Positions 1 to 64,000 of a DNA stretch of 64,000 nucleotides are shown here, piece by piece. Numbering within the stretch: the first letter of the stretch is position 1; every line of letters begins with the position of its first letter. The notes beneath the pieces were generated by a model, which saw only the letters and a program-made list of their open reading frames with translations, was not told where the DNA came from and searched no databases. The stretch is from Phycisphaeraceae bacterium (GTDB taxonomy: Bacteria > Planctomycetota > Phycisphaerae > Phycisphaerales > Phycisphaeraceae): contig JADZCR010000005.1 of assembly GCA_020851465.1 (NCBI GenBank), positions 186,001-250,000 on the forward strand, written 5' to 3'. The position numbers and the translations under genes are program-made.

Positions 1-1133
1 CCTTTTTTTCCAAATATGATGTGACTGGCATCAGCAAAACCACATTCCTGTGATTGATCGCTGGTAATTTGATGCCATTTGATTTTACTCTTAGATGGAT
101 CGGGCGGAACTGCAGACGCAAGGCTGCCTGGCAGTTTCAATACCTCCGATACTTTCCATTGAGAAATATAGGGCACATCAAAAATTACATCCGCGAGATA
201 AATCTGTGGATGTGACCACTGATCAAGTGACGGATCCTTTAGAGCGTTGTGCCCTGAGTAATAAGAGAGGGCAACGCGTCGTCGGTTATGTGGATGCTTT
301 GCAACCCCCATATACGACAGATCAAACCCGGGGCCTGAGGGCAGAACAATTTTCATTTCGGGTTTGTCGCCTTCGAGTTTAAATATCGCGACATGGGCTG
401 CAGAAGGCGTGATGAACCATCGTCCCGAAAACCAGATATCGTTACCTGTCAGCCACAGTGCGGGACCGGCGAGAGGTACATCAATTTCCAGTTTGTCCCA
501 TGTCTTGTACGGCGGCAATGAACGCATGATCATCGGCTTATGGCTGCGATGTTCCCGCCTAACAATCATGGTGACTGCGCCATCGGCTGCAAAATCCATG
601 TTGCATTCGTTCGGCTGATCGGTACCGGCATGGAGAACCCGCTGCTTCTTCCATTTCAAACCATCTTTACTCGTAAACCACGCGATTTCGCTTGATTTTC
701 CGGGGATGATCTCGCGGTAACCTGAACAGTAGTGCGTACCCTTGAAATATTCAGGACGCCACATGATGTAGTTGCCGGTTCCGCTGTATCGCATCCACGG
801 TGACCACTCAAGTCCATTATCGGTGTACGCGCAACCAGCGTGATATACGCCAGGTTGGGTGGTGTTGGCTTCAAAGCCGCAGACGAATAACCGTTTGTCC
901 TCTTTCTGATATAGATGCGCATCACGAGTATCGAAGCGTCCACGGATGACTGCAGCGTTGTCGAAACTTACTCCTTCATTTCGGCTGCGCAGAACCACGA
1001 TCTTTCCTTCATTACAGACATGTGCATCACCTTGGCGGTAGGACACGTATAGCGAACCCTTGAAAAAGCGGGCGCCGGTGAAAGCGTTGTGATTTGAGTC
1101 ATCGGTGACTTGTCGGAGAGAGCGGATTTTCAT
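1..1133 (-). CDS. Sialidase-like (BNR/Asp-box) beta-propeller protein, cut by the left edge
   Basis: An open frame runs without a stop from an ATG at 1131-1133 leftwards out of the window, giving 377 codons of the N-terminal part. The translation has recurring Asp-box-like turns (RSRNEGVSFD near residue 50, YTDNGLEW and TSKDGLKW further on) and many aromatic beta-strand segments. This is the pattern of the six-bladed propeller of sialidases and related exo-glycosidases. No signal peptide is visible: the protein begins MKIRSLRQVTDDSNHNAF. It lies 53 bases downstream of an esterase on the same strand and could be co-transcribed with it. The substrate cannot be read from the sequence. A non-catalytic propeller is an alternative, because the catalytic Arg triad cannot be assigned. 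Confidence 0.75.
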   Translation of the reverse strand, partial: MKIRSLRQVTDDSNHNAFTGARFFKGSLYVSYRQGDAHVCNEGKIVVLRSRNEGVSFDNAAVIRGRFDTRDAHLYQKEDKRLFVCGFEANTTQPGVYHAGCAYTDNGLEWSPWMRYSGTGNYIMWRPEYFKGTHYCSGYREIIPGKSSEIAWFTSKDGLKWKKQRVLHAGTDQPNECNMDFAADGAVTMIVRREHRSHKPMIMRSLPPYKTWDKLEIDVPLAGPALWLTGNDIWFSGRWFITPSAAHVAIFKLEGDKPEMKIVLPSGPGFDLSYMGVAKHPHNRRRVALSYYSGHNALKDPSLDQWSHPQIYLADVIFDVPYISQWKVSEVLKLPGSLASAVPPDPSKSKIKWHQITSDQSQECGFADASHIIFGKK

Positions 1134-1186
1134 AACGATCTTTCCCAATTAGTGATATGGATATTGGATATTTGTGAAGTGAAAAA

Positions 1187-3613
1187 TTAACTCAGCTTAA
1201 ACCACTTCTTGAAGTACGCAATGACGTTTGCGGTGGTGATACCAGCGCAATGCCCACCATCAAACCACGTATCTTCGTAGTGATCGTCAGCCCCCAGCAG
1301 GCGATAACCGTGACGAATTTCATCGCGAGCAGTTTGTGACTGAGTCCACCACGCAGGGCGATTTTCAGGTGCTATCCCTGAGTCATTCCGGCCATCCATT
1401 ATCCACATGGGGCGGGGTGCGACCAAAGCTCCCGTATGAGCACTTGAGCAGGGGATCGTCGCATCCGGCCGGAGTGTTGTTGTTGCAGAGGCGAACATAT
1501 GCTTGAAGTAACCTTCGGGTGGATCACTGGGAAGATAGATATTTGTGCTGCTGACGATTGCTGCTGACACGCGCTCGTCCACCGCTGCAAAATACAACGA
1601 GCTCCATCCGCCTCCTGAGCAACCCAGTGAGCCAATACGTGACATATCCACATCGTGCCGTCTTGCCAGAGCATCAAGCGTTCGAGGCAAGTCGATCATC
1701 CGGAGTGCGGTGTAAGACAATCCCAGGGCTTCAAGACGCAGACGGTAAATACCGGGGTTTGTTTCGCCCTGTTCACCGCAACCACGACAGTCGGGCACCC
1801 AAACCAGACAACGTAGAGCCTCAGCCAGAAGATAAGGTTGAAACTCTAACTCATTACTTAATTGTGTACGTGGGATGGATGGATCCTCATCTCCCGTAAA
1901 CATCTGTTTTCCGGGTCCGCTTCCGTGAAGCCAGAAAAGGAGAGGCATCTTTGCGGGAGCAGGCCCTTTGGGACGCACGAGATATCCTGGCATCCACAAT
2001 CCCGGTTCGGTTTGTACGAGCCATTTTTCACGGAAACAAGTCGGTCCTTCCTGTCGCTCAACTAATCGCATTTGGGGTTCGCACTTGCCCGTCGTGTTGT
2101 CTTCCATCCATTTCCAATGCCTGGCACGAAGAGTGCGTTGCCAGGAAAGAAATTGTTCTACATTCAGGGTATTAATACGGGTTGTGCGTTGTTGCCAGCG
2201 TTCCTCAAGGTAGGTGTGAAGCATCTTGACCGCGTGGGGATGGGCAGGTTCGACGCTCGCGTCATCGGCAATGCGCAGCGGAAGGGCATTTCCTCGATCA
2301 TCTGAAAGCAAGACTTCAATTTTGTGCTCATGTGCCAGATCGATAGGGCCGTGGAGTTCTAGGTGTGTGAGCTGACCCCGTATGAGACGGATAGCGTTTC
2401 TCTCACCCGTCGTGGAGTGCGAAACAACAGGGTGGTTATTTTGGGGTACGGTCTGCTGTTTGGAATGATGGCGATCAGATCCATGACGTGAGGAGTCATA
2501 CAAGGACCATTCTTCACTACCTCGCAACTCGGTTCGTAGCTGTAACCCTTCAGCAAGTGGGTATAGAACAACATGAGAGACAGCGTTCTCACCGTGTTTA
2601 TGAAATCCCGCAAACTGGTTCCCGGCGGCATAGCGTTTTGTCGAAGAAAACGGTGGCTTATCCAAATAAGACAGCACCATAAACCCACGATGTGTTTCTT
2701 CCGGTAAAGCCCAATCATCAAGCAAAGGCAGCAAATCCTGTTCGTTCCAGGCCACGTCACCTGCCGGCGTAATTTCTGCTGTGAGCTCCGGCTTATTCCT
2801 CCAGGCTTTCCAGTCGTTGGTTAATACCAGCGATGTGGTTGCTCGCCATCGCTCGGCTGGACGCAAGGTCACCGTGCGAAAGCGAAGCTCAGCAGTTGAT
2901 TGAAGAAAATCTCCGGGAATGGGCAGATAGCCGCACATACCAGCCATTGAATCACTAGGGCCGCCGGTCACAAAAAACGACTTTCCCTCCGCGTCGCCAT
3001 GCACCATCCGCATGGTTTTGCCGGGTTGAATAACGTGGCTGCCCCAATAAATATCCGTATCGCGATACCTCACTCGCTTGCCGTCGAATGTCACGAACAT
3101 CTGACTAGGAAAAACTGAAAAACTGTTATGAAGCCACGGAGTAAAAAACTTAGTCTCGTTCTGAAGATTGGTGATGGTAAGTTCACAGGTCAGGTGACGT
3201 GTGGATGCTTGGAAGGTCACGATTTTGTCAAGCAACAGACCATCAAGATGCAGGAGGTTGGCTTTGTCAGGCCAACCAGCGAGCCGAAGGAAGGCATTGG
3301 GAGCATTCCAGAAGTGGCGAAGGTGGATGCGGAACCCGTGAGGATCGCTGGCTCGTGCGAGCACGAGATGCGGCGAAACGTAACTGGTCCCCGGATATTG
3401 CTCCTCTGCGAAGAGCACACGAAGGATGCCGCCTTCGAGGCCAATTGGATGCATGACCCGCTCAACGTCATCGGCTACCCAGGAAATAATTCGGCCACCA
3501 GCAGATGGTGAAAGCACGATCCGGTCGGTTGCAGATTGCCAAATGAGGTCGCTGCGGTCGAGCATGATGTTCGCAACTTGTAAGATCGGGATGTTGCAGA
3601 TGAGCTTGAACAA
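1187..3613 (-). CDS. Large alpha/beta-hydrolase (acetyl xylan esterase-like) with an N-terminal beta domain
   Basis: The C-terminal third is an alpha/beta hydrolase. It has an oxyanion-side LLFWLHGSGPG motif, a nucleophile elbow GCSGGG (IGSLGCSGGGWSS), an acid after PRPMWIMDGRNDSG and a histidine in WFDGGHCAG. The first 450 residues or so are beta-rich and have no recognised catalytic motif, so the protein (up to 808 aa) is far longer than a bare esterase. The longest frame starts with TTG at 3611-3613; an ATG at 3563-3565 (MLDRSDLIWQ) is an equally good start, and neither has a clear Shine-Dalgarno. No signal peptide is evident. The neighbouring sialidase-like gene suggests a role in deacylating sugars or glycans, which is inference. 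Confidence 0.8.
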   Translation of the reverse strand: MFKLICNIPILQVANIMLDRSDLIWQSATDRIVLSPSAGGRIISWVADDVERVMHPIGLEGGILRVLFAEEQYPGTSYVSPHLVLARASDPHGFRIHLRHFWNAPNAFLRLAGWPDKANLLHLDGLLLDKIVTFQASTRHLTCELTITNLQNETKFFTPWLHNSFSVFPSQMFVTFDGKRVRYRDTDIYWGSHVIQPGKTMRMVHGDAEGKSFFVTGGPSDSMAGMCGYLPIPGDFLQSTAELRFRTVTLRPAERWRATTSLVLTNDWKAWRNKPELTAEITPAGDVAWNEQDLLPLLDDWALPEETHRGFMVLSYLDKPPFSSTKRYAAGNQFAGFHKHGENAVSHVVLYPLAEGLQLRTELRGSEEWSLYDSSRHGSDRHHSKQQTVPQNNHPVVSHSTTGERNAIRLIRGQLTHLELHGPIDLAHEHKIEVLLSDDRGNALPLRIADDASVEPAHPHAVKMLHTYLEERWQQRTTRINTLNVEQFLSWQRTLRARHWKWMEDNTTGKCEPQMRLVERQEGPTCFREKWLVQTEPGLWMPGYLVRPKGPAPAKMPLLFWLHGSGPGKQMFTGDEDPSIPRTQLSNELEFQPYLLAEALRCLVWVPDCRGCGEQGETNPGIYRLRLEALGLSYTALRMIDLPRTLDALARRHDVDMSRIGSLGCSGGGWSSLYFAAVDERVSAAIVSSTNIYLPSDPPEGYFKHMFASATTTLRPDATIPCSSAHTGALVAPRPMWIMDGRNDSGIAPENRPAWWTQSQTARDEIRHGYRLLGADDHYEDTWFDGGHCAGITTANVIAYFKKWFKLS

Positions 3614-3806
3614 TCAGTTGCAACACGAGCCATCGAGCATTCTCGCAGTCAACTCACTCGTAAAGGGTGAAAACTTCAATCTGTAGAAACGGAACAGGTG
3701 ATCAACGTACAGACACTCTGCACCGTTCGAATCTTGGTTGCCTGGGGTGGCCGGCGAAATATTCTCATGCCGTTTACTTATTGCTAACGAACCGGCAGCG
3801 ATATTA

Positions 3807-5333
3807 CTACTTTGCAATTGTAATCTGAGGTCGCTTCGGGTCCGGCCAATCAATGTGAAAGAAAGTTCCACGCGGTTGATCCACGCGCTCATACGTGTGG
3901 GCGCCGAAGTAGTCACGCTGCGCCTGGAGCAGGTTTGCCGGAAGTACCGCGCTGCGATATCCGTCGAAGTAGGACAGGGCCGACATGAACGCTGGGCATG
4001 CAACACCAGCCTCAGCTGCCAGGGCCACAACCTTACGCCAGTTTGCCTGCGCTTTCTCGACTTTCTTCTTGAAGTACGGATCAAGCAGAAGATTGATCAG
4101 CTCGGGATCGCGGTCGTAGGCTTCCTTGATCTTCTGAAGAAACCTTGCGCGGATGATGCAACCGCCTCGCCAGATCATCGCGATCTCGCCAAAATTGAGC
4201 TTCCACTTATATTCCTTTTGAGCCTCTGCCATTAGCTGGAAGCCTTGCGCATATGAGCAGATCTTTGAGCAATAAAGCGCATCACGAACCGCCTCGATCA
4301 AGGCACTCTTTTTACCTTTGTGCTTGGACTTGCCTGCCGGTCCCTTGAGTTTTCGGCTTGCGGCGACTCGCTGATCTTTTACAGCGCTGAGACATCGTGC
4401 GAAGACTGCTTCGGCGATGGTTGCTGCGGGTACTCCCATATCGAGAGCGTTTGTACTGGTCCATTTACCAGTGCCTTTTTGGCCGGCGGTGTCGAGGACT
4501 GCATCGACCAGAAACCTCTTCGGTTTCATTGGATCGCGTTGCTGGAGAATATCAGCCGTGATCTCGATAAGGAACGAGGCAAGATCGCCTTCGTTCCACT
4601 CGGTAAAGATTTTCGAGAGTTCATCGGGTTTCAATCCGAGCAGGTTTTTCAGCAGGAAGTAGGCTTCGCAGATCATCTGCATGTCGCCGTACTCAATGCC
4701 GTTATGAATCATTTTTACATAGTGGCCAGCGCCATCAGGGCCAATATGAGCGGTACATGGTACGCCGCCCTTGACCGGACGACCTGGCGCGGCACCCTCG
4801 ATCGGGTTACCGGTTTTCTTATCCACCTTGGCTGCAATCGCCTCCCAGACTGGCTTGAGGGACTTCCACGCATCAGGCGATCCTCCCGGCATCAGCGATG
4901 GGCCGAATCGTGCTCCCTCCTCACCACCTGAAACACCGGAACCGACAAAATTAAATCCACGTGCTGCCAGTTCTCTTTCGCGGCGAATTGTGTCGGTCCA
5001 AAGTGAATTACCGCCATCGATGATGATGTCGCCTTTATCGAGGTGTGGCAGAAGACCGTCGATCACCATATCAACCGGTTTGCCAGCTTTGACCAGGATC
5101 ACTATTTTTCGTGGCGTCTTAATCGCCTTAACCAGTTCTTCCTCGCTACGACAGGGAACCAGTCCACCCGGAGTATCAGGGTTCTCTACGACAAATTTCT
5201 CCATCGTCTCAACCGTACGATTAAATACGGCAACCTTGAAGCCGTGATCAGCCATATTCAGGACGAGGTTCTGACCCATTACCGCAAGACCGATGAGGCC
5301 GATATCTGCGGTGGCGTTGGAAAAGTCTGCCAT
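3807..5333 (-). CDS. gnd: 6-phosphogluconate dehydrogenase, decarboxylating
   Basis: This enzyme converts 6-phosphogluconate to ribulose 5-phosphate with release of CO2 and reduction of NADP+ in the oxidative pentose phosphate pathway. The N-terminus has the family's dinucleotide-binding fold ([21 protein letters not shown]), followed by the substrate-binding segment with [21 protein letters not shown] and the catalytic lysine region [16 protein letters not shown]. The all-helical C-terminal domain contains [13 protein letters not shown]. The length of 508 aa is slightly above the usual 470-480. The extra residues include a basic stretch ([15 protein letters not shown] near residue 320). The ATG at 5331-5333 is the only sensible start. 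It is transcribed away from the upstream polysaccharide lyase. Confidence 0.97.
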
Positions 5334-5854
5334 GGCAAAGCTCCATCAAGTAATTTGAATCAATCCAGCAAGAAACAAAATGATAATCGTTCTGACGGTC
5401 AACATCAGGACAGCTGCTCCACAGCCTTTTCGGGTCGTCGCGGATTTCCTGGATGGCTTTTCAATACTGATGAAACCAACACACGTTTGAGGCGTAAATC
5501 ATGGTGTTTGCCGAACACCGCCCTAGGTATGGAAGGCTAACCCTAAGGGTGAAGCATTGGACGCTCACGTCACTGCGGGACAAGCGGATCAAAATCGGCA
5601 CGAAAGTCACTCATCATTCCCGGCTGGTGGTGTTCCAACTGGCGAAGGTCGCCGTGCCCAGTCAATTGTTCCGAGCGATTCTTTACCGCATTGACCGACT
5701 TCGTCTTCTCTTCTCATCACCGAAATGACTGCTACACCCGGTTACATCACTGTGCATGAGCATTCGGGCGCGATCGGTCTGTCATCTCGGGACCAAACGC
5801 TGTCACCCCGCGACCGTTGCGAGCTGGGCTATTATCTACGAACATCACAACACC
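5334..5854. other. Divergent intergenic region between gnd and the PL8 lyase
   Basis: About 520 bases lie between the start of gnd (minus) and the preferred start of the lyase (plus), so promoters for both genes must be here. I see no convincing protein, tRNA or obvious operator. The short open frames on the plus strand have no recognisable protein character. Confidence 0.5.
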
Positions 5855-8059
5855 ATGAGCATTGCGAATGAGTTCGACACGATCAAACAGCGTTTACGCC
5901 ATCTGGCACTCTACGAGAAGGCTGAATACATCACCGAGTGCGGCTGGTACAAAGGTGTAGGCATTCAGGAGAAGGACCTGCGGTACCTGTCCAGCCCGCC
6001 GGATATAGCGCGCGTGCGCCGGTTGATCGCGACGCAGCGCAACGAGGGGGCTTTTCTCGGCATTACATACGACAGCCAGCGCGATGCTGATGCTCAGTTC
6101 TGGACGGTTTCGCCCCAGACACACCTGTGCTGGCTGTTGATGATGGCGGAGGCCTGGCGGCGCGACGATTCGCCGCTCAAGGACGATCCGGGGCTGCGCA
6201 CGAGCATTCTCCGCGGCCTCGATTACTGGTTTCATCGCGATTTCCAGCACAAGAGCTGGTGGTTCCTGATGATCGGCGTACCGCGGTGGATGGCCAAGAT
6301 CCTGCTGCTGATGGAGAGCGAGCTTTCGGCCAAGCAAATGCAGGGAGGCTTCAGAGTTTTGGCCCGCGCCGACGCGAGAACACCCTGGGGTATGGACCTG
6401 GCTGGTACGGCGCAGAATCAGCTTTGGACGGCCGACGTGATGCTGGTGCTGGGTTGCCTCGAGCAGAGTCGCGATCGCGTCCGCCGGGCGGTGGACAAAA
6501 TGCTCCACGAGATCGTCGTCCGACCGTCGTGGGGAGAAGGCATCCAAGCCGACTGGAGTTTTCAGCAACACGACAACACGCTCTATTCAGGCGGCTATGG
6601 CTACTACTTTGCGGTGGATGCGCCGAGGCTGGCATGGGTGCTTGAAGGTACGGCCTACGCATTTCCATCTGAAACGGTCCGCGTGATCCGCGATTACCTG
6701 CTTGAGCATCAACAGTGGATCGTGCGCGGGGCCACCTACGACTATCTCACGCTCGGGCGGCTCGTCGTTCGCCCCGGTCAGGACGCAGGCGTGCTCCACA
6801 CGGGCTGCCGGGCCATGCTAAAGCTCGGATCTCTCGATGCCAGGGATCAGGCCTTGCTTGAAGGGTTCCTCGCGCGCCTAACTGCCGGACCCGACGACCG
6901 CCCGGCTCAACTGTCAGGGAATCGCTGCTTCTGGCGGTCGGACTATATGACGCATGTCCGCCCAGGATTCTTCGCCTCCGTCAAGATGTTCTCGAATCGC
7001 TTGTGCAATACGGACTCTCCCAGCAATAGCGAAGGGGCGCAAAACCACCACATGTCTGACGGCGCCATGTGTCTCATGCGCGGTGGGTACGAGTACGACC
7101 GCATATTCGGCGTGTGGGACTGGCGCAAGGTGCCAGGCACGACAGTATTGCAGCGGCGACAGCGGCTTCGCATCGACACAGTGCTCCGCAAACGCGGCAC
7201 GCGTGCCTTCGCCGGTGGCGTTTCCGACGGGCGCGATGGGCTGGCAGCGTTCGACTTCCTGCGTGATGGCGACGACCTGACCTGCCGCAAGGCGTGGTTC
7301 TTCCTCGAGGACCAGGTTATCTGCCTCGGCGCGGGAATCACCTGCCCTAGGAAGTGGCCGGTACATACCTCCGTCAACCAGTGCCTGCTCCGCGGTCCCG
7401 TGCTGGCGGGCAATCACGCGAGACGGCGCACAGTTGAGTCTGGTGATCACGTGCTGGACGCCCCGACGTGGGTGCATCATGACGGCATCGGCTATGCGTT
7501 TCTCGAGCCTGCTATGGTCCAGTTGCACAACGCGCCGCAGGCCGGCAACTGGCGGCGCATCAACGGGCAGCTTTCGCCCAAGCGCGTCGAAATGGACGTA
7601 TTCAGCCTCGGCATCGATCACGGGACGAGACCGTGCGACGAGCACTATGCGTATGTAATCCTCCCTGACCTATCTCCTGAGAGGACGGTCGCATTCGTCG
7701 CCGCACCGCCGGTTCGCGTAGTCAGTAACTCGACGACCGTGCAGGCTGTGCAACACGGATCGCTGGGGCTGGCGCAAGCCGCGTTCTACCAAGCGGGTGC
7801 AGTTGAAATGCTGCCGGAACTGATCATCGGCGTCGATCGGCCATGTGCTGTGCAATTACGAGGAACGGGCTCCGGAGTGCAATTGGCCGTCGCCAGTCCT
7901 GAGCACGCCGTCGGCGATATAAGGATCCGCCTATCGCGCCGGTTCGTAGGCCCGGACTGCCGCTGGATTGAGACGGAGAATGTTACTGAGATCCGCGTCG
8001 CATGGCCTGACGGGTCTGCCGCGGGGAAAAGCGTGGTGCTCACGTTGAACAACGGCTGA
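5855..8059 (+). CDS. Polysaccharide lyase family 8 (hyaluronate/chondroitin/xanthan lyase-like)
   Basis: Family 8 lyases cleave uronic-acid-containing polysaccharides by beta-elimination. The helical toroid domain here carries the catalytic Asn, His and Tyr at about residues 188, 239 and 248 (QNQLW, SFQQHDNT, SGGYGYY). The spacings of 51 and 9 nearly match the 50 and 9 known in characterised PL8 enzymes. The central beta domain has the family's RPGF...SNR...NSEG...W..VPGTT block. I chose ATG 5855 (MSIANEFD) because the 33 residues before it from ATG 5756 look unrelated to the fold. Neither start gives a signal peptide, which is odd for a family that usually acts outside the cytoplasm. The gene looks distinctly G+C-richer than its neighbours. 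The substrate is not assignable. Confidence 0.88.
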   Translation: MSIANEFDTIKQRLRHLALYEKAEYITECGWYKGVGIQEKDLRYLSSPPDIARVRRLIATQRNEGAFLGITYDSQRDADAQFWTVSPQTHLCWLLMMAEAWRRDDSPLKDDPGLRTSILRGLDYWFHRDFQHKSWWFLMIGVPRWMAKILLLMESELSAKQMQGGFRVLARADARTPWGMDLAGTAQNQLWTADVMLVLGCLEQSRDRVRRAVDKMLHEIVVRPSWGEGIQADWSFQQHDNTLYSGGYGYYFAVDAPRLAWVLEGTAYAFPSETVRVIRDYLLEHQQWIVRGATYDYLTLGRLVVRPGQDAGVLHTGCRAMLKLGSLDARDQALLEGFLARLTAGPDDRPAQLSGNRCFWRSDYMTHVRPGFFASVKMFSNRLCNTDSPSNSEGAQNHHMSDGAMCLMRGGYEYDRIFGVWDWRKVPGTTVLQRRQRLRIDTVLRKRGTRAFAGGVSDGRDGLAAFDFLRDGDDLTCRKAWFFLEDQVICLGAGITCPRKWPVHTSVNQCLLRGPVLAGNHARRRTVESGDHVLDAPTWVHHDGIGYAFLEPAMVQLHNAPQAGNWRRINGQLSPKRVEMDVFSLGIDHGTRPCDEHYAYVILPDLSPERTVAFVAAPPVRVVSNSTTVQAVQHGSLGLAQAAFYQAGAVEMLPELIIGVDRPCAVQLRGTGSGVQLAVASPEHAVGDIRIRLSRRFVGPDCRWIETENVTEIRVAWPDGSAAGKSVVLTLNNG

Positions 8060-8071
8060 AGCAGACAAGTA

Positions 8072-8347
8072 TCACGGGCGGCTCCTGTAGTGAGTTGAAT
8101 CTGAGTTGACCGCGGTTGGCGGACTCATGCGTTGGGAAAAGGACGTAACAGACGGGTCTGCCGCGGCTGGCGCTGTATCAGGAAACTGGTTATGAAGTTC
8201 AACCTCGTATCTTTCGATCGCGTCCTCGGAGTCTTTCAGGTCCAAGCCCGTGGGTGAACGGTAGAGGTTGATTGCAGAGATCATTCTGCCCGCAAATATT
8301 TCGGCTGCGATAACCCTCCACTGCGCATCAGTCAATTCGTTGGGCAT
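8072..8347 (-). CDS. Small protein with a ribosomal L7/L12 C-terminal-like domain
   Basis: The protein is 91 aa. Residues 20-46 (FAGRMISAINLYRSPTGLDL, then KDSEDAIE) match the L7/L12 C-terminal pattern, in which a lysine/isoleucine helix is followed by TG-L-L-K-A-K-D-V. The rest, after residue 55, is low-complexity and Pro/Ser/Thr-rich. It is not the ribosomal stalk protein: it lacks the N-terminal dimerisation helices and the flexible Ala/Gly hinge. Small stand-alone proteins with this domain occur in many bacteria with unknown function. The stop lies 12 bases from the end of the convergent lyase gene, and the start lies downstream of a hydroxyacid dehydrogenase on the same strand with a 38-base gap. 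Confidence 0.6.
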   Translation of the reverse strand: MPNELTDAQWRVIAAEIFAGRMISAINLYRSPTGLDLKDSEDAIERYEVELHNQFPDTAPAAADPSVTSFSQRMSPPTAVNSDSTHYRSRP

Positions 8348-8385
8348 ATTCAGTGTTCTCTAGCACCTTCAGCGATCAGAATTTT

Positions 8386-9351
8386 TTATAGCGAGTTCGC
8401 TTGTGCCAGCGGTTTTTCACCCTTGAGTACGCGTAAGAGGTTTTCCGTGCTCATCAATGCTTGCCGTTCCACGCTTTCAAAGGTTCGACTGGCGATGTGC
8501 GGAGTCACGATAATGTTGTCTATATCTTGGAACGGATGCGGTACTTTGATCGGTTCATGCTCCAGCACATCTGTGCCGTAGCCGTATAGTTTGCCAGCCT
8601 TGCACGCTGCAGCGATATCAGCCTCATTCACCAGTCCGCCGCGGGCACAGTTCACGATGATCGAACCTTTCTTCATTGTGTCGATTCGGGCAGCATTGAT
8701 GTACTCACGGTTTTCAGGCGTGAGATTCATATGGAGACTGATGATGTCGGCTTGTTTGACGACATCATCAGCACTTTGCGCTCGGAAGATGCCGTGTTGA
8801 AAGGCGAAAGGCTCATCCCAATAAACGTCATAAGCGATGACCTGCATATCAAAAGCACGAGCTCGCTTGGCCACCTCCTTACCGATCCTTCCCAACCCGA
8901 TGATGCCGAGCGTCTTGCCTGCTAATTCGATTCCGGTCGTCCGTTTCCATTCGCCCTTTTTGACGACATTGGTGTGGGAACGAAGATGCTTGGCCAACAT
9001 AATGATGAGACCAAACGTATGCTCTGCCACGGTCGTATGGTTGACGCCGGGCGTGAAGAGAACGGGAACCTTGAGTTCCGTTGCAGCTTTTACATCAACA
9101 CTGTCCAGACCGATGCCATATTTCGAGATAGCTTTGAGTCGTGGCAGTGCTGCCTGTAGGACAGCCCGCGTGATTTCATCATCGCCATGAAGAAAACCAT
9201 CAAAGCCGCCATCAGCCGAGACGAGTCGAAGCATCTCTTTTTCGGGTAGCGGTCCTCGAGCACGTACGATCTCGTGGCCAGATTTAGCCAGCAAATCATG
9301 ATGCCGGCCGGGAGTGTCCTGATAACTGGTTGTGGTAAGGAGAATGCGCAT
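8386..9351 (-). CDS. D-2-hydroxyacid dehydrogenase (phosphoglycerate dehydrogenase-like)
   Basis: This is an NAD-dependent dehydrogenase of the D-isomer-specific family. The Rossmann motif GIIGLGRIGKEVAKRA lies mid-protein. The family signature region after VNCARGGLVNEADI has the catalytic Arg, a Glu follows in DVLEHEPIKVPHPFQ, and the catalytic His is in VTPHIAS. At about 321 aa it is the short type, without the ACT regulatory domain of classical SerA, so the substrate could be 3-phosphoglycerate or another 2-hydroxyacid. I prefer ATG 9349-9351 (MRILLTTTSY), because the 12 residues available upstream do not fit the fold. It ends a minus-strand run that begins with lysS. Confidence 0.88.
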   Translation of the reverse strand: MRILLTTTSYQDTPGRHHDLLAKSGHEIVRARGPLPEKEMLRLVSADGGFDGFLHGDDEITRAVLQAALPRLKAISKYGIGLDSVDVKAATELKVPVLFTPGVNHTTVAEHTFGLIIMLAKHLRSHTNVVKKGEWKRTTGIELAGKTLGIIGLGRIGKEVAKRARAFDMQVIAYDVYWDEPFAFQHGIFRAQSADDVVKQADIISLHMNLTPENREYINAARIDTMKKGSIIVNCARGGLVNEADIAAACKAGKLYGYGTDVLEHEPIKVPHPFQDIDNIIVTPHIASRTFESVERQALMSTENLLRVLKGEKPLAQANSL

Positions 9352-9450
9352 GGCACAACAGATTAGTGAGCCTGCGACCGCTTGCAAAGCGAGGCTTTAC
9401 CCCTGCCGTAACTTTGGAAACTATCGATAAATCACCCGCAAACTCAACGA

Positions 9451-10104
9451 TTACCGTGAAACTGGTAAACCCGACAGCTGGTCCGTTACATCGGGATACT
9501 CGCGAATCAAATACCAGTAAAACGCTACAAATTCACGACACAAAATGAAAGGCTCGCGCATTTCACGTCCTTCGGGCGCGTGGGCGGAGCCGACATCTGA
9601 AATACCCATACGGCGGAATGCGAGTCGGCAGCGGAGGATGTGGTAATACTGTGAAATTGCTATCGCAGAAGTCCAATTGTGCTGCCGCAGTATCTCGCGG
9701 GTGTTGCGCGCGGTGAAGTAAGTGTTGATTCCGTTGGGGTCGGCAATGATGACGTCTTGAGGAATACCGTGAGCAATAAGGTATTCGCGCATGCCCCGAG
9801 CCTCGTTGTAGCCACCCGGCGCGGTAGAACCGCTGACGATGATGTGATGGAAAGCCTCCGCATTGTAAAGTTCGATCGCTCGATCCAGCCGCCCTTTTAC
9901 CACGCTCCCAACTACACCTTCCGGGCTGACGTAATTTCCGAGCACGACTCCAACGTCACGAGGTCGCGTATCGTCATTGCAGCCGGTGTAAATGATGACA
10001 CCAAGGTGGAGCAAAATACCTGTAAGGCCGATTACACCCGTATAAAACGCAAGGCGTATAGCGAGACGGAGTGGTGTTCGCTTCTTCGCTGCCTTGACCA
10101 TCAC
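9451..10104 (-). CDS. SanA/YdcF-family membrane-anchored protein (DUF218)
   Basis: A 217-aa protein. A basic N-terminus is followed by one transmembrane helix (about residues 16-40, FYTGVIGLTGILLHLGVIIY), then a single DUF218 domain with VVLGNYV, the conserved IIVSG strand, ...NEARGMREYLIAHGIP and an ADPNGINTYFTARN segment (family consensus E-x-x-S-x-x-T-xx-N). SanA, ElyC and YdcF proteins influence envelope barrier function and peptidoglycan or undecaprenyl metabolism in other bacteria, but their reaction is unsettled. The start codon is GTG at 10102-10104 or the adjacent ATG. It follows lolD by 91 bases on the same strand, which fits an envelope-related group. Confidence 0.82.
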   Translation of the reverse strand: MMVKAAKKRTPLRLAIRLAFYTGVIGLTGILLHLGVIIYTGCNDDTRPRDVGVVLGNYVSPEGVVGSVVKGRLDRAIELYNAEAFHHIIVSGSTAPGGYNEARGMREYLIAHGIPQDVIIADPNGINTYFTARNTREILRQHNWTSAIAISQYYHILRCRLAFRRMGISDVGSAHAPEGREMREPFILCREFVAFYWYLIREYPDVTDQLSGLPVSR

Positions 10105-10195
10105 GAGAGTAAACCCATGGTGTTGTGTATTCAGTATCTCGATAGTTAGTTGAACAAGATCGAGATAAGTTTTGTCGCAGCGGTAAGTGTCGAAG

Positions 10196-10900
10196 TCACG
10201 TGCCGTTATTTACAAGTTTTCCCGCTTCGAGCACCACACGACGGTCAGCGGCATCAGCAACTTTCGGGTCGTGTGTCACCATGACGATCGTCTGTCCCGT
10301 CGCATGTGTTTCACGAAATACTTCAAGGATTTGTTTGCCGGTTTCCGTGTCAAGGTTTCCGGTTGGTTCGTCGGCGAGGAGTACGGCTGGCTGATTCATC
10401 AGTGATCGCGCGATTGCGACACGTTGTCGTTCACCGCCGGAGAGCTTCGCCGGCCGATGATCCATCCGATTCGACAACCCCATGCGTTCCAGAAGTTGGA
10501 TAGCCCTGCCGCGCAGCTTACCTCGCATTCCCGGCCATACTGCGCCGCCAGTGGTAATCATCGGAGCGAGCAGAAGGTTTTCAATGGCGGTCAACTCAGG
10601 TAACAGGTGATAGAACTGAAATACGAACCCTATCTTGAGATTGCGATAACGATCCACCTCAGCAGATGACTGCTCGAAAACGTTCATACCCTCGAATCGC
10701 ACGGTACCACTGCCGGGTCGATCAAGACCGCCAAGCAGATGCAGCAGGGTACTTTTACCTGAGCCGGATGCACCGAGTACTGCGAGCCACTCGCCGCGAT
10801 TTACGTCCAGATCCACTCCGCGCAATACATGGAGGTTTTCCGTGCCGCTGCGGTAGTACTTATGCAGACCTTGTGCCTGGAGAAACGGAGTTGAGCTCAC
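10196..10900 (-). CDS. lolD: Lipoprotein-releasing system ATP-binding protein LolD
   Basis: This is the ATPase of the LolCDE-type transporter, which extracts mature lipoproteins from the inner membrane. All ABC landmarks are present: Walker A GASGSGKST, Q-loop FVFQFYHLLPEL, signature LSGGERQRVAIARSL, Walker B VLLADEPTGNLD, and switch His in MVTHDPKVADAADR. FVFQFYHLLPELTA and GLDRPGSGTVRF are typical of the LolD/MacB branch. The GTG start at 10898-10900 is supported by a strong GGAGG six bases upstream. The LolC/E-like permease lies 184 bases upstream on the same strand. Confidence 0.93.
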   Translation of the reverse strand: MSSTPFLQAQGLHKYYRSGTENLHVLRGVDLDVNRGEWLAVLGASGSGKSTLLHLLGGLDRPGSGTVRFEGMNVFEQSSAEVDRYRNLKIGFVFQFYHLLPELTAIENLLLAPMITTGGAVWPGMRGKLRGRAIQLLERMGLSNRMDHRPAKLSGGERQRVAIARSLMNQPAVLLADEPTGNLDTETGKQILEVFRETHATGQTIVMVTHDPKVADAADRRVVLEAGKLVNNGT

Positions 10901-11084
10901 TCACAACCTCCATTCTCATCACAGCTGCGAAGATTTTTGATCATCAATTCCCATGAAGGATCAGAAGCAGAGAATAACATTGCTGTTGTGTCTCGCTTCG
11001 GAGAAAGAGACAGCGAAATATGCCCATGGAGTATTTTCTGCACATTTCTCATTCTCAGGTTATGTGTAATTAACGGATACCAGT

Positions 11085-12785
11085 TCATTCGTATCTCAGT
11101 GCCTCCACTGGATCGAGTCTGCTGGCGAGATAGGCTGGTACCAGTGCCCCGACGACGCTGCTTAGCATGGCCGAGACAAGTATGACCGTTACTTCAACAG
11201 GATCGAGGTTACTGGGGATCGCGTCGAAATAGTAAACCTCCGGATTCCAGATCACCACGCCGAACCACGCTGCGAGTTTGTCCTGGATAAGGTTGATATT
11301 GAGCACGACAGCCGATGACAGCGCAAAACCCAATAGCGAACCCACGATGCCAATAGCCAATCCATAACCGAGGAAAATGGACGCTATACCGTTGCGAGAT
11401 GCACCGAGTGCTCGGAGCACGCCGATGTCTTTCGTTTTTTCCAGAATGATCGTATAGAAAATAACGGCAATCATGACCACAGCAACGACACTGATAATTG
11501 CGAACAGGATCGTGACGAGGAATTTTTCCTTCTCGACAGCACCAAGAAAGGTTGCATGCCGCTGCTTCCACGTTAATACCCACACTGTGGGCATATCTTC
11601 CCGTGCCTTGACGAATCCGTGGGTGTATTCGCTCACCGCATCGCGGAGTTTCTGCAGGTTTACACCTTTCTTGCCATGAATCATGATTTCATGGGCTCGC
11701 GCGGGAATGGTCTCACCCGTGGGCAGACCGGTTTCTGGATCTGCGCTCTTAGCTTCGCCCATCTTGAGCATTTGCTGAAGTTGCTCGAAGCTGACATACA
11801 CGCGATTGCTGTCAATCTCCGCCAGACCACTTTTGAACTCGTTGACGACAACAAATTTACGAACCGATGACTGAAGTGGTTGGCCGGTTCGCGTGATCGG
11901 CATCACGGTGAGTGTGGCTTGGGTCCGTGGCCAGGTATCGCTGTTAAAAAAATTGTACTGACCCTTGGCGTCGCGCCGGTTGTTTTGACTAAGAGCAATA
12001 CCCGGAATAATCCCCGGAAATTCGTCGAGCGGTGGCGGCAAGCGGAAGTTCATGCCATTACCCTGAGGGTCGAGACTCTCGAATCTCGCCCTCATTTGTG
12101 CGATTTGTGCAGGTTCCCTGGGGAGGGATTCTTTAGGTAGGGCGTCAAAGTTTTTGAGGACACGATCCTTTGTCCAATAGAGTGTCGAACCGAAACCTGT
12201 CACCGCATCCATACCCAGGGGATCAACTCCCAGTACTTCTACGGTGTGGATCTCACCTTCCAAGTTAACCAGACCGTACGAACGGATTAGCGGTGTAGCT
12301 GCGGCAACATCGGGTAATCGCGACAGGCCGTCGATCAATTCCTGATAATGAGGAAATCCGTTAAGGTCAGATTCAATGATGACGTCACTGGTCAGCCGTC
12401 TGGCTGCATCCTGCATCATGACGAGGAATCCACCCATGATGCTGATGACAATGATGACCATCGCACTGCATAGCGCGACAGCGACCCCCGCAAAAAGCGG
12501 AGGCAGTCGAGTGCGGAGATACTTGCGCAATAAGGAAAATCGGTAAACTCCGACAGAGGGCAGCGACGCGATCAGCACGACTAGAATCACCGGCGCAGCA
12601 ATAAACAGCGGAACTGCAATTAACGGTAGGGCGAGTAAGACAAGCAGCAGCAGCAGCACCGTCTTGATGAGCACACGCACGATATCACCTATGGCAATTG
12701 CCAAGGCCCAGATGGCACTGAAGATGATGTCGCCGAGTGTTTTCAGGAGCGTGAATCCAAGCTTGCCATTGGTCGGATCAATCAA
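11085..12785 (-). CDS. LolC/LolE-family lipoprotein-releasing permease with an N-terminal hydrophobic extension
   Basis: The MacB/FtsX-type permease core starts near residue 75 (SVGVYRFSLLRKYLRTR) with the first transmembrane helix at about 95-120. A periplasmic domain follows (about 125-410), then three C-terminal helices including the family's TKDIGVLRALGAS loop and the closing LDPVEALRYE. Ahead of this lies an extra stretch of about 75 residues with two strongly hydrophobic segments (residues 18-40 and 42-72), not normally part of LolC/E. Only one permease gene is present, so a homodimer (LolF-like) is likely. The start is TTG at 12783-12785, immediately after an in-frame stop; no strong ribosome site is visible. 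It is paired with lolD downstream. Confidence 0.87.
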   Translation of the reverse strand: MIDPTNGKLGFTLLKTLGDIIFSAIWALAIAIGDIVRVLIKTVLLLLLVLLALPLIAVPLFIAAPVILVVLIASLPSVGVYRFSLLRKYLRTRLPPLFAGVAVALCSAMVIIVISIMGGFLVMMQDAARRLTSDVIIESDLNGFPHYQELIDGLSRLPDVAAATPLIRSYGLVNLEGEIHTVEVLGVDPLGMDAVTGFGSTLYWTKDRVLKNFDALPKESLPREPAQIAQMRARFESLDPQGNGMNFRLPPPLDEFPGIIPGIALSQNNRRDAKGQYNFFNSDTWPRTQATLTVMPITRTGQPLQSSVRKFVVVNEFKSGLAEIDSNRVYVSFEQLQQMLKMGEAKSADPETGLPTGETIPARAHEIMIHGKKGVNLQKLRDAVSEYTHGFVKAREDMPTVWVLTWKQRHATFLGAVEKEKFLVTILFAIISVVAVVMIAVIFYTIILEKTKDIGVLRALGASRNGIASIFLGYGLAIGIVGSLLGFALSSAVVLNINLIQDKLAAWFGVVIWNPEVYYFDAIPSNLDPVEVTVILVSAMLSSVVGALVPAYLASRLDPVEALRYE

Positions 12786-12942
12786 TCATTACATCACACG
12801 AACAGCGGTTACGAAGAAAATTAAATTACGAGTCAGGAACAGACTATCGAAAACTTTCAATTCGTTCTCTTGCCAATCATTCGTCCCTTTATTTCGTGAA
12901 TGATCCTTGACCAACTTCGCATCATGACGGCCATATAACCAA

Positions 12943-14586
12943 CTAGGTATTTGCTTGTGGCCGCATCAGGGGGAACAAGATGACATCGCGAATGGATTCC
13001 GCTCCGGTGAGCATCATGACCAGGCGATCGATACCCAACCCCATGCCGCCAGCCGGGGGCATGCCAACGCGGAGTGCCTGAAGAAAATCTTCGTCCACTT
13101 GCTGCTGTTCCTCGCGGTCACCTACTTGATGACGGAAATGCTTTTCCTGAAGGTCCGGATCATTGAGCTCGGAATATCCGGGGCTGATTTCGACGCCGTT
13201 AATCGCCAGCTCATACACGTCAGCAAAGAAGGGATCTTGCCGGTTTTCTCGGGCAAGCGGGATAACGATGCTGGGGACGTGCGTGACGAAGGTTGGATCG
13301 ATCAGCGTGGGTTCTACGAGTTTTTCGTAAACCTCCACGAGTTGCTCCGCAGGAATGCCCGTGAGTTTCAGGTCTTTACCAGGATTTGCTGATCTCAGGC
13401 TGTCGATTTGTGAGGGAGTTAACGGTGTTTGGTCAAATTTCCATCCGGTACGTTCAGCCACAATATCGGCCATGCGTACTCGACGCCACGGTCGCATAAG
13501 GTTAATCGTGCGCGTCACCGTACCTTCAGAGTTCTTGTGCTCGATTTTTAAAGTGCCGATCACTTTTTCAGCTACGGTACAGATCATCGCTTCAACCATC
13601 TCCGCCATGGATTCCCACGAACCGAAGGCTTCGTAGGCTTCGAGCATGGTGAATTCAGGATTGTGGCGGGGACTGATACCTTCATTTCTAAAGTTTCGGT
13701 TGATCTCAAAAACCTTACCGAATCCACCAACAAGTAGTCTTTTGAGGTATAGCTCAGGTGCGATTCGAAGGTAGAGCGGAATATCGAGCGCAAGGTGATG
13801 AGTCTTGAAAGGCCTCGCCGCTGCACCGCCGGCAAGTGGTTGCATCATCGGAGTTTCAACTTCAACGTATCCACGGCTGCGCAGAAATTGACGAACGGCT
13901 TCGACGATCTGGGTGCGGAGCATCATCGTCCGCATGACATCCGGGTTTGCCCAGAGATCCACGTAACGCTGGCGATAACGCAATTCGGGGTCGGTGAGCC
14001 CATGCCATTTTTCCGGCGGTGGAGCGAGGGCTTTAGCCGCGATAGAAAAAGGGGGGAGAGGTGAAGTGTTCGGTTCAGCTTTCAGGGATGAAGTTGTACC
14101 TTCGTTTCCCGATGCGATCTGCAGATTTGAGCTGGAATCTTTAAGTGACGAATGGCCTTCCACCCAGAGGGTGATTTCCCCGGTTTTTGTTGATCCGATT
14201 TTCCCTTCTGCGACCACGATATCGCCGAGATCCGCGATTTTGGCGACATTGAATGATGTTTCGTCAACGGATTTTTTTGATACTCCGAGTTGAAGATCGC
14301 CGGTAGCATCACGGACGGTGATAAAAATCAGCTTGCCGATATCACGATGGAGTACGATTCTGCCAGCGACTTTAACGATTGCACGCTGATCATTGGCGGC
14401 ATTAGTTTTATGTGCGGCGTCAGCATCAGCGTTGTACATCGCTCGCGCTTCGGCGAGTGTGATCAATCCTTCAACACGCTGGCCGTAAGGATCAACATGC
14501 AACTCCTCGCGCAATCGAGCGAGTTTTTTTCGTCGATCCTGGACAGGATCGCCGGAGGTGGGAAGCATTTCAGGAGTTTCTGTCAT
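12943..14586 (-). CDS. lysS: Lysyl-tRNA synthetase, class II
   Basis: It charges tRNA-Lys. The N-terminal OB-fold anticodon-binding domain (VAGRIVLHRDIGKLIFITVRD) is followed by WHGLTDPELRYRQRYVDL. The class II core then shows motif 2 (NRNFRNEGISPRHNPEFTMLE) and motif 3 (GMGLGIDRLVMMLTG, ending in IRDVILFPLMRP). Residues about 145-182 form a Ser/Pro-rich insertion between the OB fold and the catalytic domain that usual LysS proteins lack. The flanking core aligns cleanly, so it is in-frame and not a frameshift. The ATG at 14584-14586 gives MTETPEMLPTSGDPVQDRRKKL, a normal beginning. It is first in the minus-strand run with the Lol genes. Confidence 0.96.
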   Translation of the reverse strand: MTETPEMLPTSGDPVQDRRKKLARLREELHVDPYGQRVEGLITLAEARAMYNADADAAHKTNAANDQRAIVKVAGRIVLHRDIGKLIFITVRDATGDLQLGVSKKSVDETSFNVAKIADLGDIVVAEGKIGSTKTGEITLWVEGHSSLKDSSSNLQIASGNEGTTSSLKAEPNTSPLPPFSIAAKALAPPPEKWHGLTDPELRYRQRYVDLWANPDVMRTMMLRTQIVEAVRQFLRSRGYVEVETPMMQPLAGGAAARPFKTHHLALDIPLYLRIAPELYLKRLLVGGFGKVFEINRNFRNEGISPRHNPEFTMLEAYEAFGSWESMAEMVEAMICTVAEKVIGTLKIEHKNSEGTVTRTINLMRPWRRVRMADIVAERTGWKFDQTPLTPSQIDSLRSANPGKDLKLTGIPAEQLVEVYEKLVEPTLIDPTFVTHVPSIVIPLARENRQDPFFADVYELAINGVEISPGYSELNDPDLQEKHFRHQVGDREEQQQVDEDFLQALRVGMPPAGGMGLGIDRLVMMLTGAESIRDVILFPLMRPQANT

Positions 14587-14668
14587 GGGAAAAATATCGT
14601 AACCAATTACCTCTGGTCTTGGCTTTTACGCTAGGTCTGCGGTATGCAGAGATTGAGAGATTCTGAAA

Positions 14669-15769
14669 TCACGCAGGTGTGGTTGCACTTAATTTTTCGG
14701 AAATCCATGGGACGGCAATCTTGCCGTGCCATTGATGACCTCCGTGAAAAATATCATGGATAAGTTGTTTTTCCGCACGAAACAATCTGTAGGCGGAACG
14801 AGTGATCCTTACCTGTGATTTCACGTTGGATACACCGCTCTCACCGTTAAGGGGATCCGCATCGCCGGTTTCAATCAGCAACGGCCTCGGTGCGATCAGG
14901 GCTCCGAGATCACCCATATCTGCCAGCTCATACAGATGCGGCACATAGTTGCAGGAACAATGGTGATGTTTATCGAGTAAGGATTCTCTGTAACCATAGA
15001 AGTATCCTGACACGACTGCTGCTTTGATCCGGTTGCGATCATCCAATGCGGTTGCCCAGAGGGTTTGTAGTCCGCCGCCGGAAAGCCCCGCGCATCCTAG
15101 ACGGGAAGTGTCGCAGTCAGGGCGAGTCTCGGCGTAGTCGATCAATCGGTGGAGATCCCATGCCCACATACCCGTTACCGTCTGACCGAGTGGATAGGCC
15201 ATCTGATTGATAAACAGGCATGAGTGTGTGAGAAGGTCTTTGTTGAGCCAGCGATGAACACTTGGCTCGACACGCTCTCCGAAACCGCGTGCGTCCGGGC
15301 AGAGAGCGATGAATCCAGCTTTGCAGAATTGAACGCCATAGTCGTAGTTGTATTCCTTGATCTGCTTGCGAATCTGTGGGATATCCGATCGCCCGGCAGG
15401 TGAATACTTTCCACCGCTGGCGTGTCCATGCGGACAGAGCATTACGGGGTAGGGGCCTTTTCCAGCCGAGTGACTCGTTGGCACGAGTGCATAGAGCGTC
15501 ATGATGATGCCTGGTTCGACCTGAATTTCGATTCTTTCCCGTTTGTAGCCTTTGAGAGTTACTGTTTCGGTGATCCTGGGTTGAAGTGACGACTTCAACA
15601 TCGTGTTGAAGCCGGTAATTTCCTTCAACCGGGTGATGAGGTTGCGCTTCCAACTGGCAAACGCTGTGCGAGACTTGCAATTAAAGCCCATTCTTCGGCC
15701 ATGCGAAGTCATTCGACGGTGGAGGTAAGGCAGAACCGAAAACCGATCACTGGCTGTAATGGTGGTCAT
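14669..15769 (-). CDS. Alpha/beta-hydrolase, acetyl xylan esterase / dienelactone hydrolase type
   Basis: An esterase-like protein with an N-terminal helical cap (MGFNCKSRTAFASWKRNLITRL). Next come VMLCPHGHASGGK and a nucleophile Ser in GCAGLSGGGLQT; the acid lies in LLIETGDADPLNGESG and the His in IFHGGHQWHGK. The fold and the order of motifs resemble the hydrolase at 21241-22305, so the two are probably paralogues. I prefer ATG 15767-15769 (MTTITASDRF); an upstream in-frame ATG at 15866-15868 would add 33 residues that do not look like protein. It is transcribed divergently from the Gfo/Idh oxidoreductase, which suggests shared sugar metabolism. Confidence 0.83.
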   Translation of the reverse strand: MTTITASDRFSVLPYLHRRMTSHGRRMGFNCKSRTAFASWKRNLITRLKEITGFNTMLKSSLQPRITETVTLKGYKRERIEIQVEPGIIMTLYALVPTSHSAGKGPYPVMLCPHGHASGGKYSPAGRSDIPQIRKQIKEYNYDYGVQFCKAGFIALCPDARGFGERVEPSVHRWLNKDLLTHSCLFINQMAYPLGQTVTGMWAWDLHRLIDYAETRPDCDTSRLGCAGLSGGGLQTLWATALDDRNRIKAAVVSGYFYGYRESLLDKHHHCSCNYVPHLYELADMGDLGALIAPRPLLIETGDADPLNGESGVSNVKSQVRITRSAYRLFRAEKQLIHDIFHGGHQWHGKIAVPWISEKLSATTPA

Positions 15770-15916
15770 AGTGAAAAATGATACGGAAAATGGGCGTATC
15801 GACGCAGAGAGGCAGTAACCATCGTTGATATCAAATGCGACGATTGGCCACTGATAATCTGATTTCACTACAATTCTGCTTCGTTTCGATATTCCTGATC
15901 AAACAAGGTTTTATCC

Positions 15917-17092
15917 ATGGACAAAATTAAGCTTGGCATCATTGGTACCGGAAGCGTGGTACGAGAGATTTATCAGTACCTCTTTTTCAACAGCGAGTAC
16001 TCACATCTGTTATCCATCGAAGCAGCAGCAGATCCCTTTGAGAAGGGATTGCACGAATTTTGCGACAAATACAACATTCCCAAGGACCGTCGCTTCACCA
16101 GTTACGAGGAAATGATTAGGAAAGTGAAACTCGATGCGGTGCAGGTTAATACCCCGGACAGCCTGCATGAAAAGCCGACTATTTTTGCACTTGAAGCCGG
16201 CCTTGACGTGGTGGTGCCCAAGCCAACCGCCGACACCATCAAGGGTGCCCACAATATGATCTCCAAGGCCAGGCAGGTTGGAAAATTACTCGGTATTGAT
16301 TTTCACAAGCGTGACGACCCACGATTCAAAGAAGCGATGACGCGTTATCAGAGCGGACAGTACGGCCAATTTCAGCTCGCTGTCTGGTACATGCTCGATA
16401 AGCTTCTGGTTGCTGACCCGAATCACAATCCGCGTTTTTTTGCATCAGCCGATTTTGCTGCCAAGAATTCGCCCATTTCCTTCCTCACCGTCCACATGGC
16501 GGACGTGCATATCCGTATCGTGAATCTCAAGCCTGTAAAGGTTCGTGCAACAGGTTTTGCTCACAAGTTGCCTGCACTCTCGCCGATTGCGGTGCAGGGT
16601 TACGACATGGTGGACACAGAGGTGACGTTCGAGAACGGCGGCGTGGCCCACATTATTACCGGCTGGCACCTGCCCAACGCAGCCCACGCACTGACAGTGC
16701 AATCATCGCGATTGATCTGTTCAGAGGGAATGCTCGATCTGGGTATTGATACGCCTGGTTACCACGAGTTGGGAAAAGACGGAATTCTTGAACGAAACCC
16801 GTTATTCAGAAATTTTGAGAGTGACGGCACCGTCACTGGTTACGGCATGAGCCGCCCCGGACGGCTCTACCAGAAAATATTACGTAACCATCAGGGAAAA
16901 CTGGGAACAAAAGAACACGATGAGATGATGAGTTCTGTGGAGCTTGGGTTCTGGACCACTGTTGTGCTTGAAGCTGCGGAGCAAAGCCTCAAAGCTGGTA
17001 GGAGTGGAGCTCCCGGCGTCACGAATGGTATTGAGATCGACGTGCCGTCTCTTCTGAAGAAAGAGCTTGGTGACGCAGCAGGTCAGTATTAA
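15917..17092 (+). CDS. Gfo/Idh/MocA-family oxidoreductase
   Basis: An NAD(P)-dependent sugar or inositol dehydrogenase-like protein of 391 aa. The Rossmann fold starts at residue 4 (KLGIIGTGSVVREIY). The family hallmark VPKPTADTIKGA (the EKP-like motif; here the first residue is Val-Pro instead of Glu) is followed by DFHKRDDPRFKEA and the C-terminal substrate domain with VHMADVHIRIVNL. The catalytic Lys of the EKP motif is present. AAGG-type ribosome site sequence precedes ATG 15917. The divergent esterase and downstream hairpin suggest a single-gene transcript. Its substrate is unknown. Confidence 0.88.
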   Translation: MDKIKLGIIGTGSVVREIYQYLFFNSEYSHLLSIEAAADPFEKGLHEFCDKYNIPKDRRFTSYEEMIRKVKLDAVQVNTPDSLHEKPTIFALEAGLDVVVPKPTADTIKGAHNMISKARQVGKLLGIDFHKRDDPRFKEAMTRYQSGQYGQFQLAVWYMLDKLLVADPNHNPRFFASADFAAKNSPISFLTVHMADVHIRIVNLKPVKVRATGFAHKLPALSPIAVQGYDMVDTEVTFENGGVAHIITGWHLPNAAHALTVQSSRLICSEGMLDLGIDTPGYHELGKDGILERNPLFRNFESDGTVTGYGMSRPGRLYQKILRNHQGKLGTKEHDEMMSSVELGFWTTVVLEAAEQSLKAGRSGAPGVTNGIEIDVPSLLKKELGDAAGQY

Positions 17093-17127
17093 CCACACCG
17101 GATGATAAGGCAACTTTATCGAATAGG

Positions 17128-17150
17128 CGGTCAATCTTCGTGATTGGCCG
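17128..17150 (+). terminator. Probable terminator after the Gfo/Idh oxidoreductase
   Basis: CGGTCAATC pairs with GATTGGCCG (9 pairs, one G-U) around a TTCGT loop, followed on the plus strand by TTATTCCTTTTTC. It sits between two convergent genes and begins right beyond the der stop codon, so it may serve both strands, though only the plus side has a T-rich tail. Confidence 0.6.
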
Positions 17151-18533
17151 TTATTCCTTTTTCTCGCCCTGGCCTTTTTGCTTGCCGCGGATGATCAGCT
17201 TGATCGGTACTTCCGCGAACGGCAGTGTCTCTCGGAACCGGTTGATGAGGAATCGCTGATAATTGATGTCGAACATCGACGGATCGTTTACGAATAATCC
17301 GATGGTTGGTGGGTGTACCGCCAGTTGAGTTGTGTAATAAATCTTCGGACGACGGCCAATGCCGGATACCGGAGTCTTGGCCTTAAGAAGTTCCTCCATT
17401 ACAGCGTTGAGTTGTGACGTACTCACCCGGTGGCCAGCCTGGTCGAAAAGGTTCTGTGCTACCGCAATCAGCTCACGCAACCCCTCACTCTTGTTGGCAC
17501 TGATAAATGCGACCGGAGCATAGTCCAGCCCCTTGAGTTCTTTGTCGAGATACTTGATGTATTCTTCCTGCGTGTGATTCTGTTCCGCAAGGTCCCACTT
17601 GTTCACCACTACCACCGTTGGCTTGAAGTGCTTCTGGATTTCATTGCCAAGCTGATGATCGACCTGGCTTACTGGAACGGTGGCATCAATCATGAAAATG
17701 ACCACATCCGCCCTACGGACGGAACGTAATGCTCGATGATGTGAGTAGTATTCAATATCACCTGCCAGGCTTTTGACTTTGCGTACACCTGCGGTATCGA
17801 TAGCGGTAAACACCTTCCCATTTATCTCGAAGCGTACATCCACTGAGTCACGGGTTGTGCCTTCCTTTTCGCTGACGATGACACGAGGTTCGCCTGCCAG
17901 AGCGTTAACCAGTGTGCTCTTTCCAGCATTTCTCTTGCCCACGATTGCCAGCAACATGCCCGCTTCCGGCGGAGCGAGATCTGGACCGAGATTTTCCCAA
18001 TCAATAGCCGCTCGAATGATGTCTAGTAATTCGAGTTTGTTGTAGCCGTTGAGAGCTGAGATCGGTATCGGATCACCGAAGCCTAATTCGCTGGCTTCAT
18101 ATGCAGAGGCCTCGTGCGAGGGACCATCCACCTTGTTGGAGACTTGAATAATCTGCACTTTTTTCGCTTTTCCCGATCCCTGACTCGTGCGGAGGAGTTT
18201 GGCTACTTCTCGATCGAGAGGAGTCACGCCGGTTTGTGTATCAGTCACAAAAAGGATCAGGTTAGCTTCGGCCAGGCCAAGAGCGATTTGTCGTTCGACA
18301 TCCGCAGTGAGGTCCATCGAATCCTTGATGCCATATCCGCCGGTATCTATTAATTCGATATGACGAGAAGCCTTTCCTCTGCTTTCCGGCGGTAATTCGA
18401 CGATATGGCTGATGCGGTCGCGCGTGACTCCAGCTGTTGGATCAACAATACTGACCAGCTTCCCCGCGAGGAGATTGAGCAGGCTGGACTTACCGACGTT
18501 GGGTCGGCCGATGATGACTACTTTGGGAAGCAT
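17151..18533 (-). CDS. der: Ribosome-assembly GTPase Der (EngA)
   Basis: Der is a tandem GTPase needed for 50S subunit maturation. Two complete G domains are present: the first from residue 4 with P-loop GRPNVGKSSL, DTGGYG and NKVD; the second near residue 195 with GKRNAGKSTL, DTAGVRKV and NKWDL. A C-terminal KH-like domain follows (FAEVPIKLIIRGK) with a basic tail. The length of 460 aa is typical. ATG 18531-18533 begins MLPKVVIIGRPNVGKS, an exact family N-terminus. Confidence 0.97.
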   Translation of the reverse strand: MLPKVVIIGRPNVGKSSLLNLLAGKLVSIVDPTAGVTRDRISHIVELPPESRGKASRHIELIDTGGYGIKDSMDLTADVERQIALGLAEANLILFVTDTQTGVTPLDREVAKLLRTSQGSGKAKKVQIIQVSNKVDGPSHEASAYEASELGFGDPIPISALNGYNKLELLDIIRAAIDWENLGPDLAPPEAGMLLAIVGKRNAGKSTLVNALAGEPRVIVSEKEGTTRDSVDVRFEINGKVFTAIDTAGVRKVKSLAGDIEYYSHHRALRSVRRADVVIFMIDATVPVSQVDHQLGNEIQKHFKPTVVVVNKWDLAEQNHTQEEYIKYLDKELKGLDYAPVAFISANKSEGLRELIAVAQNLFDQAGHRVSTSQLNAVMEELLKAKTPVSGIGRRPKIYYTTQLAVHPPTIGLFVNDPSMFDINYQRFLINRFRETLPFAEVPIKLIIRGKQKGQGEKKE

Positions 18534-18667
18534 GGTGTTAGCGTAACGTTGATCAGGGTTATCCGTGGCGAGGAATGATAAGAAGTAATCGGGATTGTGA
18601 TTGGTCGTTCGGCGATTAGCTGTAACTTTACTCAGTAATCAAAGATCATCAGCCGGAACCGCTCATT

Positions 18668-19171
18668 TCATTCCTGTACCGCAATCTCTGCGACGCGACG
18701 TCGTTGGCGTTGCAGCTCAACGTTGGCACGAACCAGATCCGATACATATTCAGATTCTGCGATAGCTCGGATCTTGATGACAGGAGTTGTCTGATCAGAC
18801 GTATTCATTACGACATGGCCTCGTTGCACCAACCGGAGCAGAAACGGCTTTACCATTGTGATGTCACGCACGCGATAAAGTTCAAGAGAGTCAATTCGCT
18901 TATTGAGAATGCCTGAACTTATTTTGAGGCGTTGATCGGTGAGTGTGTATTGAATCGACCGAACTTTGAGCCAGGCGTATAGGGCGATGACAGCAGGCAC
19001 GAAAAATCCAACCCAGCCAAGAGATCGCGCGGCTGGAAATTGGACGATCACCCCCAGGACAGCAATAGTCAGAAATCCACAGACGGCATAGATTCCAATA
19101 TTCAATACCTGAGAGGATCTTCCTTCCCAGACGATGATCTCAGGCGGTACGGATGGGGATATTTCAGCCAC
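18668..19171 (-). CDS. Bacterial PH-domain membrane protein (YdbS/DUF304-like)
   Basis: The protein is 167 aa. Two transmembrane helices lie near residues 27-45 and 52-68 (IGIYAVCGFLTIAVLGVIVQ and LGWVGFFVPAVIALYAWL). A C-terminal bacterial PH domain follows with YTLTDQRLKISSGILNKRID and LELYRVRDI, a well-conserved block of this family. The function is unknown. The start at 19169-19171 gives MAEISPSVPPE. It lies 86 bases downstream of tsaB on the same strand. Confidence 0.82.
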   Translation of the reverse strand: MAEISPSVPPEIIVWEGRSSQVLNIGIYAVCGFLTIAVLGVIVQFPAARSLGWVGFFVPAVIALYAWLKVRSIQYTLTDQRLKISSGILNKRIDSLELYRVRDITMVKPFLLRLVQRGHVVMNTSDQTTPVIKIRAIAESEYVSDLVRANVELQRQRRRVAEIAVQE

Positions 19172-19257
19172 AAGCAGAGTTTACCAGTGTAAGCCCGCTA
19201 AAACTTTTCGAGTAGAAATTTTCGGGATAGAACGAGTAAAGAGTTGGTTGGCCGCAA

Positions 19258-19956
19258 TCATGGATGCCGTTTTTTCCACAGTTCTTCCGCTTCAGGTTCG
19301 CGGACATACAACGGAGTGAGCGAAAGAGGTTGGACGAAATCACCGTTACAGGCTGCGCGACGTCCGAGTCTCCACACAATTTCACTTCGTGGTGATGCAA
19401 GATGCGTCGGTAATACAGTGATACTTTTATGTTGAGTCAATGAGTCCGGAAGTGGATACCCCAGTATCCACAAGTGCTGTTGAATGTTGGCGAGTAATCC
19501 ATCTACGGCAATCAATTCCGGCGGGCGATAAGACATCCACCGGTCGTCGACCTTTTTGAAAAGTCCGCCGTAAACAGTGTCGGCCTTAAGTGTGATGCAG
19601 ACGGCGATTATCGCCTCGAAGGGTAAATCGACGGGTGCATTTTGCGCAATCACATCCAGTGTTGGTACCGCCACGATATTAAGCTTCAGGACATGCGCCA
19701 AAGTTTTCGCAGTTGCGATACCGATGCGTAAACCGGTGAATGATCCCGGCCCGACGGATACATAGATTTCTGAAAATTGCTTTGGTCCTATGTTGTGCAA
19801 TTTGCACAACCGATCAATTTCCGGCATCAGATCCACACTGTGCCGTCGTTGTGGTGGCAGATCAACAGTTGCGATCGGCAGGTCGCCGCGACCAAGGGTG
19901 ATGGAACCAGACCGCGTGGTGGTTTCAAGAGCAAGGTTGTAATCACGACTGCTCAC
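19258..19956 (-). CDS. tsaB: tRNA threonylcarbamoyladenosine biosynthesis protein TsaB
   Basis: TsaB is the non-catalytic partner of TsaD in making t6A at position 37 of ANN-decoding tRNAs. The ASKHA-type fold starts with LALETTTRSGSITL. SVDLMPEIDRLC and the hallmark VSVGPGSFTGLRIGIATAKTLAH follow. At 232 aa it has normal family length. The N-terminus is GTG at 19954-19956 (MSSRDYNLALETT). tsaD and tsaE are not in the window. Confidence 0.93.
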   Translation of the reverse strand: MSSRDYNLALETTTRSGSITLGRGDLPIATVDLPPQRRHSVDLMPEIDRLCKLHNIGPKQFSEIYVSVGPGSFTGLRIGIATAKTLAHVLKLNIVAVPTLDVIAQNAPVDLPFEAIIAVCITLKADTVYGGLFKKVDDRWMSYRPPELIAVDGLLANIQQHLWILGYPLPDSLTQHKSITVLPTHLASPRSEIVWRLGRRAACNGDFVQPLSLTPLYVREPEAEELWKKRHP

Positions 19957-20103
19957 GCGACGGATTGTAAGGCAGTTTAGCTCTGTACCGATGAACCATC
20001 GTCCGTCAGCTTCGATTTCTTAATCGGTATTGGATTTGACGGCTTTGGGATAAATCGGTTGTAGGCACCAGACATACCCGCTGCGCATTGGTAATCTACT
20101 CGT

Positions 20104-20562
20104 ATGGATAACCCGACACTCATTATCATCATGCGTTACATCCACATTGTCTCGGCCATAACCGCGGTCGGCGGCATCATGTTCTGCATGCTCTGTCTCT
20201 CACCAGCAGTTCGACTGCTCGATGACGGTTTCCGTGATTCGCTTCTTAAGCTGGTGCATGGTCGGTTTCTCCGTGTGTTGTGGGTTTGTATCGCCGGATT
20301 GACGATCAGTGGAGTTTTCGCATGGATGCATTGGGCTCCGGTTTACAAAGATATGGGGCCGCTGGGGAATGCTTTAATCGGCACGAAAGTACTGCTGGCA
20401 GTGATGATGTTTGCCGTCGTCGGAGCACGATCGATTGGCATGATTAAGAATCCTCGTGTTGCGCTGATGATTAACATTCATCTAGCTGCGGGTGTTATCC
20501 TGATTGCCGCGATATTGAATCAATACCGTGTCGCCCACATGACCGCAGCCGTGGGGCAGTGA
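20104..20562 (+). CDS. Small four-helix membrane protein (CopD/DUF2269-like)
   Basis: A 152-aa hydrophobic protein with four predicted helices (about residues 5-35, 55-75, 90-110, 118-140). An early His in MRYIHIVSAITAVGGIMF and another in INIHLAAGVIL resemble the paired helices of small haem- or copper-associated membrane proteins. The family assignment is tentative. Its stop overlaps the start of the downstream nuclease by four bases (GTGA), so the two are translationally coupled. Confidence 0.6.
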   Translation: MDNPTLIIIMRYIHIVSAITAVGGIMFCMLCLSPAVRLLDDGFRDSLLKLVHGRFLRVLWVCIAGLTISGVFAWMHWAPVYKDMGPLGNALIGTKVLLAVMMFAVVGARSIGMIKNPRVALMINIHLAAGVILIAAILNQYRVAHMTAAVGQ

Positions 20563-21191
20563 GCGTGAGCCGTCGTGGCAGCACATCATCACGATGGTTT
20601 TGGCTAGGCTCCATTTCTTTTGATCGCTACCTTCGTTTGCGCAGACCAGTCACCATTCTTGTATCTCTACTGGTCTTGCTGGCACTGGTGGGATTGATTC
20701 TCGCCGACCGCAACGGTTTGCTTCTCAAGACCGGTGACATGGGGAGGTATGACCATCAATCATTTCTTGTCGCGCACGTCGTGGATGGCGATACGCTTGA
20801 TGTTGCTGCCGGTGACGGCGATAAGCCGACGACGCGAGTCCGTTTCTGGGGAGTTGATGCGCCGGAGATGGATCATCCTGGCTTCCCACAACCTCGGGAA
20901 CCCTTCGCTCTTGAAGCTGCAAACCTAACACGTTCACTTGCTGAAGGCAGTCATGTAACCCTCATCCTCGAATCGCATCGTATCCGTGACCGCTATGGTC
21001 GATTGTTGGCGTACGTTAAGCTTCCGGATGGTCGTGTGTTGAATGAGGAACTTCTCTCCGCGGGATTAGCACATGCTGATAGCCGCTGGCCTCACAGCCA
21101 AATCGATCGCTATGCACGGATCGAAGAGCAGGCAAAACACGACAAACGCGGACTTTGGGGAGCAAGAAAAAAGTCGAGTCAGAGACCGTAA
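20559..21191 (+). CDS. Membrane-anchored thermonuclease-like protein (SNase domain)
   Basis: A 210-aa protein with one transmembrane helix (about residues 31-50, VTILVSLLVLLALVGLILAD) and an SNase-like OB-fold domain. The expected motifs are VVDGDTLDV, VRFWGVDAPEMDHP, FALEAANLTRSL, RDRYGRLLAYV and LNEELLSAGLAHAD, and RYGRLLAYV contains the catalytic Arg region. The domain probably faces the periplasm, cleaving nucleic acids or acting as a binding module. The start is GTG at 20559, overlapping the preceding gene. Confidence 0.87.
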   Translation: MSVSRRGSTSSRWFWLGSISFDRYLRLRRPVTILVSLLVLLALVGLILADRNGLLLKTGDMGRYDHQSFLVAHVVDGDTLDVAAGDGDKPTTRVRFWGVDAPEMDHPGFPQPREPFALEAANLTRSLAEGSHVTLILESHRIRDRYGRLLAYVKLPDGRVLNEELLSAGLAHADSRWPHSQIDRYARIEEQAKHDKRGLWGARKKSSQRP

Positions 21192-21240
21192 GCCTGGTTG
21201 CTTGGTTTATTGTCAGCGCATCTTTCGTTACGAGCGAGCA

Positions 21241-22305
21241 TCAGTGCCATTTCGCGTGAAGATATTTTCGGAAGAATGGTTTTGACTTATTTCCACCCCA
21301 GCCATGTTCCCCAAGGAAAAGGTCTAATTCGATGCGATCTTTCGCTCCCGCAGCAGCGTAAATCTGTTCCAGTCTGCGGTACTCCGGGATCGTATGATCA
21401 GCAACGAAACACGAATCATGAATGCCGATCTCCATCAACATCGGTCGGGGTGCGAGTAAACCCTGGAGGTCAGCTACATCCACGAGTGAAAATAAACCCG
21501 GTGTGAGCTGTGAACCGCAGACGTTGTAAGTGCGGTACGCGATTTCATAGAAGGGCCCCTGATAGCAGATGATGTCGCTCGCCTTCATGCGCTTATCCGT
21601 CAGGGCGACCCACGTGGTCATCGTCCCACCCAGCGACCCGCCCATCACTCCCAGGTTCGTTGTATCCACAAACTTCTGTTTGCACACAAAGTCTGTAGCT
21701 ACACGAGCATCATGGAGGTTCATCGCCAACACAGTTGTATTGAGAATGGTCGTATTGAGATAGTAGATGTTGCACGGGTCACGACCAAAAACCTGTTCGG
21801 AATAGTGGGGTTTGGCCTTTGCGTTGCGTTCCCCAAAGCCAAGCCAGTCGATGGCATAGGTGACGAACCCAGCCTTGGCCAACTGCAACCCGTACGCACG
21901 ATTGATAAAGGTACTGTTACAACGACCATCCGGAGCATAGCTGTTACCCATTGGGCCATCTTTGCCGAGGTGTCCGTGGCCATGGCAAACCATGATCGCA
22001 GGTCGTTTTTCACCCGTTGTGAGGTTTTCCGGCCGGTAAAGAAGTAGAGTCGCAGCCAGACCGGGTTGCACATCCAACACCCATCGCTGCTTGATCAAAC
22101 CATCTTCGTTCCACTGGGCAATAAGCTCCGGCTTCGGGTCCACTTGTGGGGGATCCTCTCCCAGCGTTGCTAGGACACGCGGCAGGACAGTTTTTTGCCA
22201 AGCCGAAAACTGAGCCTTCGTCTTGCCCTTGAAGGTGTACTTGGGCTTGTGATTTTGACCGAGTTGATCGAAAAAAAGGTACGGATTGAGGTTTCGTGTG
22301 GTCAT
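21241..22305 (-). CDS. Alpha/beta-hydrolase, acetyl xylan esterase-like
   Basis: A 354-aa cytoplasmic-looking hydrolase. PAIMVCHGHGHLGKDGPMGN gives the oxyanion region. The nucleophile Ser is in GVMGGSLGGTMTTW, the acid in PMLMEIGIHDSC, and the His in LFLGEHGWGG. No signal peptide is present. It resembles the hydrolases at 14669-15769 and 1187-3613, forming a paralogue set in this window. ATG 22303-22305 gives MTTRNLNPYLFFDQLGQN. Confidence 0.85.
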   Translation of the reverse strand: MTTRNLNPYLFFDQLGQNHKPKYTFKGKTKAQFSAWQKTVLPRVLATLGEDPPQVDPKPELIAQWNEDGLIKQRWVLDVQPGLAATLLLYRPENLTTGEKRPAIMVCHGHGHLGKDGPMGNSYAPDGRCNSTFINRAYGLQLAKAGFVTYAIDWLGFGERNAKAKPHYSEQVFGRDPCNIYYLNTTILNTTVLAMNLHDARVATDFVCKQKFVDTTNLGVMGGSLGGTMTTWVALTDKRMKASDIICYQGPFYEIAYRTYNVCGSQLTPGLFSLVDVADLQGLLAPRPMLMEIGIHDSCFVADHTIPEYRRLEQIYAAAGAKDRIELDLFLGEHGWGGNKSKPFFRKYLHAKWH

Positions 22306-22384
22306 GTAAAAAATCCTGGGAAAAGTATGCCGTCGCGCAGTCTCTGCGTGTGATGGTGTTCTATCGTGAAATTAGAATTCGTGG

Positions 22385-22681
22385 TTATTTGTGTCCCTCT
22401 GGCCCATTACCTGTTAAGTATTTGTTTCGCAGAGCTGTCTCGAGATCAACGTTATTGATGTTCGCGAGTGTGCAGAGCCATGCGATGATGTCAGCGAATT
22501 CTTCCTCGATATTGGCTTCGTCACGTTCATTTCCCGTCGTGTTTAGCGCGGTTGCCAGCTCACCTACCTCTTCAATAAGCCACATGAAGGTGCCGGGCGT
22601 ACCTCGTGCAGCATCCGTTTTGTAATAGCGGTCGCGAATATGTTGTTGAAATGCTCGGACGGTAATTGCTTCGGTTTGCAT
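22385..22681 (-). CDS. MazG-like nucleotide pyrophosphohydrolase
   Basis: A 98-aa all-helical protein with the MazG-type metal-binding signature: WLIEEVGELATALN (E-x-x-E) and ANIEEEFADIIAWLCTLANI (E-x-x-D). Family members hydrolyse NTPs or dNTPs to monophosphates and pyrophosphate, cleaning the nucleotide pool. The single-domain length fits the small MazG/iMazG branch. It starts at ATG 22679-22681 and is divergent from copA. Confidence 0.87.
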   Translation of the reverse strand: MQTEAITVRAFQQHIRDRYYKTDAARGTPGTFMWLIEEVGELATALNTTGNERDEANIEEEFADIIAWLCTLANINNVDLETALRNKYLTGNGPEGHK

Positions 22682-22776
22682 ATCCGTATTCTAAGGATTT
22701 GTTCTTAATGTTCTGGATCACTCTGTAATGCTGGAGAGATGGACGACCGGCTAGAATTGCTCCAAGGAGAGACGTA

Positions 22777-25140
22777 ATGACAACGACAACACTCAAAATA
22801 CGTGGAATGAGATGCGGCTCATGTGTTAACCATGTGCAAAAGAGCCTCACCGCGGTCCGTGGCGTGAAGCAGGCGTCGGTAAACCTTGCGACAGAGGAGG
22901 CCACCGTAACCCATGATCCTGCTCAAGCAAACGTCCCTGCACTGATTCAAGCAGTCGAGCAAGCTGGCTATGAAGCCCTGCCGGAAGGTGATGGAGGTGA
23001 GAAGGACGAGGAGGATATAGGCTCCTCACCAGCAGCGACTGAATCACCACCGAGTCAATCTCGCGCAGACGAAGAGCGTAAGTCGCGCCAAGAAATGAGG
23101 GGCGAGGTGATCCGTCTGATCGTCGGAGCTGTGCTTACGATCCCCGTTGTTGTTCTGGGAATGTTCTTTCACGATGCGATGTGGGCAGCGTGGCCGCAGC
23201 TTCTTCTTGCTACTCCCATTCAGATTTATCTCGGATGGCCCTTTTTCAAGGGAGCCTTCAAGTCCGCGAGACACTTCCGCGCTGATATGGACACACTTGT
23301 TGCGCTGGGGACATCTGTGGCGTTCATCTATTCCGCGGTGGTCACGCTGGAAGGCGGACACCGTGTTTATTTCGATACGGCCGTTGTCATTCTCGTGCTT
23401 ATCAGTGTTGGGAAATTGCTGGAACATCGCGCAAGGGCAAGTGCAGCATCAGCGATCCGCGGCCTCATGGAAATCCAGCCCACAACAGCGACCATTATCC
23501 GCGGCGATCAGGAAGTCAGCGTTCCGATCGATGCAGTACGTCCTGGTGATATTGTCCTCGTACGTCCTGGACAGAAGATACCCGTTGATGGCGCGATCAT
23601 TGAAGGACGCTCTGCGATCGACCAATCAATGGTAACCGGCGAATCGATGCCGGTAGAGGTCGGGCCGGGTGATGAAGTGATCGGCGGTACGCTCAATCAG
23701 TCCGGTGCATTTCGATTCACGGCCACGCAGACTGGTGAGGGGATGCTGCTTGCTCGTGTGATCACACTGGTCAAGCAGGCGCAGGCATCGAAAGCTGGTG
23801 TTCAGCGGATCGCGGATGCGGTCGCTGGAGTTTTTGTCCCTGTCGTTCTCTTGATTGCGATTGCGACATTATTGGGTTGGGGGTTGTTGGGGCGAGGTGA
23901 TGATCGGTGGATCACCGCGATGACGAATACTGTCGCGGTACTCATCGTTGCATGTCCATGTGCGCTGGGATTAGCGACGCCGACCGCCATCATGGTGGGA
24001 ACAGGACTTGGCGCACGAGAAGGGATATTGATCAAGGATGCCGCTGCACTGGCGCGGGCGGGAAAGCTGACGCATGTCGTTTTTGACAAAACCGGGACGC
24101 TGACGGAAGGGCGGCCGGGAGTAGTGGACGTGGTGGCGTTACCCGGAGCTAATAGAGGAGCAAAACAGATTGTTGCATTGGCTGCGGCGGTGGAAAGAGG
24201 AAGCGAACATCCGTTGGGGCGGGCGATCGTGGAATACGCTCGACAAACCAATGAATCGATTCCGAATGCATCCGACTTTCAGAGCACCGTTGGTTTTGGT
24301 GTCGAAGCAGTGGTCGATGGTCAGACGGTAAGGGTTCACCGTGCTGAAGGGGCCTTGGCCAAGTCACCGGAAGTTGAGACACAGCGGCGCGCAGGACGGA
24401 CGGCTGTGGTTGTCTCAATCGGTGACCAACCGATCGGCATTATCGCGCTGACAGACGAAATCAAACCGTCGGCACAGGCCGCTGTTGCCGAACTTCACCG
24501 CCTGAACCTGCGGGTAACCATGCTGACGGGTGATCACGCGGTAACTGCGCAGGCTGTTGCGACGAAACTCGGCATTGATGACGTTCTGGCTGGCGCACTT
24601 CCTACTCAGAAACACGAAAAAATCGAATCACTCCGTCAACGCGGGGCGGTGGTTGCGATGGTTGGCGATGGAATCAATGATGCACCAGCGCTGGCGGCAG
24701 CGGATATAGGGATGGCGATGGGCAGCCGGATTTTATCTGCCTCCAATAAACCGCTACATAACAGAGCGGAGCGATTAGAGAAAGACAAGAAAAGTGTTGA
24801 TCTGCCGTCGTCATTTCAGGCAGATGGACAAACGGAGAGTGTTTTGACCGAGGTACATGCTCCATCCGATATTGCATTGGACGCCGGCCATGTTGTGCTT
24901 GTCGGTGGTGATCCAGCCATGGTGCCGCGAGCGATCTTACTTAGCCGTGCAACCATGAAGCGGATTTATGCCGGCTTGTTCTGGGCATTCCTATACAACG
25001 TGATTCTCATTCCCATCGCGGTTGCCGGTTGGTTGCACCCGATGCTGGCAGCAGGAGCGATGGCGTTGAGTTCGGTCAGTGTCGTGATCAACGCACTTTG
25101 GCTGAGATGGCGGTGGCGACCACGCGATTCCTCAACTTAA
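22777..25140 (+). CDS. copA: Cu(I)-exporting P-type ATPase (CopA) with an unusual P-domain insertion
   Basis: A P1B-type copper pump in the inner membrane. It begins with one HMA domain (GMRCGSC, residues 9-15). The membrane metal site follows as ACPCALGLATPTA, then the phosphorylated DKTGTLTEG, the SEHPLG nucleotide-binding motif and GDGINDAPAL. C-terminal helices have YNVILIP and MALSSVSVV, the YN and MxxSS ligands of Cu(I) pumps. Residues about 649-695 (24721-24861) are a 45-residue polar insertion between GMAMG and SDIALDAGHVVL, where ordinary CopA proteins have only a few residues. The frame is unbroken. AAGGAGAG just before ATG 22777 fixes the start. The last four bases overlap the end of the convergent gene. 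Confidence 0.95.
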   Translation: MTTTTLKIRGMRCGSCVNHVQKSLTAVRGVKQASVNLATEEATVTHDPAQANVPALIQAVEQAGYEALPEGDGGEKDEEDIGSSPAATESPPSQSRADEERKSRQEMRGEVIRLIVGAVLTIPVVVLGMFFHDAMWAAWPQLLLATPIQIYLGWPFFKGAFKSARHFRADMDTLVALGTSVAFIYSAVVTLEGGHRVYFDTAVVILVLISVGKLLEHRARASAASAIRGLMEIQPTTATIIRGDQEVSVPIDAVRPGDIVLVRPGQKIPVDGAIIEGRSAIDQSMVTGESMPVEVGPGDEVIGGTLNQSGAFRFTATQTGEGMLLARVITLVKQAQASKAGVQRIADAVAGVFVPVVLLIAIATLLGWGLLGRGDDRWITAMTNTVAVLIVACPCALGLATPTAIMVGTGLGAREGILIKDAAALARAGKLTHVVFDKTGTLTEGRPGVVDVVALPGANRGAKQIVALAAAVERGSEHPLGRAIVEYARQTNESIPNASDFQSTVGFGVEAVVDGQTVRVHRAEGALAKSPEVETQRRAGRTAVVVSIGDQPIGIIALTDEIKPSAQAAVAELHRLNLRVTMLTGDHAVTAQAVATKLGIDDVLAGALPTQKHEKIESLRQRGAVVAMVGDGINDAPALAAADIGMAMGSRILSASNKPLHNRAERLEKDKKSVDLPSSFQADGQTESVLTEVHAPSDIALDAGHVVLVGGDPAMVPRAILLSRATMKRIYAGLFWAFLYNVILIPIAVAGWLHPMLAAGAMALSSVSVVINALWLRWRWRPRDSST

Positions 25141-25769
25141 TTTGTTGGTTGCGACGGTTCGGAAGTTGTCGGTTCGGGAGGGCCGCCTTCAATCTGATCG
25201 GGTTTTAATACGGACTCGACATGCTTGAGTATGACCAGAGTTGGTTGTGTCTCATAAATCCAGTCGTCAAGTTTGAACCGTTTTTCTGGACCGCTTGCGC
25301 CTTTGTAGTAAACGCTGGCAATACCCTTACGCTTCCATAGTCGCTTGTCGAGGCGGGTTATAGAGGAAAAGTCCACACGCTGACCGCTGTTCGAAAGTAA
25401 GCCTTGCGCATCCATCCCGATCCAGCGTTTGAAGCTTGTGAGATAGTTGAACAGGAAAAAAAGTCCTATGGGTAGCGTCAGCGCGAGCATCCCGTATTGA
25501 AAATTAAGATCTGTAGTGCTTTTTTTGTGTCCGGGGTCTTCGGTATTCCAATGATTGGCTTCGGCGATCTTTTCCCACTCGACTTTACGTTGGTCGGTAT
25601 CGTCTGGGAACTGCTCAGCAACTTTGTTGAACTCATCCACCTTGCGGTTATGTTCTGGATATTTCACGAAACCGTCATAGGCTGACCATGCCGCCCATCC
25701 AAGGCATAACGCCGCGATCACTGCCAGACGCCACCGGTAGGTTGAGCTGATCCCCGCTTTAGCAAGCAT
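25137..25769 (-). CDS. Hypothetical membrane protein with two transmembrane helices
   Basis: A 210-aa protein with helices at about residues 13-30 and 92-112 (LALTLPIGLFFLFNYL), separated by a charged region. A C-terminal soluble part (GMDAQGLLSNSGQRVDFSSI) resembles PH-like domains of two-helix membrane proteins, but no family is clear. The tail is Pro/Glu/Thr-rich. It overlaps the end of copA by four bases, stop to stop. Function is unknown. Confidence 0.65.
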   Translation of the reverse strand: MLAKAGISSTYRWRLAVIAALCLGWAAWSAYDGFVKYPEHNRKVDEFNKVAEQFPDDTDQRKVEWEKIAEANHWNTEDPGHKKSTTDLNFQYGMLALTLPIGLFFLFNYLTSFKRWIGMDAQGLLSNSGQRVDFSSITRLDKRLWKRKGIASVYYKGASGPEKRFKLDDWIYETQPTLVILKHVESVLKPDQIEGGPPEPTTSEPSQPTN

Positions 25770-25814
25770 GAATGAATCCTAATAGGACACCCGGAAAGCT
25801 GCCCGCTTTGCAGG

Positions 25815-26093
25815 TCACCCCCGCCCATTATCGAGCGTTTCGAGTATGCGACTCCACCACTTTGTTACCAAAGCCCGACCACCGGGTCGGAGTAAAATCT
25901 CGGTAAAACCACCGTCGTCCACACGTCGCCGAGGAATTGAGGGCAGGTTACGCTCCTCAGCCAATGCCCAGGTCAGGAAGGCAGAGGTCTCGTCGATCAT
26001 TTTCCGTCGAGCATCCTGAACGCGATCGTCTGTTTGGCGGAAGGGATTAAGGCGGAAATTGAAATCCATAAATCCAATCCGCCTTGAGAACAA
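25815..26093 (-). CDS. Hypothetical small protein
   Basis: 92 aa, charged, no transmembrane segment, beginning MFSRRIGFMDFNF (an ATG nine codons in would also work). The composition (Arg/Asp/Glu-rich, WALAEERN, GRALVTKWWSRILETL) is protein-like and codon use matches the neighbours, but no family is recognised. It precedes, on the same strand, a region of transposon debris. It could be a genuine small gene or a decayed end of one. Confidence 0.45.
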   Translation of the reverse strand: MFSRRIGFMDFNFRLNPFRQTDDRVQDARRKMIDETSAFLTWALAEERNLPSIPRRRVDDGGFTEILLRPGGRALVTKWWSRILETLDNGRG

Positions 26094-26188
26094 TATCGGC
26101 CTGAAAAATTAAAAATCTCCGAGTATTTTCAAGGATCAAAAGCCAAAATCAAGCTAAAGCAATGTCGTATTGAGGTTATATAAGAAGC

Positions 26189-26395
26189 TTAGGAAGCTGA
26201 GAGCGGGTTTATTCGGAGAAGTTTGAGGAGCACCCGGCAGAGGTTATCACGGCGGTGGTTGAATCGGAACTCGCATTCCTTCAGGTGCAGGTAGAACGTA
26301 TGGGAGGCACGCCGTGGAACTTGATGAGCCTCCGCTTGGCGTAGCCCCAGAAGCTCTCGATGCCATTGACGCAGGCGCTGCGGGGCATGAGCAGC
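26189..26395 (-). pseudogene. IS1595-family (ISXO2-like) transposase remnant, C-terminal part, frameshifted
   Basis: Read on the minus strand, this stretch gives CVNGIESFWGYAKRRLIKFH, GVP, then after a one-base shift HTFYLHLKECEFRFNHR, RDNLCRVLLKLLRINPLSAS and a stop at 26189-26191. This is the conserved C-terminal end of ISXO2-type DDE transposases: the NGIESFW(S/G)xxKRR and FYLHLKExEFRFNHR blocks. The 5' portion is gone and one base is missing near 26306, so it is dead. It marks the left flank of the methyltransferase/HNH pair. Confidence 0.8.
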
Positions 26396-26530
26396 AGGCT
26401 AGCGCGATGTCAGCATGATGAAATAATGACTCCGGCCCCCTTATCTTCGCCGCAAAGCCGCAGCCTCAGCCGCCCATTGCCGAGGCGGAGCCGGTTGCCA
26501 GTCTCAGTGCCATGGTTTACGCTCCGCGAC

Positions 26531-27592
26531 ATGGCGAAAAAAGCCCAAGCTAACGGGGCTTCCGCAGATACCGAGGCTTCCGGGGATGTCGTGGATTCCG
26601 GGTGGGATGCGTTGAAATCCGACGGAAACCCGCGCAAGCCCCTCAACCGCTCGCTCCACGCCGCCAAGACCGCCAGGCAGGACGAGTTCTACACCCAACT
26701 CTCCGACATCGAAAAAGAACTCAAGCACTACACGAAGCACTTCAAGGGCAAAACCGTCCTGTGCAACTGCGATGATCCCAAGGTCAGCAATTTCTTCCAC
26801 TACTTCTCGCACAACTTCGAGAAGCTGAAGCTGAAAAAGCTGATCACGACCTGCTACAAGAACTGCGACGCCGATCTGTTCAGCCAAAACACCGGCGAGC
26901 GGGGAATCTATCTCGAATACGAAGGTGATAAGAACGGCGACCGTATCCCCGGCGCAGACGAAATCGGTATCACCAGGCTCAAAGGTGACGGCGACTTCCG
27001 CAGCGATGAGTGCATCGCCCTGCTCAAGCAGGCCGACATCGTCGTCACCAACCCGCCGTTCTCACTGTTCCGCGAGTACGTCGAGCAGTTGGTGAAGTAC
27101 AAGAAGAAGTTTGTAATCATCGGAAGTGTAAACGCTCGTCACTACAGCGAGATTTTTAAGCTGATTAAGGAGAATCGGTTATGGCTTGGTTACAACTGCA
27201 CGAGATTTTTCAGTAAACCAGACGGCTCCATTTTTGAGACGGCGAGAACATTTTGGTACACGAATCTCGACATCGACAAGCGGCATGAGGAGATAACGCT
27301 GTATGAGAAATACAGCGCTGCCAAATACCCCCGCTACGACAATCTCGATGCAATCGATGTCAGCAAGACCAGTCAAATACCTTCCGATTATGATGGCTTA
27401 ATGGGTGTTCCCGATGGGCTCCTAGACAATTACAACCCCGACCAATTTGAACTGATAGGCATACCGTTTGGCGATCTAGGCAAAGAAATAGGCGTCACGA
27501 AGAACCATCGTGGTCGAACGGACATTGCAATAACCGAAAACGGCAAATCACGTTGCCCGTATTCAAGAATTATTGTCAGGCGGAAGAACTGA
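26531..27592 (+). CDS. EcoRI-family adenine-specific DNA methyltransferase
   Basis: A 353-aa protein of the M.EcoRI type. The catalytic motif is VVTNPPFSLFREYVEQ (NPPF). Before it come TVLCNCDDPKVSNFFHYFSHNF, the cofactor-side block, and FGCxx-like CYKNCDADLF. After it come IIGSVNARHYSEIF and LWLGYNCTR, and C-terminal GIPFGDLGKEIGVTKNHRGR. All of this follows the M.EcoRI layout. An N-terminal extension of about 50 residues is acidic and low-complexity. I prefer ATG 26531 (MAKKAQANG), because an upstream in-frame ATG at 26360 would translate the transposon remnant. The last base of its stop is the first base of the next start (TGATG), so the pair is coupled. Confidence 0.9.
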   Translation: MAKKAQANGASADTEASGDVVDSGWDALKSDGNPRKPLNRSLHAAKTARQDEFYTQLSDIEKELKHYTKHFKGKTVLCNCDDPKVSNFFHYFSHNFEKLKLKKLITTCYKNCDADLFSQNTGERGIYLEYEGDKNGDRIPGADEIGITRLKGDGDFRSDECIALLKQADIVVTNPPFSLFREYVEQLVKYKKKFVIIGSVNARHYSEIFKLIKENRLWLGYNCTRFFSKPDGSIFETARTFWYTNLDIDKRHEEITLYEKYSAAKYPRYDNLDAIDVSKTSQIPSDYDGLMGVPDGLLDNYNPDQFELIGIPFGDLGKEIGVTKNHRGRTDIAITENGKSRCPYSRIIVRRKN

Positions 27593-28683
27593 TGAAGATC
27601 GTACTCAAAGAAATCACGGTAAGGGAACTAACCGACGGCTTCGCCGACAACGCCGAACAGGGCGTCGTCGCCTACGGCGGCAAACTCGATATCCGTCCGC
27701 CGTATCAGCGCGAGTTCATCTACAAGGACAAGCAGCGCAACGCCGTCATCGACTCCGTGCGCAAGGACTTTCCCCTCAACGTCATGTACTGGGCGGTGCT
27801 CGATGACGGCCGCTACGAAGTCATCGACGGCCAGCAGCGCACGCTCTCCATCTGCCAGTACGTCAACGGCGATTATTCCATCGACGGCTTGGCGTTCCAC
27901 AATCTCCAGGACGATCAGCAGAACCAGATTCTCGATTACGAGTGCATGGTGTATTTCTGCTCCGGCAGCGACAGCGAGAAACTGGACTGGTTCCGCACCA
28001 TCAACATCGCAGGCGAGGAGCACACCGACCAGGAACTGCGCAACGCGGTGTACGCCGGGCCGTGGACCGCCGATGCCAAGCGGTATTTCAGCAAGACGGG
28101 TTGTGCCGCGTACGGCTTGGCGAGCGATTACGTCCGGGGCAGCCCGATCCGGCAGGAATATCTGGAGACGGCGATCGAGTGGCACGCGGGTACGGGGGGG
28201 AAGACCATTGAAGAGTACATGTCGAAGCATCAGCACGACAAGAATGCCACGCCGCTGTGGCAGTACTTTCAGCGGGTGATCGCGTGGGTGAAGGCGACGT
28301 TCCCCGAATATCGCAAGGAGATGAAGGGGGTGGGCTGGGGGCCGCTCTATAACCAGTTCAAGGACGAGGAGTTTGATACGGACAAACTGGAGAAGCGGAT
28401 CGCTAAGTTGATGATGGATGAGGACGTGGAAAAGAAATCCGGCATCTATCCCTACGTTCTCGATGGCGATGAAAGGCACCTGAACATCCGCGCGTTCTCG
28501 CCCAACATGAAGCGCGAGGCGTACGAGAAGCAGAAGGGCAAGTGCAAGAAATGCGGCAAGAAGTTTGATATTGACGACATGGAAGGCGACCACATCAAGC
28601 CCTGGCACGAGGGCGGCAAGACCGATGCGAAGAACTGCCAGATGCTCTGCAAGGACTGCAATCGGCGCAAGTCGGGGAACTGA
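27592..28683 (+). CDS. DUF262-HNH endonuclease coupled to the methyltransferase
   Basis: A 363-aa protein. The N-terminal DUF262 (ParB/GmrS-like) domain carries PPYQREFIYKDKQRNAVIDS and the DGQQR motif (EVIDGQQRTLSICQY) linked to nucleotide-dependent activity. A helical middle follows. The C-terminus is an HNH nuclease: zinc-knuckle CKKCGKKF, then GDHIKPWHEGGKT and ...NCQMLCKDCNRRKSG. The start is ATG 27592, overlapping the methyltransferase stop by one base. DUF262-HNH proteins are known in modification-dependent (GmrSD) and phosphorothioate-linked (SspE) restriction. Here the partner is an EcoRI-type methylase, which makes a restriction role likely but unproven. Confidence 0.88.
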   Translation: MKIVLKEITVRELTDGFADNAEQGVVAYGGKLDIRPPYQREFIYKDKQRNAVIDSVRKDFPLNVMYWAVLDDGRYEVIDGQQRTLSICQYVNGDYSIDGLAFHNLQDDQQNQILDYECMVYFCSGSDSEKLDWFRTINIAGEEHTDQELRNAVYAGPWTADAKRYFSKTGCAAYGLASDYVRGSPIRQEYLETAIEWHAGTGGKTIEEYMSKHQHDKNATPLWQYFQRVIAWVKATFPEYRKEMKGVGWGPLYNQFKDEEFDTDKLEKRIAKLMMDEDVEKKSGIYPYVLDGDERHLNIRAFSPNMKREAYEKQKGKCKKCGKKFDIDDMEGDHIKPWHEGGKTDAKNCQMLCKDCNRRKSGN

Positions 28684-28694
28684 CCGCTTCGCAC

Positions 28695-28835
28695 TGCCCG
28701 CACATTTTGGAGGAAGAAAAGGGGATGGCGATGTCAGCGGGCTTGTGGAAGAGAGCGGCTCGGCCGTTGGCGCGATTGAGCATGTGGTAAACGAGGCCGC
28801 CTTCGATGGTGCGTTCAGCAAGATCAAGTAGAGGC
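28695..28835 (-). pseudogene. Y1 (REP-associated tyrosine) transposase remnant, N-terminal fragment
   Basis: On the minus strand the bases encode AERTIEGGLVYHMLNRANGR followed by AALFHKPADIA. This matches the start of REP-associated IS200-like transposases (Y-H-V-L-N-R-A-N-G-R-A-x-L-F-H-K). The homology stops abruptly after about 33 residues, and the catalytic Tyr and HUH region further on are absent. It is a relic bordering the right side of the restriction-like pair. The next 95 bases up to the ABC gene are not recognised. Confidence 0.7.
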
Positions 28836-28928
28836 TGCGGAGCCTGGAGCCGCGTAACTTGGGACGCTCTGGAGCTGGATGCAGGGGATGCTCAACACCA
28901 TCACCGCCCGTGCTGCCGGCTTCTTTGG

Positions 28929-29789
28929 TTACACGCTAGAACAAGAGTGTGAACGAACTAGATCCAGCCAGGCCTCAGGCAGAACCTCCAGCCAATATCG
29001 ACCATGAATCTTTTTTACAAACACCTTGCATCCGAAGGTTGCGGTCAGTGATTCAGGAGTGATGACATCCGTTGGTTTGCCTGACATGAGCACTTGACCG
29101 CTGCGCATGAGCAGCACCTGCTGCGTACGAGGAGAAAGTTCCTCGACATGGTGGGTAATCATGAGTACCGCAGGTGCGTTCGGCTGTGCAAGAATCATCT
29201 CAATGGCGGCTAGCACCTGTTCGCGACCAGCAAGGTCCATTCCTGCAGTCGGCTCATCGAGGATGAGCAGTTCCGGCATATGCGCTAACGCCCGAGCGAT
29301 CATGCAGCGCCGCTGCTCCCCGGTGGAGAGCAGGGCGAATTTCAGGTTTCGTCGATGCGACAGTCCAACTTGGTTTAGCCGTTGATCTGCTTGGTGGTTC
29401 TGCTCAGGAGACGGCTGGTCGTAAAGTCCAATTGTTCCAAAAAATCCAGTGAGGACGACATCATGTGCGGTGAGATCAGCATCCAGAACAGCCCCACTAT
29501 TGGCGATATGGCTGTTCCCTGCCGAAGGGTTTACTACACCAATACGTTTACGAAGTGCGCGGACATCGGTTTGACCGATCGTTTCGCCCAGAACGCGCAC
29601 GGTTCCGGAGGTGATGAACATCTGCCCGGTGAGCGTGCGCATGAGAGTGGTCTTACCGCAGCCGTTAGGTCCAAGGATGGCTGTGCAGGTGCCGGCGGGA
29701 ATTCGGCAGGTAATACCGCGCAGGATAGGCGTATCGCCTCGCACAACATGAAGGTCATCGATTTCAACCGCGGGTGATCGATCCGTCAT
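28929..29789 (-). CDS. ABC transporter ATP-binding protein
   Basis: A stand-alone ABC ATPase of 286 aa. The Walker A is GPNGCGKTTLMRTL, the Q-loop lies around VNPSAG, the signature is the variant LSTGEQRRCMIARAL, and Walker B is LLILDEPTAGMDL with switch His in MITHHVEEL. The overall pattern resembles the metal/molybdate ModF-like ATPases and iron-siderophore importers, but no permease lies next to it, so the substrate is unknown. I chose ATG 29787-29789 (MTDRSPAVEIDD), since the longer 5' extension has no family similarity. Its 3' end abuts the transposon-scar region. Confidence 0.85.
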   Translation of the reverse strand: MTDRSPAVEIDDLHVVRGDTPILRGITCRIPAGTCTAILGPNGCGKTTLMRTLTGQMFITSGTVRVLGETIGQTDVRALRKRIGVVNPSAGNSHIANSGAVLDADLTAHDVVLTGFFGTIGLYDQPSPEQNHQADQRLNQVGLSHRRNLKFALLSTGEQRRCMIARALAHMPELLILDEPTAGMDLAGREQVLAAIEMILAQPNAPAVLMITHHVEELSPRTQQVLLMRSGQVLMSGKPTDVITPESLTATFGCKVFVKKIHGRYWLEVLPEAWLDLVRSHSCSSV

Positions 29790-29927
29790 GTGAGATACGA
29801 TACACGGCAGAATGTGATCATTCAGAGCCAAGGTGAATGAAACGAGGCAGATCAGTGGATTGCGTAGGATAAGTTGACTGTCAATGCGATTTTCCGGTAA
29901 CTCCTCTCATTCCAGCAAGGACAACCG

Positions 29928-31112
29928 ATGAGCGATCCCACCATCAGCCATGCGGACTTGCCGCTGGTTATTGATCAGGTTCATCGAGAGTGGTTATTTG
30001 AATTAACTACTCTGCCGACTGCATCCGGCCGGGAAGACCGCGTGATCGAGTGGGTTCAGCGATGGGCGCAGGCAAGACGGAATGTCCAAATCAAAGCGGA
30101 TCGTCATGGAAATATCGTCCTGACGCGGGTCGGTGCCAGATCATCGCGTCCGATTTTTTTTACGGCCCATATGGATCATCCAGCCTTTGTAGTTGTCAAA
30201 GTACTGGACGCACGTCGAGTGCTGGCGGATTTTCGTGGTGGTGTTAATGACAACTATTTCGTTGGTTCTTCAGTATCTCTGCACCCCCCCAATCTTCACC
30301 CTCAGCACGGAAAGGTTGAAGCATTTGAGAATCAGACCGCACACAGCAAGGCTGCGAGTGAAGGGGCCAAGCGACTGCGCATTGTGTTTAAGCAGGATGT
30401 CACCACACGCCCAGGAGATGTCGTTACCTGGGATGTGAAGATACGGCAGGAGGGCGATCGAATATTTGTTCCCGCGTGTGATGATTTGGCGGGTGTTGCG
30501 GCTGCGCTGAGCGCATTTGACGCAATCCTTGCAAAGAAACCTATTGCTGGCGCAAAAGGGAAAGGCATCAACAAACAGCCCGATGTCCGCGTCCTGTTGA
30601 CACGAGCAGAGGAGATTGGATTTATAGGTGCGATCGCAGCATGTAAGTCCAAAACAATTCCGAAAGGGGCAAGAGTCGTTGCCTTGGAAAACTCCAGAAG
30701 CTACCCGGATTCACCCATCGGTGCTGGGCCAATTGTTCGTGTCGGTGATTACACGAGTACTTTTGATCCTGACTTGACTTACCGCATCGGCAAGATTGCG
30801 ATGGATCTGGCGACTCAGGAACCCACCTTTAAGTGGCAACGCAAACTCATGCCGGGTGGCACATGCGAGGCATCGGTTTACCAGACATATGGCTACACCG
30901 CGTCGTGCATTTGTCTGGCTTTGGGAAATTATCACAACATGAACGAGGTGACGGGCAGAATTGATGCAGAAAGTATCAGCCTCGCGGATTACCACGGCCT
31001 CGTTCACCTCCTGGTGGCAATTGCAGAGAGACTTGATGATCCGGCAAAAGCTCCGGGATTACGTGTTCGGCTTGAGGATCTGTTTTTACGGCGGAAGTTT
31101 GTGCTCGAATGA
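29928..31112 (+). CDS. M42/M20-type metallopeptidase
   Basis: A 394-aa dizinc aminopeptidase-like protein. The first metal site is FFTAHMDHPAFV, the bridging Asp is in VPACDDLAGVAAALSAF, and the general base Glu and next ligand are in LLTRAEEIGFIGAI. MPGGTCEASVY supplies the later ligand region, and a GNYHNMNEVTG segment (His) lies near the end. These motifs match the M42 glutamyl-aminopeptidase group better than M20, which usually has a distinct lid domain. AAGGACAACCG precedes ATG 29928. The cytoplasmic location fits the absence of a signal peptide. Confidence 0.85.
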   Translation: MSDPTISHADLPLVIDQVHREWLFELTTLPTASGREDRVIEWVQRWAQARRNVQIKADRHGNIVLTRVGARSSRPIFFTAHMDHPAFVVVKVLDARRVLADFRGGVNDNYFVGSSVSLHPPNLHPQHGKVEAFENQTAHSKAASEGAKRLRIVFKQDVTTRPGDVVTWDVKIRQEGDRIFVPACDDLAGVAAALSAFDAILAKKPIAGAKGKGINKQPDVRVLLTRAEEIGFIGAIAACKSKTIPKGARVVALENSRSYPDSPIGAGPIVRVGDYTSTFDPDLTYRIGKIAMDLATQEPTFKWQRKLMPGGTCEASVYQTYGYTASCICLALGNYHNMNEVTGRIDAESISLADYHGLVHLLVAIAERLDDPAKAPGLRVRLEDLFLRRKFVLE

Positions 31113-31243
31113 AATGAATGAAGTTCTAGTCTTTTAAGTTCAGATGCTGGAGGTCAGGTGAGGAGGGCAATCACCTTGTATCAGAGGCTTTCAGTGTGAT
31201 TCGACGAAACTTTATTATCCAGACTGAAGAGTAAGGACTTTAT

Positions 31244-32050
31244 ATGCCAACTCTCGTATGTGATTTTTCCCGTTCCTATTTCATATTTCGTGTGGATATA
31301 CGTAAGAAACAGCCCATTACCGTCTCACAAATTCCGCCGTTTTCCGTTAATAACGCCCGCATGCCGGTGGAAGCCAGATGCCGAATCAGGTTTGCTGCCA
31401 CGGGCAGGACGGTCGAATATCTACTTGGTTCATCATGTAAGTCCGAACAGGTCAATGTGAAAAGTAGTATCTGGCACAATCCCAATGCGGATATGTGCAT
31501 GATCGTATCGGACGAACACTTCATGGTTGTAAAAAGCTGGGACCGTAACAACAAGGGCGTGAAGCTCTATCCGCCGACACTTGGTGATCAGCCGGAGCGA
31601 CAGGTTGGACGAAATCAGGATGCGTTCGACAGCATGAAGATTCACATACACACAATTGGCGCACGTGAACTCATCACTCCTGATGAGATTGTTTCCGCGG
31701 GTCTAGGAGGCGAAACGCTTGTGAGTACGACGGAGTACAGTGCTTCTGATAGCAGTCACGTGACGCTGGAGTATCCAATTAAAGTTGCCAATTTCAGCGA
31801 AGTGGATCACTTCTATCAGACGGATACGGGACCGATCCTGTGGCTGGAGTCACCATCGGATGGTCGTAACTGGGGTGATAATCCGATTGGTTATTTGCGA
31901 CATGCCTTTATCGCACATAATGCGCGAGACTGGGCTGAGCTGATCGTTAATGTTCCTACGTCACTGTCCGAAGAGATTTCGGTGAATCACTACTCGCGCT
32001 CGATACGATTGGATAACGTGAATAACCGCGTCTTTGCAGTAAATCGGTAG
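31244..32050 (+). CDS. Hypothetical protein
   Basis: A 268-aa soluble protein with no signal peptide or membrane segment, rich in beta-type strands. Its most distinct parts are SSCKSEQVNVKSSIWHNPNA, DSMKIHIHTIGA and the long central LVSTTEYSASDSS. I do not recognise the family. AAGGA before ATG 31244 and normal codon use support a real gene. It stands alone between a peptidase and a convergent thioredoxin gene. Confidence 0.55.
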   Translation: MPTLVCDFSRSYFIFRVDIRKKQPITVSQIPPFSVNNARMPVEARCRIRFAATGRTVEYLLGSSCKSEQVNVKSSIWHNPNADMCMIVSDEHFMVVKSWDRNNKGVKLYPPTLGDQPERQVGRNQDAFDSMKIHIHTIGARELITPDEIVSAGLGGETLVSTTEYSASDSSHVTLEYPIKVANFSEVDHFYQTDTGPILWLESPSDGRNWGDNPIGYLRHAFIAHNARDWAELIVNVPTSLSEEISVNHYSRSIRLDNVNNRVFAVNR

Positions 32051-32165
32051 TGATAAAGTGCCATCCGCGTGAATGTGCCTGTAACCACTTGATCAAGTTG
32101 AAATCCGTAAATCCGCAGACATCCTTCGACCGAAGTGTGAGGGAGAGGTGCTGTACAGATAGACC

Positions 32166-33431
32166 TTATTTTTTCTCAAGAGCTTTACGAGCTTTTAAAG
32201 CCGTCGCAGTTTCGGGGTACTTCTCGATAATTTCCTGGTAGAGAGGTATCGCCTGTTCGTGCTTGCCAGCCTTCTCATAACTGGCGGCAGTGTTCATGAT
32301 CTCGATCGCTTCTTTCTCTCCTGCTGCTGCTCGGTAGGCATCAATGAATCGCTTGTCTCGTTCGTAAGCATTGACTCGAAGCACGGCTTTTCTACCTGAA
32401 GGTGTCGCAGGAAACTGTGCAGCAGTAGCCTTAAATTGACGATAGGCGGCAACATGATCCCCCGCAGTTTTTCGTCTATCAGCACTGTTAAACATGGCGC
32501 GCGAAATAGCAGCAGCATTTCGGCTGGTATTGGTGGATTCGACGGGGATGGAAGCAGCTTCTGTGTCGGTGTCTGTTTTATCTTTAGATACTAAGTCATC
32601 CGGTGATGTGGTTGCCGGCTTTACCGTTGCGGGTTGTGTCGTGGGGCCGAAGGCATTATTGGCCAGGATGGTTGCCTCGAAACCTGCGATGACTTTGGCA
32701 CCCGCTTCGTTAGTGGAAAGGGCCTCGGTCGCAGCGAGCTTTGCTTCTTCATCGCGTGGAAAGCGGTAGGCCGCCACCAGAGCTGCTGCATCTTCTGCTG
32801 CTTCTCGGTTTTTTATCGCGGCATCGGGGAAGTCCTGTATAAGCGATAACGCCTCCGCATAGTCGTTTCGTTTAGTGACAGCAGTGAGTGCCTCGCCAAT
32901 AGTTTCGCGCAGGCTGTCACCTGCATTGCGTTTCTTGAGTTTGGAGCCGTACTTTTTGAGTGCTTCGGCGAGAGGGACATCGATATTTGCAGGATGCCCG
33001 CTCCAAATGAGTTCACCATCGGGTGAGATGAGAAAGGTTGCTGGGATTCCCTTGATACCCCACGATGGAAGGAGCGGATTATCCCACGCTTTTCCTTCAT
33101 ATATCTGAGGCCAAGTGAACCCTTTTTCTTTAACAACGCTACTCATCTTGCCAGCATTGGTGTCGAGACTTACTCCAATAATCTGCAAACCCAACGGTCC
33201 ATATTTTCTATGAATCTGAACCATGTGCTCGGCCTCGTTCATGCAGGGACCGCACCACGTTGCCCAGAAGTCAATGAGTACCATGCGGCCACGCATGTTT
33301 TCATCCGTGATGGTTTGGCCGGTAGTGGACTTGAACTGATATTGCGGTCGATCGCCTACGGTTACCGCGCCTGCAAAACTTTGGATCCCGAAAATAAGTA
33401 CCGCGGCAACGACGGTTCGCAGTGTGTGCAT
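32166..33431 (-). CDS. TlpA-like thioredoxin-domain protein with C-terminal tetratricopeptide-like repeats
   Basis: A 421-aa exported protein. The signal peptide is about residues 1-22 (MHTLRTVVAAVLIFGIQS, then FAGA). The AhpC/TSA-thioredoxin fold follows with MVLIDFWATWCGPCMNEAEH (redox CxxC as CGPC) and the cis-Pro loop GIPATFLI. Residues about 170-421 are helical, alanine-rich and end in a TPR-like tail (YEKAGKHEQAIPLYQEII). Periplasmic TlpA relatives reduce disulphides on cytochrome c or other partners; the partner is unknown. AAAGGA eight bases before ATG 33429-33431 fits a normal start. Confidence 0.87.
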   Translation of the reverse strand: MHTLRTVVAAVLIFGIQSFAGAVTVGDRPQYQFKSTTGQTITDENMRGRMVLIDFWATWCGPCMNEAEHMVQIHRKYGPLGLQIIGVSLDTNAGKMSSVVKEKGFTWPQIYEGKAWDNPLLPSWGIKGIPATFLISPDGELIWSGHPANIDVPLAEALKKYGSKLKKRNAGDSLRETIGEALTAVTKRNDYAEALSLIQDFPDAAIKNREAAEDAAALVAAYRFPRDEEAKLAATEALSTNEAGAKVIAGFEATILANNAFGPTTQPATVKPATTSPDDLVSKDKTDTDTEAASIPVESTNTSRNAAAISRAMFNSADRRKTAGDHVAAYRQFKATAAQFPATPSGRKAVLRVNAYERDKRFIDAYRAAAGEKEAIEIMNTAASYEKAGKHEQAIPLYQEIIEKYPETATALKARKALEKK

Positions 33432-33624
33432 GAAACGGTCCTTTCTATAAGGACAGCCTTTGTGGTGAAGGTTTTTGATTTACAGAGAGCGTAACACGGT
33501 GATCGAAGGTAAGTCTTAAATTGATTCCAAATGTTTGGATCAGATATTTCGACTCGTCACTGGATAATACGGTTGAATCGACAACTAGCACCCTATCAGT
33601 TTGCCGTGGGTAATGATCCAATGC

Positions 33625-34302
33625 TCATTTCATTTTGGATTCGATTCCCTTGAGCAGTAGCGCATAGACCGAGTCCGCATCACCTCGGGCGTCCACAACC
33701 AGATATCGAGAAGAATCATTTTTCGCTTGGTCGAGATAGCCTTGTCGGACGGTGCGGTGAAAGTCTGCGCCTTTAAGTTCCATGCGATCATGGGCGGTAT
33801 CGAATTCACGTTGGCGGAGAAGAGGGTTCATGCGAGCCAGTGCCGTTTCTTCATCTACGTCGAACACGACGGTTAGATCCGGCCAGCAGTCACCCAGCGC
33901 GATTCGGCCGGTCTCCAGGATGTCAGAAATAGGCAAACCGCCTGCGCTGCCTTGATAGGCTAGTGTTGAACTGATAAACCGATCAGCCAGCACCATCTGT
34001 CCAGCATTACGAGCCGGGCGGATACGTTGGGCGACAAGTTGAGCCCGGCTTGCCATAAAGAGCAGCATTTCGCAGCGGAGGTCCACTTCTTCTTTGTTGG
34101 CTGGGTCCAGGAGTACGCGGCGGATTTGCTCACCGATGTGTGTGCCGCCGGGTTCACGTACCTCACAGACTTCAATACCCGCATTTTGGACAAACTTGGA
34201 AAATCGCTGGAACTGCGTGCTTTTACCGCTGCCGTCAGGTCCATCAAAGACAATGAATCGTTTACGGAGACGTGAGAGCCAGGGCGGGACGGTCGTCGTC
34301 AT
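33625..34302 (-). CDS. tmk: Thymidylate kinase
   Basis: It phosphorylates dTMP to dTDP. The P-loop is FIVFDGPDGSGKSTQF, followed by VREPGGTHIGEQIR (the DR[YF] Arg position is in ADRFISSTLAYQGSAGG) and a C-terminal lid. At 225 aa it is slightly longer than usual (about 205-215). ATG 34300-34302 gives MTTTVPPWLSRLRKR; a later methionine is not available before the P-loop. Confidence 0.94.
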   Translation of the reverse strand: MTTTVPPWLSRLRKRFIVFDGPDGSGKSTQFQRFSKFVQNAGIEVCEVREPGGTHIGEQIRRVLLDPANKEEVDLRCEMLLFMASRAQLVAQRIRPARNAGQMVLADRFISSTLAYQGSAGGLPISDILETGRIALGDCWPDLTVVFDVDEETALARMNPLLRQREFDTAHDRMELKGADFHRTVRQGYLDQAKNDSSRYLVVDARGDADSVYALLLKGIESKMK

Positions 34303-34487
34303 GTCGGAAGGATAACGGGCAACAGGAAATGATAAAACTCATCTGATGATGGTTGTGGTCGTGTTCTTGTCATTTTGACACACCAGATACTGACGGACGT
34401 CAACAGATGAATTTCAATGTTCATAGGCAGGTGTCTGAGATCAAGGTGGAATTCGTCCATCCGGGGATCTTTCCGCATAATGAATCT

Positions 34488-35123
34488 ATGTCTTGTCCAG
34501 ACTCATCCCACGATAGTTATCTTGAGCCTTATCGACGCTCAGCTAGTCGGATTGGCTCGACATTTGGAGTAACACTTTGGGCCAGCCCTGAAAGTCAGCG
34601 CCTGCGATTCGATGTTTTTACACAGATGAGTTTTCTTGCGGGTAAGCGCATTCTGGACGCGGGATGCAGCAGAGGCGACTTTGCAGCGTTCCTGATAGAA
34701 CGGAATATTTCGTTTAAGCGATACATCGGCATCGATGCGCTTTGCGAAGTAGTGGCTTTCGCTGCTGGGAGAGGATTTCCCAACTGCGAGTTCAAGTGCG
34801 GCGACTTCATCACACATCCAGAGTTGCTTGGTGCAGTCAAGGCCGACGTGATATGTATTTCTGGAACTCTTAACACCATGTCTGACCCGCAGGTTTTTGA
34901 CCTGCTCGAAACTGCATGGGCTGCGGCAGGGGAGACACTGTTGTTTAATTTCCTCTCTGATTGCTGCGGCAAGGAAGCTCCACTCCAGGACGACTACGCC
35001 CGTCGGCTTAATACGATTCAGTTACTTGATTGGGCGATGCTGAAGACCTGGGCTGTTGCGTTTCGCCAAGATTATTTCCGAGCTGGACACGATGCGACGA
35101 TCATGATGCGGAAGACTGGTTAA
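34488..35123 (+). CDS. SAM-dependent methyltransferase
   Basis: A class I methyltransferase fold: glycine-rich motif I is RILDAGCSRGDFAAFL, motif II is YIGIDAL, and a third motif includes KADVICISGTLNTMS, followed by LLFNFLSDCC. The substrate is unknown. The open frame extends upstream to ATG 34353, but the region before ATG 34488 (MSCPDSSHD) looks unlike protein, so I chose 34488. It converges on the ketoacyl synthase with a 29-base gap. Confidence 0.75.
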   Translation: MSCPDSSHDSYLEPYRRSASRIGSTFGVTLWASPESQRLRFDVFTQMSFLAGKRILDAGCSRGDFAAFLIERNISFKRYIGIDALCEVVAFAAGRGFPNCEFKCGDFITHPELLGAVKADVICISGTLNTMSDPQVFDLLETAWAAAGETLLFNFLSDCCGKEAPLQDDYARRLNTIQLLDWAMLKTWAVAFRQDYFRAGHDATIMMRKTG

Positions 35124-35152
35124 TGCACGATGTGTTTTTGAAGCGAGGCGAG

Positions 35153-36424
35153 TTATAGCTGTGGCTTGCGTACAGTTGATGTTGTGTGATGAATCTTTTC
35201 CACGACTGCTCCGGCGACATGTCCACCAAATCCTGCAGCAAAAATCGCTTGTCGCTGGATCGAACCTGCGTTAGTCGATTCAACGCTTAGTTTGATTGGC
35301 GACTCCATTGGTCTGGTGAGCCAAGGCATAGGCGGTCGCTGATTAGTCTTTGCACAAAGACACGCGATGACCAAAGATACAAGCCCTGCTGCACCTAAGC
35401 CGTGGCCGATTGCTCCTTTGGCTGCATAGATATCAGCGTTGGTCGCCCCTGCACGGACATAAACCCCCAATTCAGCAGGATCGTGTTCAAATGTCCCAGT
35501 AGCGTGCGGATGGATGAGATCCGGTAGGCCTCTTGAGAAAAGTGATCGGGTTACATGCTCCAGAGCCGGCATCCGCGGATCGGTACGGATCAGATCAAAG
35601 GCTTCCGCAGCGATCGCGGTGTCTGTGAGTTCAATTTCACCTGACAACGATTCGTAATCTGCATATTCAGTACTATCGGCTCGTCGGAGAACAACAGCAG
35701 CTGCCAATTCCGCAAGCATGAATCCACCACGGCTTTTATCGAGTGGAGAACCTCGAAACTGTTCAGCATTCAGTGGTGGCAACACGCCTAATCGGTTATA
35801 GCTGTGAATAAAGGTGGGCAGAAGTGCTGCTTCGCTGGTGACCACCAGCATTTCACGCGGGCCGTCAAGATCACGTTGCAGCATTCGTCGAGCCTGATGC
35901 AAGGCTGTCAGGCTCGACGCGCACGCTGCTACGGTACAGAGGACATTGCCTAATCCGAGTCGATGACGGAGGTGTTCCGCGAGGTATCCATGTGGTCCGA
36001 GAGTAACGGCTTTGACCACATCCTGAGGTATCGAGCCATACCGCCATCTCAAGGGATCCGACTGCTGTGAGGCGGTTTTCCTCGCAGCGGCAGACATCGC
36101 AGCAACCGCTCCTTTGCTCGCACCGATAATGGTATTGATTGGTTTATCGGCACGGCCACCGGTTGTTCGACCAGCCATAAAAAGTGCCTCGCGTGCTGCC
36201 CGTTCCGCCAGATCGATGGCAGGGTCCCCAGCCACGTGCTGGCCGATACCAATGCAACCAACAGCACGCACGAGATCAACCGGGGCGGTATCCAGAGGCA
36301 ACCGGGCACAGCGGTCGGCGATTGTCCGGCCCGCCAACAGTGCAGCGAAGGTTTCCCACGCAGAGTTACCTAGAGGCGTGAGCAGGCCGAATCCTGCGAT
36401 AATGATGCGCGATGAGGAAGAAAT
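35153..36424 (-). CDS. Beta-ketoacyl synthase (KAS II/FabF-like), probably with an ATT start
   Basis: A condensing enzyme of about 423 aa. The nucleophile Cys is in VAACASSLTALHQA. The two catalytic His are in IHPHATGTFEHDPA and GAIGHGLGAAGLVS, so the Cys-His-His set is intact. Family homology begins with RIIIAGFGLLTPLGNSAWE, upstream of the first ordinary start in frame (TTG at 36335-36337, inside the conserved AGRTIADR). In that upstream part there is no ATG, GTG or TTG. An ATT at 36422-36424, eight bases after AGGA, would give a complete protein. It is an isolated KAS gene with no acyl carrier protein nearby, which fits secondary or specialised lipid synthesis, an inference. Confidence 0.82.
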   Translation of the reverse strand: MSSSSRIIIAGFGLLTPLGNSAWETFAALLAGRTIADRCARLPLDTAPVDLVRAVGCIGIGQHVAGDPAIDLAERAAREALFMAGRTTGGRADKPINTIIGASKGAVAAMSAAARKTASQQSDPLRWRYGSIPQDVVKAVTLGPHGYLAEHLRHRLGLGNVLCTVAACASSLTALHQARRMLQRDLDGPREMLVVTSEAALLPTFIHSYNRLGVLPPLNAEQFRGSPLDKSRGGFMLAELAAAVVLRRADSTEYADYESLSGEIELTDTAIAAEAFDLIRTDPRMPALEHVTRSLFSRGLPDLIHPHATGTFEHDPAELGVYVRAGATNADIYAAKGAIGHGLGAAGLVSLVIACLCAKTNQRPPMPWLTRPMESPIKLSVESTNAGSIQRQAIFAAGFGGHVAGAVVEKIHHTTSTVRKPQL

Positions 36425-36463
36425 TGCTTTAGTCCTGAGTCGGGTTGTAAATTGTATGAAACC

Positions 36464-36481
36464 GCTCCGCTCATGCGGAGC
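36464..36481. other. Perfect inverted repeat between divergent genes
   Basis: GCTCCGC, a four-base loop TCAT, then GCGGAGC: a 7-bp perfect stem located between the ketoacyl synthase start and the divergent coiled-coil gene. It could be an operator or a leader hairpin; no T-run follows. Confidence 0.4.
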
Positions 36482-36548
36482 TTGGCAATGCAGGCAGGCA
36501 TGAGTCAGCGTAAAATCCTGAGCGTTCCTTTCTTTGAAGAGGTATCCA

Positions 36549-37214
36549 ATGAAAAAATATCTGACTTGGGTCGCAATCGCTGTGATTAGTCATATTGCCC
36601 TGACAGCATCAGGGCTTGCGGACTCTTCGGCGAATCCAACCTTGCGTGACTCTGCTGCCATTCGGAAAGAAATCGAAGAGACGCAAGTTCGTGTGGCACA
36701 ACTGGAGCGTGAGGCTGCGCAGGCCGACCAGCGCGAGGCGGAAGCTCAGCAACTGGCAGATCTACGAAATCAAGCGATAGATCGGAACAAAGCTGTCAGT
36801 GCTGAACTGATCGAACTGGTAAAGACCACCGATACAACACTGACGCAAGCCCAACTTGCACAAAGGGACGCACGTATTTCCTTTCTCAAGATCTGTCAGG
36901 GCATTGATGAAAAAATCACTCAGTTCGACGGCGCGTCTCATTTGCCTGAAGCCAAATCTTTGATTGTTACTCGAGACATTGCTGAAGCCCGCTGGGCCAT
37001 TGTCACGGCTCCGACAACCGATCGCTCGACCAGAATTGAGTCACTTGAGCCTTATGCTTTGGAATCAATGCAGGTTCGCAATATGGTGAATAAACTCAAG
37101 CAACTTCATGAGCAGGATATTAAAGATGCAGAGGCGGAGTTTATTTTGCGTCAACAGCGCATCAGAGCTGCCGCGGAAATGGAACACTTGTTTGAGGATG
37201 CGGTGAAGGGTTAA
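36549..37214 (+). CDS. Exported coiled-coil protein
   Basis: An N-terminal signal peptide (MKKYLTWVAIAVISHIALTA, then SGLADSS) and a long charged helical body. Residues about 45-110 (Glu/Gln/Ala-rich, VAQLEREAAQADQREAEAQQ) have coiled-coil character, as does the end (EFILRQQRIRAAAEMEH). No enzyme motif is seen. Such proteins are often structural in the periplasm, but the function is unknown. ATG 36549 is supported by GAAGAGG six to eight bases before it; a TTG at 36534 would add five residues. Confidence 0.65.
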   Translation: MKKYLTWVAIAVISHIALTASGLADSSANPTLRDSAAIRKEIEETQVRVAQLEREAAQADQREAEAQQLADLRNQAIDRNKAVSAELIELVKTTDTTLTQAQLAQRDARISFLKICQGIDEKITQFDGASHLPEAKSLIVTRDIAEARWAIVTAPTTDRSTRIESLEPYALESMQVRNMVNKLKQLHEQDIKDAEAEFILRQQRIRAAAEMEHLFEDAVKG

Positions 37215-37324
37215 TTTCAAGAAACTCTTTTATTTCGGATAGTTGGAGGATATGCTGGTAATAAAGTATTTGTATTGCCTCTCGTTAAGTTTTGCTCTGT
37301 AGGCAAAATTTTGTGGAAAGGTTT

Positions 37325-38170
37325 ATGCGTTACGTAATAAACCGAACCCAAACGTCTCGTCAATTGCGAGCATTTACGCTTATAGAGCTGTTAGTTGTCA
37401 TTTCAATCATTGCCTTGTTGCTCGCTCTGCTGTTGCCCGTACTCGAACGTGCGAAAGAATCGGGATATCGCATCCGGTGTGGGGCGCAGCTTCATCAGTG
37501 GTACTTGGCCATACGTACTTACGCATCAGACAATGTAGGCGATTTCCCGGGGGTTACAGCATGGGGTTGTAACGATCTGTTTACCGATCGCGTGGACTTT
37601 AGCGGAGTGCCTGAACAGAACTGGAAATGGATGCCATCCTATGGTTTTGCGTGGGAGCTTACGCAATGCGCTTCACGCAAGCATCCGCGCAACGCCTGGT
37701 ATGGCCGTGCCTACCAGAATGGCGGCTGGTTTGCGACCGATTACTACCACTTTTTTGGAAGAGGAGACCGCCCTCATAGCTCCCCGCCGATTTGGCCGAT
37801 CGACTGGGGCTCACCTGCTTACAGCTACTACGGCTGGACCATCACCTACTGGAACTTCACGCCGAGCTTTCAAAATCGTTCCCCAATTCCAAACATCGAT
37901 AAGTTTCGTCGCAGCAGTAAGACTGTATTAGCCTTCGACCGAAGCTGGACACCCACCAATCCTGGCGTTTACTACGATTACCCCGGCTTTGATAGCCAGA
38001 GCAATCATCCTAAGGGTTCCGTAGGCTCGCCGCTTTGGGCGGAAGGGGCGAATTACCTGCTCCTTGATGGTGCTGTCGTGTGGGACAATCTCACAGGTGC
38101 TGTTGGGTTCATTGGCGGCCACGACTACTATCGGTGGTTTATCGTCGGGCAGCGATTGCTGTACCCGTGA
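37325..38170 (+). CDS. Prepilin-like protein (N-methylation leader, planctomycete type)
   Basis: The N-terminus has a basic leader with RAFTLIELLVVISIIALL: Phe after the cleavage site, Glu at position +5 and a hydrophobic helix, as in type II/IV pseudopilins. The remainder is aromatic-rich, ending with a SNHPKGSVGS...GANYLLLDGAVVWDN region, similar to the H-x-DG tail of planctomycete pseudopilin-like proteins. Large families of these occur in planctomycetes. GGAAAGG lies four bases before ATG 37325, so the upstream ATG at 37292 is less likely. No pilus or secretion genes lie nearby; the secretion role is inferred from the leader. Confidence 0.85.
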   Translation: MRYVINRTQTSRQLRAFTLIELLVVISIIALLLALLLPVLERAKESGYRIRCGAQLHQWYLAIRTYASDNVGDFPGVTAWGCNDLFTDRVDFSGVPEQNWKWMPSYGFAWELTQCASRKHPRNAWYGRAYQNGGWFATDYYHFFGRGDRPHSSPPIWPIDWGSPAYSYYGWTITYWNFTPSFQNRSPIPNIDKFRRSSKTVLAFDRSWTPTNPGVYYDYPGFDSQSNHPKGSVGSPLWAEGANYLLLDGAVVWDNLTGAVGFIGGHDYYRWFIVGQRLLYP

Positions 38171-38497
38171 GATATATGAGTGTACGAACTGAGTGATACG
38201 AGCTGTTCTTTGACGCTAAAAGTCAAGGTAAGCACCTTGTGATCACAACATGAGCCATGGTTTTGTGTACCGGTATTTAACCCAAAATAAGTTTGGCATC
38301 ACCTCCGCGTTACTTCTATAATCAGGCGTGATGGATCAGGGAAACAGTAAACGGACCTGATTCAAAGACTTCGAAGCCGCTGTGTATTTTGTTAGAGGCA
38401 CGGTCAGCTTTGGAGTTTTGGCGAATGCGGTTGTTGCATTCCTTCGTTGCGTTCAGGGCTTCGGGCGAGGCTTACTTCCTTTAGGACAGTTATTTAC
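38171..38497. other. Intergenic region before the oxidoreductase gene
   Basis: About 327 bases between the prepilin-like gene and the 2-oxoacid oxidoreductase, both plus strand. No protein-like frame, tRNA or clear repeat is visible. AGGACAG near 38483 is the ribosome site of the following gene. Confidence 0.4.
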
Positions 38498-41400
38498 ATG
38501 AAGTATGACCCGCGCTTCGTGAAAGAGGCAGGGCTCGAAATCTTCACGGGGAATGAATTGCTCGTGAAGGGTGCCCTCGAGGTGGAAGGTGGGGTTCACC
38601 TTTTTACCGGTTATCCGGGTTCGCCTGTAGCCGGCGTCTTTGATGCGCTCGAAGCAATTGCTCCTCTCCTTGATGAACACGGCATAGTCGCCAAGCTGGC
38701 GAACAACGAAGCGATCTCTGTCGCCATGGTCAACGGCGCGCAGATGGCCGGATGCAGAGCGATTACCGCTTTCAAATCCGTTGGTCTGCATGTCGCCAGT
38801 GATGCGCTGGCGTTGGGTGTGCTTGCCGGCAGTACTGATGATTCTGGGGGTCTGATCATCTGTGGCGACGATCCGTGGTCTGACTCGACTCAGGTGCCGG
38901 CTGATTCGCGTTTCCTTGCTGAACATGTCCGCATGCCGATGATCGAGCCTTGCTCGCCGCAAGAGGTCAAGGACTGGGTTGACCTGGCGTTCAAGCTTGG
39001 AAAAGCGGGGAAGATTTTTATCGGTTATTCGATGCTTGTTACGACGGCCGATGGTGGCGGAACGGTCGAGTGCCGACCAAACCACTATCCAATCATCAAC
39101 GAAAAGCAGAAACGAACCCTTAGCTACACAAAAGACATCGAACCGAATCTCGAACGCACCGTCTTGTTGCCGCCGCGGAGCTGGCAGCGTGAACTCGTGC
39201 TTGACGAGCGGTTGAATGCCGTAAAGGTTGCCGCACGACAGCTTGGAATCAACCGCATCCTCCACCGCCCCGTGAAAGACGAAGTTGTACCCATCGGCTT
39301 CATCGCCTACGGGTGTGCTTACGCCTATCTCGCACATGCATTGGCAGAGATCGGGCTGGCAGGCCGGATACCGATTCTTAAGCTGGGGATGAGCTATCCC
39401 GTCGATGAAGTTATCGTTACTGAGTTTGCACGACAATGTCGGCAAGTCTTTGTAATTGAGGAGCGCAGGAGCTTCGTAGAGCGACAGGTCATCGAAATTC
39501 TTAACCCGCTCAAACAGTCGGGGGAACTGAATACCGAAGTTTACGGCAAGCAGTTCCCCAGGCCGCTCAAGGGCATACCTTCGACCCGCGGGCTTAATCC
39601 ATCGCTGCTGATAGAACGGCTAGTACCGCTTGTGCGCAATCATCCATCTCTGCCGATCGAATTAACCAATGGCCGACTGACCTCGGAAATGGATCGGCTG
39701 CAATCAACCGGAGGATTTGAGCTCAATATCCCTGACCGTTCTCCGACGTTTTGCCCGGGCTGCCCACATCGTGATTCCACCAACGTACTGCTCGAGCTTC
39801 GCCGCGATCTGCTCGATCCGCAGTACATGATGGAGCGACACAAGCGAAGACCGGTGGACATGGTGGCGCATGGCGACACCGGCTGCTACACGATGCTGAT
39901 GTTCGAGCCTAATAAGCCGCTCATGCATAACTATTCGGGCATGGGGCTAGGGGGAGCGACTGGCAGTGGTGTTGATCCGTTCATCGACAACAAGCAGATC
40001 GTTTTCATGGGTGACGGTACGTTCTTCCACTCCGGCCAGGTGGCGATCAGTCACTCCATCAAGTCCGGGCAGGATATTACATACATCATTCTGGACAACA
40101 AGACGACCGCGATGACCGGCCATCAGGGTAACGCGGGTATGGATCTCGATCTGATGGGTCGGACGACGTTTGCTCAGGACATTGAACGCATTGTCAGCGC
40201 GATGATCCCGAAGGAGCTTACGAAGGATGTACGCGTTGTACGCATAGACCCAGCCGATCGGAATCGCTATCGCAAGCTGCTGGAGCAGACCATCCTCGCC
40301 GACGGCGTGAAGGTTGTCATTGCTGACAAGGAATGCGGTATTACGTTCCACCGTCGAGTTCGATCCGAAGAGCGCAAGGAATTGCGTGAGCGCGGCTACC
40401 TGTCAAAAAAGTCGCACATGAACGTTTCGACGGAAGTTTGCGAGTTCTGTCTGGAATGTACGACGCAGACCGGCTGTCCGGGATTAAAAATCAGTGATAC
40501 GGACTATGGCCCGAAGATTCAGACGGATTTTTCATGGTGTGTGAATGATGGCGCATGCCAGAGGATCAATGCGTGTCCGAGCTTTGAGGAAGTAACGATC
40601 CTGCGCAAGCAGTCACCTCGAAATCCAGATGAACACGTTGATTTGACGGATATTCCTGACCCTCCACGACCGATCCACGCCGATCAGGATACATGGCGCT
40701 GTTACCTTGCGGGTGTCGGCGGGATGGGGATTGGACTTTGCACCGCTTTGCTGGTGACTGCCGGTCACGAAATGGGGTACCACGTCCAGTTCCTAGACAA
40801 AAAGGGACTGGCAATCCGAAACGGTGGCGTATTCTCGCAACTCGTGTACTCACGTGCGCCGCAGAGTGGCGGCGACCGCGCGGAGACCCTGACTACACCG
40901 ATCATCCCATACGGTAAGGCAGATCTCATCCTTGGCGTTGATATGCTCGAGGCGACTCGTGGCATCGATCCGAAACACCCGTATCGTGTCGCTTCACGTG
41001 ACCGTACCGCTGCGGTTGTGAACACTGCCAAGACGCCAACCATCACCACATTGATGGGCAAGAGCGATTTCACCGTTGAGTCACTGGAAAAAATAATCAA
41101 AGACCACACAAACGCGACCCATTATTTCGGGTTCAATGTTGGCGATCTCTGTGAGCGCGTACTCGATTCAAAGCTTTATGCCAACATCATGATGCTCGGC
41201 ATCGCTTATCAGAAGGGTTTTCTACCGCTGAGGCTCGATGCGATTGAATCGGCGATTCGTGCTGTGGTTCGCAGTGAATCCGATCGTAACCTGCGGGCAT
41301 TCAATATTGGGCGAAAGATTGTCGTTCGGCCGGATCTGTTTGTCGTCGAACCCACACACGAGATCGAATCAGCGCGTAAGGCTTTCCGTCGCAAAGGTAA

Positions 41401-42226
41401 CAGCCTCCGTGTGACATTCGGCACGGGCAGGCGCGGCAAGCGGATCGCCAAGCAATGGCGAATTCTCATGAAACAGACCTTCCGTGCAACGCGCGGTCTG
41501 CATCTTGATGATTCACTTGTGCGCGATGTCATTATCCGTGCCTACGACTGTCTGATCTGGGGTGGAATGGATTATGCGAGACGGTATTGCGAGCAACTTG
41601 TAAAAGTGTTCCGCTGCGATGATGAGAAGCACAACTACCGAATCACTCGAGCTGTAGTTTGGAATCTTGCAAAAGTCATGCTTATCAAGGATGAGGTGTA
41701 CGTCGGTGCGCTGCTGACTAATCCTGAAAAATACAAGCGTGATCGCCGCCGGTATAACGTCAACCCCGCCAACGGGGACAAGATCATCTACAAGCATCAC
41801 AATCGGCCGGAGTTTGAAATCTTCGGTACGAAGATTCGCTTCGAATGGAAGAGCCGTGACTGGCAGCTTCGAATGATCAGTAACATGCGATTCCTTCGCA
41901 CGCTTCTACCCAAGTGGCACGCGAAGGAGAAAGCATTCCGTGATTGGTATGAAGGTCTGATAGCCAGAATGACCGCAGGTAGTGATGTCGGTCTTCAGGA
42001 TCCGCGGCAATATCAGCAGTGGTTAGCGGTATTGAGCGTACCTGAGCCGGTGACTGGCTTCCGTGAAGTTCGATATCCGAAAATGGAATCTGCTACACGA
42101 CGAGCGGAACAACTACTGGCGATGGATCTCAGTGAGTTTGAGCCTAAATCGGGAGGGATGGCTGATCCAAATACTCAGGCACAACAGGAACGCACCGTGA
42201 GCCTAACGATTTTGACACCCGTTTAA
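38498..42226 (+). CDS. Fused indolepyruvate/2-oxoacid:ferredoxin oxidoreductase
   Basis: A 1242-aa single-chain enzyme that oxidatively decarboxylates 2-oxoacids (typically indolepyruvate or branched-chain oxoacids) to acyl-CoA with ferredoxin as acceptor. An N-terminal pyrimidine-binding domain (about 1-400: FTGYPGSPVAG) comes first. The TPP/Mg domain follows (about 430-620: FCPGCPHRDST, HGDTGCYTM, GDGTFFHSG). Next is an Fe-S cysteine cluster at about 645-690 (CEFCLECT...GCPG...CVNDGACQR...CPSF). The gamma domain starts near 735 (AGVGGMGIGLC), and a DUF6537-type C-terminus ends the protein. These together match the long three-domain family. ATG 38498 is preceded by AGGACAG; an in-frame ATG at 38447 is less likely. 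Confidence 0.92.
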   Translation: MKYDPRFVKEAGLEIFTGNELLVKGALEVEGGVHLFTGYPGSPVAGVFDALEAIAPLLDEHGIVAKLANNEAISVAMVNGAQMAGCRAITAFKSVGLHVASDALALGVLAGSTDDSGGLIICGDDPWSDSTQVPADSRFLAEHVRMPMIEPCSPQEVKDWVDLAFKLGKAGKIFIGYSMLVTTADGGGTVECRPNHYPIINEKQKRTLSYTKDIEPNLERTVLLPPRSWQRELVLDERLNAVKVAARQLGINRILHRPVKDEVVPIGFIAYGCAYAYLAHALAEIGLAGRIPILKLGMSYPVDEVIVTEFARQCRQVFVIEERRSFVERQVIEILNPLKQSGELNTEVYGKQFPRPLKGIPSTRGLNPSLLIERLVPLVRNHPSLPIELTNGRLTSEMDRLQSTGGFELNIPDRSPTFCPGCPHRDSTNVLLELRRDLLDPQYMMERHKRRPVDMVAHGDTGCYTMLMFEPNKPLMHNYSGMGLGGATGSGVDPFIDNKQIVFMGDGTFFHSGQVAISHSIKSGQDITYIILDNKTTAMTGHQGNAGMDLDLMGRTTFAQDIERIVSAMIPKELTKDVRVVRIDPADRNRYRKLLEQTILADGVKVVIADKECGITFHRRVRSEERKELRERGYLSKKSHMNVSTEVCEFCLECTTQTGCPGLKISDTDYGPKIQTDFSWCVNDGACQRINACPSFEEVTILRKQSPRNPDEHVDLTDIPDPPRPIHADQDTWRCYLAGVGGMGIGLCTALLVTAGHEMGYHVQFLDKKGLAIRNGGVFSQLVYSRAPQSGGDRAETLTTPIIPYGKADLILGVDMLEATRGIDPKHPYRVASRDRTAAVVNTAKTPTITTLMGKSDFTVESLEKIIKDHTNATHYFGFNVGDLCERVLDSKLYANIMMLGIAYQKGFLPLRLDAIESAIRAVVRSESDRNLRAFNIGRKIVVRPDLFVVEPTHEIESARKAFRRKGNSLRVTFGTGRRGKRIAKQWRILMKQTFRATRGLHLDDSLVRDVIIRAYDCLIWGGMDYARRYCEQLVKVFRCDDEKHNYRITRAVVWNLAKVMLIKDEVYVGALLTNPEKYKRDRRRYNVNPANGDKIIYKHHNRPEFEIFGTKIRFEWKSRDWQLRMISNMRFLRTLLPKWHAKEKAFRDWYEGLIARMTAGSDVGLQDPRQYQQWLAVLSVPEPVTGFREVRYPKMESATRRAEQLLAMDLSEFEPKSGGMADPNTQAQQERTVSLTILTPV

Positions 42227-42240
42227 GGACTGAATTTTTC

Positions 42241-43098
42241 TCATTTTGCCGGCAGCGTGATAAAAAAGTCTGTTCCCTTACCCACTTCTGAGTGTACGCT
42301 CACCGTGCCGCCATGTTCTTCGATAATTCGCCGTGTCGTTGGCAGGCCGAGACCGGTACCAGTCTTCTTGCTTGAATAGTAGGGCTGAAATATTTTCTCC
42401 AGCCTTTCCGCGGGAATTCCTGGACCACAGTCAGTTACATGGATTTGTAATTCATCCTGCCCGCCCGTTTTTTTGCGATCGGTACGAATGATCAGCTCGT
42501 TGCACCCGCCATGTGCGATATTCTTATTTCTGGCCTCGTCCATTGCCTGTGTAGCATTAATGATGAGATTGAGCATTGCCTGCTTGAGCAGGCCGGCATC
42601 AGCAGGAGCGATGGGCGGATTGGCAGCCAGTTGGGTCCGAAGCTGTATCTTGGCTGCCTGAGCTTGCGGAGCAAAGAAATCAACCAGCTCTTCAACCAGA
42701 ACATTGATGTTGGTTGGATGGAGATCGAGCTTGACTTGGCCGGCAAAGCGGAGAAAGTCTTCAAGAATGACACGCAGCCGTTGTGTTTCACGGGTGAGTG
42801 ATTCGATCCTGCGTTGTGCGCGATCGAGTCGTTCGCTTCCTACGCTGCCCGCCGGCAATTCGGCTGCTGCATCTCGGAGATCTTCCTTGAGAAGCTGAAC
42901 ATTCAGATTGACGGTTGATAAAGGGTTTTTAATCTCGTGCGCCAGACCACCCGTGAGCGTGCCTAGTTCTGCCAGACGCTCCGCCGCCTGCGCACGACGC
43001 TCCAACCGACGCACACGCTGCTCGGTACGCCTCGATGCCCAGGCGACCAGCGGCACGGCAATTAAAACTCCGATTCCTAAGCCAAACCAGAAGTACAT
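42241..43098 (-). CDS. Sensor histidine kinase (NtrB-like, orphan)
   Basis: A 285-aa membrane-anchored kinase. One N-terminal helix (about 2-20) is followed by a short coiled linker, a HisKA domain with the phosphorylated His in GGLAHEIKNPLSTV, and an HATPase_c domain with N-box NLIINATQAM, G1 DCGPGIP, F-box FQPYYSSKK and G2 GTGLGLPTTRRI. It lacks a PAS or other sensor domain. No response regulator gene is adjacent, so it is an orphan in this window. Its stop lies 14 bases from the end of the convergent oxidoreductase. Confidence 0.92.
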   Translation of the reverse strand: MYFWFGLGIGVLIAVPLVAWASRRTEQRVRRLERRAQAAERLAELGTLTGGLAHEIKNPLSTVNLNVQLLKEDLRDAAAELPAGSVGSERLDRAQRRIESLTRETQRLRVILEDFLRFAGQVKLDLHPTNINVLVEELVDFFAPQAQAAKIQLRTQLAANPPIAPADAGLLKQAMLNLIINATQAMDEARNKNIAHGGCNELIIRTDRKKTGGQDELQIHVTDCGPGIPAERLEKIFQPYYSSKKTGTGLGLPTTRRIIEEHGGTVSVHSEVGKGTDFFITLPAK

Positions 43099-43258
43099 AC
43101 GACAAAAGGATAACCGGACATCACGGATGCGTGATGCGGACGTGCTTACAGTCTTACCTTACATAAGAAAAAGAAACGCATTACACCCAAAGGCAACATG
43201 ATGTAAGTTTTCACGTTCTGTCAGGATTATGTTTCAAGAGTCCTGGCGGATTTTCGAA

Positions 43259-43288
43259 GGGGGATGGAAAATAAAGCTGCTTTCCCCC
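43259..43288 (-). terminator. Possible hairpin downstream of the cold-shock gene
   Basis: GGGGG and CCCCC can pair across a 20-base A/T-rich interior just beyond the 3' end of the cold-shock gene, with some further pairing inside. No convincing T-run follows on the minus strand, so this is weak evidence. The rest of the roughly 300-base stretch up to the histidine kinase start holds nothing I recognise. Confidence 0.3.
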
Positions 43289-43400
43289 GTTTTCAATTGA
43301 TAACACTGCGAGAAGACGAGTGCGAAAGTCGTCTGCAAGACTTGCGGTACGGAGTACGTTGGGGCAGAAATAAAATCCGATTTATTCCACCAGCCGGAAA

Positions 43401-43652
43401 TCAGTTCGGATGAGAAGGATCGCTCGCCGGTTTGTATTGTGGATTCGATTCCAGCCGAGTAACCGTGCGAGCCTGCCAACCTTTTTCACCTTGAATCAGC
43501 TCATATTCGACAGGTTCGCCGTCCTTGAGTGACCTGAAGCCGTCCCCCATGATCTGGCTGTAGTGGACGAAAACATCCTGTCCCTCCGGCCCTACGATAA
43601 ATCCGAACCCCTTTTTGGGGTCAAACCATTTCACATTTCCGCGCGTCGCCAT
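43401..43652 (-). CDS. Cold-shock domain protein (CspA family)
   Basis: An 83-aa RNA/DNA-binding OB-fold. The RNP1 motif is KGFGFI (KKGFGFIVGPEG) and RNP2 is DVFVHYS, after an MATRGNVKWFDP start. The tail beyond residue 68 (SNPQYKPASDPSHPN) is an extra, proline-rich addition to the usual 65-70 aa core. AGGAGC lies upstream of ATG 43650-43652 at normal spacing. A long untranslated region of about 760 bases lies upstream of it, as is common for cold-shock genes. Confidence 0.95.
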   Translation of the reverse strand: MATRGNVKWFDPKKGFGFIVGPEGQDVFVHYSQIMGDGFRSLKDGEPVEYELIQGEKGWQARTVTRLESNPQYKPASDPSHPN

Positions 43653-44414
43653 GGACGTGCTCCTGTAAACTGTAAGAGATGAATAGACAGCCCCGATCTC
43701 CCGGATTCACGACACCTATCCCTTTCGGATTGCTTTTGTCATTCACAGCAATCGAATCCGAATGGGTCGGATGAAACCTACTTGTCACCGCAAGCCAGCA
43801 TGCAGCCGACAAAGCGGATTCCGTGAAAAAACAAAATTCCCCTAACGCTCCTCGAAATGCTTGGGAGCGTTATATTAATTCTAAACTTACCCAGCTTCCA
43901 CCGCAACTATCACATCAACAATAAAACGGCATTTCTTCGCAAATTAAGCGAGAATGAATGGTTTGATCCAACCTATTAAATAGATATTGATATCTTGATT
44001 TCAATCCCAAAATGTTTGCGTCGTTGCCAACCATTGAGGTCTTCACCGCAGCTTGGTTGGTAGATCAGTCGCAGGCTGAGTGAGAGTAAATCAGGCAGTA
44101 GTCAGAATTCCATATTTGGACAAATTATGTATCAAACCGTGTTTCTAAAAAGAAGAAGTGATAACACTTTGAATCGAGTCGTTGGATAGCTCTGAGGGAG
44201 GGGGCGTGATGAGTTGTCGGGTAAGACACTTACACCATAATCCCTGGGGCGGGGATTCATTGGGGTACCAGCGAGATGTTCGTGAAGTACATCTGCTGTC
44301 AATAAAGATTGACAGTTGCGTTTTGCACTTTGGATCGTCAAGGGAAAACAAGCCCTGCGACCTCGGAAATTTTATACCCAGAGTAGTTGGCGGCGGAACT
44401 AGGCTGTCGGACGA
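43653..44414. other. Long non-coding region between pnp and the cold-shock gene
   Basis: About 760 bases with no convincing protein. It contains one strong hairpin (43843-43872) and a perfect 14-base palindrome (44156-44169). An open frame on the plus strand from 44182 runs into pnp antisense and is not a gene. The region likely holds the pnp transcript end and the cold-shock promoter/leader. Confidence 0.5.
43843..43872 (-). terminator. Strong hairpin with T-rich tail on the minus strand
   Basis: TAACGCTCC and GGAGCGTTA form a 9-bp perfect stem with a 12-base loop. On the minus strand it is followed by GGGGAATTTTGTTTTTT. It lies about 540 bases past the pnp stop and 190 before the cold-shock start, so it could end the rpsO-pnp transcript or be an attenuator in the cold-shock leader. 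Confidence 0.6.
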
Positions 44415-46544
44415 TTACTGCTTTTTCTCGCCTTCTTCTTTGATTGCCGATTTGCGAGATAGCTTTACGCGGCCCTGGTCGTCGATGAGGATCACTTTTA
44501 CGCGGATCACATCACCGAGCTTCACGACGTCGCCAACTCGTTCGACAAATCCGTCTGCCAGCTCAGAAATATGGCATAGGCCATCCTGTCCGGGGATCAC
44601 TTCCACGAAGGCACCGAAATCTTTGATAGAGCTTACGCGACCGGAATAAATCTGGCCGACTTTTACCTCGGCACAAAGTTTTTCCACCTCTTCAAGCGCA
44701 CGCTCAGCTTTACCTTCGCCGACACCGGAGATAAAGACTGTGCCGTCTTCTTCAACCTCGATGATGGCACCAGTCGCTTCCTGAATGGCGCGGATGGTCT
44801 TGCCGCCTGGGCCGATGAGTTTTCCGATTTTTTCGGGATGAATATGTGTGCTGAGAATGCGCGGAGCGTACTTGCTGATGGTCTCGCGCGGTTGAGGGAT
44901 GGCATCCTCAATCATGTCGATGATCTGAAGGCGGTTTGTTCTGGCGAGTTCGAATGTTTTTCGGATCTGATCGATGCTCAGACCTCTAATTTTCAGGTCG
45001 AGCTGGATGGCAGTGATACCGTCTCGCGTGCCTGTGACTTTGAAGTCCATATCGCCGAAGTGATCTTCTTCGCCTTGAATGTCGGTGAGAAAAACTTCGC
45101 GACCGCCCTCACTGATTAACCCGATGGAGATGCCGGCAACGGCGGCACCAATGGGGACGCCAGCATCCATCAGGGCGAGTGTTCCGCCGCACGCCGATGC
45201 CATCGATGATGAACCGTTGGATTCAAGGATGTCGCTAACAAGCCGTACGGTATAGGGGAATACATCGACGGGAGGGAGGATCGGTTGCAGTGCTCGCTGG
45301 GCGAGCATGCCATGGCCAATCTCTCGCCGACCTGGTCCTGTAATACGCTTGGCTTCACCCACAGAGAATGGCGGGAAGTTGTAGTGGAGATAAAACTTCT
45401 CCGCATATTCATCACCCAGGCCGTCCACGATCTGTTCGTCTTTCTTCGTACCGAGTGTGAGCGTGACCAGTGCCTGTGTTTCGCCGCGAGTAAAGAGTGC
45501 CGAGCCATGGACTCGCGGCAGGACGCCGACTTCGCAGGTAATTTTACGTAGCTCGTCGAATTTACGGCCATCAGTGCGCGTGCCGGAGAGAATGACCTCG
45601 CGGGTAATTTTTTCTTCGAGATCAGCGATCGCGAGCTTGGCGTCCTTGACTCGCTGCTCGTAACGCTTGATCTCCGCGACACTGGCAGAGTCACCGGGCT
45701 TGGGAAACTCAGTTTCGAGGAATACCTTTTTGGCTTTGTCAACGGCTTCGTAGCGTTCGAGCTTGAGACCGCCGGATGTTTTGGCGGCTTTGAGCGGTCC
45801 GGTCAGTTTCGCGTTGACGATTGAGACAACGTCAGCAGCAGGAAGCTGAAGATCACAGACTTTAGCCTTACCCGCCTTGGCAGCGAGTTCATCAATTTTC
45901 CCGACGATTTGCTTGATGTAGCCATAACCGAACTCAATAGCGGAGGCGACAATATCTTCAGCTAATTCATGCGCACCGACTTCGATCATGTTGAGGCCAT
46001 CTTTGTGGCCGCAGAGCAGCATGTCGAGATCGGAATATTCATTCTGTGCGGCGGTAGGCATGATGACGAACTTGCCATCCACGCGACCGACACGGACATT
46101 GCCAACCGGCCCCTCAAAGGGCAGAGTGCTCACCGCCAGTGCGGCGGACGCTGCGATACCGGCGAGGACATCAGGCTCATTCTGACCATCCGCAGCCAGC
46201 ACCCAGCATTGGATTTGCACTTCGTCGAAGAATCCCTTGGGGAACAGCGGCCGAATCGGTCGGTCGATGTTCCGCATGGTCAAAGTCTCCTTCTGGTTTG
46301 GAGACCCTTCACGTTTGCGGAATCCACCGGGGAACTTTCCTGCTGCGCTGAGCCGCTCACGGTAATCGACTGTGAGCGGGAAGAAGTCGATGCCCTCTCG
46401 TGGAGCAGCACGAACGACCGTGCCAAGTACAACCGTTTCGCCGTATTGAACGACGACTGCACCGTCAGCCTGTTTTGCCAGTTTGCCCGTCTCGATGCTC
46501 AGCGTGCGTCCGCCCAGCTCCATCTCTACGCGTGTGACTGCCAT
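44415..46544 (-). CDS. pnp: Polynucleotide phosphorylase
   Basis: PNPase is a 3'-5' phosphorolytic exoribonuclease, a trimer in the RNA degradosome. Two RNase PH domains are present: the first from residue 10, with VQYGETVVLGTV, DFFPLTVDYRERLSAAGKFP and RDIDR-like MRNIDRPIRPLFP; the second near residue 330, with ARGETQALVTLTLG and LESNGSSSMASACGG. A KH domain follows (IGKLIGPGGKTIRAI), then an S1 domain (YSGRVSSIKDFGAFVEVIPG) with a short basic tail. The length of 709 aa is normal. ATG 46542-46544 follows an AGGAAATG-type site. Confidence 0.97.
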   Translation of the reverse strand: MAVTRVEMELGGRTLSIETGKLAKQADGAVVVQYGETVVLGTVVRAAPREGIDFFPLTVDYRERLSAAGKFPGGFRKREGSPNQKETLTMRNIDRPIRPLFPKGFFDEVQIQCWVLAADGQNEPDVLAGIAASAALAVSTLPFEGPVGNVRVGRVDGKFVIMPTAAQNEYSDLDMLLCGHKDGLNMIEVGAHELAEDIVASAIEFGYGYIKQIVGKIDELAAKAGKAKVCDLQLPAADVVSIVNAKLTGPLKAAKTSGGLKLERYEAVDKAKKVFLETEFPKPGDSASVAEIKRYEQRVKDAKLAIADLEEKITREVILSGTRTDGRKFDELRKITCEVGVLPRVHGSALFTRGETQALVTLTLGTKKDEQIVDGLGDEYAEKFYLHYNFPPFSVGEAKRITGPGRREIGHGMLAQRALQPILPPVDVFPYTVRLVSDILESNGSSSMASACGGTLALMDAGVPIGAAVAGISIGLISEGGREVFLTDIQGEEDHFGDMDFKVTGTRDGITAIQLDLKIRGLSIDQIRKTFELARTNRLQIIDMIEDAIPQPRETISKYAPRILSTHIHPEKIGKLIGPGGKTIRAIQEATGAIIEVEEDGTVFISGVGEGKAERALEEVEKLCAEVKVGQIYSGRVSSIKDFGAFVEVIPGQDGLCHISELADGFVERVGDVVKLGDVIRVKVILIDDQGRVKLSRKSAIKEEGEKKQ

Positions 46545-46742
46545 TCTGCATTTCCTTTATGTGTGCGGTGGGAGAAGAACAGGAGCGGTGCGCTCCATGT
46601 GAAAGACGCGGGTTTACCCCGCATGGCCGCCTCAACATTGGAAGCAGAAGACAGAAGGCTTAACGCACCTTACGTGTCGCCGGTGCGCCGAGCCCACTGC
46701 CATCCGCTTCTTCCCCATATGGGGCCAGAGGCGGCCTGACGA

Positions 46743-47012
46743 TTACTTACGCAGGCCCAGACGGCCGATCAGTTCCTGATACTTCGGGCGGTCGGCCTCA
46801 GCGAGGTACTGGAGCAGGCGGTTGCGCTTGCTCACCATGATCAACAACCCGCGTCGCGATGCGTAGTCGTGCTTGTGGTCACGCAGGTGCTCGGTGAGAC
46901 TGGTGATCCGCTCTGTCAGGAGGGCGACCTGAACTTCAGGCGATCCCGAATCGGTCTCGCCACGGCGGTAGTTGTGAATGATGCTTTGCTTCTTTTCTGC
47001 GGAAATCGTCAT
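46743..47012 (-). CDS. rpsO: 30S ribosomal protein S15
   Basis: An 89-aa protein that binds 16S rRNA at the central domain. The N-terminus, then [38 protein letters not shown] and [12 protein letters not shown] match the family throughout. AGGAAAG precedes ATG 47010-47012. The arrangement rpsO then pnp on one strand is the classic autoregulated pair; a 198-base gap between them may hold a processing or regulatory site, but none is certain. Confidence 0.97.
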
Positions 47013-47308
47013 TGCTCAATTCTTTCCTGATCTCGCAAATCGTGTAGACCTGCGAGAAACGCTTGATCGTTCGTCCGTCATTGATTTTGAGCCACATATC
47101 GTAACAACTGCCGAGAATTATGGCAAAGCGTCCCAATGCGATTTCTCTGCAGCCGTGCTTGTAGGCACAACCCATCTAAACCAAGCGATCATTTCTCTGG
47201 CGGATCGGAGGAAGAGACGTGTAAATCATTAGTAAAACAAATATTACAACTATTTAACATTCGCTAGTGATCTGGACAATACGGTTACGCTCATGACACT
47301 AAGGCAAG

Positions 47309-47962
47309 TCAGCGCGGACGGTCAGCCGCGAACACCATTGATTTCCATAGATACGGATAGCGACCGGCACCGGCAAACTGAAGATTGACAAAACCGGCTT
47401 CCTTGAGCAGATAACCGAGTGTTTGCCGGCTCCAGAGTTTGATGTGACCTCCATCCCAGAGAGGCGATGCGTGGCGGTCCCACAGGTTCCCCAGACTCAG
47501 AACGAGATTTTTCAGGTAGCCGTGGTAAGGCGTTGAGCAAATCAATCGGCCGCCTGGTTTCAGTGCCTGGTAACACGCAGACGCCCAAATTCGAGGCAGA
47601 TAAACATGCTCGATGACTTCCATACTCATCACGACGTCAAACGGAGATTCTCCTAACTGAGGCAGTGGGTCAGACGACGCTTCCATCACCTCGAATCGAG
47701 CTGAGGGGTACGCCTCGCGGGCAATAGTGATCCCTTCATTGGAAGGATCGATGCCAACGACGCTAAATCCTCTTGACACCATTTCTCCCGCCCAGAATCC
47801 ATTGCCGCAACCGATGTCCAAAACCCGAAGGCCAGGAGTAGCTGCGGGCAGAAACTTATCAATAGGTTGCTGCAGGTAAGAAACAGTGTGTGAACGGAAA
47901 TTGCGTCTGTGGCCGAACTCTGGCACACGTACACCTGATTGATTTGCGGTTTCATTTGACAT
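47309..47962 (-). CDS. Class I SAM-dependent methyltransferase
   Basis: A 217-aa UbiG/methyltransferase-11-like protein. Motif I is VLDIGCGNGFWAGEM, motif II is VVGIDPS, and motif III covers FDVVMSMEVIEHVYLP, with LKPGGRLICSTPYHGYLKN after it. The C-terminal LWSRQTLGYLLKEAGF is typical of small-molecule or glycan methyltransferases. It lies 296 bases downstream of rpsO's coding start on the other side and near the double glycosyltransferase, so a surface-polysaccharide substrate is possible (inference). Confidence 0.87.
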   Translation of the reverse strand: MSNETANQSGVRVPEFGHRRNFRSHTVSYLQQPIDKFLPAATPGLRVLDIGCGNGFWAGEMVSRGFSVVGIDPSNEGITIAREAYPSARFEVMEASSDPLPQLGESPFDVVMSMEVIEHVYLPRIWASACYQALKPGGRLICSTPYHGYLKNLVLSLGNLWDRHASPLWDGGHIKLWSRQTLGYLLKEAGFVNLQFAGAGRYPYLWKSMVFAADRPR

Positions 47963-48260
47963 GGATGGAAAGCCCCGGATCCCAAAAGGGCAATGAACTG
48001 AGTCAATAGGATAACAGGCTGATTGCTCGGGAAAGATATTTTTTACACGAACACCTTCCTTAATGACATGCTGACGATGCTATCCAACAGGGAGTCTGTT
48101 TGGAGTTAACGCTTAAAAGAGTGGCGGTTCGTTGATTGATAAAAAATGGTTGGGAGGCTGGCGCAATCAGGCAGACGCCTTCGACGTCTTGTGATTAGCG
48201 ATTGCGTTCTAAATCTTTCAGTGATCAAGAAATTCAGAGAAAAGTCCTCTCAGGTTTAAT

Positions 48261-50273
48261 TTACTTTCCTGCATCGGGTTTTACAGAGGTTGTTACGCTC
48301 ATTTGGGTGGAAGGTAGATTAGGAGTTCGCGAATCGCATTTTTTCATTTCGTGATATTTCGCAATGGAAATGAACTCATACCATCCCATCAGTCGAGACA
48401 TTACATAGCCGGAATATCCATCCAGAAATCCACGTTTGAGAATATAACTGTAAAGAAAACGAAGGGTTGGTCGGAATGGAAGGTGTCGCACGACCTTTTT
48501 GATCCATCGTCGTCGCTCGATGGGGCCGCCTAAAATCGAAGCCTGTACGGAACCCAGACGATCCTCACCCATAACATAGGCTTCCCAATTGGAATACCGA
48601 TTGTGTTTATCAATCCAGGTAGCCAGATTAGGATAGGCGTAATGAAGGAAATCTCCTTCAAGATATCCAGCTTGGCCTGTTGTCAGGACAATATGTTCGT
48701 GTACTTCGTTATCTCCTGAACTAGTATCACCAAGCGCACCAATCCGCTCATATCGTCCAACGCGGTGCCGGAATAAACGTATGTTATAGCTGGGATAGTA
48801 TCCACATCCTTTGATCCAGGTTCCCATGAACATGAACCGTCGATTCAGCCAATAGCCGTCCCCACATCCATCCTTGCGTCTGTTTTCAGAGGGCTGATTG
48901 ACGACCACGCGACGTATCTCTTCCGCCAGCTTTGGCATCATGATTTCGTCAGCGTCGAGGATCAGTACCCATTCATTTTTCCAGCGTACCGTATCCAGAG
49001 CCCAGTTCTTTTTCTTCGGCCAACCATTGGAACTATAGGTGAAGCAGTACACGTCAGCCCCCATGGACTGTGCCAGCGGTACCGTCAGATCGGTGGAGTG
49101 ACTATCCACCACAACAATCTCGCTGGCCCACATGACGTGTCGCAGACATTCGACAATGTTGCGTTCTTCGTTTTTTACCGGGATGAGAACAGATACCGGA
49201 ACGCTGCCCCGCGAAGGCCACTGGCCGACAGGCGGGCGATCAGGCTGCGTCAGATGGACCATCGCATCGGCACGTGAATCACGAGGCATGGGGCGACTCG
49301 GATCCGAGTCAACCGAAACCGACTCCGGCGATGGAGTCTGCTTGATTTGAGGTAAAGGCTGAGGAGCCTGCAGGGGTTCTGTGCGCGGAGGGCTTCCTTC
49401 CGGTTGAGCTAATGATGAGTGCGTTGGGACTTGAGCAGAGGGAGAGGTTACACCTCGCTTGAGAGCCTTGAGCTTCACCGACACCATATAATCATACATA
49501 CTGATGAACTTACAGAACTCATAGCCGGCTCGGCCGTCAAGTATTCCCATTCGAAGCACGTACATATAAAAAAAACGCCATAGCGGGGTCCCCGGAATAT
49601 GAGGGATCAGATGGCGTTTCATCCATCGATTACGTCTTGTTTGTGCAGAGATATTCGGCGTCAGGGAAATATCTGAATGAGTCACAATGTCGCGATAAAT
49701 CGACCTCGCTTCCAGTGTGGAATAGCGATTATGCTTTGCAATAAAGTGTTCTAATCCACGGCGATCGTTATGCAACATAGGCTCAGAGATATATCCCAAC
49801 GGATTATCAATGATAATATGTTCATGTACCTCACGATCTTCATAAACACCAAGCCCTCGCTTGAAAAGCCGAAGATTCCAACTGGGAAAGTAGCCGCAGT
49901 GATGGATTGGCTTGTTAAGAAAGTACGTTAGTCTGTTGATGAAAAATCCATTTTCCACTACGGAGTCAACAGGCTTGGATGTGATCTGGGTGATCTGCGT
50001 GCGTAAGCGATTCGTGATGACTTCATCCGCATCGATGATGAAGGTCCACGGAGAGGTAAGCGGTAGATTGGCTAAACCCCAGTTTTTTTGCTTGGCATAA
50101 CCGGGCCAATTGTGATGAATGACTTCTGCACCATATGAACGGGCAATGTCCTGAGTTCCGTCCGTCGAATCACTGTCAACAACAAATATTTTATTTGTCC
50201 ATCCCTGCAATGCGGAGAGACAATGCGGCAGATTAATCGCCTCGTTGTAGGTGATAATCATGACGTCAATCAT
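48261..50273 (-). CDS. Tandem fusion of two family 2 glycosyltransferases
   Basis: A 670-aa protein made of two similar WaaE-type GT2 domains. The first (residues 1-275) begins VMIITYNEAINLPHCLSALQ and has a metal motif IIDADEVI. The second (about 365-650) begins VSVLIPVKNEERNIVECLRH and has ILDADEIM. Both end with the same helix-rich C-terminal signature (GILDGRAGYEFC and GFLDGYSGYVMS), which shows internal duplication. A Pro/Ser/Gln-rich linker of about 85 residues joins them. It is probably cytoplasmic, adding sugars to lipid A core or another glycan. It lies downstream of lpxA on the same strand, 160 bases away. Confidence 0.85.
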   Translation of the reverse strand: MIDVMIITYNEAINLPHCLSALQGWTNKIFVVDSDSTDGTQDIARSYGAEVIHHNWPGYAKQKNWGLANLPLTSPWTFIIDADEVITNRLRTQITQITSKPVDSVVENGFFINRLTYFLNKPIHHCGYFPSWNLRLFKRGLGVYEDREVHEHIIIDNPLGYISEPMLHNDRRGLEHFIAKHNRYSTLEARSIYRDIVTHSDISLTPNISAQTRRNRWMKRHLIPHIPGTPLWRFFYMYVLRMGILDGRAGYEFCKFISMYDYMVSVKLKALKRGVTSPSAQVPTHSSLAQPEGSPPRTEPLQAPQPLPQIKQTPSPESVSVDSDPSRPMPRDSRADAMVHLTQPDRPPVGQWPSRGSVPVSVLIPVKNEERNIVECLRHVMWASEIVVVDSHSTDLTVPLAQSMGADVYCFTYSSNGWPKKKNWALDTVRWKNEWVLILDADEIMMPKLAEEIRRVVVNQPSENRRKDGCGDGYWLNRRFMFMGTWIKGCGYYPSYNIRLFRHRVGRYERIGALGDTSSGDNEVHEHIVLTTGQAGYLEGDFLHYAYPNLATWIDKHNRYSNWEAYVMGEDRLGSVQASILGGPIERRRWIKKVVRHLPFRPTLRFLYSYILKRGFLDGYSGYVMSRLMGWYEFISIAKYHEMKKCDSRTPNLPSTQMSVTTSVKPDAGK

Positions 50274-50433
50274 GCGGCGAAATCTCCCAGTCGTTGACTC
50301 TCCGCAACACTATTAATAACGAGAGAATCCAAGTACCACGAAAAAAATCACACCACTCCAAAGCGGTGTTCAAATACATCATCGCTGGTGATCCACATAA
50401 CGTCACGGGTCGCAATAATGGTGATACTAGATC

Positions 50434-51300
50434 CTATCGTGTGCTGGATGCGCCTTTGCGTCGATCATCGCGACGCTTGCCCTCGAGATACCTGCCAAAA
50501 ACGCCTGCCGTACTGCGTTCAACAGCATCGACGAAAATGTTGACGCATTCATAACTTCCGTATTGTCTGCGTAGAGCAGCAAGTCTTTCCTCAATGCTCC
50601 CGCGGGAATCGCTTTCACCTTCACCCAGGCGGCGATTCTGCCGGTAAACCCGTCGGAAGCAGTCCCTGATTGCGTCGATGGATTGCGGTGTGAATCCATG
50701 ACGCTCCATGCCTATGAAATTGGGTTGGCGTACCGCCGCTGGATCACCTTCGACAAGCATGAATGGCGGCACATCATGCACGACCCGTGACATACCTCCG
50801 GTGTAGGAGTATTGCCCGACCGTCACGAAATGGTGTACCCCGGTGACGCCTGCGATGTTGGCGTGGTCTTCGACACGGACGTGACCGGATAGCCCCACGT
50901 TATTGGCGATCAGCACATGGCTTCCGATTTCACAGTCATGAGCGATGTGGGCACCAGCCATGATGAGGTTTTGACTACCGACTCGCGTAACACCGCCGCC
51001 GTTTTGTGTGCCAAGGTGCATCGTGACCAGTTCACGAATCTGGTTGCGGTCACCGATGATGAGCTGCGCATCCTCTCCGCGAAATTTGAGATCCTGAGGA
51101 TCTGCACCAAGTACAGCTTGTGGCCAGATGACGTTCCCCGCACCAATGGTCGTACAACCAAGTACCGAAACATGGCTCACCAGCCGAGTACCTTCGCCGA
51201 TACAGACATTGGCTCCGACGTAGCAAAGCGGGCCGACGACAACATCGGCGGCGAGCTTTGCGCCAGCTTCGATGACAGATGATGGATGGATCGTGGGCAT
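50434..51300 (-). CDS. lpxA: Acyl-ACP--UDP-N-acetylglucosamine O-acyltransferase
   Basis: It catalyses the first step of lipid A synthesis, 3-O-acylation of UDP-GlcNAc. The left-handed beta-helix shows hexapeptide repeats throughout residues 1-185. The catalytic His lies in MAGAHIAHDCEIG, and NLIMAGAHIAHDC and HHFVTVGQYSYTGG are the typical signatures. The C-terminal helical part contains GFTPQSIDAIRDCFRRVYR. At 288 aa it is slightly longer than E. coli LpxA (262). ATG 51298-51300 gives MPTIHPSSVIEAGAKL, the family N-terminus. It is in the bamA-skp-lpxD-lpxC/fabZ-lpxA order. Confidence 0.96.
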   Translation of the reverse strand: MPTIHPSSVIEAGAKLAADVVVGPLCYVGANVCIGEGTRLVSHVSVLGCTTIGAGNVIWPQAVLGADPQDLKFRGEDAQLIIGDRNQIRELVTMHLGTQNGGGVTRVGSQNLIMAGAHIAHDCEIGSHVLIANNVGLSGHVRVEDHANIAGVTGVHHFVTVGQYSYTGGMSRVVHDVPPFMLVEGDPAAVRQPNFIGMERHGFTPQSIDAIRDCFRRVYRQNRRLGEGESDSRGSIEERLAALRRQYGSYECVNIFVDAVERSTAGVFGRYLEGKRRDDRRKGASSTR

Positions 51301-51399
51301 TCGCGATGGTCGGTGGCCGTTTGTCGATGATCGATGGGTTTTGATTGTGATGCTATTGAGTCACCATCGTTATCAATCATGGGTGGTCGGCTACCCCTT

Positions 51400-52710
51400 T
51401 CATGTCTCTTCCTGGTCCACCACAATAAATTTCACTTCTGCTTCCGCGGCTAATTCTTCGGCCACATAGGCACGACAACGCATATGAGCCGTCCGGCTGC
51501 GAATTCTCACGGCCTCGGCCTCAAGCATAAGTTGATCGCCTGGTGTCACCGGACGGCGCAGCTTCACACGATCGAGCGAGAGCAGCACGGCAAGCTTGCC
51601 CGCATAGTCTGCATGCCGCGCCATCAACACACCCGAGAGTTGTGCCATCGCTTCTACGATAAGCACTCCCGGCATGATCGGCGTGCCGGGGTAATGGCCC
51701 TGAAAGAATGGCTCGTTAATCGTTACGTTCTTGATTCCCAGCACGCGGCGATCATCATCAATCTCCACCACGCGATCTACCAGCAGCATTGGGTAGCGGT
51801 GGGGCAAAATCTTGATCAGTTTGCGAACATCAAGCACCTCACGATGCAGAGCCAGCTCATGTCGATCACGACCGCGATATTGCCGAATCATCCGGCGGAC
51901 TAAAGCCTGATTGAGCCAGTGTCCTGATTTATGGGCGATGATCCTTCCCTGGATAGGTGCTCCCAGAAGCGAGAGATCGCCGATCAGGTCGAGCACCTTG
52001 TGGCGAGCAGGCTCGTTGGAGAAACGAAACGAATTGCCGCCGATAGGCCCGTGGCTATCGATGACTAGCACGTCCATTGCGGTCAGGTGCGTGCCGAGTC
52101 CTGCCTCGCGCAGTGCCGTTGCTTCGGATTCGAGTACGAAGGTTCGTGCAGGGGCGATGTCTTTCTCGTAATTGCCTTTATTAAAGTCAAAAACAGCCAG
52201 TTGCCGTCCGATCACGGGATGGTCGCCGTAATTCAGGTCGTACATAGCTTGCATACGTGGCTGGTCAGACGGCACGGCGGCAACCATCGCGTCGTCATGT
52301 TGAACAATAATTGGCTCGGTGACGACAAAATACTTCCGTGGCACATCACTGATGACAAGGCCGGCTTCTTTCAATGCGTTGAAGTAGGGAAGGGATGATC
52401 CATCCATTCCCGGTAGTTCAGGGCCGCTGATTTCGATGATGAGGTTGTCGATCCCCAGACCTGCAACAGCACTGAGGCAGTGTTCGCAGGTTTCTATGGA
52501 GGCGGCCGCGTTACGGAGGGTGGTGCGGCGAGCGCGTTTGAGCACGTAATTCACCAATGCCGGCACGGGCGTATTACCCAGATCGGTACGGATGAAAATG
52601 ACGCCATGATTCACCGGCGCTGGGCGGAAGGTGACCGTCGCGGGCGTGCCGGTAAAGAGGCCGCGCCCTGAGAGAGAAGTTGACTTGGCGATGGTGTTCT
52701 GGAGTTCCAT
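51400..52710 (-). CDS. lpxC/fabZ: Bifunctional UDP-3-O-acyl-GlcNAc deacetylase / 3-hydroxyacyl-ACP dehydratase
   Basis: A 436-aa fusion. The N-terminal LpxC deacetylase (1-285) has zinc ligands His in CEHCLSAVAGLG and His/Asp in ARHKVLDLIGDL, and the catalytic His in IAHKSGHWLN. It removes acetate from UDP-3-O-acyl-GlcNAc, the committed step of lipid A. The C-terminal FabZ (about 290-436) has LPHRYPMLLVDRV and the His/Glu active site GHYPGTPIMPGVLIVEAMAQ. It dehydrates 3-hydroxyacyl-ACP, linking fatty acid supply to lipid A. Such fusions occur in Bacteroidetes, Chlorobi and planctomycetes. ATG 52708-52710 begins MELQNTIAKSTSLSG. Confidence 0.96.
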   Translation of the reverse strand: MELQNTIAKSTSLSGRGLFTGTPATVTFRPAPVNHGVIFIRTDLGNTPVPALVNYVLKRARRTTLRNAAASIETCEHCLSAVAGLGIDNLIIEISGPELPGMDGSSLPYFNALKEAGLVISDVPRKYFVVTEPIIVQHDDAMVAAVPSDQPRMQAMYDLNYGDHPVIGRQLAVFDFNKGNYEKDIAPARTFVLESEATALREAGLGTHLTAMDVLVIDSHGPIGGNSFRFSNEPARHKVLDLIGDLSLLGAPIQGRIIAHKSGHWLNQALVRRMIRQYRGRDRHELALHREVLDVRKLIKILPHRYPMLLVDRVVEIDDDRRVLGIKNVTINEPFFQGHYPGTPIMPGVLIVEAMAQLSGVLMARHADYAGKLAVLLSLDRVKLRRPVTPGDQLMLEAEAVRIRSRTAHMRCRAYVAEELAAEAEVKFIVVDQEET

Positions 52711-52779
52711 AGGGGGCTGAGCGCAGATACACAGGGTCCAGACAGAAGCATTCTTGATGCGTGTTCTGGAGTCTGAGAC

Positions 52780-53784
52780 CTATTTCTGCCGCATTAACTT
52801 AATCAATTCCGGCAGCTTCCGCATGGCGGCATATTCCCGCAACGCTTCACGATGCTCCCGTGCTGGATAGCCTGCAACGGTCTGGCCTTGGGCAACGTCT
52901 TCCATGACAGCGGCTGCACCGGCGATTTTTGCCCCAGCTCCGATTTTGACATGCTCACGGACGACCACGCATCCGCCGATCACCACGCCATCGCCTACAA
53001 CGACACTGCCCGCCAGGCTGGTATTGCCAGCGATGATGACCATGCGACCGATGACGCAGTTGTGAGCAATTTGACATAGATTGTCGATTTTCGATCCGTC
53101 ACCGATCACAGTTTGAGAAAATTTCGCACGGTCCACGCAGGTCGCCGCCCCGATTTCCACATCGTTACCGATGACCACGGTCCCGATCTGAGGAATCTTG
53201 ACGATGCTGCGCTTGTCAAGAGCAGGACGGTAGCCGAATCCGTCCGCACCAATCACAACATTTGGGTGAAAGATGACGCGATCGCCAATTGTGCATCGCT
53301 GACCGATGACTACACCGGGGTAGAGTTCACTAGCGGTGCCGATCACAGCATGGGCAAGAACCGTGACGTTGGGATGTAAGACCGTTTTCGCGCCGATTTT
53401 TACATGTTCACCCACGTAACAGTGCGGTCCGATGGCGACGTCAGCCTCAATGATCGCTGAAGGTTCAATGACCGCACTGGGGTGAATACCTACCGGACGA
53501 ATAATTTCCGGTGCGAAAAGCTCCAGAACAATCGCAATAGCCAGGTCAGCATCGGTTACGCGGATAGCTGCACGCTGCCCTGCATCAATCTGCACATCCT
53601 GGCCGATCAGCGCAGCTCCCGCACGGCTTGTTGGCCACGCTGGCGCATGCTTCGCATCACGGATAAAGGTGATCTGACTGGGAGTGGCAGCATCAAGCCT
53701 CTCCACGCCGGTGATTTCCACATCAGGCCGGCCGATAAGCTCACCGCCGACATGAGCCGCGATCTCTTTGGCCGTCAGTGACAT
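52780..53784 (-). CDS. lpxD: UDP-3-O-acylglucosamine N-acyltransferase
   Basis: It adds the N-linked acyl chain to UDP-3-O-acyl-glucosamine in lipid A synthesis. The N-terminal uridine-binding domain (LTAKEIAAHVGGEL, ITFIRDAKHAPA) is followed by a left-handed beta-helix with many isoleucine-rich hexapeptides (residues 100-290). The catalytic His is in CQIAHNCVIG, and GADGFGYRP is the LpxD signature. The C-terminal helix ends REYAAMRKLPELIKLMRQK. At 334 aa it has normal length. It starts at ATG 53782-53784, 52 bases after skp. Confidence 0.96.
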   Translation of the reverse strand: MSLTAKEIAAHVGGELIGRPDVEITGVERLDAATPSQITFIRDAKHAPAWPTSRAGAALIGQDVQIDAGQRAAIRVTDADLAIAIVLELFAPEIIRPVGIHPSAVIEPSAIIEADVAIGPHCYVGEHVKIGAKTVLHPNVTVLAHAVIGTASELYPGVVIGQRCTIGDRVIFHPNVVIGADGFGYRPALDKRSIVKIPQIGTVVIGNDVEIGAATCVDRAKFSQTVIGDGSKIDNLCQIAHNCVIGRMVIIAGNTSLAGSVVVGDGVVIGGCVVVREHVKIGAGAKIAGAAAVMEDVAQGQTVAGYPAREHREALREYAAMRKLPELIKLMRQK

Positions 53785-53836
53785 GGGCGTATCGGATGAT
53801 TGCGTTGGACTAGGGACAACAATGCCGCGGTACTAA

Positions 53837-54436
53837 TCACTTCTTGTTGACGTATTCGTTGTTCATGATCGTGATGACACGGGCGGTGATATCAAGGTCA
53901 GCTTTCGACCACAAGGCCACCCGAATCCCCTGATCATAGACTTGGCCGTTTCCAGCAGGTATGCGAACATTCTGCTGCTTTGGAAGCACAACGTCGTAGT
54001 TGTCAGTCTCGGCCAGCTTGCCTACCGCCGCCGCAACTTTGTTTTGTAACGCCTGGCCTTGCAGGCGATATTCGCGAGCCAGCGCGGCATTTTGCCACTG
54101 GTCCCAAGCCTGAAACTCAAAGGCTTCCCGTTCGAGAGATTCCTGAGCCTCTTTGTATTTCGCGGTGTTCTGGCCGAGTACCTCAAGGTCTCCTTTGAGT
54201 TGTTCGAGTTTTTTTTGTTTATCCATCCGCTCCTGCTGATACTTCTGCTGGCGTGTCTTGAGGTCGGCCTCGATCTGAACCTTTTCGGTGAGGTCAGACA
54301 AAATCTTCTCCATGTCCACGACAGCCACAGCCGTCGGACGTGCTTTCAATGCTTCAGCGGCTTGCGAACCCACAAATGCTCCTGCCGCGAGCACACCGAA
54401 CGCCGACGCGAAAACCCAGATGCGATGCTTAGTCAT
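53837..54436 (-). CDS. OmpH/Skp-family periplasmic chaperone
   Basis: Skp holds unfolded outer-membrane proteins for BAM. A signal peptide (MTKHRIWVFASAFGVLAAGA, then FVGSQAAEA) is followed by VAVVDMEKILSDLTEKVQIE and a long charged coiled coil (residues about 50-140), then a beta tail with NVRIPAGNGQVYDQGI. The arrangement bamA-skp-lpxD is typical. I chose ATG 54434-54436, which has GGAG at good spacing; the longer frame from 54520 has no such site and spoils the signal peptide. Confidence 0.88.
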   Translation of the reverse strand: MTKHRIWVFASAFGVLAAGAFVGSQAAEALKARPTAVAVVDMEKILSDLTEKVQIEADLKTRQQKYQQERMDKQKKLEQLKGDLEVLGQNTAKYKEAQESLEREAFEFQAWDQWQNAALAREYRLQGQALQNKVAAAVGKLAETDNYDVVLPKQQNVRIPAGNGQVYDQGIRVALWSKADLDITARVITIMNNEYVNKK

Positions 54437-54597
54437 GGTTAATCTCCGGAGAGTTTGATGCGGTTGATACGAGTCCGTTTTAACACGACGAGGGCAGTCG
54501 AGCAAAGGCAGGTAACACAAATCACTTATGCTGACACAGTTTTTTGAGTTTACTCGTTTGCTACGTGTGACCAGATGCCTCCCAAATCTATGTGATC

Positions 54598-57135
54598 TCA
54601 GAACGGCACCGCCAGATCGAAGCTGAAGTACTGAATATCGTCTTCCTTCTCTTTTATGAGCGGATACGCTACGTCCAGCGCGAAAGGTGCCTGGCCAAGG
54701 AACGGGATTTTGATTCGAATACCGGTACCGATGGATACGCGGTATTTACTGAAGTTGAAGTCGGTATCCACAGTGCCGGTATCAGTAAAGAATACTGCAC
54801 GGATGACGTCTTCGTAAACAGGAAAGTTGTATTCAAAGCTCTGGATGAAAAGGAACTCGCCGCCGATGGGATCATCACCCAGGGTCAGCGTATCGTTGCG
54901 GATACCTCTAGGGCTGACGCCGCGGAAATCGAAGCCTCGAAGGCTGCGATGGCCGCCGGCATAGAATCGCTCAAACACCGGCACCTCGTCGGCGTCTTCA
55001 AGAATGTATCCGATTTCAGTACGCGAGCTAAAGACAGTGCGGCGACCAAAAAAGTCTTCATCCACCGTCCAGAACTTACGAAATTCCGTCGTAATTCCCG
55101 TAAAGTCGAAGTCACCACCCAATGCGCCAGTTCGGCTGATACCCGCTTCCCATTTACTTCCGCGTGTGGGGAATATCGCGTTGTCGGTGGTGTTACGGGC
55201 AACGTAGAAACCCAGTGAGGTAATGAGGTTTTTGCCCTCGACAGCAAAAACATCAACCGGCGCGTCGGTTTCAATATTTTCGATGTTTACATGCTCCCCG
55301 CGTGCTCGAATGGAAGCGGACCACACGTCACCAAACCGCTGGCCTAGTCCGACAGCCCCGCCAAACCGCTCCTCATCGTACTGAGATCGACTGCGAGTGA
55401 AAAAGAAAAGGCTCGTATCAAGGAACAGACTCGAATCAAGCAGGTAGGGTTCACGGAAGTTGACTGAATACCGGCTGGTTTCATTACCCGGCTGGAGGGA
55501 GATTCCAAAGTATTGACCAGCACCGCGAAATGCTTTGCCGGAGAAAAACTCGCCCGGTGAATCAGGGAAGTCTGCAATATCAAAATTCCTCTGCACGAGG
55601 TCAATCGCTCCCAGCACGCCTGAGTCGGAGCTGATCCCCGCACCGAAGCTGAGGCTGCCCGTATTCTTTTCCTCGACAGTCACCAATACATCACGTTCCG
55701 GCGAACCGACGGGTTGACCGATGCGATTGATCATTGCTTCATCGGTCAGGATCTTCGAGGTTTCTTCGGGCGAAGTCGTGGCTTTGGGTGTTCGGACTGG
55801 TTGGCCGAGAACCGTTACTGTTCCCTTGGAGAAAAGCGAAGACTCGGTGAGGCGTTGCTCGGTAATTTTGATACCGGTTCCGTCAAACCGTCTGCCGGGC
55901 TTCATTCCACGCACCTGACGCAGGATTACTTTGTCCTTGGTCAGATCGTTGCCGCTGACGGACATCTTGCCCACGGTGTAAGGGACGCCTTCATCAAGGT
56001 TGACGATGACATCCACCTTGGGTTCGGTTTCGTGGAAGAGTCGTTTGACTTCGACGCGGGCCTCAATGAAGCCCAGTTTCCCGTAAAGCTCGCCGAGGCT
56101 TTCTTCGGTTTTGGTTAACAGATCCGCGGAAAAGATGTCGCCCTGCTTGAGAGCCATCGTTTCAAGGATCTGCTCAGAGGTGAAGATATTGTTGCCAGCA
56201 ACCTTGATGGAAGAGACCGTGTATCGCTGCCCTTCCTGAACGAAAAAGACAACCACCGCGCTGCGCTGGTCCGGGGCGAGGTCGATTCGTCTGCCGACCT
56301 GGGCGTCCAGGTAACCACGTTCGTGATAAAAGTCACGAACCCTGGCCGCGTCCGAATCGAGCTGCTCACGGCTCAGTTCACCTTTGCGAAAGATGAACAC
56401 GTAGGTATTCGACTTGATCTTGCTTTGGAGTTGGCCGTCACTGAAGGCCGTGTTGTTCTCAAATCGAATGCCACGGATTTTGGGTTTGGGACCCTCACGG
56501 ATGCGGTAGAGGAGAATCCCCGACTCGTTTAGTGCTTCCTGATCGACCGTGACATCGGTGACAAAGTAGCCGGATTTTTCGTAAGCTCGTCTGATTTCCG
56601 TAGCACCACGATCAATGAGAAACGGGTCGATGGGATCGCCTGCTCGGAGTAGCACCAGCGCCAGCAGTTCTCCGTCTTTTTTCTTTTTATTGCCGACAAC
56701 TTGTACGTCGCTCAGCAGAGCTTGCTCACCCAGGACATAGGTCAGGATCACGGTGCCATCAGGCTGCGCCTCGACACGGGCCTGGACGCTGTTGAATCGT
56801 CCAAGGCTGGTAATGCGGATGATGTCCTCGTTAACCACATCGGGGTCATAGGGATCGCCTTTGGCGACGCGGATCTGATTGCGTACCAGCGTTTCAGGAA
56901 CCTGTTTGAGGCCTTCGATGCGGATGTCGTCCACCGGTCGGTCGCGGACATCAACGCCTTGTGCCATCACGCTTGGCGCAAATGTCACCAGTACCATCAC
57001 CCATAAGGTGAACAGGACATAACCAGTGATCGAGCGGCGGTAGGCCGGCACAGCCGGATGGCTCGAAAGCAAAGAGGGCATGTCAATCAACCGCCGGCTC
57101 CGGTAGGGCTTGAAGTCGGGGAGTTTAACCGTCAT
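54598..57135 (-). CDS. bamA: Outer-membrane protein assembly factor BamA
   Basis: BamA inserts beta-barrels into the outer membrane. A signal/anchor segment (residues about 36-60, GYVLFTLWVMVLVTFAPSVM) is followed by five POTRA domains (about 65-430), starting with VDDIRIEGLKQVPETLVRNQI and showing repeated VxGN motifs (VVGNKKKKD, VAGNNIFTS, VSGNDLTKD). The C-terminal Omp85 barrel (about 490-845) includes the FYAGGHRSLRGFDFRGVSPR loop (conserved RGF) and ends in Phe (FDLAVPF), the usual C-terminal barrel signal. ATG 57133-57135 or ATG 57079-57081 (MPSLLSS) could be the start. It heads the lpx cluster. Confidence 0.95.
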   Translation of the reverse strand: MTVKLPDFKPYRSRRLIDMPSLLSSHPAVPAYRRSITGYVLFTLWVMVLVTFAPSVMAQGVDVRDRPVDDIRIEGLKQVPETLVRNQIRVAKGDPYDPDVVNEDIIRITSLGRFNSVQARVEAQPDGTVILTYVLGEQALLSDVQVVGNKKKKDGELLALVLLRAGDPIDPFLIDRGATEIRRAYEKSGYFVTDVTVDQEALNESGILLYRIREGPKPKIRGIRFENNTAFSDGQLQSKIKSNTYVFIFRKGELSREQLDSDAARVRDFYHERGYLDAQVGRRIDLAPDQRSAVVVFFVQEGQRYTVSSIKVAGNNIFTSEQILETMALKQGDIFSADLLTKTEESLGELYGKLGFIEARVEVKRLFHETEPKVDVIVNLDEGVPYTVGKMSVSGNDLTKDKVILRQVRGMKPGRRFDGTGIKITEQRLTESSLFSKGTVTVLGQPVRTPKATTSPEETSKILTDEAMINRIGQPVGSPERDVLVTVEEKNTGSLSFGAGISSDSGVLGAIDLVQRNFDIADFPDSPGEFFSGKAFRGAGQYFGISLQPGNETSRYSVNFREPYLLDSSLFLDTSLFFFTRSRSQYDEERFGGAVGLGQRFGDVWSASIRARGEHVNIENIETDAPVDVFAVEGKNLITSLGFYVARNTTDNAIFPTRGSKWEAGISRTGALGGDFDFTGITTEFRKFWTVDEDFFGRRTVFSSRTEIGYILEDADEVPVFERFYAGGHRSLRGFDFRGVSPRGIRNDTLTLGDDPIGGEFLFIQSFEYNFPVYEDVIRAVFFTDTGTVDTDFNFSKYRVSIGTGIRIKIPFLGQAPFALDVAYPLIKEKEDDIQYFSFDLAVPF

Positions 57136-57344
57136 GAACCGACGATGCCAAATGGCCTTGTCCAGAAATTATCGGGCTGTGCGGTCAATTCGTGTCACGT
57201 CCCCGAGGTACTCGTGATCTACCGCTTTGGCCGCAAATCAGTCCAGAGGCAGAGCCATCCGGTTGGGAAAATAACTACTCAGCATCATCGTGCTGCCCAT
57301 CATGGCGATGAACTCAATTCCGCACTAAACGTCCTCGATGTTGC

Positions 57345-57773
57345 TCACGGTTTTGTGCGCAGCGTAAACAGCGATCGGAAATAGTCTCGATATGCCCAGA
57401 CAAGGAAGATCTCCAGTAGGAGAACAATTAACCCCGGAACGATGCCGGCGGGGTCAAGAAAAAGATGGAAAGCGATGATGTTGACTATCACCGGTGCGAT
57501 CAGCACCAACGCAAGCGGAACAAACAGATTTATTACCAGCAAAATTCCAACCACCAATTGTGTTCCCGCAATCAAGGGGAACATATAGCGCGTCTCTATC
57601 ATCGCTTTCATGAAGTTGGCGACAGGTTCCGGAAGATTCGGCGGGGGTGGGAGAAAGTTCAGAAACCCATTGAGCCCAAAGACGATAAATCCAAGCCCCA
57701 TCAAAATCCGAGCTGCGTGTGGAAGGAAGCGAGTCCATGACTTATGCGTGGGTGCGCTGGATGCTGTGTTCAT
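57345..57773 (-). CDS. DoxX-family membrane protein
   Basis: A 142-aa protein with four predicted helices (about residues 18-45, 65-85, 88-107, 113-130). The DoxX signature is in the first helix (ARILMGLGFIVFGLNGFLNFLPPP), and MFPLIAGTQLVVGILLVI follows. Related proteins take part in quinone or thiosulphate redox chemistry in some organisms, but the function here is unknown. Confidence 0.8.
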   Translation of the reverse strand: MNTASSAPTHKSWTRFLPHAARILMGLGFIVFGLNGFLNFLPPPPNLPEPVANFMKAMIETRYMFPLIAGTQLVVGILLVINLFVPLALVLIAPVIVNIIAFHLFLDPAGIVPGLIVLLLEIFLVWAYRDYFRSLFTLRTKP

Positions 57774-57933
57774 GATGTTTCCTGTGATGTGGTATTAGCT
57801 TTCAGAAATGGTTCGGAATGACTGCATACGGATCGTCCATATGCAAACATCACCGGACAGGATACACGCGAAGGGTGGCTGGATGTGAATTCGGCCACTT
57901 ATGAAATCCGATACTGAGGGGTTGGCACCTACC

Positions 57934-59001
57934 CTACGTTAGTTGTGACTCGACGATATTCCACACTGCATCGGGTGATACCTGCGCGATCAGGGATTGA
58001 TCCTCGCGGTTACGTTGGAACGCTGCGGGGATTCCCGCTTGTTCAACACTTTCCGGCCTGACCACGCACTCCATCCGCCGATAGGGTCCGACTTGCGCGG
58101 GATCGGTAGGCCCGAAAACAGTTGCGATCGGTCGATCGAAACCGACCGCGATATGCAGAGGTGCGGAATCATTGCATACCAGCAGGCTAGTCTGGCTGAG
58201 GACCGCCATCATTTGACCGACGGTCGTTGGCGGTAGAAATAGCGGCCCCTTTTCCCCGCCAAACGTATCAAGCAGAGGTTGCACTAACTGCCGTTCTCGC
58301 GGCGAAGCCAGGACCAAACCACGATCGCCGGCACGTCCTGACTTGAGCAGGCGTCTGGTTATCTCGATATAGCGTTCGATCGGCCAGCATTTGCTGTGCC
58401 ACCTTGCAGTGGGGGCAATCGTGAAGTAACGGCCGGTGATGTTGTGTTGCTCGCGCAGGTTTTCGAGCCATTCTTCGTCACCTGAACCGAGATACAGTCG
58501 CATGTCCGGGGTGGAAACATCGATACCCTCCGCCGCCAGCAGCGCGAGCATACGATCCACCGCATGGAGCTTGGGATCCACTTGATGCCGACGGTTGTAG
58601 CCGAGCCAGCCGAGTTCTCGAGCGTTGGCGTACCCGATGCGCTGAGACGCGAAGGTAAACATGGTGAACAAGCCGGAGCGGAACAACCCTTGCAGGTCGA
58701 TCGCCACGTCATAGTGTTTGTGCGCCAGCCCGATCGACCATTTCATAGCCTCGGTTGCGATGCGAGGATTCTTCCGGGTTTCTCGAAAACGGTCGCGTGG
58801 GAACGCAACGGTATCCGTAAGTGCAGGATGATGACGCACTGCGTCGAGTAAAGAATCCTGGATGAGCCAGTCGATGGAAGCGGAAGGCAGTGCCTTGCGC
58901 AATGCGGCGAGCGCGGGGACGGTTCGGCTCACATCACCCAGAGCAGAAGGGCGGATGAGCAAGACACGGCTGGCCTTAAGCAGGCTGTCGGTCGCGTGCA
59001 T
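57934..59001 (-). CDS. Glycosyltransferase family 9 (ADP-heptose:LPS heptosyltransferase-like)
   Basis: A 355-aa GT-B enzyme. The N-terminus is RVLLIRPSALGDVSRTVPALAALRK, the family hallmark (R-x-S-x-x-G-D). The C-terminal nucleotide-sugar motif is SLLVCNDSAPLHIAVGFDRPIATVFGPTDPAQVGP. Such enzymes attach heptose or related sugars to the lipid A core. It fits with the lpx genes 1.5 kb upstream. ATG 58999-59001 begins MHATDSLLKASRVLL. Confidence 0.9.
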   Translation of the reverse strand: MHATDSLLKASRVLLIRPSALGDVSRTVPALAALRKALPSASIDWLIQDSLLDAVRHHPALTDTVAFPRDRFRETRKNPRIATEAMKWSIGLAHKHYDVAIDLQGLFRSGLFTMFTFASQRIGYANARELGWLGYNRRHQVDPKLHAVDRMLALLAAEGIDVSTPDMRLYLGSGDEEWLENLREQHNITGRYFTIAPTARWHSKCWPIERYIEITRRLLKSGRAGDRGLVLASPRERQLVQPLLDTFGGEKGPLFLPPTTVGQMMAVLSQTSLLVCNDSAPLHIAVGFDRPIATVFGPTDPAQVGPYRRMECVVRPESVEQAGIPAAFQRNREDQSLIAQVSPDAVWNIVESQLT

Positions 59002-59067
59002 GCGGTGAGTAATATAGACGAATCAAGGAAGAATCCCCCGCAGGTTAAAGCGGAGCCTCCTGACGTC

Positions 59068-59568
59068 ATGCCGAGAGACCGGAAAAAAATCATACGGTTC
59101 ACCGTACAACTCATCACGATTGTGCTGATGGGAGCAGCACTATTCGCATGCGGCAAGGGTGGCAACGAATCGTTGGATCAGTTTCAGTCCCGTTGGTATG
59201 CGGCGATAAATGAAAACCGCATCGCTGACCTCTACGACATGCTCGACTCTGCGACACAGCGACAGATCAGGCAGGACCTCGAAGCCATGCGAGGTGCTAC
59301 CGAGGAACAGCAACGTATCGTTATCAATCAGCTCGGCGGTGCGAAGATCGGAAAGCTCACCGAGATATCGCCTAAGGAATATTTTGCGAGGCTGTGGGAA
59401 TTAGCGTTTCACGGCAAAAAGCCGACTATGAAAATCGAAGCCCAGAGCACCGACGCTGCTTATATGGTTCTGGGGCTCGATGGCAAACGCGAGCGAATTC
59501 GCTTAGTCATAGAAGGCGGCAAATGGGTATGGGTGCCCCCGAAGATCATGACGCTCTCTGAGGGGTAA
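59068..59568 (+). CDS. Small lipoprotein
   Basis: A 166-aa lipoprotein from ATG 59068 (MPRDRKKIIRFTVQLITIVL). The hydrophobic helix ends in a lipobox, GAALFAC-GKGG, with Cys as the modified residue. The mature part is helical and charged (LDQFQSRWYAAINENRIADL) and ends with a beta region around IRLVIEGGKWVWVPPK, which resembles NTF2-like or DUF4878-type folds (tentative). The frame continues upstream to 58996, but that part is not protein-like. No family is assigned. It is divergent from GT9. Confidence 0.7.
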   Translation: MPRDRKKIIRFTVQLITIVLMGAALFACGKGGNESLDQFQSRWYAAINENRIADLYDMLDSATQRQIRQDLEAMRGATEEQQRIVINQLGGAKIGKLTEISPKEYFARLWELAFHGKKPTMKIEAQSTDAAYMVLGLDGKRERIRLVIEGGKWVWVPPKIMTLSEG

Positions 59569-59657
59569 TCGCCGAGGTGCTGTCAAGAGATCTCGCATCC
59601 ATGTTCGACTTTTTGTGATGCGGTCGCAGACTCGCCGACAAGAGGTGCGACTCTATT

Positions 59658-61076
59658 TCATCCTCTGTCATCTTGGCCGTGTGGAGGTTCGAGCATCGTT
59701 GGTGGATGAACTCGTTTCTTCTTTCCAGCGGGGCGGGGTTCCTGACCCAGAGTTTTTTTTCGTCGCAGGATGTGGTGGTAATGCTGTGCAAATCGATGGG
59801 ACTCGTCACGGATCGCCTGACAGATCCGCAAACCGAGATGCGTTCGACTCAGGCGAATTGGTTCACTTCGTGCCTGCGTGTAGATGATTTCTTCCTTCTT
59901 GGCCAGTGAGATGACCATCGGCGGTTTTACGTTGAGCTGATCGAACGCTTCGAGGGCCGCGTGGAGTTGCCCCAGTCCGCCGTCAATGATGATGAGGTCC
60001 GGGTAAAGCTCGCCGCCTTCGCCGGCTTCACGGTAGCGTCGGCTTACGACTTCGCGGATGGCCATGTAATCATCATTTCCGCCTGGAACACTCTGGATGC
60101 GGTATCGGCGGTACTCGTTTTTGAACGGCCTGCCGTCGATAAACGTCACCTTTGATCCCACCGTCTCACCTCCTTGAAGATGAGCGATGTCGATGCACTC
60201 AATCAGGCGGATCGGTTCAGTCATTCCCAGTGCTTTGCGCAGAGATTCCAACCCCTTGCGCGGTTCGATTCGGAATGCTTCAGCTTCAGGCTGCCACCGA
60301 TCTTTCTGTGATCCGCGGTGATCGAGTTTTTCCAGAGCCTTGAGTTGATCGCGCAAGACCGCAGCACGTTCGAAATCCAGGGCTTTTGCGGCAGACTCCA
60401 TCTCGTCCTGCATTTCCCTTTGCATGACCGATCGTTTTGATTCGAGAAACCGCACAAAGCGTGCGATATCACGAGCGTACTCCGATTGGCTGATTCGTGC
60501 CCCGCAGGGAGCGGTGCATTGCTTGATCGGATATAGCAGGCAGGGGCGAAAAAAGCGTCGCTTGTCGTCATCTGCGCGGATTTCCAGATGGCAGGTGCGA
60601 AATTTGAAAACGCGCTGAAGCAGCGCGATCGACTCTTTCAGCGCGTACACGCTTGTGAACGGCCCAAGTACCTTGGCACCCTTGAACTCCGGCGCATTCG
60701 GTTGGCGCGAGATAAAAACTCCGGGGAAGTCATCCTTGATCGTGATGATCAGGTACGGATAGGTTTTGTCATCCACGAGTTGTGCGTTGAAACGCGGGTG
60801 GATGTCTTTGATGAGCCGATTCTCCATGAGGAGGGCTTCCCACTCACCTTCGCATTCGATGTGATCGAAGTCATGGACAAAGTCGAGCAGACTTTGTTTT
60901 TTTCCACCCAGCTCAGCGGAAGGCACGAAATAGCTCGATACACGATCGGGAAGACAGCCAGCCTTACCAACGTAAACGACCCTACCGCGGTCGTCCTTCA
61001 TCAGGTAAACACCAGGGACTTTGGGAAGTTTCCGAGCCTTGTCGAGGAGAGATTTGAGCCGTTCGCCGCGCTCCAT
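59658..61076 (-). CDS. uvrC: UvrC-like excinuclease lacking the C-terminal HhH domain
   Basis: UvrC makes both incisions in nucleotide excision repair. The N-terminal GIY-YIG nuclease (PGVYLMKDDRGRVVYVGKAG), the cysteine region (CLLYPIKQCTAPCG), the UVR/UvrB-binding helix (MQDEMESAAKALDFERAAVLRDQL) and the RNase H-like domain (ECIDIAHLQGGETVGSKVTF, IIIDGGLGQLHA, RDESHRFA with Asp-Asp-His) are all present. After residue 440 there is only a basic tail; the tandem helix-hairpin-helix domain is missing, giving 472 aa instead of about 600. No other frame downstream encodes it. The length and intact catalytic residues argue for a functional short form. Confidence 0.9.
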   Translation of the reverse strand: MERGERLKSLLDKARKLPKVPGVYLMKDDRGRVVYVGKAGCLPDRVSSYFVPSAELGGKKQSLLDFVHDFDHIECEGEWEALLMENRLIKDIHPRFNAQLVDDKTYPYLIITIKDDFPGVFISRQPNAPEFKGAKVLGPFTSVYALKESIALLQRVFKFRTCHLEIRADDDKRRFFRPCLLYPIKQCTAPCGARISQSEYARDIARFVRFLESKRSVMQREMQDEMESAAKALDFERAAVLRDQLKALEKLDHRGSQKDRWQPEAEAFRIEPRKGLESLRKALGMTEPIRLIECIDIAHLQGGETVGSKVTFIDGRPFKNEYRRYRIQSVPGGNDDYMAIREVVSRRYREAGEGGELYPDLIIIDGGLGQLHAALEAFDQLNVKPPMVISLAKKEEIIYTQARSEPIRLSRTHLGLRICQAIRDESHRFAQHYHHILRRKKTLGQEPRPAGKKKRVHPPTMLEPPHGQDDRG

Positions 61077-61211
61077 GCGGGTGGATTATAGCGCGTGGCA
61101 TTTGATGAGATCGAAGGACACTACTACGGATCCGATTGTTGGGAATTAAATAATCCGATTGTGGGTGTTTCCTGCGGTATCATGCTCAACCTCTAACAGG
61201 GAGTTTTCTAT

Positions 61212-62879
61212 ATGTCCGCATATCACCTACCCCCCTCACCTCAGACCAACAAGCTTGGCAAGAAGCGGGTTCAACTCATCGCTAACGGAGATCTACGCCT
61301 CTCCGCCAATCAGAAATGCTGGCCGGCTCAGAAAGCAATGGAGGAGGCTCTGACTCAAGCCGTCGAAGCATCGGGTTACTTCCTCGTGCGGGCGCATCCC
61401 TACAAAGAGGACCAGAAGCATGGCTTCATTGGTTCACAAAAAGAAGGCATGGAAGTTTTCCGCTCCATTGATCCTCATGCGCCTCTCATCGTGGCTGAGG
61501 CTGTGTGGCAATATTCGCACCACGTCCTGCATGGGCTGACGACGCATAAAGGGCCGATCCTTACTGTCGCTAACTGGTCAGGTACTTGGCCGGGACTTGT
61601 CGGCATGCTGAACCTCAATGGTTCACTCACAAAAGCGGGTGTGAAATACTCCACACTCTGGAGTGAAGACTTCAGCGAGATCAGCTTTCGCGACAAGCTG
61701 CTTCACTGGTTGCGCAACGGCAAGGTCAAGCATGACACCAGCCATGTGACCTCGTTCAAGCATGTGAAGGTCGGCAGTTCAGAGCGACGTCTTGCTGAGG
61801 CATTGGCGGTACAACTCCGCCGTGACAAGGCCATCATGGGTGTTTTCGACGAAGGCTGCATGGGGATGTTCAACGCGATCATTCCCGACGAGTTGCTGCA
61901 TTTAACCGGCGTGTTCAAAGAACGTCTTTCGCAAAGCGCACTCTATGCCGAAACGCTTCAAGTCTCGGATGACCAGGCCAGAGGGGTACGGCAATGGATG
62001 GAACAACGCGGGATGAAGTTCATCACAGGGCCGAATGAAAACAACGATTTAACCGACGCGCAGATTCTCCAGCAGTGCAAAATGTATGTGGCCGCTCTGC
62101 GCATCGCGGACGACTTTGGTTGCCACACGATTGGTATTCAATATCAGCAGGGGCTTAAGGATCTGTTACCTGCAAGTGATCTGGTCGAAGGGACACTCAA
62201 CAATTCAGAGCGGCCGCCTGTTCGCAGTCGCGACGGCCGACGTGTGCTTTATGAAAATGAACCGCTGCCTCATTTCAACGAAGTGGATGAGTGTGCAGGG
62301 CTTGATGGTCTGCTGACCTATCGTGTCCACAAAGCCATGAACCAACCCGTCGAAAACACCCTGCATGATCTCCGGTGGGGCGACTGGGACCAGAGCAAGA
62401 CGGTGAGCGATTACGTCTGGGTGTTTCTGATCTCCGGCAGCGCACCTCCCGCCCATTTCGAAGGAGGCTGGAAGGGTGCCAGCAGCGAGCGGCAGCCGAA
62501 TATGTATTTCAGACTCGGAGGCGGCACACTCAAGGGAATCTCAAAGCCCGGCGAGATTGTCTGGAGCCGAGTGTATGTCGAGAAGGGCGAGTTGCGGATG
62601 GACCTGGGACGCGCCGGGGTAGTGAGCCTTCCCGCGGAGGAGACGCAGCGCCGCTGGGACGCGACGACTCCGCAGTGGCCGATCATGCATGCGGTGACTT
62701 ATGGCGTAACCCGCGATCAGATGATGGCACGGCACAAGAGCAACCACATTCAGGTGGCATACGCGAACTCTGCAGAGGATGCCGATAAAGCTCTGCTCGC
62801 TAAAGCAGCTCTGGCCAATGCGCTGGGCCTGAAGGTGGCGTTGTGCGGAACGAAGAAGAACGGTAAAGGATGGGAATAG
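61212..62879 (+). CDS. L-fucose/arabinose isomerase-like protein
   Basis: A 555-aa protein with the fold of L-fucose isomerase-type enzymes. Domain 1 includes [20 protein letters not shown] and [19 protein letters not shown]; domain 2 includes [12 protein letters not shown]; the C-terminal domain includes [13 protein letters not shown] and, near its end, [20 protein letters not shown], where the family has a metal-binding His. Acidic residues around [16 protein letters not shown] and [16 protein letters not shown] may bind metal. The exact sugar is unknown. GGGAG precedes ATG 61212. It fits the sugar-metabolism theme of the window. Confidence 0.82.
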
Positions 62880-62888
62880 GCGAACCTG

Positions 62889-63071
62889 CTATTCCTTGCC
62901 GCCGTGTTCCTTCAAAAACTTAGCGATCTCTTTCTGGCTGAATTGCAGTGCAACACCCAGCGGGGTTTTGCCGTAGATATTCCGCTCGTTCACATCACGG
63001 CCGGCATTGATGTGGGCCTTGACTTGGTCCATATTTCCTGTCTTTGCGGCTTTGTGAATGGACATCTGCAT
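62889..63071 (-). CDS. Mini ankyrin-repeat protein
   Basis: A 60-aa protein from ATG 63069-63071 (MQMSIHKAAKTGNMDQVKAH) preceded by GGGGGAG. It contains about one and a half ankyrin repeats: SIHKAAKTGNMDQVKAHIN with AGRDVNERNIYGKTPLGVAL. The frame could extend to 63131, but the upstream residues are not protein-like. Very short ankyrin proteins occur in planctomycetes and elsewhere; partner and function are unknown. Confidence 0.7.
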   Translation of the reverse strand: MQMSIHKAAKTGNMDQVKAHINAGRDVNERNIYGKTPLGVALQFSQKEIAKFLKEHGGKE

Positions 63072-63434
63072 AGTTTGCTCCCCCGAAGGTTGCGCCTTGG
63101 GTTTAGAAAAACGTGATTGATCCGCGAACAAGCGGACAAATATTATACCTGAATTTCACGAAAAATACACTGGCATCATTGAGACATTGAGGAGATGACT
63201 TGGCGATTCGGGGATCTTTGTTGAGCTAATTAGCCCTGAAAATCAGGGGGTTTTCGCGTCTTAATGGGGGCATGACGGAGGTGTTCCGAGTAGTTGGTTG
63301 CCACGATTTTTGGAGTTCCGTTTCTTGACACTCTCCGTGTAGAAATTTACAGTTCAACGCGACACGAGGCCCTGCCGACACTCGGAGCTCTCCCGGTCTT
63401 TTCATACCGGGGCAGACTCCCCGGAGACCGCGCG
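63072..63434. other. Divergent intergenic region before the STAS gene
   Basis: About 360 bases between the ankyrin gene (minus) and the STAS gene (plus). The plus frame is open from 63294, but its first 47 codons lack protein character, so I treat them as leader. No repeat, tRNA or terminator is seen. Confidence 0.4.
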
Positions 63435-63791
63435 ATGGCAAAAGATTCACGGCTCTCAATCATCCGAGAGCAAGAGATGATTCGCATTGGATTCCTCGAC
63501 CGAAACATCCTCGAGGAGGCGTATATTCAGCAGATCGGCGAGGAAATTGCCCAGATCATTGACCAGACCTCTAATCCGAGGATTCTTATCAGCTTCGCCA
63601 ATGTTGAACATCTTTCCTCGGCTGCGTTGGGTACGCTGATCACCGTCAATAACAAGATCCGTCAGAAGGGCGGCCAGTTGAGACTGTCCGACATCGATCC
63701 GCAGATATACGAGGTGTTTGTGATTACCAAGCTGAATAAACTTTTTCAGATCCACGACACCGCGGATAAGGCCGCCAAGAGTTTCAAATAA
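63435..63791 (+). CDS. STAS-domain anti-sigma factor antagonist
   Basis: A 118-aa SpoIIAA/RsbV-like protein. The phosphorylation site is VEHLSSAALGTLITV (Ser-Ser), with the typical RIGFLDRNILEE beginning and KLNKLFQIHDTADKAAKSF end. In partner-switching, the unphosphorylated form releases a sigma factor by binding its RsbW kinase. ATG 63435 (MAKDSRLSI) is favoured; the frame upstream to 63294 is not protein-like. It is followed 34 bases later by an RsbW-type gene, giving a classic pair. Confidence 0.9.
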   Translation: MAKDSRLSIIREQEMIRIGFLDRNILEEAYIQQIGEEIAQIIDQTSNPRILISFANVEHLSSAALGTLITVNNKIRQKGGQLRLSDIDPQIYEVFVITKLNKLFQIHDTADKAAKSFK

Positions 63792-63825
63792 CGCCGTCGA
63801 GCGACTAGCGGGAGGCTGGCTTGAT

Positions 63826-64000
63826 GGCGAAGCCGAAGACAAAGAAATTATCCGTACCCAGTACGTTGACCGACGTGCTGAAGGTACAGCAACAGATCAT
63901 CGCCGATGCGGCGGCGCAAGGCTTTAGTGACCATGCGCGCTTCGCCATTCGTCTGGCATTGGACGAAGCATTGAGTAATGCGGTTAATCACGGCAACAAA
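63826..64000 (+). CDS. RsbW-type anti-sigma factor kinase, cut by the right edge
   Basis: The first 58 codons are present: MAKPKTKKLSVPSTLTDVLK, then a helix with HARFAIRLALDEALSNAVNH, GNK. The E-x-x-x-N-x-x-x-H N-box is the ATP-binding motif of GHKL anti-sigma kinases (HATPase_c_2). GGGAGG lies about nine bases before ATG 63826. It follows the STAS gene on the same strand, so the pair probably forms a partner-switching module; the rest is outside the window. Confidence 0.85.

Follow-up and report, generated by a model that had tools for sequence, protein, structure and literature searches.

The protein encoded at 59658..61076 of the window (the whole 64,000-nucleotide stretch of Phycisphaeraceae DNA analysed) is probably the normal housekeeping UvrC of this lineage, reduced on a single occasion and most likely still able to make both incisions. 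It lacks the C-terminal (HhH)2 and also PF22920, an RNase H-like domain of about 115 aa that stands in other UvrCs between the UVR motif and the catalytic RNase H domain. The gene and its parts are located as follows:

59658..61076, minus strand: short uvrC, 472 aa (ATG start at 61076; stop 59660..59658)
60786..61025 (limits approximate), minus strand: GIY-YIG nuclease domain, residues ~18-97 (invariant columns; Foldseek to 1yd6)
60504..60593, minus strand: four-cysteine region C162, C179, C187 and C191, equivalent to E. coli C154/C166/C174/C178
60327..60425, minus strand: UVR motif, a UvrB-docking helix pair, residues 218-250 (Pfam PF02151, 40.5 bits)
60261..60326, minus strand: short linker, residues 251-272, in place of PF22920 (pLDDT <50 at 260-268)
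59787..60236, minus strand: catalytic RNase H domain (UvrC_RNaseH_dom), residues 281-430 (Pfam PF08459, 158.7 bits; Foldseek to 2nrv/2nrr)
59661..59747, minus strand: disordered C-terminal tail, residues 444-472, where (HhH)2 would stand; variable among relatives

The protein scored 365.5 bits against TIGR00194 (uvrC), above the equivalog cut-off of 285.45. Together with the GIY-YIG domain, the UVR motif and the D/D/D/H set of the RNase H domain, this makes it a UvrC orthologue as judged from sequence, although the absence of (HhH)2 and PF22920 means that it is not an orthodox UvrC by architecture. The sequence-only reading had held that the GIY-YIG, UVR and RNase H parts are kept, and this was borne out: the last two gave Pfam matches, while the GIY-YIG domain, recognisable but weak (14.1 bits against a cut-off of 22.6), was backed by Foldseek and by the residues Y24, Y35, R45, E85 and N97, invariant in 60/60 Phycisphaerales sequences. 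This domain is expected to make the 3′ incision. Residues D296, D336, D365 and H427 are the equivalents of E. coli D399, D438, D466 and H538, which, going by the title of a reference, reportedly form the site of 5′ incision; in another reference title a 4Fe-4S role is said to belong to UvrC. The structure model, built with 60 sequences, had a mean pLDDT of 80.5 and a pTM of 0.44, so low that domain placement is not fixed by it. The folds of the GIY-YIG and RNase H domains were confident, with Foldseek TMt values of 0.87–0.90 to 1yd6 and 0.88 to 2nrr, respectively; the tail 444-472 had pLDDT <50, and no HhH fold was present in the model.

Two open frames lie near uvrC. The divergent neighbour (61212-62879, plus strand) encodes a protein of 555 aa that weakly matches the N1 and C-terminal domains of L-fucose isomerase, and a small 80-aa open frame at 62889-63131 (minus strand) looks ankyrin-like by eye.

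Concerning the missing domains, the Pfam scan of the window protein returned no HhH family at E 1 or better, while the identical scan of E. coli UvrC found HHH at 579-606, HHH_5 at 557-608 and PF22920 at 251-368. PF22920 was likewise absent from two other short UvrCs (L184 and L204) and present in a long-type one (L218). It had been claimed from the sequence that no HhH follows the stop codon, and this held: none was seen by eye in the three same-strand frames downstream, and HHH_5, searched through the whole genome at E<=10, had no match on the contig that carries the window (C5). The description of a basic tail in place of (HhH)2 stood only in part. HhH is indeed absent, but the loss of PF22920 had been overlooked and the tail is not conserved. 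Since the tail after RDEAHRF has a median of 16 aa, and is of <=20 aa in 120/149 short UvrCs, the unusual 43-aa basic tail of the window protein represents local variation, not a domain that replaces (HhH)2.

The relatives share this architecture. The nearest ones belong to Phycisphaeraceae and Phycisphaerales (Planctomycetota); 80 of the 557 confirmed loci were used, and in the 110 loci of the combined set (30 + 80) every UvrC ends 15–82 aa past RDEAHRF. A match was found in 39 of 41 near genomes, the two without one being 78% and 51% complete; in G002 uvrC is split across two contigs, and G009 has a short N-terminal fragment only. Across the phylum, 156 evenly drawn Planctomycetota genomes, each >=90% complete, were sampled. 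Fifty-eight were short-type, with one near-full-length match each (E<=1e-15; best E 1.9e-87 or lower), in 94 the match was partial or in two parts (best E 3.3e-49 or higher), and four gave no match. The 19 sampled genomes that share at least the class of the window were all short-type, and as read from the 156-genome table there was no instance of both forms in one family. A broader search with TIGR00194 gave a match in 290/294 genomes.

The two forms are separated clearly by the length of the region that aligns with E. coli 240-392 (152 aa in E. coli): 34–45 aa in 149 short sequences and 146–158 aa in 50 long ones. Neither these spacings nor the residue counts include L206, a fragment cut off where its contig ends. 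The equivalents of D399/D438/D466/H538 are kept in 149/149 short UvrCs, and the four cysteines in 148, 149, 149 and 149 of 149. Taken alone, the unusual length of the window protein might have pointed to a frameshift, an assembly truncation or a decaying copy. This was ruled out by the architecture that the relatives share, the 149 sequences, of which 127 remained when thinned at 95% identity, having been drawn from many assemblies, single-contig genomes among them; a downstream HhH, moreover, was not found. The probability that we leave to an artefact or a pseudogene is thus practically nil, in keeping with the earlier view that a simple frameshift is not involved.

In its own genome (G000; 3.4 Mb in 20 contigs, 95.5% complete) the window UvrC gave one match at E<=0.001. 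The second, full-length uvrC that the sequence-only reading had envisaged, which would have made the window gene a paralogue with a different role, was not found in this 95.5% complete assembly. A search of it with TIGR00194 gave three matches, presumably the two halves of the window gene plus a UVR motif. The partners are present, each as a single complete protein (UvrB, 975 bits; UvrA, 1307 bits). Weak extra UvrC matches were seen in two other short-type genomes, at G033:C9:309093-309800 (E 6.5e-7) and G029:C27:14648-15058 (E 2.0e-4); these are possibly Cho-like proteins.

The origin of the short form was approached by maximum likelihood, with a tree of 80 UvrC rows in which only shared columns counted and those of the missing domains were left out. 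The 49 short rows grouped together as a single clade (SH-aLRT 99) that one change is enough to explain, so by this tree the short UvrC has a single origin within Planctomycetota. The gene is single-copy, the short architecture is the same throughout the 149 sequences, and these fall into one clade; the earlier suggestion that the lineage uses a reduced UvrC was thus supported. In a UvrB tree of 30 rows the short-type genomes were not one clade (4 changes). Because of these four changes, an early horizontal transfer of the short uvrC may have occurred, though a single clade was not rejected (p-AU 0.198) and the short form was likely inherited vertically.

HhH was also lost separately elsewhere in the phylum. 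L212 (family f24) is a long-type UvrC that ends ~17 aa after the RNase H motif and groups with the long rows in the tree, while L258 and L259 (family f61) end 20–22 aa after that motif. In all three, as in the window protein, the RNase H domain is not followed by HhH; unlike the window protein, they keep the middle domain, as indicated in L212 by measured spacing and in L258 and L259 by the lengths of their frames (578 and 612 aa) and by the span of TIGR00194 (2-542 and 2-539 of 574). Judging from these sequences, at least three separate losses of HhH have occurred in the phylum, two of them without the linker loss seen in the short clade. In L212 a RluD-like frame, named by eye, starts directly after the uvrC stop.

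The order of GIY-YIG, Cys4, UVR and catalytic RNase H in the window protein is that of canonical UvrC (E. coli, 610 aa; TIGR00194), and the catalytic residues are the same too; it differs in lacking PF22920 and (HhH)2. In a survey of GIY-YIG proteins, the orthodox UvrC architecture is given as C4-UvrBb-EndoV-HhH and other variants are described (PMC1564403); planctomycetes did not come up in its main text under the terms searched. As to function, PMC7835731 states that (HhH)2 of E. coli UvrC is needed for binding single-stranded DNA and for 5′ incision, and that it may matter for 3′ incision too in some contexts. Activity of the short protein is for this reason not to be assumed. PMC9426483, on the other hand, reports that in every Helicobacter of its alignment HhH is either down to a single motif or missing, and that the middle region of UvrC is absent from H. 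felis and H. suis. According to the same paper, disruption of HhH in H. pylori did not change UV tolerance markedly, and catalytic mutations did change it. The claim that HhH is needed thus stands for E. coli but is not general, since the domain can be dispensable in Helicobacter. This precedent makes our preferred reading, a reduced UvrC that still works, more plausible, and at the same time lowers its novelty. The reduction is apparently convergent: Helicobacter, whose proteins were compared by their published description, are distant bacteria, and the planctomycete short form is uniform over many families. A reduced UvrC was thus already known from one genus; the planctomycete case adds its depth, its uniformity and its single origin across a large clade from which PF22920 and HhH have gone together. 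No short planctomycete UvrC was found described among the papers listed on UvrC, its HhH or nucleotide excision repair in Planctomycetes, those on planctomycete UvrC being judged by titles and abstract openings and few subscription papers being covered.

The short UvrC could also cut on the 3′ side only, another nuclease or an exonuclease finishing the reaction, as proposed for Cho-type proteins. Two sources speak for it, one that ties the 5′ incision of E. coli to HhH (PMC7835731) and one that describes Cho as confined to 3′ incisions (PMC1564403). Cho and Cho-like proteins do have GIY-YIG and Cys4 in common with the window protein. Cho is described in PMC1564403 as devoid of RNase H and HhH, while the short UvrC keeps its RNase H domain; the Cho arrangement (Cys4, then the Cho C-terminal domain, no RNase H) was not that of the window protein (PRK10545, 41.5 bits versus 367). 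Moreover, an RNase H active site invariant in 149/149 sequences is not what one would expect of a dispensable 5′ nuclease. Cutting on the 3′ side alone is accordingly considered improbable.

The alternative put forward in the sequence-only reading, that a separate HhH protein provides the missing DNA-binding domain in trans, is given a low probability. HhH proteins are present in the genome, and one of them, PolX, has two HhH domains and a role in repair. However, the HHH_5 matches read (genome-wide search with PF14520 only) were PolX, RuvA, LigA, PolA, DprA, a ComEA-like protein, RecR and a TPR/RNA-polymerase-alpha-CTD protein, that is, housekeeping families expected in long-type genomes as well. 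The short-type genomes showed no excess of HHH_5 matches at E<=0.001 (3–8 in 16 short genomes versus 3–12 in 15 long ones, the HhH of UvrC itself being included where present). Nor was there a conserved neighbour of uvrC: with uvrC clusters and checked overlapping frames set aside, the commonest real families occurred at 16/127 loci. The trans idea was thus not supported.

The short UvrC might also have left nucleotide excision repair for another process such as recombination, considering that in H. pylori the protein takes part in recombination without needing its catalytic sites (PMC9426483). The short protein retains the UVR motif and both active sites, it is the sole UvrC found, and UvrA and UvrB are retained with it. 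Such a departure from repair seems very unlikely.

Concerning UvrB, its tail past the UVR motif has a net charge >=+5 in 19/21 short families, 6/26 long ones and 0/2 of those with loss of HhH only. A rank test on this charge gave p 2e-6; the test ignores kinship, and one origin of the short UvrC amounts to one correlated event. The loci were L228-L257 and L262-L290, with no G045 (no UvrB match) and no G044 in the set, and 52/59 rows were scored, seven failing the motif pattern (L228/G000, L266/G025, L269/G068, L272/G109, L273/G306, L282/G098 and L290/G093). Looking at these seven ends by eye, a basic tail was seen in G000, G025 and G109 (short) and in G068 (long), and none in G306, G098 and G093. 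In the short-type families the tail is probably disordered. These data suggest, as a rather unlikely possibility, that in the short clade the DNA-holding role of (HhH)2 passed to UvrB, whose disordered and strongly basic tail, placed right behind the UVR motif that docks on its counterpart in UvrC, would grip DNA beside a minimal two-nuclease UvrC, the middle and HhH domains being a dispensable module lost together. If true, nucleotide excision repair in this clade would have a division of labour different from that of E. coli. The idea is weakened by the single origin of the short UvrC, by the short families f29 and f41, whose UvrB has no basic tail, and by the lack of such a tail in f24 and f61, the families with loss of HhH only. 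No column of the UvrB alignment discriminated short-type from long-type genomes. As a separate observation, the UvrB of the window's genome (G000:C2:85029-87257; L228 / L141) has ~50 extra residues between DYFP and IIDESH (Walker B), absent in the other 29 aligned UvrBs.

Returning to the reading of the window protein as the housekeeping UvrC of its lineage, we infer the following course of events. One ancestral UvrC would have lost PF22920 and the C-terminal (HhH)2, giving a compact enzyme made of GIY-YIG, Cys4, UVR and RNase H. UvrA2-UvrB would mark the lesion, the UVR motif of UvrC would dock on the C-terminal UVR motif of UvrB, and the GIY-YIG and RNase H domains would make the 3′ and the 5′ cut, respectively. 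The DNA contact made in E. coli by (HhH)2 would be either unneeded or assumed by the UvrB-DNA pre-incision complex, and the basic tail behind the UVR motif of UvrB in most short-type families perhaps aids it; UvrA/UvrB would thus provide the hold on damaged DNA.

From the E. coli results, (HhH)2 had seemed essential for 5′ incision. Its repeated loss, in the short clade, in f24 and f61 and in the published Helicobacter, suggests that the role of HhH is conditional. For annotation, short planctomycete UvrCs should not be labelled as truncated or as pseudogenes. A clade that keeps both active sites without (HhH)2 and PF22920 provides a natural minimal UvrC, of ~440–470 aa, and with it a system in which to ask what dual incision minimally needs.
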